DNA of 64,000 nt from Fragilaria crotonensis. Lineage: Eukaryota > Bacillariophyta > Fragilariophyceae > Fragilariales > Fragilariaceae. Of the stretch, positions 1 to 64,000 are shown one piece after another. The stretch covers positions 1 to 64,000 of the forward strand of contig JAKSYS010000245.1 of the NCBI GenBank assembly GCA_022925895.1, in the 5' to 3' direction. A program made the position numbers and the translations under genes. The notes under the pieces are model-generated. The model saw only the letters and a program-made list of their open reading frames with translations. It made no database searches and was not told the origin of the DNA. Numbering within the stretch: position 1 is the first letter of the stretch; each line of letters begins with the position of its first letter.

Positions 1-21
1 GTGCAGTAGTACAAGTTATCC

Positions 22-1611
22 ATGCTCTACAACATGAAATTGAAATCAGTGGCCGTCCTGGTCGCCTCCCTTTTGCCGACCATGGCATTCGTCCTGACTC
101 AGGCGCGACGTAATATTCGAACAAGTGATACTAAACTACACCTTGCTGTGCGCAATATTACGGATGTATCTCCTCCTCCAAAACCAAGGGACATTATTGC
201 CTTCCTCTCAACACGGTACGGTGAAGGTGATTGGACCAAGACACGCAACTATGTATATCATGCCAAAGAAAAGTTGTCATTGCAACAAGTGGCAGGAGTT
301 TTGGATTTTCTTGATGTCAATTTTGATAATGAGCAGATTCGATCTATTCTCCAGAGTTCCCCTCGAATTCTGCGCAAGAATCCCAAATCAAAACTTAAAC
401 CAACTGCGAAGTTTCTGAAACAACTATACGGAAAAGACATGTTCCATGAAGCGGTTTCTCGAAATCCAGATTTGCTGTTGATAAGTGGATTGGGTTATGA
501 CACATCGAACGACAACCCCATTGAGCCCTTTCTTCTTAGAGAGTTGCAACTGAGCAAAAACGATGTTCAAAAATTGCAGCAAACTGCTCCATTCTTCTTT
601 CAAATACCGCTTGCAAAGATTAAATCGGTAACTACTTACCTGATGGACCTCCTTCAAGACGGTGACTACTCGCGTGACGATGCGGTCAAAGTAATTGCCA
701 AAGTCGTGGTTGCGCATCCACATCTTTTTCATCTGAGTGTCGATGCGAATTTACAACCCCGCATTGATTTCTTGGTCAAGACTTGCAACTTGTCGAGCAA
801 AAATGTCGCCGCACTCATCAAATCGAGTTCCGGAATTTTGGGACTTTCCGTGGAGGACAATTTCAAACCGACTCTCTATTACTTGTTGCAAGTTCTCGAC
901 TCGAACACAGATGCGGGACACCATGCCCTTAACAAATGTGTCCTCAGTCACCCACCCATTCTCGCACTGAGTCAACGGAATATGGAGCAAAAGGTCATGT
1001 TCTTCGATGCCATTGACCCTGGAGGAGACGGCGGCTCGTTGGCGGCCCGCATTGCCATGAGAAGTCCAGTGGTGTATTCTCTGAGTCTCAAGGACAATAT
1101 TTTGCCAACCGTTGAATTTCTGGCCAAAGTTTGGGGTGCTCGAGTGCCTCGCGTTTCATGGAAAACGCAAGACTTGGTGGTCGTTGAAGCTGAAACCCAC
1201 GGGTGTCGCGATACCACGCTGGGCACCTTGTTGCGCGAGTATCCAGGAATCTTGACGCTGAGCCTTGAGGGAAACCTCCAGCCAACTTTCAATTTTTACA
1301 ACAAGACTGGATATACAGAGTTGGACGGCGACTGGAACTTGGTCGAGGGCAAGGTAAAAGTACGTGGTCGGTACATTGGTGCGTCGCTCTTTCATCGATT
1401 GCTGCCCCGATGGCACTATTGGATGGATCAGAATTCAAATGTCAAGCCGCCTCTGCATATTATTGCCGGATCCACTGACGCCAACTTTTGCAAGCTCCTC
1501 GGATACGATCTCGAGATGTACCAAGAGTTTAAGGAGGAATCCGCACCCAGACTCAAGTTTTCATCCCAGTTCGACACCTGGCTCAAGACTGGTAGAGCAA
1601 TAGACGTCTAG
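22..1611 (+). CDS. mTERF-family protein, probably plastid-targeted
   Basis: One uninterrupted 529-residue frame. Residues 1-24 look like a signal peptide ending PTMAF, an ASAFAP-like site with Phe at +1, followed by a basic stretch (TQARRN); in diatoms this marks import into the plastid. The rest is built of repeated ~35-residue helical units with the mTERF signature of a helix, a short loop with a conserved Pro, and a leucine-rich helix: SSPRILRKNPKSKLKPTAKF (~112-131), SSSGILGLSVEDNFKPTLYY (~270-289) and YPGILTLSLEGNLQPTFNFY (~409-428). mTERF proteins bind organelle DNA or RNA and act in organelle transcription or RNA maturation; the exact target cannot be read here. A second in-frame Met lies at codon 5. 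The gene converges on the membrane-protein gene at 1843. Confidence 0.8.
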   Translation: MLYNMKLKSVAVLVASLLPTMAFVLTQARRNIRTSDTKLHLAVRNITDVSPPPKPRDIIAFLSTRYGEGDWTKTRNYVYHAKEKLSLQQVAGVLDFLDVNFDNEQIRSILQSSPRILRKNPKSKLKPTAKFLKQLYGKDMFHEAVSRNPDLLLISGLGYDTSNDNPIEPFLLRELQLSKNDVQKLQQTAPFFFQIPLAKIKSVTTYLMDLLQDGDYSRDDAVKVIAKVVVAHPHLFHLSVDANLQPRIDFLVKTCNLSSKNVAALIKSSSGILGLSVEDNFKPTLYYLLQVLDSNTDAGHHALNKCVLSHPPILALSQRNMEQKVMFFDAIDPGGDGGSLAARIAMRSPVVYSLSLKDNILPTVEFLAKVWGARVPRVSWKTQDLVVVEAETHGCRDTTLGTLLREYPGILTLSLEGNLQPTFNFYNKTGYTELDGDWNLVEGKVKVRGRYIGASLFHRLLPRWHYWMDQNSNVKPPLHIIAGSTDANFCKLLGYDLEMYQEFKEESAPRLKFSSQFDTWLKTGRAIDV

Positions 1612-1842
1612 GAGTATAGTGCTGGTATCTGTTAACAGGTTCTTCTTCTCTATCATTCTTTATCAGTAAACAAATATAACACTGTCGCGATGTATACTCA
1701 CAGTCTTCGTTGGAGCGTAATTCCTCGCATTATAGAAATCACAGTTATCCAATAAGGATGCGAAATTAACTTTTGACACATTTCTCGGAGCTCCCTAGAA
1801 TCTGCTGAATCCGGAGTGGTGACCATCGGAAAAATATCTCGT

Positions 1843-3332
1843 CTACCAATCAGCCCTTTCAGGGGACCGTTCAGGGGATGTCGAACTAGCAGAATAGAAA
1901 ATGTGCGGGGATGTGGGAGGTGATGCATTGGGCAGACTGGGAATAGGACTGCTAACGCGCTGGTCGTCGTCTTCGCCCTCCTCTTCGGATGACACAGAAT
2001 CCTCTGATTCCGGTGATTCCAAGTCATACAGTGCGCTGTTAAAATCGCCATCTGCTTCGGGGATGGAGTCAATTCCCAACGGGGCAGCGGACGCGCGCTC
2101 TCGCAACGATTTCTTCTTTTTCATCTTCCCTTTCTTTCGCTTACGCTGGCGCGTGGAGGCAAGGTATACTGAGGTCGGTGCAACACCCGGTTGGACCGAA
2201 TGAATAACTCCGTCCTTCTCCACGTCCATCGGCGGTTGAAGTGGTTCCCATGGCTCATCACTGGACTCAGAAAGCTTATGCAGTTCAGGGTTTTCAGGTT
2301 TTGCTTCCGACGCGTCCGTGCTCGTCGTTGGGACTTCCTGCAAATCGGGGCCTATTTCCTTGCCTTCCAGCCCCTTGGTCTGAAATGCGCGTTTTCTCTT
2401 GCGGCGCAAAGCCACGGTCACAAAGAGTGCAATCACTATCACGACCGCGAGGCCGATTGAAACTGAGACCAAGAGTCCATTAGGTGATACGGCAGTGTCA
2501 CGATTTCCTCCAGTGGTCGGGGCCGAAGCTGCATCTGGCACCTCCTGCCCCACAAAGGTGACACCCTGAACGTCCTCCACACGCATCATTGTAGTAAACA
2601 TGACACGTCGTATTTCTTCAAGCAGAAATTCTTCAACCAATTCCGGCTTGTATCCTGTGTAGAGTATTTGCATGGAACCTTCGACAGGTATACACACTGC
2701 TGATGATTCTATCGATTGAGTGTATCGACATGATCCTGTGTGGTTAACTTGAGTGAGTTGCTCTCATAAACCATCGGTAGTACCAAGGACAAGGATCTAA
2801 TCAAGGTACCTCGCACAATCTTACCTATATCGCGATCCACAGTATCTTCACCATCACTCGTGAGCGACAAAATGTATGATGGTGCAGCATCTGCACCATC
2901 GGCATCAGTCTGCATTCTACGCAGACCATTTCCCCCTCGCTGCGCCACAGCAGCAACAGTCCTGTCAAACACAAGTGACTGCTTAGTAAAGTCACATCGA
3001 TTAAGCCCAATATCTTTAACAATATTCCAAAGAATGCTCCACTCTAACGCTCGCAAATTTGACGCCACACTGCTGTCTTTAGGCACAACCATCTCATACT
3101 TGAACGAGACTTGAAGAAAGTCGGCATCGACTTGTTCTTGTATTGCATCCAAACACTTGTATCGAACTGGATATCCATCACGGACTTCGATCCGATCCAT
3201 GTTGTATGCACTCCCATCGGAGGAGTCATCGCCCTCGCGACTCACACCACCAGAAAATGCCCGTCGTCGCTTCTCTTCCGCAGGGGAAATTTGGTCGTCG
3301 ACGTCGACGTAATTATTGCCAGAGCCTGCCAT
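1843..3332 (-). CDS. Single-pass membrane protein, unknown function
   Basis: Two open frames join through an 89-nt GT-AG intron at 2824-2736 (donor GTAAG, acceptor CACAG). The join restores frame exactly and gives 466 residues from the Met at 3332; an upstream start at 3359 is also possible. The N-terminal half is mixed and soluble. A strong transmembrane helix follows (LLVSVSIGLAVVIVIALFVT), then a basic stop-transfer patch (RRKRKR). The tail is long, Ser/Pro-rich and acidic, with a lysine cluster (KKGKMKKKKS). There is no clear signal peptide. I do not recognise the family; it resembles the diatom-specific membrane proteins with SEA-like extracellular parts, but that is only an impression. 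Confidence 0.6.
2736..2824 (-). other. Intron of the membrane-protein gene
   Basis: The donor GTAAG is at 2824 and the acceptor CACAG ends at 2736. Without splicing the upstream frame stops at 2709. With splicing the codon is split 1+2 and the downstream frame continues. Confidence 0.65.
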
Positions 3333-3359
3333 GATAGGTCCACTGGTGCACCACCACAC

Positions 3360-4563
3360 TGAAACACCAAATTGCGGATGATGCCAAGTCCTGGCCTTGT
3401 TTCTTTCCCTCCTTCACTCTCTCTCTCTCTTGGTGGGGGCTGGCGGAAGCGCTAGCTCGGAGTGAAGTGAACTGCTTTAGTGTGCCACTTGAGACGACGG
3501 GTAGATTGTAGATTCTCAGAGTGTTGGTCGTTTCGTGCCGTAATGCCGTTGTGATTTGAAAGTGGGTGAAGTTTTGCCTCGACTCATTTAAGACTGGTCA
3601 AGGAGCTTTGATATTAGTGCGTCTATCCATACTTAAAATTCGTCGGAATGAGTAGAAATGGACATTTCTGTCTTGAGAATGCCAAGACCTACTTTTTATT
3701 GAGTATCCATACACGAGGACATGTTGACAATACTTAATATCCGTTTATGTGATTAGAAACAAGAGCGTGCAGGAATTCCTACGCCCACGTCAGATGCTGC
3801 GATTGGTGTTTCACAACAGCACTTGTTGCATGAATCGCACCAGCATAAAATCGTACTCAGGTGTCCGATCGCATGCAAACTGGTACAAGTAGTACCTGGT
3901 ACTGGTACCAGTACACAGAACGATACAAATTGCTTGCAGTTACTCTCAAACTTCTAATTATAGTCATACGTACATGACTGTTGAAACGCGGACACTGGTA
4001 TCCTACTAAAGAATTTGTACCAGTACCAGGTATGTACTATGTACTACAACTCCGGAGTTTTGTGTGAAGGCTCACACCATACATGTATGAGTATGTAGTA
4101 TCATATGATATATTATGCAGGAGAGTGTTGCAGTAACGGTAAACGACACAGCCAATTTAAACCCTCAACCACTCGGAGTCTATTGCGAGTCTTGTATCAT
4201 TTCTGTCCTCAGGATCGTTGCTCTCGCCAGGTTTTCTGTTTACTGGATACTGGAGTACTCCTATACTCTACCTTCGGTAGTAGCTACAGTAGCGTCATCC
4301 AAGGTTCCACGATCTGTCATCATAATGTATGTCATGAGAACCTATTCCTTTGTCCTTGAGCTGCTATTCTAGCAGACCTGTCCGGAAGACAACAAAAGTA
4401 AATAATGTAGACACCCGAGAGCACAGTTGATGGCAGTGAGGATGCCATCTTTTCAGAAGCAGCTTGAATAGGACCCAACCTGCTAAGGATTGTTACCCAA
4501 GTATGTAGACCACGAGTATTATTATCGCATTTTTCGATTTTCCCTTAGTGCCTCGGCACCTAG
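3360..4563. other. Intergenic, GTAC-palindrome-rich
   Basis: No gene is supported. The first 250 bases contain a short CT-repeat (CTCTCTCTCT near 3420) in the promoter side of the membrane-protein gene. From about 3880 to 4110 the sequence is dominated by overlapping GTAC-type palindromes such as GGTACTGGTACCAGTAC. Short open frames at 4105-4372 lack composition or motifs of a gene. Confidence 0.6.
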
Positions 4564-6740
4564 TCAAGCGTCGTCAGCTGTCTTCTCAAAAACTTGCGCA
4601 GCTTCCAGTGCATCTACTTCCAGGTCAAGATCCGACTCATATTCACCATAAATCATGGCATCGACAGTCTTGATAAGCTTGGGTCCTTCCCAAAGACCAG
4701 CAAGCTCATTCCGTCTCCATCCCAAAAAACACATTGTTCCGAGACACATGGGGACCAAATACAGCAAGGCTGGCTGTCCCATATTCATAAGGTACACTGC
4801 AGCATTGGCCATCAACAATCCAATCGCGTACGCCACAACGAGCGGAGCAAAGTAACCAGTGGGGCAAGGGCAACAGGAGTTTTGTTTGGGAGTCTCTCCT
4901 CGTCCACCGGCGACGCCCATAAAGTTCTTGGCGGCATCCAAGCGCGCCGCAAAGCTGAGCAACAATCCAGGCAGGACAATGTCACCGAGACCCAAAAGGC
5001 TGGCACCTCCTTGGTAATCGTCGAAACGTGGGACTGTGAGCAACATGGGGAGTGGATCGCCTCCTTGGCAGTTGGAATCATCGGGGTACTTTTCACACCA
5101 ACTCGGGTCGGCCTTTGGTGGTCCTCCGCTCGTTGCAACTGTAATCATGACAGATTCGCCCTTGAAAATGAGGGGAGTCACAAAGACGAAGAAAATATCA
5201 TAAAAGAATGCGACCATGAGGAGGATGGACGCCACTCGCATACTGTTCAGCTTTATCAAGGACAGGAACATAATACACATGCAAGCGCCCAAGATGTCCT
5301 GCGTGACCCAGAAGAAGGTATTGGTTTCTGGATGGTGGACTGTGAAGGCAACATACAGCCAAGTGGCTCCAACAGAATATGCACAGATTCCAGCCAGCAT
5401 GTCAACCACAGTTATGTCTCCAATGTCCTCCATCTTGGTTTGAATCATAACTTTATTAACAATGCGAAGTCTGCGAAAGATTTTCTCGAAAGTTGGAATG
5501 AAAATGACTTGCATGACTGCACGAGAACATCCAAACCCGTACATGACCTTGACAAAGCTATAAATCTGATGTAGCAAAGAAGGATAAGTATCCTTATCAA
5601 GCGAATAATTCAGTTGCTGCAGTGCATACATACGCTTACCTTGAAGACGAAAAGAAGCATCAAGCCCGACGACGCCATGACAATGAATCCTAAGGCATGG
5701 CCAGCGCTCAACTCGAGTGTTTCTTCGCCTTGCTGCGTGTTCGTGCGATTCTGCGGTGAGGTCAAGGCAACGCGTTCTCCGATTGATGCTCCGTTGGCGG
5801 AGAGGTTGTCGGATTCTAAACTGCGGGCTTCGGCCCGTCTCGTCATGACCGCCGTCATACTACGATAATCACTGGCGGACGAGTACGCTGCAACAGAACA
5901 GACAAAGACTCCCAGAGCCCAAATCAAGATGGAAGAAATGTTGTAGGACGCGCGGACACGTGACGACACAATAACGTAAATTTGGTTGCTGTGTAATTCC
6001 TGTTCCAGATGTTCGCCCTGTTCGAGAGTAATGTAGACGGCAGGAATGGTAACATCGTCAGCGCCGTAGTTAGGGTCGTTGTACAGCCAGACATGCAAGT
6101 CCCACGCACAGCAAGCTTCCAAGTTACCACCGGCAGTTTTGTTGCCGGTCAAGAGACAAGCTTGTGAAGTGCACATTTCGAGGCCGTCCGGAGAATTAGC
6201 GAGGCAGAGGTTACTGGCCGATGGTCCCGACAGGACAGCATCGTTCACATCTGAGTTGTAAGCAGGCGTGAGAGAAATAGCAGAGGCTGGAATCTCAGCA
6301 CGGCCCTTGGAGCAGTCAAAGTCATTGAACTGCGAAGGATAAATGACCTCATTTGTGGTTAAATTGAGAGAATAACGGCTAGCCAATGATCCACGGACAA
6401 TCAGACCAGCAGCTCCCATGCGTTGAGCATTCATCGCCTTCGTCTCGAAAGTACACTCTCCACGAGGTACCATAACAAATGTCCCGCTAACAGCTGGATC
6501 AGCGCTTGTGTCATTGCGACACAGCAGGGGATTGTTACGAGGCGCAAGTGACAAGAGATGCGCTTCGTTGTTTTCCACCCCCATTTTAGGGTAGGATCCG
6601 AATGAAGCCTGCGATGCGAAAATCGAATAAGTTCCTCCATTGCTTAGTTGAACATCCACCTGGGCGGTTTGTGTAATCGCGTGAACATAGGTGGATCCGA
6701 AGACCAACAAAAGGAGTACCCTAGCACAGAACATTGTCAT
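4564..6740 (-). CDS. Signal peptide peptidase-like intramembrane aspartyl protease with PA domain (SPPL2 type)
   Basis: Two exons (6740-5640 and 5565-4564) join phase 0 through a 74-nt intron to give 700 residues. An N-terminal signal peptide (LLLLVFGSTYVHA) leads into a lumenal protease-associated domain with the typical VPRGECTFETKA motif (~90-103). About nine membrane segments follow. All three family motifs are present in order: YD in FFYDIFFVFV, GxGD in LLGLGDIVLPG, and PAL in MGQPALLYLVP. The two aspartates form the active site for cleaving type II transmembrane substrates in ER, Golgi or endosomal membranes. Presence of the PA domain and signal peptide places it in the SPPL2 branch rather than ER SPP. 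The acidic C-terminal tail lacks an obvious KKXX retrieval signal. Confidence 0.88.
5566..5639 (-). other. Intron of SPPL gene
   Basis: Donor GTAAGC at 5639 and acceptor CATCAG at 5566. Splicing joins the end of a transmembrane helix (LLFVFK) to IYSFVKVM in frame; reading through hits a stop at 5610. Confidence 0.7.
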
Positions 6741-7517
6741 ACAATGACCCTTCGTTTACGTGTATTCAAAAATGAACTTGATGGCACAGTAAGGCAAACG
6801 CAAAACACGAAAGTTTGTCTGCTTTATTTGCTGGTGAGCTCCTTCAATGTGCTTCTTCTGCGTCGTCAACTTTCTGGATAGATGATGGCCTAACGATAGC
6901 TGGCAGGAGCAACTGTAGAAACAACTACCGGTAAGAAGGTTGAAGTGTGAAGCGATTGTTTTTTAGAAGCAGATGACTGTTGCATTTACAGTGCTTGTAC
7001 TGCAAGGAGAATTACGCGTACATTTTATGTATGGACTCGAGTACTTGTACTGAGTACATGTACGATGTCGTACGATACTTGTTGTACTCGCCTGTGGAGT
7101 CTGGAGTCAGTCAAGGATTGGGTCACGCGGGTGTGCCCACCTGAGCCAATCGGCCATCAGAGACTTGTGTCAATGCCCGCATTGGCTGTTATTGCAGACC
7201 GTAGCGCGGCATGTCAATAGTTTACCGTCACACCGGTCACTGGGCACTGGGCACTGGGAGCTGGGAGTCGAATCAAGCATGGGAGCATGGGTCCTCAAGA
7301 GTCGCCCTGAAAGGATGATGTGCTGTATGATGCGACGGCGCAGGGGCGAATTCTTCGTTATCGCTTTTGTCGCAGTGAGCTTGTCAAGGCCGAATCTAAT
7401 TGGATCTTGTCCTCACAAGTCTAGACCGAGACAATGTCCTTTTGCCAAACAATCTCACACATAACGGTCTTCAGCTCTGTGTAACAATTGCTTAACAGTG
7501 CTAACGAGGGAGGCATT
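6741..7517. promoter_or_regulatory. Divergent intergenic region between SPPL and lipase genes
   Basis: Both flanking genes start here and are transcribed away, so it should hold both promoters. It contains a GTAC/ACTCG-rich patch at about 7015-7095 and a short tandem repeat at 7238. No TATA-like element stands out. Confidence 0.45.
7238..7258. repeat. Tandem repeat CACTGGG x3
   Basis: Three perfect copies of the 7-mer CACTGGG, followed by a decayed partial copy. It lies in the divergent promoter region. Confidence 0.85.
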
Positions 7518-10500
7518 ATGCATCGTCAACAATACGGAACCAGAAGGTCGACGAACCCTTTCGACACTGATGATGATTCAAGTGATTTCTTTCATGATGC
7601 CACGGACACATGGAGTCAACTCTCAGGTTCAATCGATGATCATGATCGTAAGTCTTCAATTTCATTGCCATGCCGTGCAGTAAACTTGAATATCTGCCGT
7701 GCCGTGGTCAGGTGCACGAAAATGCGTCTTGTCTCACTCACCCTGAACCGGTTGTCTGTCATCTCAATTCAGATGGATACAACAACGACGAAGAAGAACA
7801 CCGCGAAGCTGAATTCCTGTCTCCTCTTGAAGAAGCTCTTTTACATTGGAACGATGTCGATCCAGATAAGGTGATGCCACTGTCGCCGAATGTATCCGAT
7901 TTGGGCGTGAGCCTGACCGCTGATGATTCCGTAGAGGTGCCGTCATGGGCAACGTTCGATCTGCAGGATCGAGAGGGTGCATCGAACCAAGCGATTGATA
8001 CACTGGAAACAGAACGGGATGTTAGAAGACAGAACACGTCCATTAGGCGCCGCACCAAACGAAAGTCGGAGCGTAAACCAGAATTTTCAAATCCGGTGTT
8101 GGAGGCTATCGAAGTCGAGGACAGCGAGTTTGACATGGATATCCAGGGAGGTGGAAATACTCCCTGGACGAAGCTGTTGTTATTAGAAGAATTGGGAACG
8201 GCATCGTCGTGGGCCATCTTAATCATTCCTTACGTTGCCTTCGTCCTCTCCATTGTTCTGGACACCCATTCCAGCGTATTTCTAACAAACGTGGGGCCAT
8301 TGTTTGCCGAACATCCATGCTCCCTCGAGAGTGCGATCAGTGGTGGTTCGGACTCGTTGTGGCTCCAGCTTGCTGAACAAAGATCTTGCTCGCATCCATT
8401 TGTAATGCAACAGCAGTCTGGTATGTCCAATTATCAGTTCCAGTCCTACCGCTATCGCAAGGCCATGCATGAAGGTTGGGCATTCGTTTCAGGTCCTATA
8501 CACGATGTGCCACCAATGTCTGTCTTTCTTCGAGGTGACTCGCACTTTGACTTGCTGTCAACCGAAGCCGCTGCGATGGTATCACAAGGGATGATAGTAC
8601 AATCCACAATCGTAATGCAACGTGACTCCGCGACGGGTGATTGGGCAACTGTTTCTATTTCGGAACCATCGCCTTTGGCCATGCATTGCATAGCAGACAC
8701 AAACAGAGCAACGTGGGATTCCCAGTGGAACTGCGTGAGCCCACGGATTGTGGATGTTTTGTTTTCACTTCCTGGAACCGGAATCTTGTCCGGAGAAGAC
8801 CTCCAATTAGTCGTCCTCTACGCGTTGGCAAAGACCCCTTTCAGTCCTCGGCACGATGACGATGATTCAGTGGACGCCGATGATGTCTCGTACGTTTATT
8901 CCGAAACTCCTGGAGCAGCCTCTCTGCTCTTGAACACAGTTGTCAACAACACATTGGACGGACTCGAGGAGGTAGTGAAGTCGTCGTCGTACATTGTGGA
9001 ACACGCTAGCACATTTGACGCCCAGGTGAACATTGCAGTTCGCCTGTCCACTCTCGTCATCACATCTTTATTTCTCTTTTTTTGGTGTCGAGCTCTTCTT
9101 GGAAAGGATACTACGTTCGATCTATGTTGCAAGATACGATCTCCTTGTGTTGCTACAAGAATGGGAACCGACGAAGAAAAGACACCAATTAACAAGAAGC
9201 CCTTTTCTTCCCGAAACAAGTTTTGGTGGGAATCACCCTGGATTGTATTTCCTGAACGAAGATACTTGTTGGTGCTCCTGTTGTGTCTGATTCTAATTCA
9301 AAATCCGTTACTGGCGTATGCGTTTTTCTACCCAGCCCTGTACGAGAGTCGACGAATGCATGCAGCTGTTGATTGCATGGTCGGGATTGGGATTTTCGGT
9401 ATTTTCATGATCTTGCACTGCCTCTTTCACGGCTTGCGATATCACACGGCACAAGTGAATAGGCGTCGAGCAAAGCAACAACGTCACGTACTTGAGTTAC
9501 GACGAGCAGCAAAATACATGGTCAAACCAGTCGGAACAGAAGAAGAGACCGAGGACGAAGTTTCTAGGTATCTTCATGAATACTACGAAACTTATGGTGA
9601 TGCAGATGGCAGCGATTTCTCTGCTCTAGATACTCGTCTGAGGCATGACCCGTGTGGCGATGACTGGCCTGATTTTCTACTTCCGAAGCTACTCTTGTTT
9701 ACCTGCGCGGTTGCGTCGGTCGTAACTGCCAGCGTTTACCGTTTCCCAGTCGCAAATACAACGCCGTTCTCACAACAAGATCTTCAGCGCTTCAATACAA
9801 TTTACGTCACCAGCTCTTGCTTTCAATTGGTTATTGCATTTGTGTGGGTGATTATGATTGCTCGACAAGCGACAAGATCGGGGTGGATGCTGCGAAAGGA
9901 ACCGTTCCTGAGTACCAGGCCAGCTCAGCTGGCTTACCGAATCTTCCTTTCTATCCTGCTTCTAGGGTTTGTTGCCTTCGTAATACCGTTCCTGGTCGAC
10001 GCGTACTCCCTCCTCAGGAAGTGGACGTCCGATGACAGCATTGAGGCTCCTCAAACCGAAATTCTTGACGATCCTGGTAGGTCTGCCACTTCCACCGTTG
10101 ACGTTATGCTGCAAGTTCTTAATAAAGTCAGCGAATGTTTCCCGTATAGCGGCACAGCCGGCTCGATCGGGTCTGGCAAAATTCTGTACGCTACAGTTTG
10201 CGGCCTGATCATGGCGTCTATATTTTTGCCCTCAGCCGAGGTGTCGAAACGACGGAATCGCTTTCACGAAAGTACTAGCACATTCTCTACTTTGGCGCGA
10301 AGCACCAAGAGTGACAAGCGCTTGGTCGTGACGCTTGCTCGATACACTCAATCTTGGCGCATCTTCCCTCTTCCTATCCTGAAAGTGTCTCTTGCGTCGG
10401 TTTTGCTTTCTGACGTTGCGTTTAAGATCGGCCCGCGAGAAAGAAGTACGGCATACTTTGTACGGTATACACCTGTATTCTGCCTCGAAATTGCGTGTTG

Positions 10501-11881
10501 GTTGCTGGAAGCGTCATGGCAAGCTTACTATTCCCCAAGGACTTTCCTTGTGATGTGCCTTTATGGCTCTGGAAACCATAGGCCTCAAACTCGAGAGTTG
10601 CATCCTTGACAAAAGCACTGATTCGCAGGTTTTTGTCGCCACGAATCTGTACTCTCAAATCGATGGGGAAGAAGATAGCATTGTTGTCGTTTCATTCAGA
10701 GGCACAGCAAACACCACAAATATGGCCATTGATTTAAAATGGGGTCAGGTTCCACTTCGATCAAATTATTGGCATTGATGACTTTCCGATGTTCGAGGTA
10801 TCTGGTGATGGCGTACACATGAATGATTCGGGTGATTGGTTTTGGGATTCCCCCTATGTAAGAAAAGCAGAACTGGAAAGCTTCAGGCCTCCGGATAGCA
10901 CTGAAGGATGCCTCTGGTTGGGTCGTGGTGCTTCACGTAAGAGGAGCGTGGCTTCGACCTTCAGCTTTGGTGCCAAGGCGATCGTGGCGGCGACACCTGT
11001 TGCTCGACAGGCACTTCCATGCGTTCACGAAGGATTCCTCGAAGCATACTCGCATATGCGAAAGCAAGTACTCACCTGCGTCGTGGAAGTCATGCAACGC
11101 CAACTTGCCAAGGCTATCGAGAGATCTCAGGTGGATGGGGCCTCGCTTGTTTTGCCGAAGGTCTACATAACAGGCCACTCTCGGAGGATCTGTCGGACAG
11201 TTGTTTGCTTTGGACCTAGCAAGCAATTGTGTTCTAGAGGTTCCAACCGATCACACTCACGCGGAGAGACTACACACCATGGATGGCGAAGAATTCCATG
11301 CGCTTTCGACCGATTATTCGCCTCGCAATGAGTCGGGAGGCGCCAACGAGGTGTTCTTTTCTCCTTTCGATGACTCGAAATGGTTTCACAATGACAATCC
11401 ATCGAATCCAACGACCGAGAAGACGTTAAAGCTCCAGCCGCCGATAGCCGTGTATACATATGGCCAGCCGCGCGTGGGAAACCATGCGTTCAGTCGGCTC
11501 TACAAGCAACGAGTCCCTCACACGTTCCGTGTTGTGAATGAAGGAGATGCCCTTACAACCCTTCCTAACACAGTGATGCTCGGCGGTCAGTACAAGCATG
11601 CTGGTTTGGAAGTTATTCTGGACGAAGGTTGCACCGGTAATATCATCGTTGGTCCGACAGTGGTGGAAACCATGTTTCGTTTTTCGAAAGTTCGGACAAG
11701 TGTAGCGGCACATTTTCTAGATGGCTACCGCCAAAATCTGGAGAGTGGCTTCACCGAGGATGAACTCCATGAGTATTATCGTGGTCATGGCATTACCAAG
11801 TCTTCACCAGCTCAGCATTCTACCAAGGATTTACCGGAATGGTTAACGCAAGTGAAACGACCCGCAGGAGATTACACATAG
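7518..11881 (+). CDS. Multi-pass membrane class-3 lipase (diacylglycerol-lipase-like), frame broken in three places
   Basis: Exon 1 (7518-7647) joins 7773 through a 125-nt intron. The N-terminal ~930 residues are acidic, then carry about eight to ten transmembrane helices (for example YLLVLLLCLILIQNPLLAYA). They lead to a cytosolic lipase_3 domain: VVVSFRGTANTTN (oxyanion region), VHEGFLEAYS, the nucleophile elbow GHS, an Asp in NEGDALTTLP, and a late His. This layout matches sn-1 diacylglycerol lipases, which release 2-monoacylglycerol and fatty acid at membranes. Frame must shift near 10555, near 10755, and at 11174 directly after the catalytic Ser codon, where two bases of a TCTCTC-like run seem missing (LGGSVGQLFALDL continues in another frame). 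Conservation on both sides of each break argues for sequence error or very recent decay. Confidence 0.72.
7648..7772 (+). other. Intron 1 of lipase gene
   Basis: Donor GTAAGT at 7648 and acceptor AATTCAG ending 7772. The 1+2 split codon keeps the acidic N-terminal frame open. Confidence 0.65.
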
Positions 11882-11939
11882 TTAACTGGACAGATCACAT
11901 GACTTTATCTAGCATAACATTTTAGACAGCTCCAGATTA

Positions 11940-14085
11940 CTACGCCCACAGCTCTTGAACGAAACGACCCTCACTAGCCAATTTGTCCATGTAGTGTTTA
12001 GCCGAGTCCGCCGTATGCTTTCCTTGGCTCACGCAAATACTTCTTAGAGCTTCCGAGACGTCGTGACCCATCTTCACACCCCCACACACGTAAATAGACG
12101 CTCCTTGGCTATCAACTAGGTTCCATGTCTCGCTTGCATTCTTTGCCAGTAGGTGTTGCACGTACACCTTCTCGGACTGCTCTCTGCTATAGGCAACGTA
12201 AAGCTTATTCAGAACACCGTCTGCCTGAAACTTAGCCATTTCATCCTCGTACAAGTAGTCTAGGGATGCCTTCTTACATCCAAAATACAACACATTATCA
12301 CCAAGTACCTGCTTCTTGACATCACGCAGATAGGCTCGTTCCTGGAGGAGAGCGCGCATTGGGGCGATACCTGTTCCGGGACCAATCATGAGAATTGGTT
12401 TGGAAGCATCCGTCGGCAGCCTGAACGTAGATTCTCGATTGAAGACTCGCACCGTGGACTTGCCCGCTACGACACCAGCCAAGTAACTGGAACAAACGCC
12501 TTTAAAGACAGTTCCATCCTTCTTGAGTGTTTCAGTAACTGCAACAGTCAAATGAACCTTCTGAGGGTGAACCGACGAAGAAGAACTGATTGTATAGTAC
12601 CGAGGAACCATCCGTGGACAAAAAGCCAAGAAATGTTCAAGGGGTGCCTCAATGGAAGGACAGAGTTGCAGTAGATCAACGAGACCAACATGAGAGTCCA
12701 CAATCTTCTCACGATATTCGGCCTTCCCTTCCTTGGATGACATGCGCAAGAGTGCCTTCTTATCTGTAGGGTCCTTGGCATATAAGGCCAACAACTTCAA
12801 GTCGGACCGCCGTGGTGCAGATGTGAGGTCACAATATCTTGATAGACACTCACGAATAGAAATAGGCATGGGGAACGGAGCTCCGTGCCATTCTTGATTC
12901 GGAGCACATTTGACTATGAATCCTGCATCCAAATTATAGTTGAGGGACTTCGCCACGGCTTCCACAACTGCTGTGCTGTTCAAGGGAAGTACCCCGAGGT
13001 TGTCGGCCGTGTGGTATGAGAAATCCTTGGCACTCGAAACATCGATTTCCACATGCACTGTTGATCCGGGATCAGCAGCTTTCCGCAACTCACGAACAGT
13101 CGACACCGGGCAGTCAACAGACGTAAAATAATGTCTGCTGGAGCTGTGGATATCAGATGGGGCGAGCACTTCTGGTTGGGTAGTGCTGACAAATTCGACT
13201 ACATATGGAGTATCAGGAAGAGACGAAGAGGCCTTTTGGATCACAACAGTACCTTCTTTGATGTATCTCTTTGTCAGCGTTGGCCACAACACGTTCTCTT
13301 TCCATTTCTCAAAATCATCTTCAATGTCGTTATCGTCATCGCCCAGTCCGATAGGTGCCACACGGTTTCCGCCTAGTTTCTCAATCGCACTATCAAAGAA
13401 TTTACCCATGGCGTTGTAATGCTCGTACTGTGTGTTTCCAAGACCGAAGACACAGTACTCGAGACCAGCAAGACAGGGTTCGACCAGCGGAGGTTCTGAA
13501 TCCTTCTTTTCTTCCTCCATGTCTACCGCAAATCCAATTCTGGACTTGAGTTCCATGACAAAGCTCAAGGAATTATCAGTGGGTTCGCCTTCACCATATG
13601 TGGAACACAGAAAGATTGCTTTGGAAGTATCGTCATCGCGTCGTTCTTTAGTCAAAAGTTGAGCAACTTGCGTATCCTCCAAGTCCACAACATGCACCAA
13701 GAAGCCGTGCTCGACCCCCTCACGCTCCAGTTGTTTCGCATAGGTTTCTGCAGTTCCTGTTTGTGAACCAAAGTAGATGCTAACAATACCTCCTGGATAT
13801 TGGTTCCGATCGAGTTGTGCCTCCTTCGGTTCGTAACATTCCTCGGGATTGGCTGTTATCGAAACAGGGGTTGGTAAGTATGAATGGTGATGCGTGATTG
13901 AAAGAATACCAACCCAAGTCCATGCACGTCTCACTCCCATGCAGCTTCGTTCTATCCACCTACCTCTTTCTTCGGAACATTAAGACGTAAGTCAAGGCGG
14001 AAGCCAAAACAAGTGTGGTAATTCCACTTGCCACGACGACTGTGAATGGAAGAGTTGTGGCCTCCATGTCGTTTCCTACGTTCAT
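11940..14085 (-). CDS. CPR: NADPH-cytochrome P450 reductase
   Basis: The main exon (13852-11940) encodes a full diflavin reductase: FMN-binding SQTGTAE, STYGEGEPTDN and GLGNTQYEHYN; the FAD motif RYYTISSSS and GVCSSYLAG; the NADPH motif GPGTGIAPMRALLQER; and the C-terminal aromatic stacker (ELWA-stop). It passes electrons from NADPH through FAD and FMN to P450s in the ER. A short 5' exon (14085-13964) supplies the membrane anchor (VVVASGITTLVLASALTYVL then RRKR). The intron runs from donor GTAGGT at 13963 to an acceptor ending GATAACAG at 13853, but this join is out of phase by one base. Either a base is wrong in exon 1 or another splice site is used. The start could be the Met at 14085 or at 14067. 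Confidence 0.88.
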
Positions 14086-14481
14086 ATTCTCTTTGATGGC
14101 CACAAACTTTCTAACAGCTTTATCACAGATGGATATTCAAAGCAAAGTTAAGCTATCTTGTTGCTTCATGCAACGCGATGTAAACAACAATGCCACTTTT
14201 TGGTTTTATGGCTCGCACTCGTGTACGTTCATCGCGCGGGGAAGGAACAGTGACGATGCCGTCGTGGCAACGAAGTTGTGGCCTGATTTTTCGCCTTCTT
14301 TTGTACTCGTACTCCGAGCACGCATGCTCTACCGGGGTATGTATGCATATATAATATACATACCGGTAGTACACAGGACCTGATATGTACATTACATAAA
14401 CAATACTGGAGTACGCAAGTATGGCACATTCTACTATACGTAGCTACAGTAGCTATCGACTAGTAGTATTGTGCTTCCGAG
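14086..14481. other. Intergenic, upstream of P450 reductase
   Basis: No gene is supported. It should hold the reductase promoter. A GTAC/ATATAC-rich patch lies at about 14330-14450, next to the hAT insertion site. Confidence 0.5.
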
Positions 14482-14697
14482 CAGGGCTTGTTAGTGAGTC
14501 CGTTTTGGGCTTAGTTATAGTATGCACTAACTAAGCCACTGTAAAAGCGTAGTTATAACTAATTAGTTAACTAAATCAACTAAATGTTTCACTAGAGACA
14601 TGTGACATGTGTTATTTTTGAATAGCATTTTGCTGTATGCGAGCCTATAGAGTGCATGCAGCTATTGTAAATTGTAACGTATACTTCTTGTTACTAT

Positions 14698-17272
14698 TCA
14701 ATGCTTGAACCTTTTTGACGCGTGTGAGGTCTCTTCGTCAATACAATCGGCCGCATGCTTTAGCATGTCCGCCATAGATCCCTCTTCGGTCGCCTGGATA
14801 TCTTCGGCGTCTTCAGTGTCAAGATCGAAGAACTCAGTCAATGCAGCTGCGGCTGCTACTGCTGAAGTCGATGAGCGAAGGGAATCCAGAAGGCAGGACA
14901 TGCTCATAGGGCCACTTTCGCTAGCTGACCTTATAAACTCTTTGTTAAATGCAAGGAGCGTGAGCATCTCGAATTTCGATGATCCCAAACTCTGCCGCAT
15001 GTGAGTATCGATTAGACGACAGAATGAAAATACACGCTCTTGCATCCCGTTTGCATCGGGGGCTGCAAGTTCAGGCGCAGCAATACGAGAGACCATTGTG
15101 TGATCTTTGCCGTTGAGACGATACCACATCAGAATATCAACCTTACTGGTTAAAAAAAAGCAGTCTCCTCGAGATATCTTGACCTTTTCCACATCGGAGA
15201 GTTCGGCGCGCTGATCATTTCTAAGGAAAGCATGCCAGTTAATCAACTGATTCATCCATGCATCATATGCTTCATCAGCCATTTGGGATGCAGTTTGCTG
15301 CACTGGTTCAAGAACAACAGCTTCTTCGCGAGGAATGGCATTATTTCGCAAGGCTGTTGAGAATGGATCATCACTGTCATAGTTATCATCCATCAAACTG
15401 GAATCGACGGGTTCATCTAACACAGTTGGTTTCCAAACCCGCACAGCCTCTGCATTCAGCATTCTCTTGAAAACAGCGAGAGCCTTATCAACAAGGTAAC
15501 CCTGTCCAGTTGCTCGAAGGAATGGTAGTCCTGTAGTCATCATAACTGGATCAACAACCATAGCAACTAATTGGTGGTCGTTTGGAGCCGGGAAGTAGTT
15601 CTTAATCTCATCTAGCAGACGATAACGAAGATCCTGTACGTCCTTGTGCAAGCCTTCAGTGGCAACTTTCTTCTTTGGTAGATCATCGAAGGAACAAGAC
15701 CCATCCCACTTCTTATCCTCATCTTCAGTGAACGTGATATCCACAATGTTGAAGTGAGGCTTTTCGAGGGCCATGACGCAGCTGTGAAAATGTTTAAAAG
15801 AAATTAACAACAAATTTTCGAATTGGCAAAATGAAAATGCATACGTACGTTAAAACTTGCAGCCAGCTGGATCCAGCAGTCGGTTGCGAATCAACTTGGG
15901 TCACAAACGAGAAGTTACAAACTGGGCGTAAAACTGCTTCAAACCCTGCTAGAAGCTCCCACTCCTGTTCTGTAAGCATATGAGCTCGCCCAGTAGCGGA
16001 TTCCTGATTCATATAGACATGAAGAGTGTAGAAGCTGCGTAACACTTGCTGAAACATCATCTCCGTGCCGCTGATTCGAGTGTCATTGTCGAGCCCGATT
16101 CGAATCGTTTTCATGTTAGCATTATCATTGCGAGACTTGTACTGGACTTGGCGAGACTTGGCTTTCTTGCTGAAAACGTACTTTGCGAGTTTGCGCGCCT
16201 TGACACGTAATGATTCACACGGGGGGAAGCTATCAATGATGACATGGTTCTCTGATCGTGTTCGCTTGCCGCATGCGTGGTCAGCAACAAGATTAGCCAT
16301 GTGCATATGGCAATCACCATCTTCTCCTGTAAGTCTGCGCCCCGTTGCAACAGATGCATTTGTCGTGTCATTAATGCTCATATACAGATCCGTATCTTGG
16401 ATATCGTAGCGACTTAGAATCGATCGTGCGGCAGCAGCGCAAGCATCAGCGGAATGGCCATCAGGGATGGCTAGCCCGAGTGCAACTTTATATCGTTTCC
16501 ACTTAACAGGATCAATCCAGTAGACAGAAACACCGAAGAATTGTTTAATTGTGGAGTCCCAGCCATCGTGACAAACAATAAGCCACCCAGGTGGCACATT
16601 GGAGTTGTCAGCCGAGGAATACACAGAACGAGTACATGCCAGACGTGCTTTGATTTCCGTCACAAACGATGAAAACATTGAGGCAAGGGCGGCGTCCATC
16701 TTTCCTCGGGTCATGGCCTTGTATGATCCAGGTTTTAAGTGACTTGCAAGCTCAATGATGGCAGTCAATTCAGGATCAGTGGCAAATGACAGTGGCAATC
16801 GGCGATTGACAACCAGCATAGCAATTGCAGCATGAACTTGGTTGTTGACGGCGTCGTTTCCTCTTGCTAGGAATAAGCTCATCGTCGTCATCCCCGATTC
16901 AGATTGTGAACTGTCGACTGAATTGACAACCATTGGTTTTTTGCCTTGAGCCTTGGGGATAACATTCCTGTGGTGCGTTTTAAGATGAGATTCTCCGTTT
17001 GAAGTTGATTCATTGTAGAGAGAAATCAAACACTTCTGAAAGACTCTCATGGGAGCATTGTCAACGTCAATATTGTCATAGCATATTTTACAAACATGGC
17101 CAGATTTTTCGATCGGCCCATTGGTTAGTTGGTAAACGTAATTCCAAACCCAAGAACTCTTTGCCACCTTAGTAATTGCGCGCTGCTCCGCCTTTGATAT
17201 CTCTTGCAACGGTTGTTCGTTTCGGTCCTCCTCTCCTGGCACAGTATCGCCGCCAACCCCTTCGATATCCAT
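14698..17272 (-). CDS. hAT transposase
   Basis: Two exons (17272-15849 and 15781-14698) join in frame through a 67-nt intron. The N-terminus is a BED-type zinc finger: SSWVWNYVYQL, then CKIC, then SHLKTHH. The middle carries RNase-H-like transposase sequence (for example LIVCHDGWDSTIKQFFGVSV). The C-terminus has the hAT dimerisation pattern: DILMWYRLNG, then ERVFSFCRLIDTHMRQSLGS, then a leucine-rich helix. No frame break is present, unlike several neighbouring host genes, so the protein is probably functional. The alternative start at 17296 adds eight residues. Confidence 0.85.
15782..15848 (-). other. Intron of hAT transposase
   Basis: Donor GTACGT at 15848, T-rich tract, acceptor TTCACAG ending at 15782. 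The 2+1 split codon restores the C-terminal hAT dimerisation frame. Confidence 0.7.
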
Positions 17273-17851
17273 GATCAATACGACGACCGATGACAAGTGA
17301 GAATTGACAACAAGTGAGGCGGCAGAGGAGCAAGCAAATTGAATTCTGAGCGTGTATTACTGTGATTGTGCAGGATGCTGACACAAGAGACAAGGTGACG
17401 GATATAGGATTCTAAATCCGTTTGATAATATTGAACGACTCGTCTGCTCTGAGCTGTCCGCAGTCCGCAGCCCGCAGCCTGCATTACTCAGCAAATGTGC
17501 ATATTGAATTTAGTGACTATTTAGTTACTAAATTAACTAAGACAGGCAGAGCTTAGTCATAGTGAAACTAACTACGGTATTTAGTTAGTGATAGTTAGTG
17601 AAAAAAATCACTACGTCACAGGTTCACTAACAAGCCCTGGCTCCGAGAACAACATCAAGATTATTTTGTCAGTATCGAGGCGTTATTTATATCCATTTCT
17701 GCATCCGACACTCGTATGAATGCAGTATGATACCTCTCGTATCTCCTGTTCTCACTTTTCAGGCAGAAGCGAAAAGGACAGGACGACGCTGAGAAGAAAG
17801 CTGTTGTACGACGATTGGGATAGGACACTGGACGCAAGTGATTAATCGACA

Positions 17852-18806
17852 ATGGTATTCGCATACATGAGCAACCATACCTTTTTGAAGGTTGCGCCGC
17901 GCGACACGTCGAAGCTGTTGGCGATGGCCGGAATTTGTTGGGACGGTTCAGTCACCAACAGACCTGGATCCAGATTTGGTCCACGAGGCATCCGTACCGC
18001 CAGCCATATGCTCTGTGATGGGTATCATCCGCATTTTGGAACGACACCAAGTGGTGTATTGACCGATATGGGCGATTTCAACCTCCCAAACACCAGCTTG
18101 ACGGAAATGCGTGCCAAGCTCAAGCCTCAGGTGATTCCCCTCTTGAACAAATATCACATGATTTGGCTCGGTGGCGATCACAGTATCACCTTCCCCCTCC
18201 TGCAATGCTATCACGAGGTTCTCAAGAGGCCTTTGGCGGTATTGCACTTTGATGCCCATTGCGATACTTGGACTTCTCACTTTGACGAACCCAGTGGCCA
18301 CGGGACTTGGGTGTACGACGCAATCGAGGCGGGTGTGGCAATGAAGGAATGCTTTTTTTCAATTTGGAATCCGTTCGGCAGGAGTGAAATCTGCTCAGGA
18401 ATATGTGAATGAGCAAGGAGGTCGAACATTTACGGCGCGTGACCTACGGGGATTGGAAAGTCCATTACAGTTGGAGGAAACGATCGCGGACGTTTGCTCC
18501 CGGCTGGCTAGTCACGGTAACCCTCCCGTCTATATTTCGTTTGATATTGACTGCTTAGATCCAGCGTTTGCACCTGGGACAGGGACGCCGGAACCTGGAG
18601 GCTTGAGCTCGAGTCAAGCGTTGACCCTGATGGAGGAGTTTGTATCTCGAGTTCCCAATTTGGTGGGAATGGACCTTGTTGAAGTTGCCCCGGCCTACGA
18701 CCATGCCGAGTTAACAACCAACGCTGCGTCAAGCATCGTGTGGACTTACATGTGCGGTATTATTGCGGCATCCCCGGAGATGCAACTACTGCAAGATCCA
18801 CCGTAA
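17852..18806 (+). CDS. Agmatinase/arginase-family ureohydrolase (one frameshift)
   Basis: All metal-binding motifs of the family are visible: GGDHS, DAHCDTW, SGHGT, and [20 protein letters not shown] with the conserved GG after it. These ligate the di-manganese centre that hydrolyses the guanidinium group (agmatine to putrescine plus urea, or a related substrate). The SGHGT and GIR(S) regions look closer to agmatinase than to arginase. The frame breaks at a run of seven T at 18353-18359. With six T the protein continues [10 protein letters not shown] and is 317 residues, the normal length. An overlong homopolymer is the likely cause. The start at 17852 lies just beyond the hAT element. Confidence 0.82.
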
Positions 18807-19197
18807 GAAAGCCGGTATTGTGAAACAGAACGAAACTAGATGTTTAATCGGACAAGGACCCTATCCCACAATGTGCTACCGGTAGATGATCTCTATTAGC
18901 CCTTCTTTGGTACTACTACTAGTCGACTAGTCTAGTACCTGGTACAATGTACCGGCAGTGAACGACTAAGCATAGACGCATGGGTGTGTGTGGCATGTGG
19001 AAGCGATGCGTTATGCTGTTATGCAGATTGGATTCTGCATTTGATAGATACTGGAGTACTGTATACTGTAGTGTTACTGCAACTACTACACCACTACAGT
19101 ACCCTTCTACTAGAGAATGTCAAAGTCGACGTGCGCCGACGATCGTGAATGCCCTCTACGTTGTCAAGATATGATGGATCCATCAATTTAAGAAGGG
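18807..19197. other. Intergenic between agmatinase and the Mutator-like element
   Basis: No gene seen. GTAC/CTAGT-type palindromes lie at about 18905-18950, in the likely agmatinase terminator region. Confidence 0.5.
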
Positions 19198-19800
19198 GGA
19201 AATTACAAAATCACGTATTTTTCAGCCACTTTTCAATATAGTACAATGACCCTCTATATACAACTTTACATCTTACTATATCACCGATTTGCTTTTGACG
19301 TTTACAATATCACGCATACATTTGTTCATATATTACTATATCACGCAAACGTGATATAGTAACACATTTTGTCGCCAGCCACATCTTCTCTCCACAGATA
19401 ACATGGTACACCGTATTGTAGCCAATGTCATAAATGAAGAATGGCCAACCTTGCACCACAACCTCTTTCTCCGTCGTTTTGTTTCAATCACTTGTACCTC
19501 TCAGTTTGATTGCGCTAATGTGGTAGTTGTTATCACTCTTGTAGTGTGGTCATTATTTGCGTTGTGCTTCTTCTGTGTTGAACGTTCAAATTCAAATTGA
19601 CCATTGTGGGCGATGCATTTGAATCAACTGAACCTGATACAGTAGTCTACGCACCTTTTGGTATACAGTACCATAATGTTCATCTGAGAAGTACATGAAC
19701 CTAAATCCAGCCCCTTGTCGTCACCCTCATCGAATGCAACATGACGCATATAGTTGTTATGCACACTTGAACTACCTGCCTATTAGAGACTATTAGAGAC
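19198..19800 (+). repeat. Left terminal inverted repeat of the Mutator-like element
   Basis: Inverted copy of 25648-26255. It holds a strong hairpin at 19333-19362 (TTACTATATCACG, CAAA loop, CGTGATATAGTAA). Repeated TATCACG-type words at the outer end are candidate transposase sites. It also contains the small frame at 19403. Confidence 0.9.
19403..19600 (+). CDS. Small hydrophobic frame inside the left TIR
   Basis: 65 residues starting MVHRIVANVINEEW, with one strong membrane segment (VVVVITLVVWSLFALCFFCV). A near-identical copy lies in the other TIR. It may simply be TIR DNA that happens to be open, a captured fragment, or a real small protein; nothing here decides this. Confidence 0.25.
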   Translation: MVHRIVANVINEEWPTLHHNLFLRRFVSITCTSQFDCANVVVVITLVVWSLFALCFFCVERSNSN

Positions 19801-21874
19801 TAGCTGGGGCAACTTCGTTTGTCGTGGCCGGCCGCAGCCACTTCTAGGCACGGACTTTCAGATGCATGAGCACGGCCAGCGGCTACAATCTTCTCCTTTG
19901 CCGCAGTGAAAGTGCCAAATAAGTGATTTGCACCTTTCCAACCAGTTCCTACGGGCGCAGCACCTTCACCGTCTGGCCTAGACACAGATGTGCAGTGCCT
20001 CAGTGCACGGCCATCCCAGCTGATGGCAGTTGCATGAGAAAGCTTTATGGCGATGCCGTTGTAATCCGTACCACATTTCCTCTTGCCGTACAAATTTGGA
20101 ATCAGAAAGTACCAGTTTGATCCACAACCCGGCTTCTCCTCTGTCCATAGACTAAAACCCTGTGAAGCGTCATTCACATCGAAGTGTGACGCGTTTCCCA
20201 GGTCAACGCTTACATCAATTGTGTACCCAACCCGGAGGCCCTTACCATTTCCATCCATCGGAGCTATTGGCACAAGGGACGAATCGGCTTCCACGTTCTG
20301 AACAACGGAAAGGACATCCGGAAAACAGTAGAGGCCAACAGTGGCAAACGCCTCGACAAAGCTCCTCAGTAACGGTTGAGGCACCTTATTGTTTGCAGCG
20401 AACCCGACAGTTGTCATTCCATCCAACAGAACACGGGTCCCAATTGCGTGCATTGTACCAACATCCCCGGTATTCTGCCTCGCCGTGCCCACCGCTGCTT
20501 CTCTCCGAAGGCGAGAATTGTGTTCACCGATCACCTCGATGGAAGCAAGTAGGTCATGCCTGCCCATATGGCAATACCTTGACTCGTGGGAACCATCAAG
20601 AATACTCCTCACCATGATAATCGACTTCCTCCCAACTGCACCAGAACCACTGGGGGGCGATGTCGACAATGATATCAACGAATGGGTGTTCCAACGGGTC
20701 AATCGTCCAACAAGTGTCGGGGATTTTCAGGTGCAAGCACCCCGGGGCGTAATGTCGACCACCCACCCTTGCTGAATTCGAGTTGACAAGGCGGCGATTG
20801 TATTCTTGCGCACGGTCAGCAACTGGCCACGCACCCACATCGTGTCCAGCAATAATGTCTGGTGGCATCCGAGGGCCATCATGATCCGCACATTGCGTTG
20901 ACACGAACACTTCGCGCAGTAACCTTGGTGCTGCTGGATAGTACGAAACTCTCCAGGCAGAGACCCCAGCACTTGTAACGGAAGCAAACCTCTTCACGTA
21001 TCCATCCTCTCCAAATTGTAAACGGAAGTCCGACCCCCGGTGGAACCTGCACCGACATGTTCGTCCTTAGTCGAAACCAACTCATGTCGAGAGCAATGCG
21101 TGAACCTTCAACACCCTCAGTCTTCCTGCGCCAGTCCCTTGCGCAGTAGAACACTCCCGCCCCCGGCAGGAAAGCAAGGAGAGTCCTGTACTTGTAGTCA
21201 TTGGCATCGTCAAGATCCTCAGGTCCGCTTGCAGGCGCCATAATTACATCATCAGGTCCCAATGCAACAACGTCCGCGTCACCAGTTTTAAAAGCACTAC
21301 TTATATTTAAGGTCGCAGCGGCCGTCGGAGTAATCTTTCGGTTACATATCACATCCATGAGAATGAACCCCGAAAGGTACTTCGAAGTGGTGGCATGTTT
21401 CATGAAGACCTCATCCAGTGAGCGCAATTGCGTGATGGCACTGCAATTATCACTAACTTTATAACCGGCTTTCACCTGCTCCTCGTCAGCAAGCCGAAGG
21501 TCCTTGCAGATCGAACAATTAAGCGCATACGATATCCATCTTAAGGGCGTGCCGCATACCTCGACCTCGCCACCAATAGTTCCAGTCAAAGCTGCAGAAC
21601 GAAACGCAATCGTAAAATCGGAAGGGGAAAAAATATCCCTCCCATCCAGGGGGAAGCACTTCAGTAGCAGTGCCAACACTTTCGGACCTGAAGGGAAGTA
21701 ATTCCTTCTCGCCCGCTTTCGTGGCATCTTGTTACTGAGCCGCTTCCTCGAGGCGGGCACCGCCACCACCCTTGGATTATCCTTCCCGAGGTTTAGTACA
21801 GTAGTGCGACAAATCGACGTCCGACCTCGCATCTTCAACGCATCATTGTCTTCATTCCGAACCAATCCTGACAT
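19800..21874 (-). CDS. Transposon accessory protein with 2-oxoglutarate/Fe(II) dioxygenase-like C-terminal region (two frame breaks)
   Basis: Three overlapping minus-strand frames (21874-20879, 20997-20596, 20702-19800) read as one ~690-residue protein if one base is dropped from a GGGGG run near 21037 and one from a CCCCCC run near 20657. The N-terminus is basic (NKMPRKRARRNY). The C-terminal third carries an HxD (ASHFDVND, His codon 20186, Asp codon 20180) and a distal His 63 residues later (WDGRALRHCTSV, His codon 19997) followed by Arg. Hydrophobic strands lie between (NWYFLIPNL, GIAIKLSHATAISWDG). This spacing matches the jelly-roll fold of 2OG-Fe(II) oxygenases such as prolyl hydroxylases, AlkB or TET/JBP. 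The family assignment is an inference; the rest is unrecognised. Confidence 0.5.
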
Positions 21875-21909
21875 ACTACCGTGAACTCCCAGCTAGATGG
21901 CAGGCAGAG

Positions 21910-22077
21910 ACAGCGTATCGTCAGTCAGCAGCACAACAAACACGCCCGGCTAGATGGCAGGGAACTGATGATGTGCTTCCAAGCGGATCGAATAAATGAT
22001 GAGCAACGAGCGTCCATGCGCGTCGTCCGTAAGCAGCGCAACAAACACCCCGGCTAGATGGCAAATGATGATGCGCT
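21910..22077. repeat. Imperfect direct repeats in the divergent promoter
   Basis: Two ~50-bp imperfect copies (about 21914-21971 and 22022-22077) share AGCAGC, CAACAAACAC and GGCTAGATGGCA. A third copy of the core CTAGATGGCAG lies at 21893. The repeats are upstream of the accessory gene and may be regulatory. Confidence 0.65.
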
Positions 22078-22285
22078 CCTCAACAACAGACGCAATGCTG
22101 ATCAGCAAGAAGTCAATGTGTGAGAGGCAGCGAAGTGTGATCAAGGAAATGCATTTTCGCGCAATTTTGCATTTGGTTGACACCCTGATGTACTGGCGTA
22201 CACGTATGTATGCATACGTGGTGTAGTATGACGTTGTCATTGCGCGCGTGCAAGACGTCAAAAATTCATACATGCCACAGTTCAT

Positions 22286-22321
22286 TAAGTGTCTATTCTT
22301 GCGCGCAAGAATAGACACTTA
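22286..22321. repeat. 36-bp perfect palindrome
   Basis: The half-site TAAGTGTCTATTCTTGCG is followed directly by its exact reverse complement with no loop. It lies between the two divergent genes of the Mutator-like element. Confidence 0.95.
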
Positions 22322-22540
22322 GGAGTATCTGAACAGATTTGTACCATACCGGTAGTAATACAACAGCAATGCGGTTTCCAATATACAGTAAAGTATTTCA
22401 TAAGGATGCAGTGCCGTTTATAACAGTTTATAAGGAGTGATGCCAATGTAGTACAAATACAGCATAGCTACTACTTCTTCATCGTCTTCTCAAAGCATTG
22501 TTTCCTTTGTCGTCAAATACTGATCAGAACACGATAAACC

Positions 22541-25500
22541 ATGGCAAAGAAGGCAAAGAAATGCTTTCCAGGCGATCCCCGCTTTTCGGGATGGATATCT
22601 CCAAGTAGCGAGGATATTTCTGCACTACCGCGTAATGCTTGGTTGAGCACGTTGCTGTTGGACTGCATACTGCAGCGATCTGCGCCGCCGGTGGATGTGA
22701 CATCCACTGACACTTTTCATATTGGGAGTCTTGGCACCCGAACTTACATCCAGTCATGTAACGATCTGATCACGTATGTACCCAATGGACCCGACGCGGT
22801 TCAAGTGGGAGGGCAAACCGACGAAAAGTTTCACGCATTCGTGCATCTTTGCAATCTTGTTTCCGATCCCGTCCCGTCAGCAGGCTCCTTATACCGATTG
22901 TCTTGGTACACCACTTTTTTGTGCTTTGCTTGGATTGTTCGTTCTCTAGTCGAGAATTTATTACCAATTTGACAATTTACGATTCCCTGCAACGCCGCAC
23001 TCGTCAAATTAATCCCGACGTCGCAACCATCGTAAAGGAAGTCAACTACTTCGTGCGGTTCTACATTCTTCAAGAGGAGGAACATGAGCACCTTCGACTG
23101 ACGGATGAGGCCTTGCTTAAACGAGTGGAGTATGGAGAATGTCCACGTCAGTTGAACGGATTTGATTGCGGTTTATTTGCAGTTGGCATCGTTTTGCACC
23201 TTGTCGAGGGTAAGGTGATCACGATGGAAACGTTTACTCAACAAGACATCACCGGTTTGCGGGCTAAACTGACGGCCGTGTTTGGGGGAGAGGGCACCGG
23301 ATTAGGGACGACAAGTCAGGTTGTCCGCGCCTGCTTCCCAAAACTGAATGGAAGTAGCATCCTTGATACTTTTGGTGTGGAGGTACTGGACGTGCCTGCC
23401 GCGGAAGTACACCAAGTCAGGTCGGCGGGCGGCAGTTCGATTACGGAGGAGGTGGAAACTGCTGTGAACAAGGAAAACACGATGGATACTGCTGGCCATT
23501 CGGGAAGTGACGAAGACATGGAAACCGCTGTGGAAAAGTGCGCATCACTACTTGCTGCTACTGACGATGATTCGGCGAATGGCAACGAGGATGCGCTTAG
23601 TTATCACACTTGCGAGGACAGCGAGAGCAGTAGTGAGCTTAAGGATGATAATGTTACAGATTTTCGAACAGGAAATGAAGGGAGCAATCTGGCAAAGCCA
23701 GTGCCCGTCAACAAGTCTCCTGACGTATTGTTCTATGACATAATGAGGGACGCGAAGGTGGATTGCTTTGCGACGTTGGAAGAGGTGATGCCATTAATTG
23801 AAACGTATGAGATTCGGTCAGGAAATCACTTGCGGGTGCAACGCTCACTCCGAAATCAATTTAAGCAGTTCCAATGTCGGGAGCATGTCAACTGTCCATT
23901 CCAAATTTTAATATCGAGGCGGCGATCTGACGGCAGGTTTGGCGTGTCGAAGATTAAGGGTTTGCATGGCGACGTGCGACGAGCTCCGCTCGCGGCTGAT
24001 GGGCGGCATTGGAAGAAGCGACATCCGAACCTGCATGGAATTATTGGTCAGGTGGTTCAAACAAAGGAAGGAACACCGACACCGGCAGACGTTCAGAAGA
24101 CGGCTGCGACACGTTCTGGTCTGATTGTGCCGTACATGACTGCGTACCGAGCACTGACCCATGAAACAAGCGCTCAAAAGGCTGCAACGTTGAAAAACTT
24201 CGAGATGATTATCCCTTTTTTGGAAGCGTTGAAGAGCTGTAACCCTGATTCCATTATTGGATGCGAGAGGGATAAGGACATGAGGGTCGTTGAGCTGCAT
24301 GTTTTCCCCGGGATCATGAACCGAGCGCTGAAGTTTGTGCGCCCGGTACTGTCTTTGGATGCCGCCCACCTGAAGAGTGTGTTCAAAGGCACTCTGTACG
24401 TTGCATCAGTTCTGACGGGTAGCAATGATATCTTCCCAATTGGATTCATGATCTCGGCAGGCAATGAGGATGGTGCTTCGTGGCGAAAGATGCTTCGTTA
24501 TCTGAAGAAAGCGTGCCCAATCATTGGAGAGCAGGTGTACGGAAATGTTGACGTGGATGGGGTCGCGAGGCCCCCATTTCTGTTCATTTCTGACCGAGAC
24601 AAGGGTCTGAAACCGGCGTTGAAAGCAGTGTTCCCTGATAAATTTGAGATGAGCTGCGCAAAACACATCGAGGGCAACGTGGCGCAGAAGTTTGGCAAGC
24701 AGTGTTCCAAATATGTATTGGCAATTGCAAAAACATTTTCGACAAGAAATTCTAGTCGCTTATTTGAAGAGGTACGCAGGATTAAGCCGGAAGCTGCAAC
24801 ATACCTGGATGAAATCACAGACAAGGATCGTGTTCTGTGGCGGACCACTCAGTGGTACTCATCTTCTACCGCCGTTGTCATTCCACCAAGGTATGGAATT
24901 GTGACGTCAAACACAAGTGAGGCAGTGAACAATATGTTCTCTGAAGCTAGAGACCTGGGGTGGTTAGAGTGTGTGAACAAACTCATCGACATCATGTCGA
25001 CAAGGATATACGTGTGCAGAAAGAAGTACAGTGAACGTGAGGGGTCCGAAGTGGTGCCTAGAGTTGCGCAGATAATGAAGGTTAGGTGGGATGCAGCTGC
25101 TAGCATGACGGTTGTCGAGTTGGAAAGTGGATGCGGTGACTTTAAGGTCGTAGAACCATCATCACTTGCGGAGGATGACCTTGCTGAGAATACAGTACGA
25201 TCGTCAGCAGGATACCTGGACCAAAACCGCATCAACATAGTAAAGCCAGACCTTCAATGGTGCAGCTGCGGTGTCTGGCAAGACTTCTTGTACCCCTGTC
25301 GACATGCGTGTGCAGTCTTCAGGAAATGGAAAGAAAAAGACTTCACCTATGTCATCGGCAATTTGGTGCATCCCTACTACAGTTTCGAGTTTGTACAAAA
25401 CACGTTCAGGAGCAACGTCTTCCCCGTCTGCTTGGAAACACTCGAATATGATGGCGTGACGAAGGAACCAGCATTGCCAAAGCGACAGGCGGGACGCCCG

Positions 25501-25665
25501 AAGACAAAACGAATTCGCAGACGAAGTAAATTTGTCGAATTGAAGCAGTCGCCTGTAACATGTTCCATCTGTGGGAAAAGGGGTCACAACCGACGAAGTT
25601 GTGTTCCGTCTGTGCAGAAAGGTGCCAAGTCCAACGAAATTGCCCCAGTCTCTAATAGTGTCTAA
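22541..25665 (+). CDS. Ulp1-like C48 cysteine protease fused to MULE transposase
   Basis: Exon 1 starts at 22541. A short intron (tentatively 22828-22883) leads into a frame open to 25665, giving about 1,020 residues. The N-terminal part has the Ulp1/SENP triad: His in PIVLVHHFFVL (about 22909), Asp in LTIYDSL, and Gln/Cys in QLNGFDCGLF (Cys codon about 23167). An acidic Ser/Glu linker follows. The MULE part has an MuDR-like N-terminal DNA-binding region (FKQFQCREHVNCPFQILISR) and the catalytic DDE: Asp in LSLDAAH (24358), Asp in FISDRDKG (24592), Glu in SNTSEAVNN. A SWIM zinc finger (CSC...PCRH) and a C-terminal CCHC knuckle (CSICGKRGHNRRSC) complete it. All key residues are present with no stop, so the enzyme is probably active. 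The stop codon lies inside the right TIR. Confidence 0.85.
22828..22883 (+). other. Probable intron in the Ulp1-MULE gene
   Basis: Donor GTTTCACG and acceptor GTCAGCAG give 56 nt. This join yields DEK-LLIPIVLVHH, close to the Ulp1 pattern before the catalytic His. A simple frameshift is the alternative. Confidence 0.4.
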
Positions 25666-26255
25666 AAGATAATAGGTAATGACAATTTTAGTGTGCGTAA
25701 CAACTATATGCGTCATGTTGCATTCGATGAGGGTGACGACAAGGGGCTGGATTTAGGTTCATGTACTTCTCAGATGAACATTATGGTACTGTATACCAAA
25801 GGTGCGACTACTGTATCAGGTTCAGTTGATTCAAATGCATCGCCCACAATGGTCAATTTGAATTTGAACGTTCAACACAGAAGAAGCACAACGCAAATAA
25901 TGACCACACTACAAGAGTGATAACAACTACCACATTAGCGCAATCAAACTGAGAGGTACAAGAGATTGAAACAAAATGACAGAGAAAGAGGTTGTGGTGC
26001 AAGGTTGGCCATTCTTCATTTATGACATTGGCTACAATACGGTGTACCATGTTATCTGTGGAGAGAAGATGTGGCTGGCGACAAAATGTGTTACTATATC
26101 ACGTTTGCGTGATATAGTAATATATGAACAAATGTATGCGTGATATTGTAAACGTCAAAAGCAAATCGGTGATATAGTAAGATGTAAAGTTGTATATAGA
26201 GGGTCATTGTACTATATTGAAAAGTGGCTGAAAAATACGTGATTTTGTAATTTCC
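25648..26255 (-). repeat. Right terminal inverted repeat of the Mutator-like element
   Basis: Inverted copy of 19198-19800 with a few substitutions in the inner part. It includes the last codons of the transposase and a second copy of the small hydrophobic frame (26050-25853, minus). Confidence 0.9.
25853..26050 (-). CDS. Small hydrophobic frame inside the right TIR
   Basis: Second copy of the 65-residue frame of the left TIR, facing inward. It differs at a few residues (FLCHFVSISC against FLRRFVSITC) yet remains open at the same length. Confidence 0.25.
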   Translation of the reverse strand: MVHRIVANVINEEWPTLHHNLFLCHFVSISCTSQFDCANVVVVITLVVWSLFALCFFCVERSNSN

Positions 26256-26458
26256 ATTTACATTATAAGGGCGGTAAACGAGATTTTCGTCAAACCAAAC
26301 CGGGGTCAGTTCTGACACGAAAAATGGTCCTCGATTAGGAGGGCCTGAGAAAGTTATCACCAGCGATAGTCGGACAATTCCACAACTTCCAACACACGGA
26401 AACCCGCACAGATTTACGACCGGTTCCTTGGCACATCCGTTTCAGCTCCTGTTTTACC

Positions 26459-27374
26459 ATGCCCCCGAGTATCCACCTGACACAGCTATCACCTGCACCT
26501 GCGAAAGAGGCTAGGAGGAAAGCGTCGACGACAAGTCGAGGAAAAGATCGAGAGAAGCAGCGAGAGCATCACGAAACAACAGCTCCGTCGCCTCCAAATC
26601 CCACGCCGCTCGCCGCGACGGATGGTGCCATCTTCCCCATTACCAACTCATCTTCTTTGTACGGCGGCGCTGGTATGTATGGTGGGGGTATGTACGGAGG
26701 TGGATTGTATGGTGGAGGTATGTACGGTGTTTCACCATTTGGAGGAGGAATGCCCCCACCTGGTCCCTTGTCTGGTCTGAATCAGTTTCTATTTGGGGTA
26801 CAGAACGTGGTGTTTTCGTTAGGACAAGCAGTGCAGGTAAGTTAAGCATAGTTCCTCAAGGAGAGAGACTTTGACGCTAACGTCATCCTTCATTCAGATT
26901 ATCGGGATGAATACGCAGGCAATACAGCATCTCCGGAGACAGCCTCGGCTATGTTGGACCACGCTCTGAAAACGTATACTGAGATGCGAAGGCTGGATGC
27001 GAGTAGAAACGAATCAGAATCTGAAGACAAAAAAGAAAAGACGAAGATTGCGAGCTTTGAGGTGGATGATAGTCACGGTTGTCACCTATGCGGGATTCCG
27101 AGTAGTGAAATTAGCCTTGCAAAGGCGTAGACCGAAATCGACCCAATTCAATGGGATGGTTCGCACTATGGCACTCCCCCATCCTTGTCCTATGGAGGCC
27201 TCCATGCGCAGTCGAGCTGGGACATATGATTGCCAAGTGCTGCTCCTACTGGTAGTGGTTACGATACATAGGAAGCAAAGTTACAGCGTTTTCGAAGCCG
27301 TAAAAAGAACGCAAATTCCTGTACCCTTCGGCGTTTCGAAGACTTCCATAGTCCTTAATTCGCCTTTTCGTTAG
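26459..27374 (+). CDS. PEX13: Peroxin-13 homologue (peroxisomal import docking protein), frame broken
   Basis: Exon 1 (26459-26836) ends in a Gly/Tyr-rich stretch (MYGGGMYGGGLYGGGMYG) and the start of the conserved core (LNQFLFGVQNVVFSLGQAVQ). It joins IIGMNTQAIQHL at 26898 through a 61-nt intron. The plant-type PEX13 pattern continues (TASAMLDHALKTYTEMRRL) and reaches a hydrophobic segment (RALRWMIVTVVTYAGFRVVK). PEX13 sits in the peroxisome membrane and docks the PEX5 receptor with PEX14. Two frame corrections are needed: one base missing near 26930 and one extra A in an AAAAAA run near 27027. No SH3 domain was recognised, as in plant PEX13. The C-terminal end is unresolved; 27374 is the end of the frame holding the last hydrophobic helix. 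Confidence 0.65.
26837..26897 (+). other. Intron of PEX13
   Basis: Donor GTAAGT at 26837, acceptor CATTCAG ending 26897. Phase 0; the conserved helix continues as GQAVQ-IIGMNTQA. Confidence 0.75.
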
Positions 27375-27392
27375 AGGAAGGACTCGTTCGCT

Positions 27393-27874
27393 TCAATGAC
27401 AGGGACAATGAGAGCCTCTCTTTGCCGCCTTCAGTTTCGTTGCCTTCGAGAGAGCATTAGAGTCGTAGCGTCGAAGAACGTCGGCAACACCGCCGTTCTG
27501 CTTGATGAGCTTGGAAATGAGTTCCAAAACTCCCGGACGAAAGCGCTCTATACCTCCTTGAACATCATCACCTGTCATGAAGGTATCTTGTCAGCAGGAG
27601 AAGACGAGCATTTTCTAGCAAAGTGCGAAGCCATCTTCATGACTTACTGGAAACTCGAAGTGGCCCGTGACCGTTCTTGCCCTTGGAAGCTTCCGCCGTA
27701 ATCAATTTGAAGAATTCTGGAGTGAACTCAATGTTCTCGCTAACAAACTCCCTCAGCTCGGCGTAAGAATGAGGCCAACGAGGGAGGCAAACTCGTTTTG
27801 GATTTCACCCATTCCTCACCAGTTGAGTATTCTGGTAGTTCGCGCTTGCTTTCGCCCGCTGCCTTCCATGTCAT
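27393..27874 (-). CDS. Small soluble protein, unknown
   Basis: Exons 27874-27648 and 27571-27393 join through a 76-nt intron (donor GTAAGT, acceptor ATGACAG). One extra T near 27790 must be dropped; the product is then about 134 residues, starting MTWKAAGESKRELPEYSTGE and ending in a basic helix (SKATKLKAAKRG). It contains PHSYAELREFVSENIEFTPE and a C-terminal LELISKLIKQNGGVADVL. It starts 19 bases after the ubiquitin-protease stop, on the same strand, and converges on PEX13. I do not recognise the family. Confidence 0.4.
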
Positions 27875-27892
27875 GCGGCGTGACTGAGTTGG

Positions 27893-29239
27893 CTACGGTG
27901 AATGTCGAGGAAGTAGCAACGGAGCCGCAGTCGCCGACAATGCCGGGGCTTCCATGGTAGACGACGTTGCAAACGTCGCCACCTCGGCCTGTTTGGCACG
28001 AAGGTCCTGTGCCACGGGGTGATCTACCACACGGTAAAAGAGCATGTAGGCTTCAGCGTTCAAGACTTCTTGCGAAGTGGCACGCGACACGCGAGCATCA
28101 TCCATTTTCCACCATTCGTTCTTGCTAATGTTCCTCACGTAGGCGACGTAGTGGCCAGAATGCGAGTTTTTGCCCGAATGCACGACGACAGCAAAGAGGC
28201 GACAGAACATGTTCTTAACCTTCCCCGACAGCTGCTCTGTCAGGAACGGTTTAAGATCAAAGATCTCGAGGAATTTGATGTGTCCTTCAATTTTGGCAGA
28301 CCCCGAGGCACCTAGTAGTTGCGACACTTCGCGACCTCGACGAGCCGGAGGGGGTAGAGGCTTGCCGTCGGATCCGTAGCGGAATCGTTTGAGGTGAAGA
28401 GTCAGGATAGGGGGTATCGAGGCCAAGCGGGACTGTTTAGTCGCCCGACCCATCTTGCCGCATCGGTCGCACTTGTATTCTGCAAGCGGTTCCACCTTGG
28501 TGAATCGTTGGAAGGCGGAGCTCAGGTCAGAAAGGGCTGACCCAGACGTATGCGTCACTTCCAAGCCAATATCTTCGATGGGATCGATGGTTGAATTCAT
28601 CGCATGGCAGGAATCGCAACAGACGTTGGACTCGACTGTTCCTCGGAACAATTTAAAGGGATAGAGCTTCTCGTTCTCCGGATTGTCATGAACTGACCCA
28701 TGCCCAGTTGCCTTCGAGGCCAACGCCGACGATTTTTGCATGGCCTCGATGAGGATTCGGAGAAACTCATGCGAGTCTTCTTGGACGCCAAGTTTGAACC
28801 ATGGTGGAGCCACTTGTTCAACGAAGCCATTGACAAAGACCTCCGGGGCGACGGGGTCACCGGATCTCGATCTCGCATGGACCTCAGTAATGTGATCTTC
28901 GAACTCACAAAGGGTGCAAAACTCCATATCCACCGAATCATCCGAGTCTGTGCATGGACTCTTTTTACCAGACCGCCTTGACTTTCGTGTTGATCGCTTT
29001 CTGGAGGGCCCTTCGCAGGACGGACCAGGCGAGGTTCTTCGCCGTTCTTCGTTCCCTCGAGCGATGGGACATGTGAGTTGATGAGGTTCATAATCGATTG
29101 CAAGACAAAGTTCCGGGGCATGAGCCAGCGCCTGAAGGACGGCATTCATGTAACAAGTGTTTCCAAGGTTGGCAACGCCAGAGGCGACCCGCGCTGTTGG
29201 GATGGCGGCAATTCTGGCATGTCGACCCGTAACCGAACG
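27893..29239 (-). CDS. Ubiquitin-specific protease (UBP/USP, C19), first exon not located
   Basis: The catalytic core is complete. The Cys box is NLGNTCYMNAVLQ (Cys codon 29155); QEDSHEFLRILIEAM is the QDE box; the His box is HSGHYVAYVR with WWKMDDARV after it. A zinc-binding pair (CCDSC, and CDRCGK) lies between. These enzymes remove ubiquitin from proteins. A Lys/Arg/Ser-rich insert near the N-terminus (RKRSTRKSRRSGKK) may direct it to the nucleus, as in the USP36/UBP16 groups. Upstream of 29240 the frame meets a stop, right where an acceptor-like TTTGACAG lies, so at least one 5' exon is missing. A frame at 29408-29088 with CPHC and CQNC pairs could belong to it after a one-base shift. Confidence 0.82.
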   Translation of the reverse strand, partial: RSVTGRHARIAAIPTARVASGVANLGNTCYMNAVLQALAHAPELCLAIDYEPHQLTCPIARGNEERRRTSPGPSCEGPSRKRSTRKSRRSGKKSPCTDSDDSVDMEFCTLCEFEDHITEVHARSRSGDPVAPEVFVNGFVEQVAPPWFKLGVQEDSHEFLRILIEAMQKSSALASKATGHGSVHDNPENEKLYPFKLFRGTVESNVCCDSCHAMNSTIDPIEDIGLEVTHTSGSALSDLSSAFQRFTKVEPLAEYKCDRCGKMGRATKQSRLASIPPILTLHLKRFRYGSDGKPLPPPARRGREVSQLLGASGSAKIEGHIKFLEIFDLKPFLTEQLSGKVKNMFCRLFAVVVHSGKNSHSGHYVAYVRNISKNEWWKMDDARVSRATSQEVLNAEAYMLFYRVVDHPVAQDLRAKQAEVATFATSSTMEAPALSATAAPLLLPRHSP

Positions 29240-29408
29240 CTGTCAAATGATGTACCAACAACGACACCGATTTTTGTAAGAGGAAAGGTCCACAATGTGG
29301 ACAGATGGTCCCAAAGGACCGCTTTACGGTCGTCGTGATGTTTTCACTTGCTGTGATTGATTGTAATTCGCTACGTCGCAACCAACCAGGAGAGAAGGAA
29401 ACAAACAA

Positions 29409-32400
29409 ACCAACTTTCGACTCGCAACGTGCGACTCGCGTCTCGCGAACAGTCCTCCGTTCTCACGGTTGCCCTTCGTCTTCCACCTGTGACGACAGCG
29501 CTGCGAGCTTCAGAGCTTCGAGCCGTGGCCAGTGAGTGGTCTGTGCATACAGAAAACAGAACTCCAATCTCTCTATTCATCATTTCATCCCCTCGTAGTC
29601 GGCGTACCAGATACTTGTACTGACTATGTACGAGTAGAGTACAAGTACTAGTACCAGGGACAGTCTTAAAAATGCGAAATTTAAGAAAGCGTGACAGAAA
29701 GTCCATTATCTGCATACGACCTCCAAGGCGGCGGTTCGAGTGCACACGGTTGAAGAAATTTCCACGAAGAGAATTTGACTAATCGCACGTGTAGCTTCTG
29801 ATATTAATTCTACGGTGCAACGTTCACTGTGTTGGAGCATCGTCCGAGTCATAAATTGGTAGAAAGTGCAAGCTTCCATTGCGCAACTCCTCAAGTGACA
29901 ATGACATCTGTAACACCGCCATTTGCTGATGTACTGTGCGGCCACATGAAGCAAATTGTTCATGAGTTCTAGCCTGTTGGGCATGCTGAGTTTGAACAAA
30001 TTGAAAAGGAGAAATGCACAAATTCAACTTTCCGCGCGAAAGCACGAGCAAACCCAAGATTCCAAGCTGTTGGAGGAGTTTAATCCACTTTTGGTGGGAA
30101 ATTGTCTAAGTTTCAAGGAGGAATTTGAAATTAATAATGATGAGAGCTACAGAAAAGCAGCAAGAGCACGAACATGGCCAAGAGAGAAGTGGAGATGTTG
30201 GCTGCATGCTGGGATATGACGGCCCTTACAAGTAAGCGGACGTGTCACGAGCTGAAACAAAATCAGCAGGCAAACGATTCAATGCTCACAAGAACGTCAA
30301 GAATGAAGCACTTGCTGATGGTTCATTACATGGATAGAATAAGGAATAGCAAGCCAAAGAGCTTGGAGTGGTTTGAAGTTTGGGATTCGAAACGAGCATC
30401 TTCAGCATCGGCTGTGCCAACAGTACCGACAACTTTTTCGATTTCTGGCAGGGCGGTCATCTGTCGGTGTGTCTGGTTCTGATACACAACAATGAACTTG
30501 CAAAGGAAAACATGGAAAGAGTACGACAAAGGCAACTCATGAGCTATCAGTTACGTGGCAAAAGCGTGCGGTGTCAGTAAAAATCATTCAACAATTAAAA
30601 CGCACGAAAACGAAGTCGGCAATGAGAGGAATTGAAATCACGCGGAACAAAATGTCATTGACAGTCAAGAAGTGGCACAGGTATGCCTTTCTGCAGTAAG
30701 AAACCTCTTTGTTGCTTATCACATTGAGGAGCGGAGGAACTACGAGAAGGTATTTGAATGTGACATGCAGCCTCGAGCAGTGCTGTTTTGCAACTTCAAT
30801 GAGGAAGCAAAAGCCGAGTGGATGTAACAAAACCTGAAGGCACTGCATACAGAAATCTGGTAAGCATCTTTGGAAGTATTGTCGAATTTAGGGAACTGGT
30901 GTATTGTATTGCTGCGACGTCAAGCGAGAGCTGTGATGAGAACTTTCCTTCAAGAGCAGGAGTCTCATTTGAGCACGTTCGAGCTGACTTCCTATGTACT
31001 CGAGTACTCCCCAACATGGTGTAGCAAAGAAGACTGTTGTAACAAGGTAACACAGTAGAAGTAGCACCAAGTACTTACAAGTGCAATAGTAATAATCTTC
31101 TTGATGATGCCAGGCAGCAGGCAGTGATCGAGAGTATGGATATGTTTATAGTTTTACTGTACGAGGGTTTTTGATTGGAGCGATACGTTTCGCAATCTCT
31201 ACGTGCAACTGTACTAGGAGGTACGTAGAAAGAAGAAAGCAACAAGTCATGAAGAAAAATCACAGTAAAAATACGTGAAAGCCGTGTGCACTCGAACCGC
31301 CGCATTGGAGCTAGTTGAGCTGTCTACACATAGGACCATAGCCACATAGCCACAGTCCACCCACTCCACAGAAAGGCGGCCGAAGCACTGTATTCCGTGT
31401 GCGAATGTAAAACCCTGTACAAAGTACAGTACAGTAGCAGGGCGAAATGAGCACTATTCATATATACTAGTATTCACCATACACTTATACGAGTACAGGT
31501 ACTCGTACGAGCACGCAATAGATGCGGGTTCAGTTCCTATGATGTACGAGTACTGAGTATGTCATACGCGGAACTCTGACACTCTGAGGAACGAGCGATA
31601 CCACGAAGTGCGCCGAATCGGGTTGCTTGTGGTTCGAGACCCAAGACGTCGGACAGACTAATACAACATCAACAAGAACATAACAAAAGATCTCACCAGA
31701 TACGGGGTCTGAAGCAGCCATAGTGACCGAGGTCAGCATGCGAATGTCAGGATTTCCATCATAATCACAGTGACGATGCTAAGGTTTAAGTAACAATTTC
31801 AACATAACATTCCTCCTGTCCGTGTCCACAAGAATGCAAGAATGGTCATGATGGCTAGTAAAGGAATGTCAATGGAGTGAGAAGTGTGAGCAAACAATCT
31901 GTTGCTATGCAGTGGATCTGAAGCTGTTTGCAAGCTGACGAGACAACAGGAAACATATAGGAATGGGTGGCTAAAGTACAACTGTTATTTCTGGTTCTTT
32001 GACCTTTCATTCACTCCGCAATCATCAGTTCTGGGACTGACAAACAATTAAGGATGATCCAAGCAGAACAATTTGATTTGGGATCACACTTTGCAGCACC
32101 AGTGCCATTCCTGTTTGGTGATCCAGGAATATTGGGCAATTATGGCCCTGCTGAAACCTCTGACAGGAGCAGCTTTTCATACATAATGTACTACTGCTGC
32201 GCAGCATACAAAGTTGCACGGGGGCATTAATCATTAGAAACCCTTTTTCTAGTATAAGAATGTAACCAACCAGCAGAGCTGATAAAACCGTCTGCTGCGT
32301 TTCTTGGTATCTTGTACCCCCCCCCCCCAAGGTTCATAAAAATGTCCAGCACCTTGAGAAAAATTGGATGACGGACATACCAAAATGAAGTTGCACCAAT

Positions 32401-33885
32401 ATTGAATGCACTGTTAAAAGGACTCCAACAGACTTATTTCCCTGACACAAATTTCATTTGACAACTTAGGCATCAGTGCCTGGCCTCCTTAATTCACAAG
32501 TTGAGAGAAACTCCAGCTTTATCCCAAATTGATAGTTGATGACAAACCTGACTTTAAGAAGAAAGTTGCTTGTGGTCACACTAACAATCAACCATCCCAA
32601 GTTTGAAGATAGAAACTGAAACAAGATATAAGCAACCCAGCCACTCCTGGCAGAAAATCAAGGATCTTGTCACAGTAATGGCTTCAATTCTTTAAACCTT
32701 GGAGGAAGAATCATTCCGGTGGTCTTAATAGGTTCGTTTACGACGTTTCATGGTTTTTTTTCCTTGCTATTCACCCTGAAAGCTTGCATCCGGAGTACAG
32801 CATCATGCCGAGGGAAGAAACCACGTGCAAATGATTGCACCATCTGACAATTCTTGGCTTCGAACATGAATATATTTCACACCGTGTATGACATAGCTGC
32901 CAACACACGGTCCGTATAGGTCAGCGGCATGATTGCTGAAAAATTCGTGGAAGAGTTTGGAGGCACTTCAGGAGGAGCACCATTGTCTACAGGAGAAGAC
33001 TAGGCTACCAATATGGTAGCTCATCCTAAGCTGCAATCGGATGGGTTCTGCTCAGCGCCACGCTACGAGGCGCAACTCTAGCTGGGATGACACATTGGAT
33101 TTCAAATACAAGCCATGCATTGTCTGGTGATGGCCGTTCTTAGACATTCTTTTGTTACTACAAGTTAAAGCTTAAAGTTCCTATTTGTTAAGTTTTACCT
33201 ACATACTTTGCAACAACCTTGTTGTTACTTTCATCTCCAGCACGAATTGAGAAGCAAAGTGAGTGCATCAATGCTAAAAGATCTGGTATGCTCATTCCAT
33301 GAACTTACCTTGCTTGAGTTGCTTTGTTGTCTATAATAGATATATAGCAGACATTATGGTTGTGATGTGAATGACTTTGTTGTGCAGGGCTACCAGAGCT
33401 CACCAACACGGCCACAACCTGAATCAAGTGGCTGTCAAAGATAGTGACTTGATGAACACAATGGGGTGGAAGGAGGCTCACACCACATTGGTCAATTCCA
33501 TCGGTTATCGAGAATGCTGCAACTCCTATGCTTCAGCGGTTACATCTGAAAGCACGGAGTGTGAACATGTATGATCGCAAATACTGCTGATACTGATGAC
33601 ACACATGACGCAGTTCATAGTTCATAGCGTACGGCATATTATTTGCACTCTTGCTTCTCAGTCTTGGTACAATGTCGATGCCACCAACACCTGCGTACTT
33701 TGCATGAGTGCTGTCTCGCTCTTCGTACGGTACTGCCGAGTGCTCGATACATACCACATTTCGAGTACTCCGAATACTGGAGAACAAGCCGTGTACGTAC
33801 TAGATGTTTGATTACTCTAATGAAGTTCAGGTTATTCCACTGTACACCAGTTCTGGATCATTCCGAGCTCCAAGTGGCATTGTCA
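29409..33885. other. Long gene-poor region
   Basis: About 4.5 kb with only short, unrelated open frames on both strands and no motif I can name. Parts of 29950-30800 have coding-like A-rich codon runs on the plus strand broken by stops (for example a helix-like KHLLMVHYMDRIRNSKPKSL at about 30300), which may be a decayed element. GTAC/ACTCG palindromes occur at 29610-29660 and 31410-31560. A run of nine or more C lies at about 32320. No terminal repeats or RNA genes were seen. Confidence 0.5.
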
Positions 33886-34629
33886 CTATTTAGAGTCTCT
33901 TGCATCAAGAAGACCATCCTTTTTCGCCCTCTCGATGCACATTCTGAGGCTAACTGTTTCCTTGCCAATAAGCCTACATTTCCCAGCCGTTTTCAACACT
34001 TCTCCAGCGCTATCAAGTGTGACCGAGCAATGATGTATCCCGCATACAGCAGCAATCTCCGGTTTAGACGATGAGAGCTCAGTTGATCGCACCCATGCAG
34101 AAACGAACGGCCTCGAAACAAGACCGAGTTGACCGTCTCCACCTTTGCCGAAAGCGTAGACGTCCCGCTTGTTGGACGACAACGCAAGGGTATGGTCTCC
34201 TCCAAGTGCCACATCTCGGATCGATTCATCTTTACTTGCCAGTAAATCTTTAATAAAGTCATTTCGAGTGAAGAAATCTCTCCATATCATTCCGTTTTCC
34301 CACGTGTATCCGGATGCCCCGCCTTCTGCCGACCCTAAACCTAGCTGTTGCCACCGATCGCATCCAGCCATCCACAGATAACCATCAGAATCCAGGACAA
34401 CAGTATGACCCGACTCATTGCTACCGCCGGCGAAGCCCCGTATTGCACGGGATGGAATTGCCACTTGCGCTGGTATCCGACAGTCCTTCCGTGATATGGT
34501 TTTACGACCGAGTTGGCCCATTTCATTCGATTTTCCCCACGTGAAGACTTTTCCGCATGACGTGATCCCCACATGTTGTTGTGATCCGTCAGCCGACATT
34601 GCGATATGGGAGAAATTTTTCATGGCCAT
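33886..34629 (-). CDS. RCC1-repeat (beta-propeller) protein, probably 5'-incomplete
   Basis: Four RCC1-type blades are visible: GKVFTWGKSNEMGQLG, HTVVLDSDGYLWMAGCDRWQ with QLGLG, GGDHTLALSSNKRDVYAFGK with GQLGL, and a final HHCSVTLDSAGEVLKTAG. A full RCC1 propeller has seven blades, so the 247-residue frame is short. Sequence upstream of the Met (ending CTGTTAG before ACTTGC) looks like a 3' splice site, hinting at an upstream exon; the Copia element lies just beyond. RCC1-like proteins act as exchange factors or as scaffolds; the partner cannot be told here. Confidence 0.7.
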   Translation of the reverse strand: MAMKNFSHIAMSADGSQQHVGITSCGKVFTWGKSNEMGQLGRKTISRKDCRIPAQVAIPSRAIRGFAGGSNESGHTVVLDSDGYLWMAGCDRWQQLGLGSAEGGASGYTWENGMIWRDFFTRNDFIKDLLASKDESIRDVALGGDHTLALSSNKRDVYAFGKGGDGQLGLVSRPFVSAWVRSTELSSSKPEIAAVCGIHHCSVTLDSAGEVLKTAGKCRLIGKETVSLRMCIERAKKDGLLDARDSK

Positions 34630-34794
34630 CGAAATGCAAGTCTAACAGGTTGTGAGATGGTGGAACAGCTATTGGGCGCGGAATCGTCATCACTCATCAT
34701 ATCTTATATGCCAGGTATGCATATATCTTTTGATGCAATCGACTGAGTTGTTCGCGGCATCACTCGCCAATCCTGTCGTGGCCGAGTCATCGTG

Positions 34795-35177
34795 TGTCAA
34801 GATGTACTGTGCTACAAGTACTGCTCAAGATGCGTCGAGTAATACTGTGTCATCCGGACACTACTCGAACAACGACAGTACACCAGTATCTAGTATCTGT
34901 TCCGGTGATCACGGCAGTGTTGATGGTTGGACTGTAATCCAGGCCAAGGCTAAAGCAAAGAAGACTAAAGAAGCTCCACACAGAAGGAAGACTGAAGAGT
35001 CTATTATTGGTGTGAATGGGATTCACAAGGTGGTGAATGGGAATGCAATTGCAGCTGATGGGATTGGAGTCTAGAAATAGAGACTAACAGTAAAGCTCAC
35101 AATACAGATAAAGGAAATTCAATACGGTTGTAATATCGTACTGGCTAGTGTTATACTGTATCAAGGATTATTTAACA
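34795..35177 (+). repeat. 5' LTR of Copia element
   Basis: 383 bp, starts TGTCAAGATG and ends TTATTTAACA. One difference from the 3' LTR (C at 34833 against T at 37113). Directly after it lies the 12-bp palindrome CGTTTATAAACG, where a primer-binding site would be expected; no TGG-type tRNA match is visible. Confidence 0.93.
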
Positions 35178-35219
35178 CGTTTATAAACGGTCAGTTTATA
35201 TTTTGAAGTCTCAAGCAAC

Positions 35220-36574
35220 ATGGTCGACGAACAGTCTGAGTCCGGGTATGGTACTACTGTTCGTGCGTTTGCGTTTGATGGCGACGAAGCCAAGTACCGT
35301 TCCTGGGAAGGGAAGACGCTTGCGCTTGCCGGGTCGAGGGGTTTTCTACTTGCACTAACTAAAGCAGCTACCGGGAGGGTACTTACTGTGGAAGAGTATG
35401 AGTACGGCGAGGTTGAGGTGCCTGGTATGGATGTCACTGGTGGCGCGGCTACCGCTGCAACGACACGTCCAACGACAGCTGCGGAGAACCGCAAGTACCT
35501 CGCGAAGGCTACAGCTTGGACATATTTGGTTGCAAGTTGCACCGGTACAGCCTACGCTCTAATTGAGAGTGCGCGAAGGTGATCCGTTTAAGGCTTGGGC
35601 CATACTTCAGAGAAGTACTGTGCCACTGACGCGGAAGAGAATTACCCCGAACTGGATAGAGCGTTCAGCGATTGCAAGCTTGATGGCACGAAGAAGGATC
35701 CGGAACTCTGGTTCAATGACTTGGACCACTTGAACATGAGGCTTGCGAGAATCAGCTTGAAGTATGAGAAGGACGATCTGCAAATGAAAAGTCACATGAT
35801 GACGGCTATGTCGAAGGACTATGAAAGCGTCATCGTCAAGTTCGTGGTGACCTCAGCAACACGCCTCTTGCGAAGTTGCGCAAGGAAGTGGTACTCCAAT
35901 TCAAGACCCTTGTCAAGGATGGTAGTGGAAAGGGTTCGGAATCTGTTCTAAGTGCCAGTAACCCATTTAAGGGAACATGCAGGAATTGCGGCAAGATTGG
36001 CCATAAGGCACATGAGTGCAGGTCGGCCAAGGTCGAATCTACGGATGGCGCAACGAAGGAAGCCAGTACTGCCGACGACGTCGATAAGTCAAATGTGACA
36101 TGCTATAATTGTCAAGGGAAGGGGCATTATGCGAACGAGTGTGCGAGCGCAAAGAACTTCAAGTCTGACCCTACAGCTGATATGGCAATGTTTGTCGGAG
36201 CGTCATGCGTGGATACTATGCCCGTCTACAAGGGCTATGACTATTGTGCGGATGTGGGAGACAGCTTCTTCGACAACATGTCCGATTCAGTGGCTTTTGG
36301 CGAGGTTGATGACACTTTGTTTGGTCATTTGATCCTGGCCGGTGGTACTTGTACTAAGAACGATACTAAAACTGCACGCATTGAGGACACTGCGGCGGAG
36401 ACTGAACCAGTTGCCATTGAGGTTGAGTTGGTTGAAGAACAGGAATCCAAATGTGACTTGGACGTTCTTGCAACTGACATGAACACCCTATCATGGCTAC
36501 CAATGAAACTACGGACAAAAATGATAAAGTCATTGTCATGCCAAGCGCTTGTGTCGGATCAGCAGTTACGCTAG
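35220..36574 (+). pseudogene. Copia gag remnant with two CCHC zinc knuckles
   Basis: It starts MVDEQSESGYGTTV at 35220, stops at 35582, and resumes in other frames: PELWFNDLDHLNMRLARISL is a typical Copia gag (UBN2) segment. Two nucleocapsid knuckles follow (CRNCGKIGHKAHEC and CYNCQGKGHYANEC), then an acidic region. The frame is broken at least twice, so no full Gag can be made from this copy as read. Confidence 0.75.
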
Positions 36575-37354
36575 GACTTGCGGAGGAATGGCTACTTGAT
36601 GATGGCGGCGCTACTGGTGGCGTCGCATACGACAACAAACATACGACAGATTTGACGGATTCGAATCGTGACGTCACTATCGGAAATGGTGGCGGTTCCA
36701 GAAACCATGTTGAAGGACCTACCGGATGACAAGTTGACATTGGAAATGCCTGGACTTGTTGAGATCGCGGAGGATGTCCCTGCTACTATGGCTGTTACTG
36801 GAGTTGCACCGTTGGTCGCACCGATGGAGTCATTTTCTAAAATTCTGAAGTCACTTGGGCTTATTCAATGCAAGGCCGATCCATGCCTCTTCTACCTATT
36901 TGACAGGTACGGAAATTTACAGGCAATCGTGGTTGCGTGCTGCGATGACTGCATTGCTGTTTTTACTGGACACGAGAAATGGTGGGTCACGAAGCTCAAG
37001 ACTGGAATATCGGGAGGAATGACCATGCCGGAAGGAATTTCGGACATTTTGTATGATCCCCAGAACACGGAGGATGTCAAGATGTACTGTGCTACAAGTA
37101 CTGCTCAAGATGTGTCGAGTAATACTGTGTCATCCGGACACTACTCGAACAACGACAGTACACCAGTATCTAGTATCTGTTCCGGTGATCACGGCAGTGT
37201 TGATGGTTGGACTGTAATCCAGGCCAAGGCTAAAGCAAAGAAGACTAAAGAAGCTCCACACAGAAGGAAGACTGAAGAGTCTATTATTGGTGTGAATGGG
37301 ATTCACAAGGTGGTGAATGGGAATGCAATTGCAGCTGATGGGATTGGAGTCTAG
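36493..37354 (+). pseudogene. Copia pol remnant (protease edge joined to RT fragment)
   Basis: A protease-like segment (EEWLLDDGGATGG, compare the Copia pattern WLLDSGAT) is followed within about 200 bases by an RT fragment (LKSLGLIQCKADPCLFYLFD, then IVVACCDDCIAVF, where the usual YVDD reads CCDD). The internal deletion therefore removed integrase and the first half of RT. The last frame runs without a stop about 90 codons into the 3' LTR and ends at 37354. Confidence 0.7.
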
Positions 37355-37457
37355 AAATAGAGACTAACAGTAAAGCTCACAATACAGATAAAGGAAATTC
37401 AATACGGTTGTAATATCGTACTGGCTAGTGTTATACTGTATCAAGGATTATTTAACA
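37075..37457 (+). repeat. 3' LTR of Copia element
   Basis: 383 bp, preceded by the purine-rich ACGGAGGA that could serve as the polypurine tract. Same ends as the 5' LTR; flanked on the right by ATCGTG. Confidence 0.93.
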
Positions 37458-38305
37458 ATCGTGTTACCTCCGAGCCTTCGAGACATGCTGCTGAAGTCTG
37501 GAGCACAGTACGCGAGTGCGAGTAGTAGAAACGTAGAACAACTGGTACCGGTACCCAATCAACCTGTATCCCACCAGCTATGCATAGAATGTTGAATAAC
37601 AAATTGCTGTACTCATAGTATGATGTGTATGCATCTAATGCATACTAGTACCGGTACTGCTGGTCTACTTAGTACTTACGCGTACCCCGACGACTAATAA
37701 CAGTTTCCCTGTGGACAGTGGACGGTGTACTGAGCAATCAAGCACCCCAAGCACCCCTACTACAAGCTACTACAAGTATGATACTTGTACCGGTATAGTA
37801 CTCCTAGACTCGGAGTTTATGTCATATGATACCGGTGTAAGTTTATTATGTTCTGTCCCAGCAGGAGGATTATATGCGTACTGGGGACAGACCTATGTAG
37901 TACTACCGGCAGACTTGTAAACTGTAACTATGGTAGTAGTACCAGGTAGTCGAGTATGCATAGATACATACAGTACTCGGAGCTCGGAGTACAAGGTACA
38001 ACAGTGAAGTACTGCGTGCTACTGGGTTCTCGTGGTACAAGTACTACTACTACCTCGTAAAAGGGACTCCAGTACTGTATGTAGCAATACCGGTTGAAGG
38101 TAATTTACTGCTTATGTACTGTTGTACTGCATCTGACGTGTTCAAGAAATTATAGTCGATTGAGTCGTACACTACCCGGAAGTTGACACACAAAGATCGG
38201 GAAGCTCTATTGCTGGTCGTACACTGAAAGCGTGTAGCCTGTAGACGGAAAACGTACGTGAAGTGCGTCCCAAATCCCACAGTTGCCAAACAAGCAGATT
38301 TGACC
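37458..38305. other. Intergenic, very rich in GTAC palindromes
   Basis: No gene supported. From about 37520 to 38060 the sequence is almost continuous GTAC, TAGTAC and GGTACC words, with the promoter of the small plastid protein at its right end. Confidence 0.55.
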
Positions 38306-38714
38306 ATGTTCCGCACCGCTCTTCTCTTCGCTATCTTCGTTGTTGCCACTCAGGCCTTCGTGGTCCCAGCCAACCAAGCGGGTGAGTTGATCAACAATAT
38401 CCTGTTGAAGCCTAAAGAAACGATGGATTGGACAATCTCGTTTCATACGTCGAATCCTTGTTGCCGTGACCTATCTCTCACTATTTCGTTCTTTGCCCTT
38501 CTTTTCAGTCGCCACGCCTGCTTTCGCTCGGGTTACTGCCCCAAAGATGATCCCTCTTGAGGCTACTGATGTCGCTGTGAGCAACATCGCTGCCAATGTT
38601 AACTTGATCGCCGCATCGGTCGATGACAACGGAGGCTTCTTCTTCCCTATTGTTGGTCTTGGAGCCATTGCCGCCCTCATCCTTTTCCTTTCCCCTCCAC
38701 TTGCTGATGAGTAA
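38306..38714 (+). CDS. Small plastid-targeted single-pass membrane protein, photosystem-subunit-like
   Basis: Exons 38306-38381 and 38509-38714 join through a 127-nt intron to give 93 residues. The N-terminus is a signal peptide ending VATQAFVVP, an ASAFAP-like site, and a second Ala-rich patch (VATPAFARV) could be a thylakoid cleavage site. The mature part is ~50 residues: a soluble stretch with ANVNLIAASVDD, one transmembrane helix (FFFPIVGLGAIAALILFLS), and a short acidic end (PPLADE). This is the build of a nucleus-encoded low-molecular-weight thylakoid subunit of photosystem I, II or cytochrome b6f. I cannot assign it to a named subunit. Confidence 0.7.
38382..38508 (+). other. Intron of small plastid protein gene
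   Basis: Donor GTGAGT at 38382, pyrimidine tract CTTCTTTTCAG ending 38508. Split codon 1+2 restores frame. Confidence 0.75.
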
Positions 38715-39503
38715 ATAATATGGGAATAGAATGCGAAACAATAGATAACTGATTTTCTGCATTTTTCGTTGGGACGACTTGCGTCATCGGAATGAACGCT
38801 GATGCCCTTGTGCGATGGTTAGAGTTCCTTACATTACATAAGCTAGTGGAGCCACTGATCAATGCCACCTATTCAAGTACTGAAGTAGTAGACAAGTTAT
38901 TAAACTTGCCATCAAGCAGTATAGTCCTCGATTCTTAACAGCGCCGTCGTGAGTGAGTGTATGCGGCACACTAGCTACTGTACGACACCAGCGGTCTTCC
39001 AGCATTTGCGAAAGGCTTGCATGTTGCATGTTGCATGTTGCATGGCTCCAATGATTTCAATATACTGGTACCAGTACTCCAGTATGGAGTATGGGAACGA
39101 CGGAACGACCACCTGTAAAACTGTGACATGGGATATTGTTGTGATCGTTGATCTTTGACATGAGATTTTGCGGATTTTCCGAGCTATCGCTCGCAATTGG
39201 CGGAACATTGGAACCAGGTACTGGGTCTTTCTCACATGTCAGGGTTATGGGTATGGTCGTTGGCAAGCATTTTTGTCACCCTCGAACCTCGAAGGTACAA
39301 GTACTACCGGTAGTATGCATCCTAGTACCAGGTACAAGTACGCGGTACTCGTACCTCCACCCTGCAAAATCGATGGCGTAATCCACACAACACCACAACT
39401 CAAAACTGCACACTCCACATCCCAACAAACCATTCAAATTCTGACTTACGAGCCATACCTTCACCCCCATTCAGCTTTTATTCTCTTCCGCATAACCTAG
39501 AGA
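38715..39503. other. Intergenic between small plastid protein and dehydroquinate synthase
   Basis: No gene supported. Contains a 7-bp tandem repeat at 39017 and GTAC-rich stretches at about 39060-39100 and 39290-39360. Confidence 0.55.
39017..39044. repeat. Tandem repeat TTGCATG x4
   Basis: Four perfect head-to-tail copies of the 7-mer TTGCATG. Confidence 0.95.
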
Positions 39504-40936
39504 ATGATGTCAAAGTTTTTCCTGTTAGCAGCTGCCTTGTTTAGTTTGACATCCCAAGCGTTCATTCCCGCATCATCTCGCAGTCGTCATCAACTCTTTC
39601 CACTTAGCAGCACTTCTGCTGCCACCGACTACGATACCGTCAAGGTTGACCTCAGCGATGGACGCGATTATCCTATCTACATTGGGGCTGGATTTTCGGA
39701 TGAAGAAGGTGAGTCTATCATGAGAAACTGCATCTTTCAATTCGAGTACCTTCATTCACTTTTCTTCCGCTCGATTCGACTTCCGAAAAATCGCACGAAC
39801 AGCCTCCAAACTCTTGCAATCCCACGTGAAGGGCACCAAAGTATTACTGATCACGAATGATCGAATATCTCCCTTGTATTTAGAAAAATATGAGGCATTA
39901 CTTCGACATGGCGGGACGTTGAATGTGGAGACCTTGGTTCTGCCTGACGGAGAAGAAAACAAGTCCATGGAAGTGCTCTCACTCATTCTTGACAAGGCCC
40001 TCGAATGCGCCTTGGATCGAAAGGCAACATTTGTTGCTCTCGGTGGAGGCGTCATTGGTGATATGGTGGGTTTTGCAGCTGCAATCTACCAACGCGGAGT
40101 CAACTTTATTCAGGTGAGACAAAGTCTGGCAGAGTCCTACCATCTCTTTCGTCGTACACATTCTAACGTTGAATTTATTTGCCGGTGCTTCCTTGCAGAT
40201 TCCAACGACAGTAATGGCAATGGTGGACTCATCCGTCGGAGGAAAGACGGGTGTCAATCATCCTTTGGGAAAAAACATGATAGGAGCATTTCATCAGCCT
40301 CAATGTGTTTTTATCGATACGGAGACTCTAGAAACCTTACCAGACCGTGAATTACAATCTGGAATCTCCGAAATAATCAAGTATGGTCTTATTCGTGATT
40401 CGGAATTCTTTGAGTGGCAAGAAGAGAACATGCCCAAGGTTCTGTCGCGGGACCCGGCCGCCTTGAGATTCGCGATTAAGCGCTCGTGTGAAAACAAGGC
40501 GGCAGTAGTAAAGGCTGATGAGAAGGAGGCCGATGTTCGCGCCACGCTCAACTTGGGCCATACATTTGGCCATGCTATTGAGAACGGTTCAGGGTATGGA
40601 ACTTGGTTACATGGAGAAGCCGTGGCAATTGGTACTGCTATGGCCGCTACCATGAGTGCAGAGATGGGGTGGATCGACAACGACTTGCTCAAGCGAATCT
40701 ACCAGATTCTGGAACGCGCAAAACTTCCGTTAGAGTTACCTGTCGATTCACCCATGGACAGAGAACTGTTCTTGAAGCTTATGAGCGTCGATAAGAAGGT
40801 TGCAAATGGCCAGCTGCGACTTATCTTGCTAAAAGGGGCTCTTGGTAGCTGTGTTTTCACTGCGGACTTTGATGAGGCTGCGATGATCAAGACGATTGAC
40901 GAGTTTGTCGCTGAATGCAAGGGTCAACCGGCATAG
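39504..40936 (+). CDS. aroB: 3-dehydroquinate synthase, plastid-targeted
   Basis: Three exons (39504-39708, 39803-40113, 40199-40936) give 417 residues. The N-terminal signal peptide ends LTSQAFIPA, an ASAFAP-like plastid site. Family motifs follow: [10 protein letters not shown], the NAD-binding [40 protein letters not shown], and the metal-binding [11 protein letters not shown] with [10 protein letters not shown]. The enzyme turns DAHP into 3-dehydroquinate, step two of the shikimate pathway, in the plastid. It stands alone, not fused as in the fungal AROM protein. The first intron's acceptor (CGAACAG at 39802) is the less certain of the two; it restores frame as [14 protein letters not shown]. 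Confidence 0.92.
39709..39802 (+). other. Intron 1 of dehydroquinate synthase
   Basis: Donor GTGAGT, acceptor GAACAG, 94 nt. It is the only AG that keeps the downstream frame. Confidence 0.55.
40114..40198 (+). other. Intron 2 of dehydroquinate synthase
   Basis: Donor GTGAGA at 40114, acceptor CTTGCAG ending 40198, 85 nt, phase 0. It joins GVNFIQ to [16 protein letters not shown]. Confidence 0.85.
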
Positions 40937-41030
40937 ACTAAACTGTATAATGTAACTACCATCATAGTTCCATACAGCGCTATATAATGATGAGCCTCGC
41001 CTGACGAGGTGAGAAAGAACCCTGGTCAAC

Positions 41031-43719
41031 TCATGGAGCGGTAACTTCCAACACCCTGATTTTTATGTCCACCATCAACTCAAGGAAGTGCTTGAGATCT
41101 GTCTCACCGAAGGCATCGTAGATTCCGTGCTCTTCCGATGCAACTTTGTTCGCAAGATCATGCGCATGCGTGAGCCAGTAAAGTGGAGCGAACGGTGACA
41201 AATCCTCCACTTTGTCAAGGGCGCTGAGGACCTCCTTGGCGTCCTTGCCCACAACGGGAACCCCATCCTCCAACATCGTCTGCATCCATGTCGCTGTCTC
41301 CGAGAACACATTGTGAGCTAGGAAGACAACCTGCGGAATGAGGCGAGCTTGCAGCGCCTCGAGTTCCAACTGTCGCTTCTCATCGTCCGAGCTGTCAACT
41401 TCGTCGTCGTCGTCATCATATTCTTGGAGCCATCCACCTTCAAACGTCAAGACGTCATCAAGCTTAGATTGGGCAGTGTTGGCAGCGTCAATCATCCTGT
41501 TGGCCGCCTCTCGCTTTTCGTCAATCAATCGTCGTTTCTCCATTTGATAAGCGATTACCTTCTCTTGCTCACTAAGCGCGATGTGGTTCAAGGTGCATGG
41601 AGTCGACTCGGCCGCAACAGCTATCATACATTCCTTCCAATTATCGAAGGCGGCGTTTGCTTCAAGGTAGGCCAAAAGAGCACTGTGCTCACGTTTGGCT
41701 GACATGAATTGATCATAGCTGTCTTCTTGTACAATTGTAGGAAAGTAATCCCACAAGAATTGAGACGCGATGTGCGTCTTATCAGACAGCAAGAGTTGTC
41801 GAACGAGTTCATTGGCGCAAACCAAGGCTGGTCCATAGTGATCGGTAGTAAAACACAGCCAACCAATTGATTGACATTTTTGAACGTCGGAGGAATGAAC
41901 ATCTGACAGGATGAGACGGACGACTCTTTGCAAAATATTGACGTCGACGCCTGGGTCGAAGAAGTCGTTCATTTGTTTCCATACAAGGCAACGCTCTTCG
42001 GGAACTTGAATGTTGGTTAAAAGAGCAGGCAGTTCAGACAATAACGTCGATGTCGGCAACATGGAAGCGTACAAGGTAATGTGCTGGGACAAATCGGGAT
42101 CTTTCGCCAATCGACGCATGTATTCAAGTACAACATGGTCCTTGATTTGAGAAAGGCCCTGAACATCCATACGTACTATCGGCAAGGAGTCCAAATAAAT
42201 GAGAAGATGCGTCATCATACGGAGCGATTTGTCACTTTCCTGGAACAGAGTGCTAGTCAAGACCTCCTGCACAGCAAGCCTTCCTCTGATGAACGCAACC
42301 ATCAATTTCTGACTAAGTGTCGCAGCTCGCAAGTCCTTGAAAGGCGACGCCTCCAATGCGTCAAATATCGTGTACTCGTTAAATGCTGCTACATTGGATG
42401 TTGCCAACATATGCTCCATCTCTTCTTCTTCATAGTAACTCCCAGGAAAGACTACACCGGCCTTGCGCAGATTTCCGTTGTACCGGTGCAATAATTCGTC
42501 TTCAGTGCGTCCAAGTAAACTAGTCAAGCACACTAGGAGACCCCTTTCCCAAGATCTTAGACTCGCGCTTGCCAAAGCGGTTTGGACATCGTCAGCGAGA
42601 ATGGCGTAAATTGCAGACTCCGCACCCCAAGTCTTCTTCGCTAGCTTGCGACATTGAGATTTCCAGAGAATGCGCTCCGGATTACCCCCAGTGGCATGCA
42701 CAACGGATCGAGTTTCGTCCTTGGCCGAGGTAACGATTTCGAACGGACGACCGCCTTGCCAGATTGCAGCACGCCACGGCTGTCCTTGTTCCTTACATAA
42801 CTCCACGGCCTTGTCAAGACGACCAGAAAGAATGTAATGTAGACAGGCATTGACGAGGTCTGCGTCAAGCGAGGTCTTTTCCGAATAAGGGTTCTCCGCT
42901 TTCCGAGATCAACAAAGGAGCATCTGGATGGAGAGTATCAACTTTGCCAGGTCGCTGCATGTTGTATTGGAGGGCCTTGGTACTGTCAGGCCACATTTCG
43001 GACTGCGGACTGGGCAATTCGACCTCATCTTCAGCAGCTAGGCCTTGAAGCCATTCCACCAGCGCCTTGCGACGCTGCATAAGGAGTGTCGACGTTTCTC
43101 CATACAAATTGTAGATGAGTTGGGCATGAGTAGTGCCAGTGGATTTAGACAGTCGCGCGAGCGTCCAACAAAGCGATTTGTTGCTGACGTTTGGCCACAG
43201 ACGAATCGTCCATCAAAGCGAGTCCATGCCGAGATTACGAAGCTTGGCTAGTAAAGACCACAGCTTGCTATCCGTAGCAAGTGATTGAAGGAAATCGCAG
43301 TCAAGAGCCATTTCATTATCGTCTGCGCTCGCAGAAACGTCCATACGGTACTGCATGGATTTCTTGCAACGGACATACCTCGCGAGTGCGTCGTGATACA
43401 TGCGATATTCATCGTTAGAAAACTTGGCTGCTGGAGGGAAAATGGGAACATCCAACAAGTTTAGTGGAGAAATGCTGCGGTCTGGTTTCTTTGCAGAATT
43501 ACTCGTCACCGGTGTACTGGTAGGAGAAACGGCGTCATTAGCAGGTCGCTTTTGAGGGGTCAGGGAGATGTTTTGAGCCATGGTGGTTTCCATCCACTCG
43601 ACCGCGTCATCTTCATATGTTCTCCAGTTGGACGACATTTTCCCCACCTTGGGCGATGTCCATGAGTCTAGCTTGGCCGACACAGCCGCGTATGCCTTGG
43701 AGGCGTCGTCTTCCGCCAT
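41031..43719 (-). CDS. NUP107: Nup107/Nup84-family nucleoporin (frame breaks near the 5' third)
   Basis: The main frame (42806-41031) holds ELCKEQGQPWRAAIWQGG, the signature start of the Nup84/Nup107 helical domain, followed by ~570 residues of alpha-helical repeats ending KHFLELMVDIKIRVLEV. The N-terminal third (43719-42865) is in other frames and is low-complexity, then helical. Three corrections are needed: one base missing near 43208 (the protein resumes MDDSSVAKRQQQIALLDAR), one extra near 43153, and one extra near 42895, after which the frame reads SEKTSLDADLVNACLHYI into the conserved domain. Nup107 is a scaffold subunit of the Y-complex of the nuclear pore. It ends about 95 bases from the dehydroquinate synthase stop (convergent). 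Confidence 0.72.
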
Positions 43720-43728
43720 CGTCACCAA

Positions 43729-44545
43729 GCGTCGTCAAACTTTGTCCTGACTGTCGTGGCTTTTACCGGTTGTCTACAGTCTACAGTCTCATAGGGTCGA
43801 GTTTTGAGTCTTTGAGTGTCGAGTGTCGAGTGTCGAGTGTCGACTCGTTTTACTGGACACCCGAACTGCCGTAGAGTGCATGTACTGTTCATACTGCTTC
43901 ACAGAATTGCCTACTTGTACTGTCTAGCGAGTACCAGTTACACTGCATACACGAGCATGGCCGTTACTACGGTAGAGTAGCGACACACTCCTACTACTAC
44001 TGGAGGTAGTAGTACTTGTACTGAGTATCGTACTCGGAGTATGCATCATGTGCATTATCATACGAACTCACAACTGTGAACTGTGAACACTCTACATGAA
44101 CAATGAACATATGCAACAGAATACAGAGTAAGTACTACAGTAATACATTACAGGTACCGACAACGTATATGACATACGTCGTATGCATACTCCGGAGTAC
44201 AAGTAGTATGCTTTCGAGTACCTGGTACTGTACTACTTGTACAGTACTCCAGTAAGTAGACTCATGTGCTACTAGCAACAAGTAGCTCTGCATAGTAGGC
44301 AGTAGGCAGTCGGCATTGCTCCCCTTGCTCCTTGTGCCTTCTGGTTTTTGGAGGGCGCGGAGAAGTCACGCCCGTTTAGAAATATACAACTCACATTTTC
44401 GGAGGCAACCACACCGTGGTCAGCTCTATTGGCATAGAAGTATGCTAGCAAGTTCCAATTCTAGAGCCAATCATGACTTTTGAGATACTTTCCATTCATC
44501 CTCACAACATAACTTTACGAGCATATCAGACACATTTGAACCGCC
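43729..44545. promoter_or_regulatory. Divergent intergenic region, tandem repeat and GTAC-rich
   Basis: It lies between the NUP107 and PDZ-protein starts, so it should carry both promoters. It contains a GAGTGTC tandem repeat (43814) and about 350 bases of GTAC/ACTCC/TAGTAC words (43900-44260). Confidence 0.5.
43814..43841. repeat. Tandem repeat GAGTGTC x4
   Basis: Four perfect copies of GAGTGTC, ending in a small palindrome (GTCGAC), close to the NUP107 start. Confidence 0.95.
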
Positions 44546-47500
44546 ATGAAAGCCATGGCATGGTTTGGACGTGTCTCAGTTCTAAGCCTGGGGTGGGTAG
44601 TTAGCTTACAACAACTGTCTCACAGCGACGCCGCCTATCTTCGTGCTCCAAGGTTTCGCGATTTGCAGGAAAACCCAACTCAAGTCTCCTCAATTCATCT
44701 GTTTCTGACTCTTGCCTACGTGAACAATGCCATAGCTGATAGTCTCGAGTCCAGAGTTTCGGGCGATGAAGTGGTCGCAACGTTGTGTGAAGCCGTTCAT
44801 GCACAGGTATGTAGCGTACAGTAAGGATGCTGACATTGTGACGACCATTCCATGCCACTCGACAATCATGATCTCATCCTCGTTACAAACCTGCCAGGCC
44901 GGCGGAAGCCAAGTCAGATTGGCCGCAATTGAACAGGGGGTCGTTGTTCGAACTGACGATACAACCAGAGACTGCGAGATCTTGGCAACTCAACGGATCT
45001 CCGCCGGTGTGCAAGGTTTGTACACAATGCAATTGGCATTGAGGCAATCTGTCCTTGCATCATTGACTGACTTGAGTATATTGGCGCCATTGATTGAAAC
45101 CGGCTTCAATAGTGTTGGTGATGGAGGAGCAACGTTCCTGAATCTCTTGAAATTTGGCAACGATTTTTATGATGATTTGCAAGATGTCAGTGTCCTTACC
45201 GCAGCAACCTTCGCTTCCAACCCACCAACTAGGAGCCCGTCGTTCCTGACCGTGATGCCGTCATCCTTTCCTCCGACAACTCAAGTGCCTTCAGAGAATA
45301 ATGTGTATGTGACGTCTGGAAGCCCAACTGAAATTCCTTCATCAAATCCGACTACACCAATGCCACATGTTACATCAGGAACACCCTCTCTTTCGGAATC
45401 CTCGAGCCCAACCGGTCAGAATGACGTAGGTCCATCTTGGCGTCCGTCGACGTTAGATTCGAGTCATCCTTCACACAACTTGTCTTCCACTCCTACCGAT
45501 GAACCCTCCCACAACAGGATCTACGCTCCTTCGAATCGACCTGCAACGCAAGTGATGCGAAGCGAAACAAGCGACGAGATTTTCACTCCACTCGTCATAT
45601 CTGCCATTGCGTTGGGATCACTTGCTGGAGTAGTCTTTTGTTGCTTTGCAATCCGCTTCATCTGCTGCGGGTGCAAATCCAAGAAGCAACGAGCCCCTGC
45701 CGCTGCTAAACAAGGGAAAACGGGGGGCGCCGCCGTCGAATGGTAAGCAAAAACCTTTCTTCCCCAAGGTGGTTCAACTTAACGATGACAATCGATCTCT
45801 TGCCAATACAACGCTGGGCGAGCACACAGCGGGTCGCAAGCCGCCAAAGAAAAAAGAGAGTTGTGGAAATCAACACTTCGTTTGACGATTCGGTATACAC
45901 GTCCTCAAGCAGGATTTTGCCAGCCTATCATATTCATGACGCCACTCGAAGTACCAGTCACGCAAGCCGAAAGCCAGTTTCCAATCCTGATCGAAGCATC
46001 AAGAGCTCTCCCGTCAGACAGGGCCTTGTCGAATCGCCAAGTCTTCTTGGGTTTTCGAGTCTGCAAGCAAGTTTCTTTGCAGGACCAGATCGCAGCCCTA
46101 GCGATACTGCGGATTCGAAAAGTCTTGATTTTGCAACTGACTTTGGAGACGACCTCTTCTTCGGAGACGACGAGGGGATGCTGGGAGCCATGGCGCCAAG
46201 TAGCCCCGTCGCAGACAGGATCGAAGACATGGTTACGGAGGAGTTAGGTGGCTCGTATTCTGATTCAGAGGAGAATTCTTCGACCGCTGATAACATGATT
46301 TCAGGCATGGATCTCGACTCGCCACTGGATCTTCTCCGCCTGGACGCAAGCAACGTTGTCGTCGTTGGCGACCGAGAGAACACGGTTGGGAGAGCCGCGT
46401 TATCGAAGGACAGGCGAAAGATCGACTTTGAAACCATCTTCGGGGATGACAGTGATTTGGCGTCTCATAGTACACGATCGTCGATAACGGAGATCATAGC
46501 GAACAAGGCTCCGCTACGGAGCAACAGCATTGTGTCAGATGATGTCAACAGTGATGGATCGCTGCTGCCTGAGCGTCGGAAGCGGCCTAGCGAGACTTTA
46601 AGCGCGTTCATTCGGGACAAATTGGCGGAGAGGAAATCCACACGAAGTGTTGGTAGTGGGTCTTCGAAAGAGCCACTATCACCAAATGCATTCCAACCAA
46701 CAGCAAGTGAACAGCACGCGGTTAGCGCTAGTCCTGCATATAGGTCCCGCTACTTGGGTGCATTGGTCGAGAAGGAGACATCTAGTAGCGACGACGACAA
46801 AGCGAAAGGCTCGCCACTTCCATTGCCACGTGGAGCTTCCGTGGCCGACAACCGCCTTGGCACTGCTGCTTTATTAAGCGGGGCTTTGTTGTATCCAGAC
46901 ACGCCGACAGATCCAACGCCGCCTTCAGAGGATGGTGCACAAACAACCCCTCACGCATCCGTTCACGACGGTCTCCAGTCTCCAGCAGTTGTGCGAAGAT
47001 CGATCACATCTACTAATCATCCGTTTAGATCACCGACGCCGATGACACTGATCCAGTCCAAAATTGGCAGAAATGAGGCTCCTGTCTCCCCTAGTGGACA
47101 ATCGTCGGGAAGCGAGGAAAGCAATTTGTTTTTATTTGGTGCCATCGAAAGAACGCTAGGCCCACTCTCGGCGTCTGCCGACATGGAATCTTTAGGTGGG
47201 AGATCTGGTCGATCACGTGATAGCAGCGAAGGTCGGAAGTCGGCGAGAAAGCGCAGGCTTATGCGTGCTGACAACAGCATCGGCAGTGGCAACAGCGGGA
47301 GCACGAGCCACCGACGGAGCTTCGCCATTTCAGAAGAAAAGAGCGACGCAGCGATTGTCTCCCCTCGCACGTTGGCTCATGACATTGAGCGATTGGAGAA
47401 GCAATTGGATGTTCTAAGGACAGAGGTGACCCGGACTCGAGCTGCCGCGAGAAATGCCGTCGTCTACGGCGATCAGAGCAAATGGGGGCGAGGATCATTC

Positions 47501-47824
47501 TGCTGCTTCTCCTCAGCTGCGATCAGCTAGAACAAAGAATCGTGTGGTTGTAACAGTCCCGCCCGGCAAGCTTGGCATAATCCTGGCCAACCGACGCGAC
47601 GGGATGGGAACCGTCGTCGCGGAAGTGAAGAACTCAAGCTCCTTGAAGGAGTGCTTTCGGCAGGCGACAAGCTAGTGGCGATTGATGGCGTTGATGTCAC
47701 AGGGATGCTAGTCTCCCAGATTACTACCATGATGTTGACGAGGTCCACCAAAGAACGACATTTGACTGTTATGACATCTTCAAAGGTTAAAAAACACGGG
47801 GAAGAAACGAAACACTCACCATAA
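44546..47824 (+). CDS. Type I membrane protein with Ser/Thr/Pro stalk and C-terminal PDZ domain
   Basis: Exon 1 (44546-44806) carries a signal peptide; a 91-nt intron leads to 44898. The extracellular part is a ~200-residue domain, then a Ser/Thr/Pro-rich stalk with PSSFPP and NPTTPMP repeats. A transmembrane helix (SAIALGSLAGVVFCCFAIRF) and a Cys/Lys stop-transfer patch follow. The long cytoplasmic part is Ser/Asp-rich, has a short coiled coil (IERLEKQLDVLRTEVTRTRA), and ends in a PDZ fold (PPGKLGIILANRRDGMGTVV, then GVLSAGDKLVAIDGVDVTGM). PDZ domains bind C-terminal peptides, so it may be a receptor scaffold. Frame must be corrected at runs of GGGGGG (45722), AAAAAA (45850) and GGGGG (47483), each one base too long, and near 47638 where one C seems missing. 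Confidence 0.62.
44807..44897 (+). other. Intron of PDZ-protein gene
   Basis: Donor GTATGT at 44807, acceptor CTGCCAG ending 44897, phase 0. Confidence 0.75.
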
Positions 47825-48028
47825 AAATGAGTCATGAATCCATCATGAAGTCCTGATATAAAACTTTAAGACATCTTTCATTTGTAAGCAACGACCTCTG
47901 TGTTCGATTGTGAAACGGGTTCGTTATGTAGCATATTAACGTTCCCTGCTCTTAAACTTAAAACTGATGCATTCGGCGCACTTTAGAATCGCGCGAGCAC
48001 GTCCGGTTGTAATCGCTCCCCCTTCCCT

Positions 48029-49267
48029 CTAAACTGTCTTGCCAGAAAACTTGGTATCACCCGAGCACACTGAGTCCGCATCACTCAACCACCAACTTGC
48101 ATTGGCAGTATCCATCTGCAATGCAGTCAAACTCCCATTCCCTGCAAGTGTATCTCTAGCAATTCGATGCTTGCTTCCCACAAGCGATCGTTTGCTGGGG
48201 ACACGCGTTGGTGTCAAATGTCCCAATGAGGGCACGGGAGACAACGATTGCGTCGTCGCCGTATCCAGACCACTCGATGCCGACAGGCCAGATAGTTGCG
48301 TGTCAACAAATGCTTTTGCAGCATGGCCTTCCGACTCGACGCTTGCTTAGGTAAACTGCGACTCGATCCCTGCTTTGGCAGGCTTCGGCCGGAAAGTTGC
48401 TTGACCATGGTGCGGCTCATGGCACTGCGCCTCATGGTTTCGCACAGCTTTTCCATGGCGTGACTGTATTCAGGAAGATTTCCCGATGTTCCTGCAGTGT
48501 TGGATGGACAGTGTTGCTGTTGGGGAGAAATTCCTCCGCCAAGAGCAGCGCTCGTTATGCGTAAAGGTGGATGCGGTTGCTGCGGGTGCATTGGTTCGCT
48601 GTATGCTTGTTTTGTGTTGACAAAGTTTGATTGTTGATGCATATGGTACAAGTTAGGCTGAGGACTCGGCTGGCCGAAGGCTTGATTCAAATGGATTGGA
48701 GGTTTTCGAGCATGCCCTTCATTCCAGCCAATTGTTGCTGTTGTTGTTGATGCCGTTGTTGCATTTGCTGAACTTGACGCAACTGAAGTAACGCTTTCTG
48801 AAGTTCGAGATTATTATTCTGAACCAAGGAAAAGATGGTGGCTGCTGCTGAGGTTCCGATGAGAGAAGCCCCATCGACGGAATCGATGTGTCTGGGCGAA
48901 TCACTGGAAAGCCTTGATTGTCAATGATGGTTCGGTTTGGAGCTTGCGGTTGTGGAGGAGGCGCTGCTGTTCGAATTGGCGTTGGTTCGTACAGTGAAAA
49001 GTCAGTTGCAAGCAGGTCTGATAACGATGATGTCTCGGATAAGTCGGCTCTCATAGGCGTTGGCTCGAAATCGTCGCCGAACGTCAATGTCTCTAGGGCA
49101 GTGTTCGAGTCTGCTAAAGGCTCGGACACAAGCTCTTCAGTTTCAAAATCAGACATCTGATTAGCATCTGGTCTGCCATTCCCAAGAAGGGCAACATCAT
49201 CTTCTGATTGATCGGAGGACATCACCTGATCCACTGTGGAAGCGTTCATAATCCAACTCGTGGTCAT
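48029..49267 (-). CDS. Gln-rich coiled-coil protein, unknown, multiply frame-broken
   Basis: Overlapping minus-strand frames can be read as one protein. The N-terminal part is acidic, with repeated FEPTPMR/YEPTPIR motifs. A coiled coil follows (NNNLELQKALLQLRQVQQMQ) and a Gln run, then a Pro/Gln/His region. A Ser/Arg part contains the duplicated motif SLPKQGSSR/SLPKQASSR, and the tail is Ser-rich, ending 48029. At least four frame changes are required (near 48880, 48700, 48320 and between), more than in any neighbour. Either the sequence is poor here or the gene is decaying. It resembles transcription-related low-complexity proteins, but no DNA-binding domain was seen. Confidence 0.4.
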
Positions 49268-49276
49268 CTGTTGCAC

Positions 49277-50553
49277 TTGATGGTCAGGTTACAATGAGGA
49301 TGCACTACTACTATTACAGGTAGAGTGAATTAATTGTCTGTAGGCCGGAGTGTATGCATAGTATAACTCCTACTCTGTTAGATGCAGTATCATACAAACC
49401 ACTGCAACACGCCCACAGACTAGAGTATACTATCGATGAACAACCACAATTCGAACTCAAGTATCGTACGCTGAAGCACTTCGAGAACTCCTTCTCGTAC
49501 AACTACAACGAACGCGTCAAAAACGTTCGTCTCGTTTCGCTACCGGTACTCCGGCATAATAAATAGAATACGACGCGTCTCAAATGTGACTAGACTATCG
49601 AAATGTCCAGGACACGAGTTATCCAATCCGGGATCGCTTCACTGACATTAAAAATCGTATTGGGTCTGATGCTGCATATAACGGTTAATCAGTACTGCCT
49701 CGTACGAGGACAAAGTACCGGCACCCAACATTTGCTGAAGTTCAAAGAACAAGTACGGAAGAAAACCGTATGTCTGTAAGTTAGCTATAGTACGGCGACG
49801 ATGCTTTTTGAAAACTAATTGGGTGTCCAGGCATTCTTTGCTTGATAAGATTTCCAGGGTGGCAACAAGAAACCACATAATAACGATTCTCGGAGGGGCC
49901 GGATTTCTGTTTGACGCACCTTGCCCGGTTGGACGAGCATCGGTGTCTGCAGGAGGCACAACGGATTTATCTTAATCTTGTCGTGTGTTCCCACAGATGT
50001 TGAACGAGGGATTTGTTGCACCCGAACAACTTTCATTCACATGTGCATGAAGTTTATAACATTGGGAAATAGACTCTTCTGCAGTGCAAGTTGCTGCATT
50101 GCGGTGCTGCTTGCGATGTGACTGGAACCAATCAAAGAACTGAGAAAGTTTGATGACTCGTCAAAACTCAAAAGTGCTCACATGCCTGTCACTTGTTTGA
50201 GATTTTACTTCGTGGCATGTGGACCATGGTGCTCCCGTGCTCCCATCAGAGCGTGACTATTTACCAAAATGTTGTGAAATGACGCGAATGTGTTGGTTTG
50301 CGTAGTCTGTGAAAAGTTAATCCCTGGAAAAAAGACCAAAGAAAGCCTCTCAAGCCTGCTTATTTTGGGGCTTGAATGCACCTGAGGCGATACGTTGTGA
50401 ACGTTGAGGACAAGTTTATCATGGATGCATACTGATGTCATGTGACGATGATCCAATATCCAACCAACCATCGCTAAAAGAAACCAAAATTGCACGTTAT
50501 TTCCACGAGATTATGGTGTCAGGCCTAGCAATGTCACGAGACCTAATAAAGGT
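49277..50553. other. Intergenic, no gene supported
   Basis: Only short frames on both strands with no recognisable features (for example 49959-49648). It holds the promoter side of the Gln-rich gene and the 3' side of the acyl-activating enzyme gene. Confidence 0.5.
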
Positions 50554-52853
50554 TTAGCAAGCTCCGGAAGTTGAGGAAACGAAATCATCACGCAGCAACC
50601 TGCGCATAACCTTATTGGATGCAGTTCGAGGAAGTTGAGAGATAATCACAACTTCACATATTCCGAACAGTGGATTCAAGTTCACCTTGATGGAATCTTT
50701 CATGGCGGCTTTGAGAGCGGTGACAGACGTCGTGTCCACATCACTCACACATAATACTGCATAAACCACCAATTTAGACGGACCGCCGTTGGGACCGCTC
50801 ACAGCAATCGCGGCTGTCTCTTGTACGCCCGGCACAAGATTGCAAACTCGTTCGATCTCCAAGTTGCTGACTTTGATTCCTCCAATGTTCATAGTGTCGT
50901 CGCAACGACCGAGAGCGCGAAAGTAGGGCGTACAGCATAATCCTGCATTATCGCCATCATCGCTGACTTGATGCTGCGAGTTACGAACCATTTGAATTTC
51001 ATCACCGTGACGCCGAAGGACTTCGCCATTAGGACCACTTGGCATCCCCAAAAAGTAAGTGTCAAAGTGATTACGATTCAATAAGTGAGTGCTAAGGCCC
51101 AGGGCTGGTGGAACCAAGGCAACTTCTCCGGTGATGAAATCGTGAGTTCCTGTGGTTGGCTTTGCAGTATAGGCTGACCTGTCATCTGGTGGACTGGATG
51201 ATTCGGCGTCCAACAGAAGAATCTGAGACCCCAGAACAGGTGTTGAAAACATGGAAGGCACATTGGGCTGCACCAACGTGGACGAGAGGAATGAGCCTCC
51301 AATCTCGGTACCACCGCAATATTCCACCACAGGAGCATACCGGGGACGCGCGACACGAGCCACAGGTAATTCTCAGGGTCACTGGCTTCTCCCGTGGAAC
51401 TAAATCGTCGTACACAGCTCCAGTCACACTGATCAGTTGCGTTCTTGGCTTGCCATGCCTTGACAAGTGATGGAATCACACCCACCATCGACATTTTGGA
51501 TTCTTCAACGAACTGGCAGAAGGCGTCCGTGGATGTGACACCATTAAAGATACCGATGGTTGCACCGTTAATCATTTGAAAAAGCAACCAAGGTCCCATC
51601 ATCCAACCAATGTTGGTCGGCCAGGCCACACGATCTCCCACCTGGATATCTTGATGAAAGTATCCGTCAATCGCGCCTTTAATTGGTGTGCTGTGAGACC
51701 ACGCAATGGCCTTGGGCTCGCCAGTTGTTCCACTGGAAAACAAGATATTACACGGATCCATACTATCGCGCTTGACACTTTCGAAGGAATCACTGCAACG
51801 GTGCAAAAAATCATGCCATGCCCAATCCATCGAGGGGCGCAGCGCAATTGACCCATGGAGAGGAACTGGTTTGCCTTCGGGGTCACAATCGTTCCACGTA
51901 CCACTCTCGCTGCGTTCCATCGTTTGAACGCGTGGATAAGGGCCGGCATGCAGCAAACCTGGGACTACAACAATTCGAACGGGTTCAAAGTCCTGTTCGG
52001 ACTTGGTTTCCTTGGACTCATCCACGTCATGACACTGAACCGACAGCAGCGCGAGAGCTTCCAAAACACGTGAGTAAAGGGGTAGGAATTTAGACCCACG
52101 GTAGATTACATCTTGTGTAAAGACAGCCTTGGCGTTCCCCAATCGACACCGCGTGGCGATCTCGGTGGCCGAGAAGGAATCGGCAATCGAAACCACAACA
52201 CACCCGGATTTGACTATACCGAGATAGATAGCAATCGATTCTGGAGTCATGGGCATACAAATTGCGATGGCATCGCCGGGGCTCAATGCGAGTTTTGTGT
52301 GAATTGCATCCGCAATTTGATTCGATAGACGGTTTAGCACACCAAACGTCATGGTCTGGAGCTCTCTTGGATGTGATTCTATTGCGTACACTAGCGCAGG
52401 ATCGTTTGCGTCGCGTTTGTGGAAGCAGGAATCACTAATATTCAGTCGTCCCTCAGGAAAGTAGCTCGCGTGAGCCGCTGACGCATTGCATGAAGAAAAA
52501 GTGCTGGTTGGTTGTGTATCCCACACAATATCCAATAAGTTCATGCTTTCCATCCAAAAATCATCTCGATAAAGAATTGACCATTGGTAGAGTTGTTCAT
52601 AGGACGTAAACCCTTTTTGATCCATCATTTTGTAAATGTTCGTTTTGGTGATATCGGATGGAATCCAACAAGGCTTGACGTCTTTCACATTCTGGTAGAC
52701 CAACGCATAACACTGCTTGTGCACTTCATAAGGAGTTGACGGAGTAAGAAGTTCACGGTGAAGGACGGCCCAGACTTGCGAAGGTGCAGCCCCATGTCCA
52801 GCCTTTGTACGAGCCTGATGCACTAGCTCTACTGCTGCGTCCATGCCCGACAT
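50554..52853 (-). CDS. Acyl-activating enzyme (AMP-binding ligase), plant AAE17/18-like
   Basis: An N-terminal ACS-type region (WIPSDITKTNIYKMM) is followed by the AMP-binding P-loop ILFSSGTTGEPKAIAWSHST, the motif WPTNIGWMMGPWLLF, FSSTGEASDPENYLWL, and EYCGGTEIGG. The C-terminal domain has VLRRHGD, GRCDDTMNIGGIKVSNLEIE and PRTASNKVMRRLLR. The reaction is ATP plus carboxylate to acyl-AMP to acyl-CoA. The pattern is closest to plant AAE17/AAE18, which are peroxisomal, but the C-terminus here (SSTSGAC) is not a canonical PTS1. Frame breaks once, at a CCCC run near 51342; five C would read SRVPRYAPVVEYCGG. The Met at 52853 (MSGMDAAVE) is chosen over an upstream in-frame start. Confidence 0.83.
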
Positions 52854-53378
52854 GGCAGGTGGGAGTGATATCACCACTTGTTGGATGCACGTATGATATA
52901 TATGATACACATATGTTATGACATAAAGCGACGTACCACAACCCGCCCAAAATTATGTAGTACGTGGTACGTGTACTGGTATGTAGGTGTATTCATCATT
53001 CTTCATACTTCAATCCTACAACTCTGCAGGCGGGATGCTGCATTGTGTTCGTTGGACCCAGTGCGCGAGCCAATGACAAGATATTTACGAAATACTGTAC
53101 TGTGTGTATCATATGCAAACTCCGAGCTCCCAGTCTCTCCGAGTATATCATACGTATACGTGTAGCGTGTACTGCATGGACACGAACAGGACGGTACCAC
53201 GTAGGTTAGTGTTAGTGCATGCACTCGGAGTTAAGAAAAACTGTTAGTCAGTGCGGGCATCGAGTCTATAGTCTTGGTACAACTCCGAGTACTTTGAAAA
53301 AAGCACGGGAACGCAACTAGTAGAGGTACTGTTAGCATCAATAATATATTTGGAGTGCCACATAAGAGGTATCCTCTC
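52854..53378. other. Intergenic, GTAC-rich
   Basis: No gene supported. It separates the acyl-activating enzyme start from the PRPP synthetase stop. GTAC/GTACGTG words are dense at 52955-53190. Confidence 0.5.
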
Positions 53379-55132
53379 TCAATAAGCATCGTACCTCCGA
53401 TCGACGTTACGATCGTCAAGATCGAGGATACCAGAAATTGACTGGTTGTGAAGGGCCCTCGCAATGGCCTCGGCCAGCAGCGGAGCGACATTGAGCAGCT
53501 TTACCTTGGAAGGAAGCTTGCGCTTGAAGCCAACCGTGTTAGAGATGAGCAGGTATTCCAATGCGTCCAACTCCTGGAGTTTCTCCATAGTGTTGTTGTC
53601 GGGAGTGACAAATACGCCGTGAGTCGCCCATGCGTAGATTGATTCCGCACCGGAATCATGCAGCTTTTGAATGCTGGCGATCATTGTCGTCCCCGTGTTC
53701 ACAATATCATCCACCAAGATGCATTTTCGCCCTTGGACATTACCAACCAACAAGGCATCGTAACTAGTCTGGGCCTGCGTCTGGCGAGATTTCGACAAAC
53801 ACGCGATCTCAATCTCGGTTCCTGATAGTCGCTGCAGTACGGAACGAAAGTGAGCCGCACGAGCGACTTGACCTTCGTGGGCTGCGACGATAGTGACCTT
53901 TGGATACTGACCATCCTTTTCTTGATCTTGCATTGCGCTGAGCTCCTCGTGAAAGTACGCAGCAGCAACAGGGCCTGGCATTAGGTGCTGCAGTTGCGTA
54001 GTATTAGTAATGGTGGGCATGATTTTGTGAAATGGTGATAGGCCTCAAAGAAAGAAAGACAGCGTTGCATTTGCGACACGACGATGGGACTCACCTCAAT
54101 CGGGATCTTGGGCGGAAAGAAGCCAACCAGGGTATCAGAATGCAAATCCATGCACATCACTCGATCCACCCCCATTTCCTCCAACATGAGTGCGACATCC
54201 GCCGCTGCAATCGGTTCACGGACTTTGCGGCGGTCTTGGCGACTGTATCCATAGTACGGGATTACAGCCGTAATAGTTTTGGCACTGGCTCTTCGCATTG
54301 TGGAAACAAGCAATAAAAGCTCCATAAGAGAGTCAGACGATGCCGTGGTATTGATCACATATGCGTGCTTGCCTCGGACAGAATCCCCCAGCTGAACCTG
54401 TGTCTCTCCATCGGCGAATTGTCCAACTTGGAGACGATTGAGATCGAGCCCTAAGAGATGCGCAACGTCGCTTCCCAACTCCATGCTCATGTTCCCTGCA
54501 AAGAGTGCGAACCTTTCGGCCATTTTAGATTGAATTTGAGGAGATCGGTAAAAGTACATGCGACGCGTTGTGACCATGGTGTTTTCGTCGCTCGCCTCGG
54601 GAGCGGACGAGGCCACTACCTTCTCAGGATGCGTCGACGCCGCCAACATTGATTGCTCCTCCAGTTCAATTTGTTTCTTTTCACGTTGCAACGCCTCGAT
54701 AGCCTCAGGTTCAAGAGAATCCAAGCAACTCTCGAGCGCACGGACGCTTTGTCGAAAGGCAGAACTCTCGCCCTCGTCAGATCGATTTGTCTTCGGTTGG
54801 ATGGTTTGAATATACATATCTTCCAGAGTTGCTTCGTTCATCTCTGCAAGCATCATTGCGTCGCTGGTACTTCCAAAGTTCGGCAATTCCTTGTCACATC
54901 GCGTTGTTGTACAATTGAACGCGACAATTCCTGTGAGACCGACGATACATGCCGGGATCCAGAAATTGTACATGTCGTGATCTGATGATGCCACTGTGGT
55001 GTGACTCGATAGCGCTTGTGTTCTCGCAGCCAGGGGAGACCGAACCACCTGATTACGCACTCGTCCAACAACATGTTGATGATTGCCTAACATCCGTTGC
55101 GACAGCCGGCTGACAACATTGGACGACGACAT
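53379..55132 (-). CDS. PRPS: Ribose-phosphate pyrophosphokinase (PRPP synthetase) with N-terminal membrane extension
   Basis: Exons 55132-54095 and 53987-53379 give 548 residues; family members are usually ~310-330. The extra ~190 N-terminal residues start with a basic, acid-free stretch ([20 protein letters not shown]) that resembles a mitochondrial presequence. A transmembrane helix ([18 protein letters not shown]) and an acidic linker follow. The catalytic part has [14 protein letters not shown]-binding [23 protein letters not shown] and the PRPP loop [14 protein letters not shown]. The enzyme makes PRPP from ribose 5-phosphate and ATP for purine, pyrimidine, His and Trp synthesis. The flanking regions are intact with no frame correction needed. 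The Met at 54979 (MYNFW) could start a shorter form. Confidence 0.9.
53988..54094 (-). other. Intron of PRPP synthetase
   Basis: Donor GTGAGT at 54094, acceptor CTGCAG ending 53988, 107 nt, phase 0. It joins PPKIPIE to [12 protein letters not shown]. Confidence 0.8.
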
Positions 55133-56220
55133 GGCTGTGTGCGAGGGTGTTGACCTCTAACACATGCAGTCGAATGTCATCAGAAACGTAACTCACGCTG
55201 TACTAGTACGAGAGATGCGACTACGGCAAGGATCTGACTCGTAATGGCCACACCTTAAAGTTTTTACTGGGAACCGAAGCCGGCAGCCGGACGAATCCCT
55301 GACGGTCGGCAATCGAAACTCGTCCACAGTACAAATACTTGTACATACGTGGTACTGGTACCACAGTCCACACAGCCCGAAAACGGAATACGGAATCCCT
55401 TGCTAGCAGCGAGTATATACCGTAGGACGTACAGTACGCTTCCCACGAAAAGGAGGCTTTTTCGGCGATGTCTCACGGCAGTGTTCATTGTACTAGTAGT
55501 AGTGCCCGTACCATGTATCATACAAATATGACATACGGCTGGTTGCAATAAATGAAAACTTATAGTAGCCCACGTAGACCCTAGTACAAAAGAATAGCAT
55601 TAACCCTGTCGAACTAAAATTATCACGGCAAATTGCACGCTTCGTTCGTCTCACAATGGCGCTAAAAGATCTCTCAAGATCTCCGTTGTTTTTTGAGCTG
55701 CCGTATTTCCACGAGAGTTTATAGACTTGTGTTCAAGTCCATGAATGAAAACCGTTCATGGAAATACTGCAGCAATGAAATTCACAAAGTTATGGCAACA
55801 TCGGTGAACATGCCGCTGCGCTCATTGTAGAAATGCCATACGAGGGTCTCACGCGCCATGCTTTCCAAAAAAATTAAGAACGAGATGTTTAGTATGGCTC
55901 AGTACGTAGAATCGTTAAATGTCAAATAAATCCATACGAGGGTCTACGCATCCTACGAAAATCATCATCATGATGCAACCAGCTATAGAGTTGTGTGATC
56001 TTGCATCTGTTCTGCGTATCCCTGTTTTTCAAATCACTGGCCACCTGGCCACTGGCATCACGTTTCGATCGGCCGACGGCAAGACAGTAAGTACGCAATT
56101 GACAATTGCTGACGCACTCTCCAGGAAGGTCCGGCACTTACGTATTGAATCGTGAATGAAGATGAAACGCGCCGGCCGGTGGAGAAATCGGTTCCGTTCA
56201 ATGTCTGGCTGGTGTAAAAC
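55133..56220. other. Intergenic, no gene supported
   Basis: GTAC-rich stretch at 55200-55520. A short plus frame at 55919-56155 has no motif. No RNA gene was recognised. Confidence 0.45.
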
Positions 56221-56254
56221 TGGATATGCCGGCGTGATTATGATGCAGCTGACG

Positions 56255-56725
56255 TCTGCAAAAAAATTTGCTTACAGGAAGACAAATTTGCTGACAGAAT
56301 TAAATTGCTTAAACAATTTGCTTACGAAAAGCAAATTTGCTTACTGAAAAGCAAATTTGCTGAATCAGCAAAAATATTGCTGACGGAGAATCGAATTTGC
56401 TGATTCAGCAAAAAAATTGCTTAGGGTGAATCGAATTTGCTTCGTCAGCAAAAATAATTGTTTACAGAATTGGCTTTCATAGTAGAACGTTAGTTTATGT
56501 CGCCGTGGACATGGGAATCCTACACTCACGTTTTTCTTTTAAGGAGCAATTTGCTGAATTGCTGATACAATTTGCTTACGACAATCAAATTTGCTGATTT
56601 GCTTACAAAATTTGCTGACGACAATCTGATTTGCTGACAGCAAAAATTTGCTGACAAAATTTGCTGACACTTTGATTTTGCTTACAGAATTTGCTGACAG
56701 ACTGAAAAATTTGCTGACAAAGTAA
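56255..56725. repeat. Cluster of AATTTGCTGA/AATTTGCTTA repeats
   Basis: Roughly 20 copies of a 10-12 base word, (A)AATTTGCTGAC or (A)AATTTGCTTAC, lie at irregular spacing over ~470 bases. Some are paired with their reverse complement as TTGCTGAATCAGCAA or GCTGATTCAGC hairpins. A unique ~75-base stretch (about 56468-56543) interrupts it. It is not a regular satellite, and nothing similar occurs elsewhere in the window. Confidence 0.85.
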
Positions 56726-57296
56726 GACCTTGCCGGCTCGGTTGGATCAACAAAATCGCTAAAATTGTCGCATCACGCCAATCGGAGGACGGCTGGCGTC
56801 AGCGCTCATCGATGTCACAAATAACGGCTGGAACGTGCTTGGGCCGGACCTTCCAGTAAAAAGTCATACATAAGACCCAAGACCCAAGTCGTAACTCGTA
56901 ACTCACAAGTCACATCTTATTTTTAGGACGCCTTCTGTAGGAGTGTAGTAACCAGTCCGCGCACAGCAATGCAGCAATGCCTTCGAGTGCCTCGTGCCAG
57001 TCTCGGTCCAAAACGCAAGACTGAAAGTGCACTGAATCAAAATCGAATCTCGAATCTCGAGCCACAATTTGGCGACTTTTCATGGCCTCACGACGACTCC
57101 AACGACAGTTGTTCGAGGTGTATTTCGAGGAGCAGTATCGGCAAACCACCAACGATCATGTCGCAAACAAGTTTAAGACATAATAGGGATTCAAGTTATT
57201 CGTTTTATTTGCAGGTAGCCCTACGTTCAGCATAAGTCTTATGTGACTTACTGCTAGAAAGTATCATCCAGATTCAGTCATCGCGGAAACCCATCT
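56726..57296. other. Intergenic, no gene supported
   Basis: Short tandem words AAGACCC and AACTC/ACTCGTAACTC occur near 56872-56910. A minus frame at 57152-56910 has no motif. Confidence 0.4.
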
Positions 57297-57926
57297 TCAA
57301 GATTCATCAAGGTCCAGATCAAAGACCTCAAGGTCGACATCATCGTACCCTTCGCCATCATGCTTATCCTCGTCGTGTTCGAAGACAGCTTGTGGACTTG
57401 CGGGGCTTGGATGGCCTGATTCCGAAGACTCGAGGAACTGACCTGTTGTCCTGTTCGATATTATTCCCAACATCTCTGGCCGATAGCTGCGAGACGCTGC
57501 AATTAGATTGTGCATTCTCCAGGTATCTTGATCGTAGAACCGTTCCATTGTATGGTATGAGGAAGACGTCAGAGGGGAGACGGACAAGTCCAGAAATGAA
57601 CTTTCTCCTCGTTCAATCCTTGACTTCGTGGTAGGGGCATAGGATGGCGACTCGGCGGGGAGTTTGATGATTGATCCAATCGGCGACGATGCATCGATTC
57701 GGGGACAATGCGCGTCAGTTTCTTCTTCTCCGATTGACACCGCCGTGGCCTGATGAACCCGATAGGCGCATAGAGTCGAATCATATTCTGCGGTGGTTCG
57801 TTCCTCGAGAAGTTGCGCCATTTGCAGCGATAGGGTTGAAGAAACACTCAAATTGAACTGACCGTCAAGGGCTGACATTACAGGCAGAGGCTTTAATGAT
57901 AGTGAGTGTTGCAAACAGCTTGACAT
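57297..57926 (-). CDS. Hypothetical protein with acidic C-terminus
   Basis: Single frame of about 209 residues from the Met at 57926; the Met at 57878 (MSALDGQFNLSV) is an alternative. It contains AEYDSTLCAYRVHQATAVSI, an Arg/Ser central part, and TMERFYDQDTWRMHNLIAAS, a pattern of Tyr, Asp and Trp-Arg-Met that recurs in uncharacterised diatom proteins as far as I recall. It ends in an acidic tail (DDVDLEVFDLDLDES). No catalytic motif, signal peptide or membrane segment was seen. Function unknown. Confidence 0.55.
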   Translation of the reverse strand: MSSCLQHSLSLKPLPVMSALDGQFNLSVSSTLSLQMAQLLEERTTAEYDSTLCAYRVHQATAVSIGEEETDAHCPRIDASSPIGSIIKLPAESPSYAPTTKSRIERGESSFLDLSVSPLTSSSYHTMERFYDQDTWRMHNLIAASRSYRPEMLGIISNRTTGQFLESSESGHPSPASPQAVFEHDEDKHDGEGYDDVDLEVFDLDLDES

Positions 57927-57938
57927 ACGGAGGAGCAA

Positions 57939-60072
57939 TTGTTACAATGGAGTTGAATTTAATGACGGCGCAAATATGTGCTTTCGAATGGTTCTACAAC
58001 GAAGATTCATTCGAGGTTTTCAAATTCCATGCGAACTGAGCCTAGGCGAGGACGCATGTATTCTGCAACAAGTACCGGTAGTCGTAGTTACGTGTTGTGT
58101 TGGCTGTACGCTATGATAGTACTTTTGACTCCGGACTCCGGACTCCGGAGCAAAGGAATCGGTGGTCCCGGTGTCCCGGTTATTAGGGTACGTGGCACAC
58201 GGGTAGAAATTAGTAAACCTTGTACTGCATGAATATGACGGCTATGATATGATACTTGCACTGAGGCTTGTAGTAATAGCACGTAATCCTTCTATGATAA
58301 AAGATCACACTCTACTATGATAAGAACTCGAGGATGTATGCATACGCCTGACCTGTACGGGCACAGTACTATATTTCTGGTAATCGGATTACTCCAGTAC
58401 TTCTTACTGGTACTGTCGTGTGGTGAACGAAATACAACCAGTCTCCAGTCTCCAGTCGCACCAGTCTCGTTGTTCCACGCTCGCCCACCTACAGGTCGTA
58501 CGGGCACGGGAGTGAATTCTTCAAGAAACGTTCGTAGATTTCCTTTGTTGATGTCATCACGTTTGCCATTGATATATGCGAAGGAGCTTGAATGATCATG
58601 TATTGAGGTTTTTGTTGCCAAAACTGACCTCGGTGAGGTATCTACAAATATCAGGCATTAACAGGAGCCCCTCCGGCCTGTGATGTCCATGGACAACCTG
58701 TGTGTCCATGAATTGCAGACTGCAAGAGGTCATGAATTGAGAATTAAATTCGAACATTTTATTAATCATGTTCGTTGCCAAATTGGAGCAATGTATTAAT
58801 TCAGAAGTTACCTGATATTGGAGGACCATTGATTAAAATAAATGTCAACATTAGACCTTTTTGTCATAAATTGCAAACATTGTCCTTGCCAGCAGCACCA
58901 ATCTACCTATTCAAACAAATGAAAGGTCCTCTACATAGGTATGACAAGAAGGGAACCCCATCCGAAGCAACCCAAGCCACTATTATTTTTTGCAATCTTT
59001 TTCAAACCGCTGTGGGAGGCAGTCTACATAGCATAGAACAGCACTGGTCTTGTTTTTGGATGGAGGGAGTATATCTGTAGATTATGTAGATGATGCCCAT
59101 CAGATTTTTGTCTATTTCTTGGGCATGGGATGGAATATGTGCAAGGACAAGTTGGCTTTTAAATGGAGATTTTTTTGACATGACTGTCCCTTCATGGAGG
59201 CAAACAATAATTAATACAACTTGTACTGCTGACATAGGAATAGACTAAAGAGTGCGCATCACAAGTAGAGCATAGATGTTCATGTATTGCAATATTCATG
59301 CGGTGAAGATGGGGACGATGGCACCACCGTGATCAATCACCACCATTGTCATGTTGATATGCTCCTCCTGACATTGCTGTTCCTGCTGAATAATAGCAGC
59401 TTCTCTTCAAGGAGATCAAGACATAAAACAGAAAACTTCGAGATTCATCAGCTTGTCGTATTGGATTTTGATACATGCTTTGTACAGGCAGTATTGAGGG
59501 AGGAGGATGCTGTCTGGACTGGTTCAATGCAACCTGACTTTCTAATTTGATTTTTGCTTTGAAGCTCAGTCCCAACTCCCAAGTCCCGAATTGATCTTGA
59601 GAGGAGATTCGATGCCATCCACAATCGGTATATACCTTAAGTAGATTACATAAACGGATGTAGAAATTTCACTTCACATCACGTCTGCAGATTCTTATGT
59701 TGAAAGTTGAAACCAGGTGAGCGTCGTGCATGACTTTCGGACACATGGAATGCGAACCCCAGTTTGACACTTCTCTCTGTTAAGATAAAATCACTCCAAA
59801 TCCAGGACTTTGTACTATCCTCATATACTGTACTACTACCAGGTACCAGGTACTCTGTAGAAATACTGTAGGATATTGATTCTCGTATGTACTCCTAGCA
59901 GATGCACTATGCAGATGACAGCGAAGAGCAGATGCGAGATCGAGAGTGAAACTTCATCAACCGCCATCAACGATCAATGCAAGCAACAACAACCGTTAGT
60001 CAAAGCTATCAACCATCAGTCTGGTGCGCCGATCGCATTCACAGCCAACCCTAACGAAGAACATAGTTCACC
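57939..60072. other. Intergenic, possible decayed element
   Basis: GTAC/ACTCC-rich at 58060-58420. Between about 58610 and 59240 the composition is AT-rich and contains a frame reading VDYVDDA (59074-59094), similar to the retroelement RT box, but without other RT motifs. 59825-59890 is again GTAC-rich, just upstream of the next gene. No gene is supported. Confidence 0.4.
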
Positions 60073-62541
60073 ATGTTTTCCGCTCGCGACCGATCATCTT
60101 CCTTCTCGTCCGATGATTCACATCCGTGGGACTCGGATAAACCAGTTCCTCCTCCAGTTTTGGTGTATCATGAGTCGGCACGATCCATTGTGTTTCGAGA
60201 TCATTTGAGGAGGGCTCATCTGCACCATGCGATAAGTACAGATTCCTCGATTGGAGGTGACGACGAAACCTTTGAAGTTGTCAACTATACTCCCAAAGTT
60301 AAGCCCCTCCCCCGGCTCGAACTCACTGCCAAGGATGAGTTCACCCCATTACTTCAAGATATTGTGCTTGAGGATTTGACGGAGGCCGAGCGGGATGTGC
60401 TTGACATGTTGAGGGAGCAGCGAGCGTGCGTCAAGACCCTCCGAAACAGTGACTGGACCGCATTTCTGCGACGCTTTTTGAAACCCATCGCCAAGCTAGA
60501 TTATCGAGCGCCGCATGTACACGATGACATTCCTCCTCACGGCAGCTATCCGTACAACTCGTTCGTTACATCGACGACGTTGCTTCCCGAAAACGGGAAA
60601 AAGATGCGAGCCTTTGGTTCCACAAATGAATACACAACTGGAGTTGTTTTCGCGCTGCCCAGGGATTATAGTGGCGGTGAGACCGAAACGGAGGCAGTCA
60701 CGAGGACCAAAACGTGGGCATGGCCGTCAGGGTATGCCGCTAAAACAGAATTCAACATTGATAGTAGAGGCAAGCTGATCAATGGTCGTCAGGAGGCGCT
60801 CGTGTCGCTTGAAGCGCTACGGAAGAACAATAATGACTACCTGACGAAAAAAGATTACGCCATCTTGGGGCGGATGATCGAGGGTGGCTTGCAGACCGTA
60901 CCATACAATGAAGTGTTCTTGCGTGTTGGAGGTGTGGGTCGTATTTCTAATGTCGATGATGCGACAAATGAGATTTCAAGCAATGAGAATGCTATTCCTT
61001 CGTTGGACGATGGTGTTGGCCTTCCAGTGGCATTCTTCGTCCGCACCGCCACCTACGGCCACTTGATATCACTTCTGCGCACTCGAGCTCGTGTGGCACA
61101 TGTGTTGAACCCAGAGATGAAGTCGACCCCTCTTCTCCTGATCACACCAGAGTTGGGAGCACGTGTCTTAACGTCCAAAATGGAGCAGCAGTTGCTCAAG
61201 ATTGCAGCCCGAAACTTGAATCCATTCCAGAACGTAGCGATCGCCTATAAAACCACTGTCGACAATACGGCTGACGCGGAGTTGAAGCAGAAGATGGAAG
61301 AACTATTGGACTTGGAGTCAGATAACATCCGCCAAGTCTTGACCCCAGAGGAGCGCGCTCGTCTCGCGGGAGGTTTCGGAGCAACTGATGAGAGTACTGT
61401 GAAGCTCTTAATGGAAGCCAAGCGCAAAGATGACCACTTGGATAACAGTGAGGCAGCCAAGCAAAGGCGCGACGCCCGCCACCACCATCTACAGGACATC
61501 GTCAACGAGGGACTCGCATCTGCAGTCCGTTCTAGCGACTACCATACTGCCCGACAGCTTCTCATTTTGTATTCCCTTGTGGCAACTCAAGGTTACGAAC
61601 TCGAGGATGCAATGAATGGCGACACAGCGACTGAGTCTTGCGGAGTAGGCGCATGTGGCGTTGAGGCGAATGCTCACTTCAGTGATGACATTGTCAAAAG
61701 GACGGCTTGTGGGAAACTGGTGCATCACAGTATTCCGTCTCCACCTCCACCTCCTCCGCTTGATACTGATCGATTGCGTTCTGCTACCAATTCGGATGGT
61801 CTCCTCGCAGTCTTGGGTGCAGCTCAAGTCCTCAAAGCGATGCAGGACGGTGGAGCCAAAAAGAGGGTCAAGGAATGCATTGAGGCTATTGAAGAGTGGG
61901 TGGAACACGGTCAGAACTCGGTTGCCTTTCGCTTGGCTTCGTGGCACAATCAGCACGCAGCTCAGGCCGACCTGCAGATTGCCATGGAAAACGATTCCAG
62001 CTTCATGGCATTCGTTAGCAATAAAGCAGTTGTGAATCGAAAAGTATTTGCTGCGAAACTCAAAGCAGCAGTGTCAGAGACCGACTTTCAGAGTGTAAAA
62101 TTCCTCCAGGCCATCCACGAGATGGTTTCCAATATGCACTCCCCATGTCTCCGCTTGGAATTGCTTCAGTTTGTCTTAGGTTTGGACAATCGGTTCTCAA
62201 TCGCGCATCTGGCCCGAAGCGTTGAGCTTGCAGCTACCTGCTTGAGTATTACCGCCAGCCCTGTCTCGGCTCCAAAGCTATTGGAAGAGCTCGTGAAACC
62301 TTTGAAAATCGCATGTTCTAGTAGGCAGTATCAAGGTAATGTTAGTGTACAACCCAATTACATTGTATCTGCCTCGGATCAGATGGGTTACGGTTCGCAG
62401 AGTATTGCTCTTTGGCTGTTAGTTTGGGAAGCCTGGCTCCATGCGTTTCTTCCTAAAGCGGCCAAATGCTGGCATCCCCTTCTCCATTTCGAGCGATCAA
62501 TTCATTTGTTGATGAGCGAAGATCATCGAAGCTCCGCTTAA
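60073..62541 (+). CDS. Large helical protein of unknown function
   Basis: One clean frame of 822 residues, start context ACCATGTT. It is Ser-rich at the N-terminus (FSARDRSSSFSSDDSHPWDS), then mostly charged and helical, with LPRLELTAKDEFTPLLQDIV and LEDLTEAERDVLDMLREQRA. A central MEQQLLKIAARNLNPFQNVA and a poly-Pro segment (PSPPPPPPLD, about residue 558) follow, then a Leu-rich C-terminal half. No signal peptide or membrane helix is evident. The open frame and codon use say it is a real gene. I do not recognise a domain; an actin- or SH3-type interaction through the poly-Pro stretch is only a guess. It converges on the gene at 62733. Confidence 0.75.
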   Translation: MFSARDRSSSFSSDDSHPWDSDKPVPPPVLVYHESARSIVFRDHLRRAHLHHAISTDSSIGGDDETFEVVNYTPKVKPLPRLELTAKDEFTPLLQDIVLEDLTEAERDVLDMLREQRACVKTLRNSDWTAFLRRFLKPIAKLDYRAPHVHDDIPPHGSYPYNSFVTSTTLLPENGKKMRAFGSTNEYTTGVVFALPRDYSGGETETEAVTRTKTWAWPSGYAAKTEFNIDSRGKLINGRQEALVSLEALRKNNNDYLTKKDYAILGRMIEGGLQTVPYNEVFLRVGGVGRISNVDDATNEISSNENAIPSLDDGVGLPVAFFVRTATYGHLISLLRTRARVAHVLNPEMKSTPLLLITPELGARVLTSKMEQQLLKIAARNLNPFQNVAIAYKTTVDNTADAELKQKMEELLDLESDNIRQVLTPEERARLAGGFGATDESTVKLLMEAKRKDDHLDNSEAAKQRRDARHHHLQDIVNEGLASAVRSSDYHTARQLLILYSLVATQGYELEDAMNGDTATESCGVGACGVEANAHFSDDIVKRTACGKLVHHSIPSPPPPPPLDTDRLRSATNSDGLLAVLGAAQVLKAMQDGGAKKRVKECIEAIEEWVEHGQNSVAFRLASWHNQHAAQADLQIAMENDSSFMAFVSNKAVVNRKVFAAKLKAAVSETDFQSVKFLQAIHEMVSNMHSPCLRLELLQFVLGLDNRFSIAHLARSVELAATCLSITASPVSAPKLLEELVKPLKIACSSRQYQGNVSVQPNYIVSASDQMGYGSQSIALWLLVWEAWLHAFLPKAAKCWHPLLHFERSIHLLMSEDHRSSA

Positions 62542-62732
62542 TTGATCTGAGGAGCTGGTCAGGATCCCAGTACTGCCCGACATAATGGATTGCCGAGAGG
62601 CGGTGTGATCGACATCCGAATCCTTGCGTCGTCCTCCTTCACTCCCCATTTGGCGTGCCACACCAACGCCTCGCTGCCTAATCTCGTGCAAAGGTATTGA
62701 AATAAATGGTTCGCACTCACTCCTCGTCTCCA

Positions 62733-64000
62733 CTATTGTTTTCGTGATCTTGCTGTTCGGAGTAGCGGGAAAATCGCCCAGAACTGATCGCATTCTATAA
62801 CCACCCTCGGACGTTTGATGAACGACTTTGATGTAGGTTTGCCATCGTCGACCAGAGGGGCAACGGAAAGGCATTTGCTTCCACCCGTTGATGCTGGTTT
62901 CGTGCCGTGTTTCCTTTCGCGATCGCTACACTCCAGGAGCACTGAACTGTAAAGGTCACCCATATTTGTCAAAGTAATGACAGAGAGTGCCATGGATGGT
63001 GTACTCGTATATTCGAGGTGTTTGCACTGTCTGTCGTTGAGAATACTGGATACACTATCACGAAATGATGTGATGCCACAAGTGAACACTCTCGAGGACA
63101 CATCTGGGAGTGGAAACACCGAAGACCGCGTCGCGCTTACGCCTTCTAGACTCGGGCCGGATAGCAACTCCAAACTCTGAGATTCCAAAAGGGGACGTGT
63201 CACTGGACGCTGGTAGACGCAAAAGTCAAACGCCTCAACACTCGTGTCAACACTGAGGAAAGGACGCAGCACTCCATCCCTATAATCATCTCTTGGTCGA
63301 TGAAGCAAGGTCCTGCATCCATGAAGATCGCCACAGTACGTGTTTACTCCCATGCTTTGACATAATCCCGGCAACGTCCATGAATCCAGTGCACGATAGG
63401 GCATTCTCGAATCGACTTCCCAACACTTTCCTGCAGATGTCGACGCAACAAACAAGCTATTGTCCTTGTGCACATCCGAGAGTAAACCAGAGATGGAGTG
63501 AACACATTCTGTCACAAACTCTGCGGCACTTGGACTCCATTGAAAGGCAGCCTGGTCGGATCGAAGATCTATTGTATAGAGCGACGATCCGAGTCCCAAC
63601 ATCGGACGCTTGGTAACAAAGTTGTCCACAAGTGCTGGTCGCATGTGGGACGTGGCTGCCGAGTGAAGAATCATCGGATGCCTCCCAGAAAACTCAACGA
63701 GGTCAATCTTTTCAAGATTCTCAATCGTATGCTTGACAGGTGCATCAATGCCACAGTGGACTACGTTCGCCGTTCGAGCGCGATCCAACCTGGACACCAC
63801 AGCAATTAAGGAATCGGTGAACCAGTTACTGCCGTACCTCTGGTGGGCTGTCGCGTAGAGCGGTCGAAAAGATGGAGCGGAGATGGACATTGATCTTAGG
63901 TCGAGTCGTTTGACTGACTTGATATGGAACATGCAATTACCTGTACTCTCGATGCTCACAATGGTACAATAGTTGGAGGTGCGAACTAGGAAGTACCCAA
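62733..64000 (-). CDS. Beta-propeller-like protein, possibly Rrn6/TAF1C-type Pol I factor (5' partial)
   Basis: The frame is open to the right edge of the window, so the N-terminus lies outside. It begins GYFLVRTSNYCTIVSIES and contains GSNWFTDSLIAVVSRLDRAR, LGLGSSLYTIDLRSDQAAFQ, and SLFVASTSAGKCWEVDSRMP followed by LDSWTLPG. The last pattern, a strand, Asp-x-Arg, then Trp-x-x-Pro, repeats as in WD-like propellers, and LVRT plus YTIDLRS resemble the Rrn6/TAF1C propeller of the RNA polymerase I initiation factor. That assignment is weak. The stop at 62733 may be premature or followed by a further exon, as a second minus frame continues 62874-62497. Confidence 0.5.
   Translation of the reverse strand, partial: GYFLVRTSNYCTIVSIESTGNCMFHIKSVKRLDLRSMSISAPSFRPLYATAHQRYGSNWFTDSLIAVVSRLDRARTANVVHCGIDAPVKHTIENLEKIDLVEFSGRHPMILHSAATSHMRPALVDNFVTKRPMLGLGSSLYTIDLRSDQAAFQWSPSAAEFVTECVHSISGLLSDVHKDNSLFVASTSAGKCWEVDSRMPYRALDSWTLPGLCQSMGVNTYCGDLHGCRTLLHRPRDDYRDGVLRPFLSVDTSVEAFDFCVYQRPVTRPLLESQSLELLSGPSLEGVSATRSSVFPLPDVSSRVFTCGITSFRDSVSSILNDRQCKHLEYTSTPSMALSVITLTNMGDLYSSVLLECSDRERKHGTKPASTGGSKCLSVAPLVDDGKPTSKSFIKRPRVVIECDQFWAIFPLLRTARSRKQ

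What the first reader, a model, noticed from the sequence alone, without database searches (positions are those of the whole stretch)
19198..26255. Mobile unit combining transposase, SUMO/ubiquitin-type protease and a possible 2OG oxygenase
Seen: a MULE with long near-identical TIRs, a Ulp1-like protease (His, Asp, Gln, Cys all present) fused N-terminal to an intact DDE/SWIM transposase, and a divergent accessory gene. Established: Ulp1-like domains occur in plant MULEs (KI-MULE/Kaonashi group), and TET/JBP-type oxygenases are spread with transposons in fungi. Inference: if the accessory is an oxygenase, this element carries both a tool against SUMO/ubiquitin-dependent silencing and one against DNA or histone marks. 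That combination is new to me.
Basis: partly seen in the sequence, partly recalled or inferred. Interest (0 to 1): 0.9.

Follow-up and report, generated by a model that had tools for sequence, protein, structure and literature searches.

The report
Diatom transposon carrying TET-like enzyme, protease
A recently active jumping gene in a freshwater diatom carries, beside a transposase fused to a SUMO-type protease, a second gene whose predicted shape matches the TET enzymes that rewrite methylated DNA, which suggests, but does not prove, that it brings two tools against being silenced.

Summary
The 7,058-bp element (19198-26255, Fragilaria crotonensis) has ~570-bp TIRs, a Ulp1-type protease fused to a MULE/SWIM transposase, and a head-to-head accessory gene. 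In 13 of 21 accessory loci of this clade, protease and transposase matches lie nearby; subfamilies only 67-72% identical in DNA keep the layout; dN/dS is 0.11-0.15 in each part.

Relatives of the gene also lie beside Plavaka-type transposases, as TET/JBP genes do in fungi. My searches found no report of a TET/JBP gene in a MULE, a stramenopile transposon, or with Ulp1. Function is inferred. The window copy has frame breaks and no TSD.

The parts
19198..26255 (.). whole two-gene MULE, 7058 bp
   Evidence: TIRs; 99% identical full-length copies L001, L002, L004
19198..19767 (+). left terminal inverted repeat (~570 bp)
25690..26255 (-). right terminal inverted repeat
19803..21874 (-). accessory gene: TET/JBP-fold protein (690 aa in one frame in L001, 799 aa in L018/L019); this copy is read in three frames (21874-21029, 20997-20599, 20660-19803)
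   Evidence: structure
20178..20186 (-). HxD metal-binding motif of the accessory (H563, D565 in L001 numbering)
   Evidence: codons read: H 63 of 63, D 62 of 63
20169..20171 (-). D568 (H+5), the place of the 5mC-contacting Asp/Asn of CMD1, TET2 and NgTET1
   Evidence: 62 of 63; for CMD1 numbering
20145..20147 (-). W576 (H+13), the place of CMD1 Trp358
   Evidence: W 56, F 7 of 63
19995..19997 (-). H626, distal metal-binding His
   Evidence: 62 of 62 rows with a letter
21875..22540 (.). region between the two head-to-head genes
   Evidence: gene positions
22541..25665 (+). Ulp1 protease-MULE transposase fusion (1041 aa in one frame in L004); this copy has one frame break in the first ~100 codons and an open 967-codon frame after it
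22885..23271 (+). Peptidase_C48 match with catalytic His 22912, Asp 22981, Gln 23149, Cys 23167
   Evidence: structure
24346..24669 (+). MULE transposase (RNase H-like) domain; the acidic residues in SLDAAH, SDRDKG and SNTSEA are the likely DDE triad (assigned by eye, the last lies beyond the Pfam match)
25252..25326 (+). SWIM zinc finger

Best explanation
This is a Mutator-like DNA transposon family, recently active in the diatom Fragilaria crotonensis, with two genes transcribed head to head. One encodes a Ulp1/SENP-fold cysteine protease fused to the N-terminus of a DDE/SWIM MULE transposase. The other encodes a new, highly diverged member of the TET/JBP structural superfamily of Fe(II)-dependent DNA-base oxygenases. 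Most likely the TET-like protein oxidises or otherwise alters 5-methylcytosine on the element's DNA and so lifts or masks host cytosine methylation, while the protease domain removes SUMO (or NEDD8/ubiquitin) from silencing proteins or from the transposase itself. Shown here: anatomy, transposition marks, predicted folds, conserved catalytic residues, purifying selection, and retention of both genes across subfamilies. Inferred: catalysis, substrates and the anti-silencing role.
Against: Pfam Tet_JBP matches 0 of 65 members at E up to 1 (one member hits TrAA12 at 1.4e-6, the other rows are 0.03 or weaker), and the 65-row profile finds no credible PDB sequence, so TET kinship rests on the predicted fold and a short motif. 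The 2OG Arg is missing (N 57, G 5 of 62). Transversions at CpG are also raised in subfamily A (7 of 481 vs 6 of 1716), the ts:tv contrast alone is not significant (P 0.30), subfamily C is weak (P 0.02), B has too few changes, and there is no non-transposon control. The window copy has frame breaks. 43 of 63 related transposase loci have no accessory hit nearby. SUMO is not tested as substrate; NEDD8 proteases score about as well as SENPs.
Confidence: 0.65

Rival explanations
1. Variant of the best reading: the accessory is a CMD1-like enzyme that uses ascorbate (or another co-substrate) instead of 2OG and writes a bulky C5 modification on cytosine, so the element re-marks rather than erases methylation.
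For: In CMD1 Trp358 (H345+13) fills the place of the 2OG-binding Arg (PMC7854593 passages); here W or F stands at H+13 in 63 of 63 (W 56, F 7) and the Arg place (F655-6) is N 57 or G 5 of 62. Asp at H+5 as CMD1 Asp350. Lys at F+4, the spacing of CMD1 Lys420, in 62 of 62.
Against: CMD1 Ser414 and Arg418 are not kept at the equivalent spacing (G653 in 62 of 62; A 51 of 62 and no Arg at F+2). CMD1 itself has an Arg (Arg410) at the sequence place of the 2OG Arg, here Asn or Gly. The register is inferred from spacing, not from a residue-level structural alignment. TET2 scores a higher Z than CMD1.
Confidence: 0.3
2. Variant of the best reading: the accessory is a standard 2OG-dependent TET/JBP-type 5mC (or 6mA) oxygenase that takes its 2OG-binding basic residue from another place in the fold.
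For: Fold match to TET2, NgTET1 and CcTet; other invariant basic residues exist (R625 62 of 62, R622 62 of 63, K659 62 of 62); fungal transposons carry TET/JBP genes.
Against: The Arg that is strictly conserved in TET2 and NgTET1 according to PMC7854593 is absent, and a bulky residue stands at H+13.
Confidence: 0.4
3. The accessory is a catalytically idle DNA-binding relative that works as a sequence-specific anti-silencing factor, as VANC does in plant Vandal MULEs.
For: VANC proteins direct hypomethylation of related Vandal copies (review passages; that VANC is not an oxygenase is recalled); 2OG Arg absent.
Against: Each of the three metal ligands is kept in 62 or 63 rows (H563 63 of 63, D565 62 of 63, H626 62 of 62), under purifying selection.
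Confidence: 0.12
4. The accessory and protease are chance captures with no role for the element.
For: MULEs often capture gene pieces; the sister Ulp1-MULE L023 has no accessory.
Against: Long open frames in L001, L004, L018 and L019, omega 0.15, the same head-to-head layout in subfamilies only 67-72% identical in DNA, and one clade (100/100) holding the three MULE-borne accessories of the tree.
Confidence: 0.04

Closest known systems
TET/JBP-carrying DNA transposons of fungi (PMC12730594; abstract, introduction and part of the discussion read; Iyer et al. 2014 seen only as a citation)
   Same: a TET/JBP-fold gene inside DNA transposons, with Plavaka among the carriers; in this genome too a relative lies beside a Plavaka transposase
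   Different: host is a diatom, carrier is a MULE with a Ulp1-transposase fusion, and the enzyme family is too diverged for Tet_JBP detection; the words Mutator, MULE, diatom, stramenopile, algae and Ulp1 do not occur in that paper
Kaonashi / KIU Ulp1-carrying MULEs of plants (PMC13317346, PMC6117577; passages read)
   Same: a C48 protease domain carried and conserved in MULEs
   Different: described there as non-TIR Vandal MULEs with Ulp1 in a separate or VANC gene; here Ulp1 is the N-terminus of the transposase, the element has long TIRs and a TET-like gene
CMD1 of Chlamydomonas (PMC7854593; passages read)
   Same: algal TET homologue; HxD, Asp at +5, Trp at +13, an aromatic stacking residue, Lys four after it
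   Different: differs at the Ser414 and Arg418 places; 12-14% identity in the structural alignments; not described as transposon-borne in the passages read
SENP/Ulp1/DEN1 proteases
   Different: fused to a transposase; substrate unknown

Membership tests
Mutator-like element (MULE) | MULE/SWIM DDE transposase | tested here: met
   PF10551 31.3 bits (cut-off 27.6), PF04434 26.5 (19.6), PF00872 24 (21)
Mutator-like element (MULE) | TIRs and 9-bp target duplication | tested here: met
   TIRs; perfect 9-bp TSD in 7 of 14 rows, six sites; not seen for the window copy itself
Ulp1/SENP protease (C48) | Ulp1 fold with His-Asp-Gln-Cys | tested here: met
Ulp1/SENP protease (C48) | cleaves SUMO | not testable with these tools
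   needs an assay
TET/JBP dioxygenase | TET/JBP-type double-stranded beta-helix fold | tested here: met
   predicted model only:
TET/JBP dioxygenase | HxD...H iron motif | tested here: met
   H563 63 of 63, D565 62 of 63, H626 62 of 62
TET/JBP dioxygenase | Arg for the 2OG C5-carboxylate, six residues before the stacking Phe/Tyr | tested here: not met
   N 57, G 5 of 62; register inferred from spacing given
TET/JBP dioxygenase | sequence match to Pfam Tet_JBP | tested here: not met
   0 of 65 members at E up to 1
TET/JBP dioxygenase | oxidises 5mC or T in DNA | not testable with these tools
   needs an assay
CMD1-type, ascorbate-using | Trp at H+13 and no usable 2OG Arg | tested here: met
   W 56, F 7 of 63; Arg 0 of 62
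CMD1-type, ascorbate-using | Ser414 and Arg418 equivalents | tested here: not met
   G in 62 of 62 and mostly A, no Arg at those spacings
Kaonashi/KIU MULE | Ulp1 in its own or VANC gene of a non-TIR Vandal MULE | tested here: not met
   Ulp1 fused to the transposase, long TIRs; definition from review passages

The most novel reading that the evidence does not exclude
A transposon-borne, CMD1-like enzyme that uses vitamin C (or another non-2OG co-substrate) to write a new bulky mark on methylated cytosines of its own DNA, paired in one mobile unit with a transposase-linked SUMO/NEDD8 protease: a two-pronged, self-made escape from silencing in diatoms, with the TET-like gene moving between Plavaka and MULE transposons much as TET/JBP genes move between transposons in fungi.
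Probability: 0.27. Interest if true: 0.95.

Novelty: new variant of a known kind. Interest (0 to 1): 0.84.

Why it matters
The reports of transposon-borne TET/JBP genes that I read concern fungi. A TET-fold family in diatom transposons, invisible to the Pfam model, suggests that capturing a DNA-mark eraser or rewriter is a recurrent strategy across eukaryotes and that sequence models miss part of it. Pairing it with a protease fused to the transposase makes the question whether transposons attack DNA methylation and SUMO-dependent silencing together directly testable. The family is also a source of new base-modifying enzymes and a candidate second case of ascorbate as co-substrate.

Full report
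What is there. The host is Fragilaria crotonensis: the closest protein, P0001 (MHU86_8685, 100% identical over 93% of the query), lies on a contig of 114,936 bases, the length of contig C22 of the window's genome. The unit at 19198-26255 has inverted arms of 450 and 111 bases, 99% complementary. Searching the 62.1-Mb genome with one TIR gave 43 matches and with the accessory region 65; both searches score only the best candidates. I fetched 20 places. Subfamily A (window, L001, L002, L003, L004, L005, L006; L007 is cut by a contig end and was not compared) is 97.1-99.9% identical over aligned DNA. Subfamilies B (L008-L011, L012 partial) and C (L018-L020) align to it at about 71% in the accessory and 67-72% in the fusion, with the same head-to-head layout. 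L001 and L002 share flanks and count as one site. Reading the ends as GGGG...CCCC, a perfect 9-bp AT-rich duplication is seen in 7 of 14 rows (L001, L002, L003, L008, L009, L016, L020); L010 and L018 match at 8 of 9; L004 and L005 share 7-9 bases that are not flush with the ends; L006 and L011 are cut by contig ends; the window has none. L003 has lost 1.66 kb of the fusion but keeps both TIRs, and L016 is a 1,076-bp derivative that matches the element only in its ends.

Are the genes open. The accessory is one open frame in L001 (690 aa from its Met) and in L018 and L019 (799 aa); the fusion is one frame of 1041 aa in L004, and a protein listed as 100% identical over 100% of it occurs in ENA data (P0080). 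Taking L001 and L004 as references, frame-breaking indels per copy are, accessory: window 2, L002 3, L003 2, L004 4, L005 8, L006 14; fusion: window 1, L001 7, L002 6, L003 4, L005 3, L006 12. In subfamily B, pairs differ by 1-6 substitutions but 20-36 indels, 6-14 of them in homopolymers of 4 or more. That suggests assembly error for many breaks, though not proven, and very recent movement, since the sites differ.

Linkage of the genes. From hit lists that are lower bounds I placed 57 accessory loci, 63 transposase loci and 44 C48 loci, alleles not merged. Of the 21 accessory loci with at least 68% identity to L001 (the MULE clade), 13 have both C48 and transposase hits within 8 kb, 4 transposase only, 4 neither. 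Against a fixed pairing: 43 of 63 transposase loci have no accessory hit within 8 kb (C318 and C798 among them do show accessory DNA), and L023 (C49) is a 4.35-kb Ulp1-MULE with its own 93% TIRs and no accessory. So the pairing marks one clade of Ulp1-MULEs. Outside this genome, accessory P0003 (722 aa, 65% identical) and fusion P0081 (1038 aa, 61%) are both listed on an ENA contig of 8142 bases; this is the only contig length that the two lists share, and most likely one element from an environmental relative. The contig itself could not be read.

Selection and methylation. Between subfamilies A and C, omega is 0.153 (accessory, 667 codons), 0.152 (protease part, 326) and 0.111 (transposase, 501), one pair each, with dS 1.3-2.2, near saturation. 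The genome has 13 matches to the C5-methyltransferase family. Among six subfamily-A copies, in the 4839 of 7345 columns kept, singleton transitions hit 23 of 481 CpG sites against 9 of 1716 other C/G sites (P 1.6e-9). Transversions are also raised (7 of 481 against 6 of 1716) and the ts:tv contrast is not significant (P 0.30). Subfamily C gives 9 of 757 against 9 of 2477 (P 0.02), B 1 of 821 against 0 of 2688. This fits CpG methylation of the element but lacks a non-transposon control.

Where the accessory came from. Five of the 36 accessory loci outside the MULE clade were looked at with flanks. C137, C471, C109:131k and C529 lie tail to tail with a second type of transposase. The C529 protein matches Pfam Plavaka (31.8 bits, cut-off 26.3) and is related to the C137 one (22%, E 4e-33); C471 (74%) and C109 (27%, E 1e-7) match the C137 one too, though these three have no Pfam match themselves. 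C592 lies near a MULE/ZSWIM-type transposase frame, limits unknown. In a tree of 59 proteins the three known MULE-borne accessories fall in one clade of 8 rows (100/100) that is sister to a clade holding two of the three Plavaka-borne rows. A single move from a Plavaka-type carrier into the Ulp1-MULE is the simplest history, but only 7 of 59 rows have a known neighbour and the root is a midpoint.

Against what is known. Kojima 2025 (PMC12730594; abstract, introduction, and part 1 of 2 of the discussion read) reports TET/JBP genes in many fungal DNA transposons, Plavaka among them; the words Mutator, MULE, diatom, stramenopile, algae and Ulp1 do not occur in it. Plavaka transposases outside fungi are reported from Amoebidium (PMC11244446, passages), where I saw JBP only in the reference list. 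Ulp1 in plant MULEs is known (passages). Searches of open-licence papers for the combination gave nothing that describes it (the one hit has TET/JBP only in its references); the two hits were seen as listings only, and subscription papers are mostly not held. I did not search for transposon-borne TET genes in green algae or other lineages. PMC9732472 (passages) reports that all 48 differentially expressed mobilome genes of this species rose at high pH; no passage that I saw names this family. Verdict: a new variant of a known kind, with a possible new chemistry. Function remains to be shown at the bench.

Noticed in passing
26256-26800 and L006 (C28:106098-106648): The right flank of the window element is also the flank of another copy on C28, whose contig ends at the far TIR; the left flank was found nowhere else. 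Recombination between copies, or an assembly join inside the repeat.
   Followed up: partly
L021/L024/L027 (C137), L025 (C471), L026 (C109), L029 (C529): The same TET-like gene family lies tail to tail with Plavaka-type transposases, a second kind of neighbour in the same genome.
   Followed up: partly
L022/L028 (C592): A TET-like gene near an 880-codon MULE/ZSWIM-type transposase frame; no Ulp1 match seen there; element limits not found.
   Followed up: partly
L023 3393-7745 (C49): A 4.35-kb Ulp1-MULE with 93% TIRs and no TET-like gene, a sister lineage of the window element.
   Followed up: partly
L016 564-1639 (C42); C230:40983-42051; C87:36276-37351: Short (~1.08 kb) derivatives with this family's ends, apparently non-autonomous copies; only L016 was read.
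   Followed up: no
C482:134707-155930: TIR matches 21 kb apart with accessory and transposase pieces between them, suggesting nested insertions in one old copy.
   Followed up: no
27893-29149: Minus-strand frame that looks by eye like a USP-type ubiquitin hydrolase gene beside the element.
   Followed up: no
17852-18806: Arginase/agmatinase-like gene (by eye) just left of the element, in two overlapping frames.
   Followed up: no
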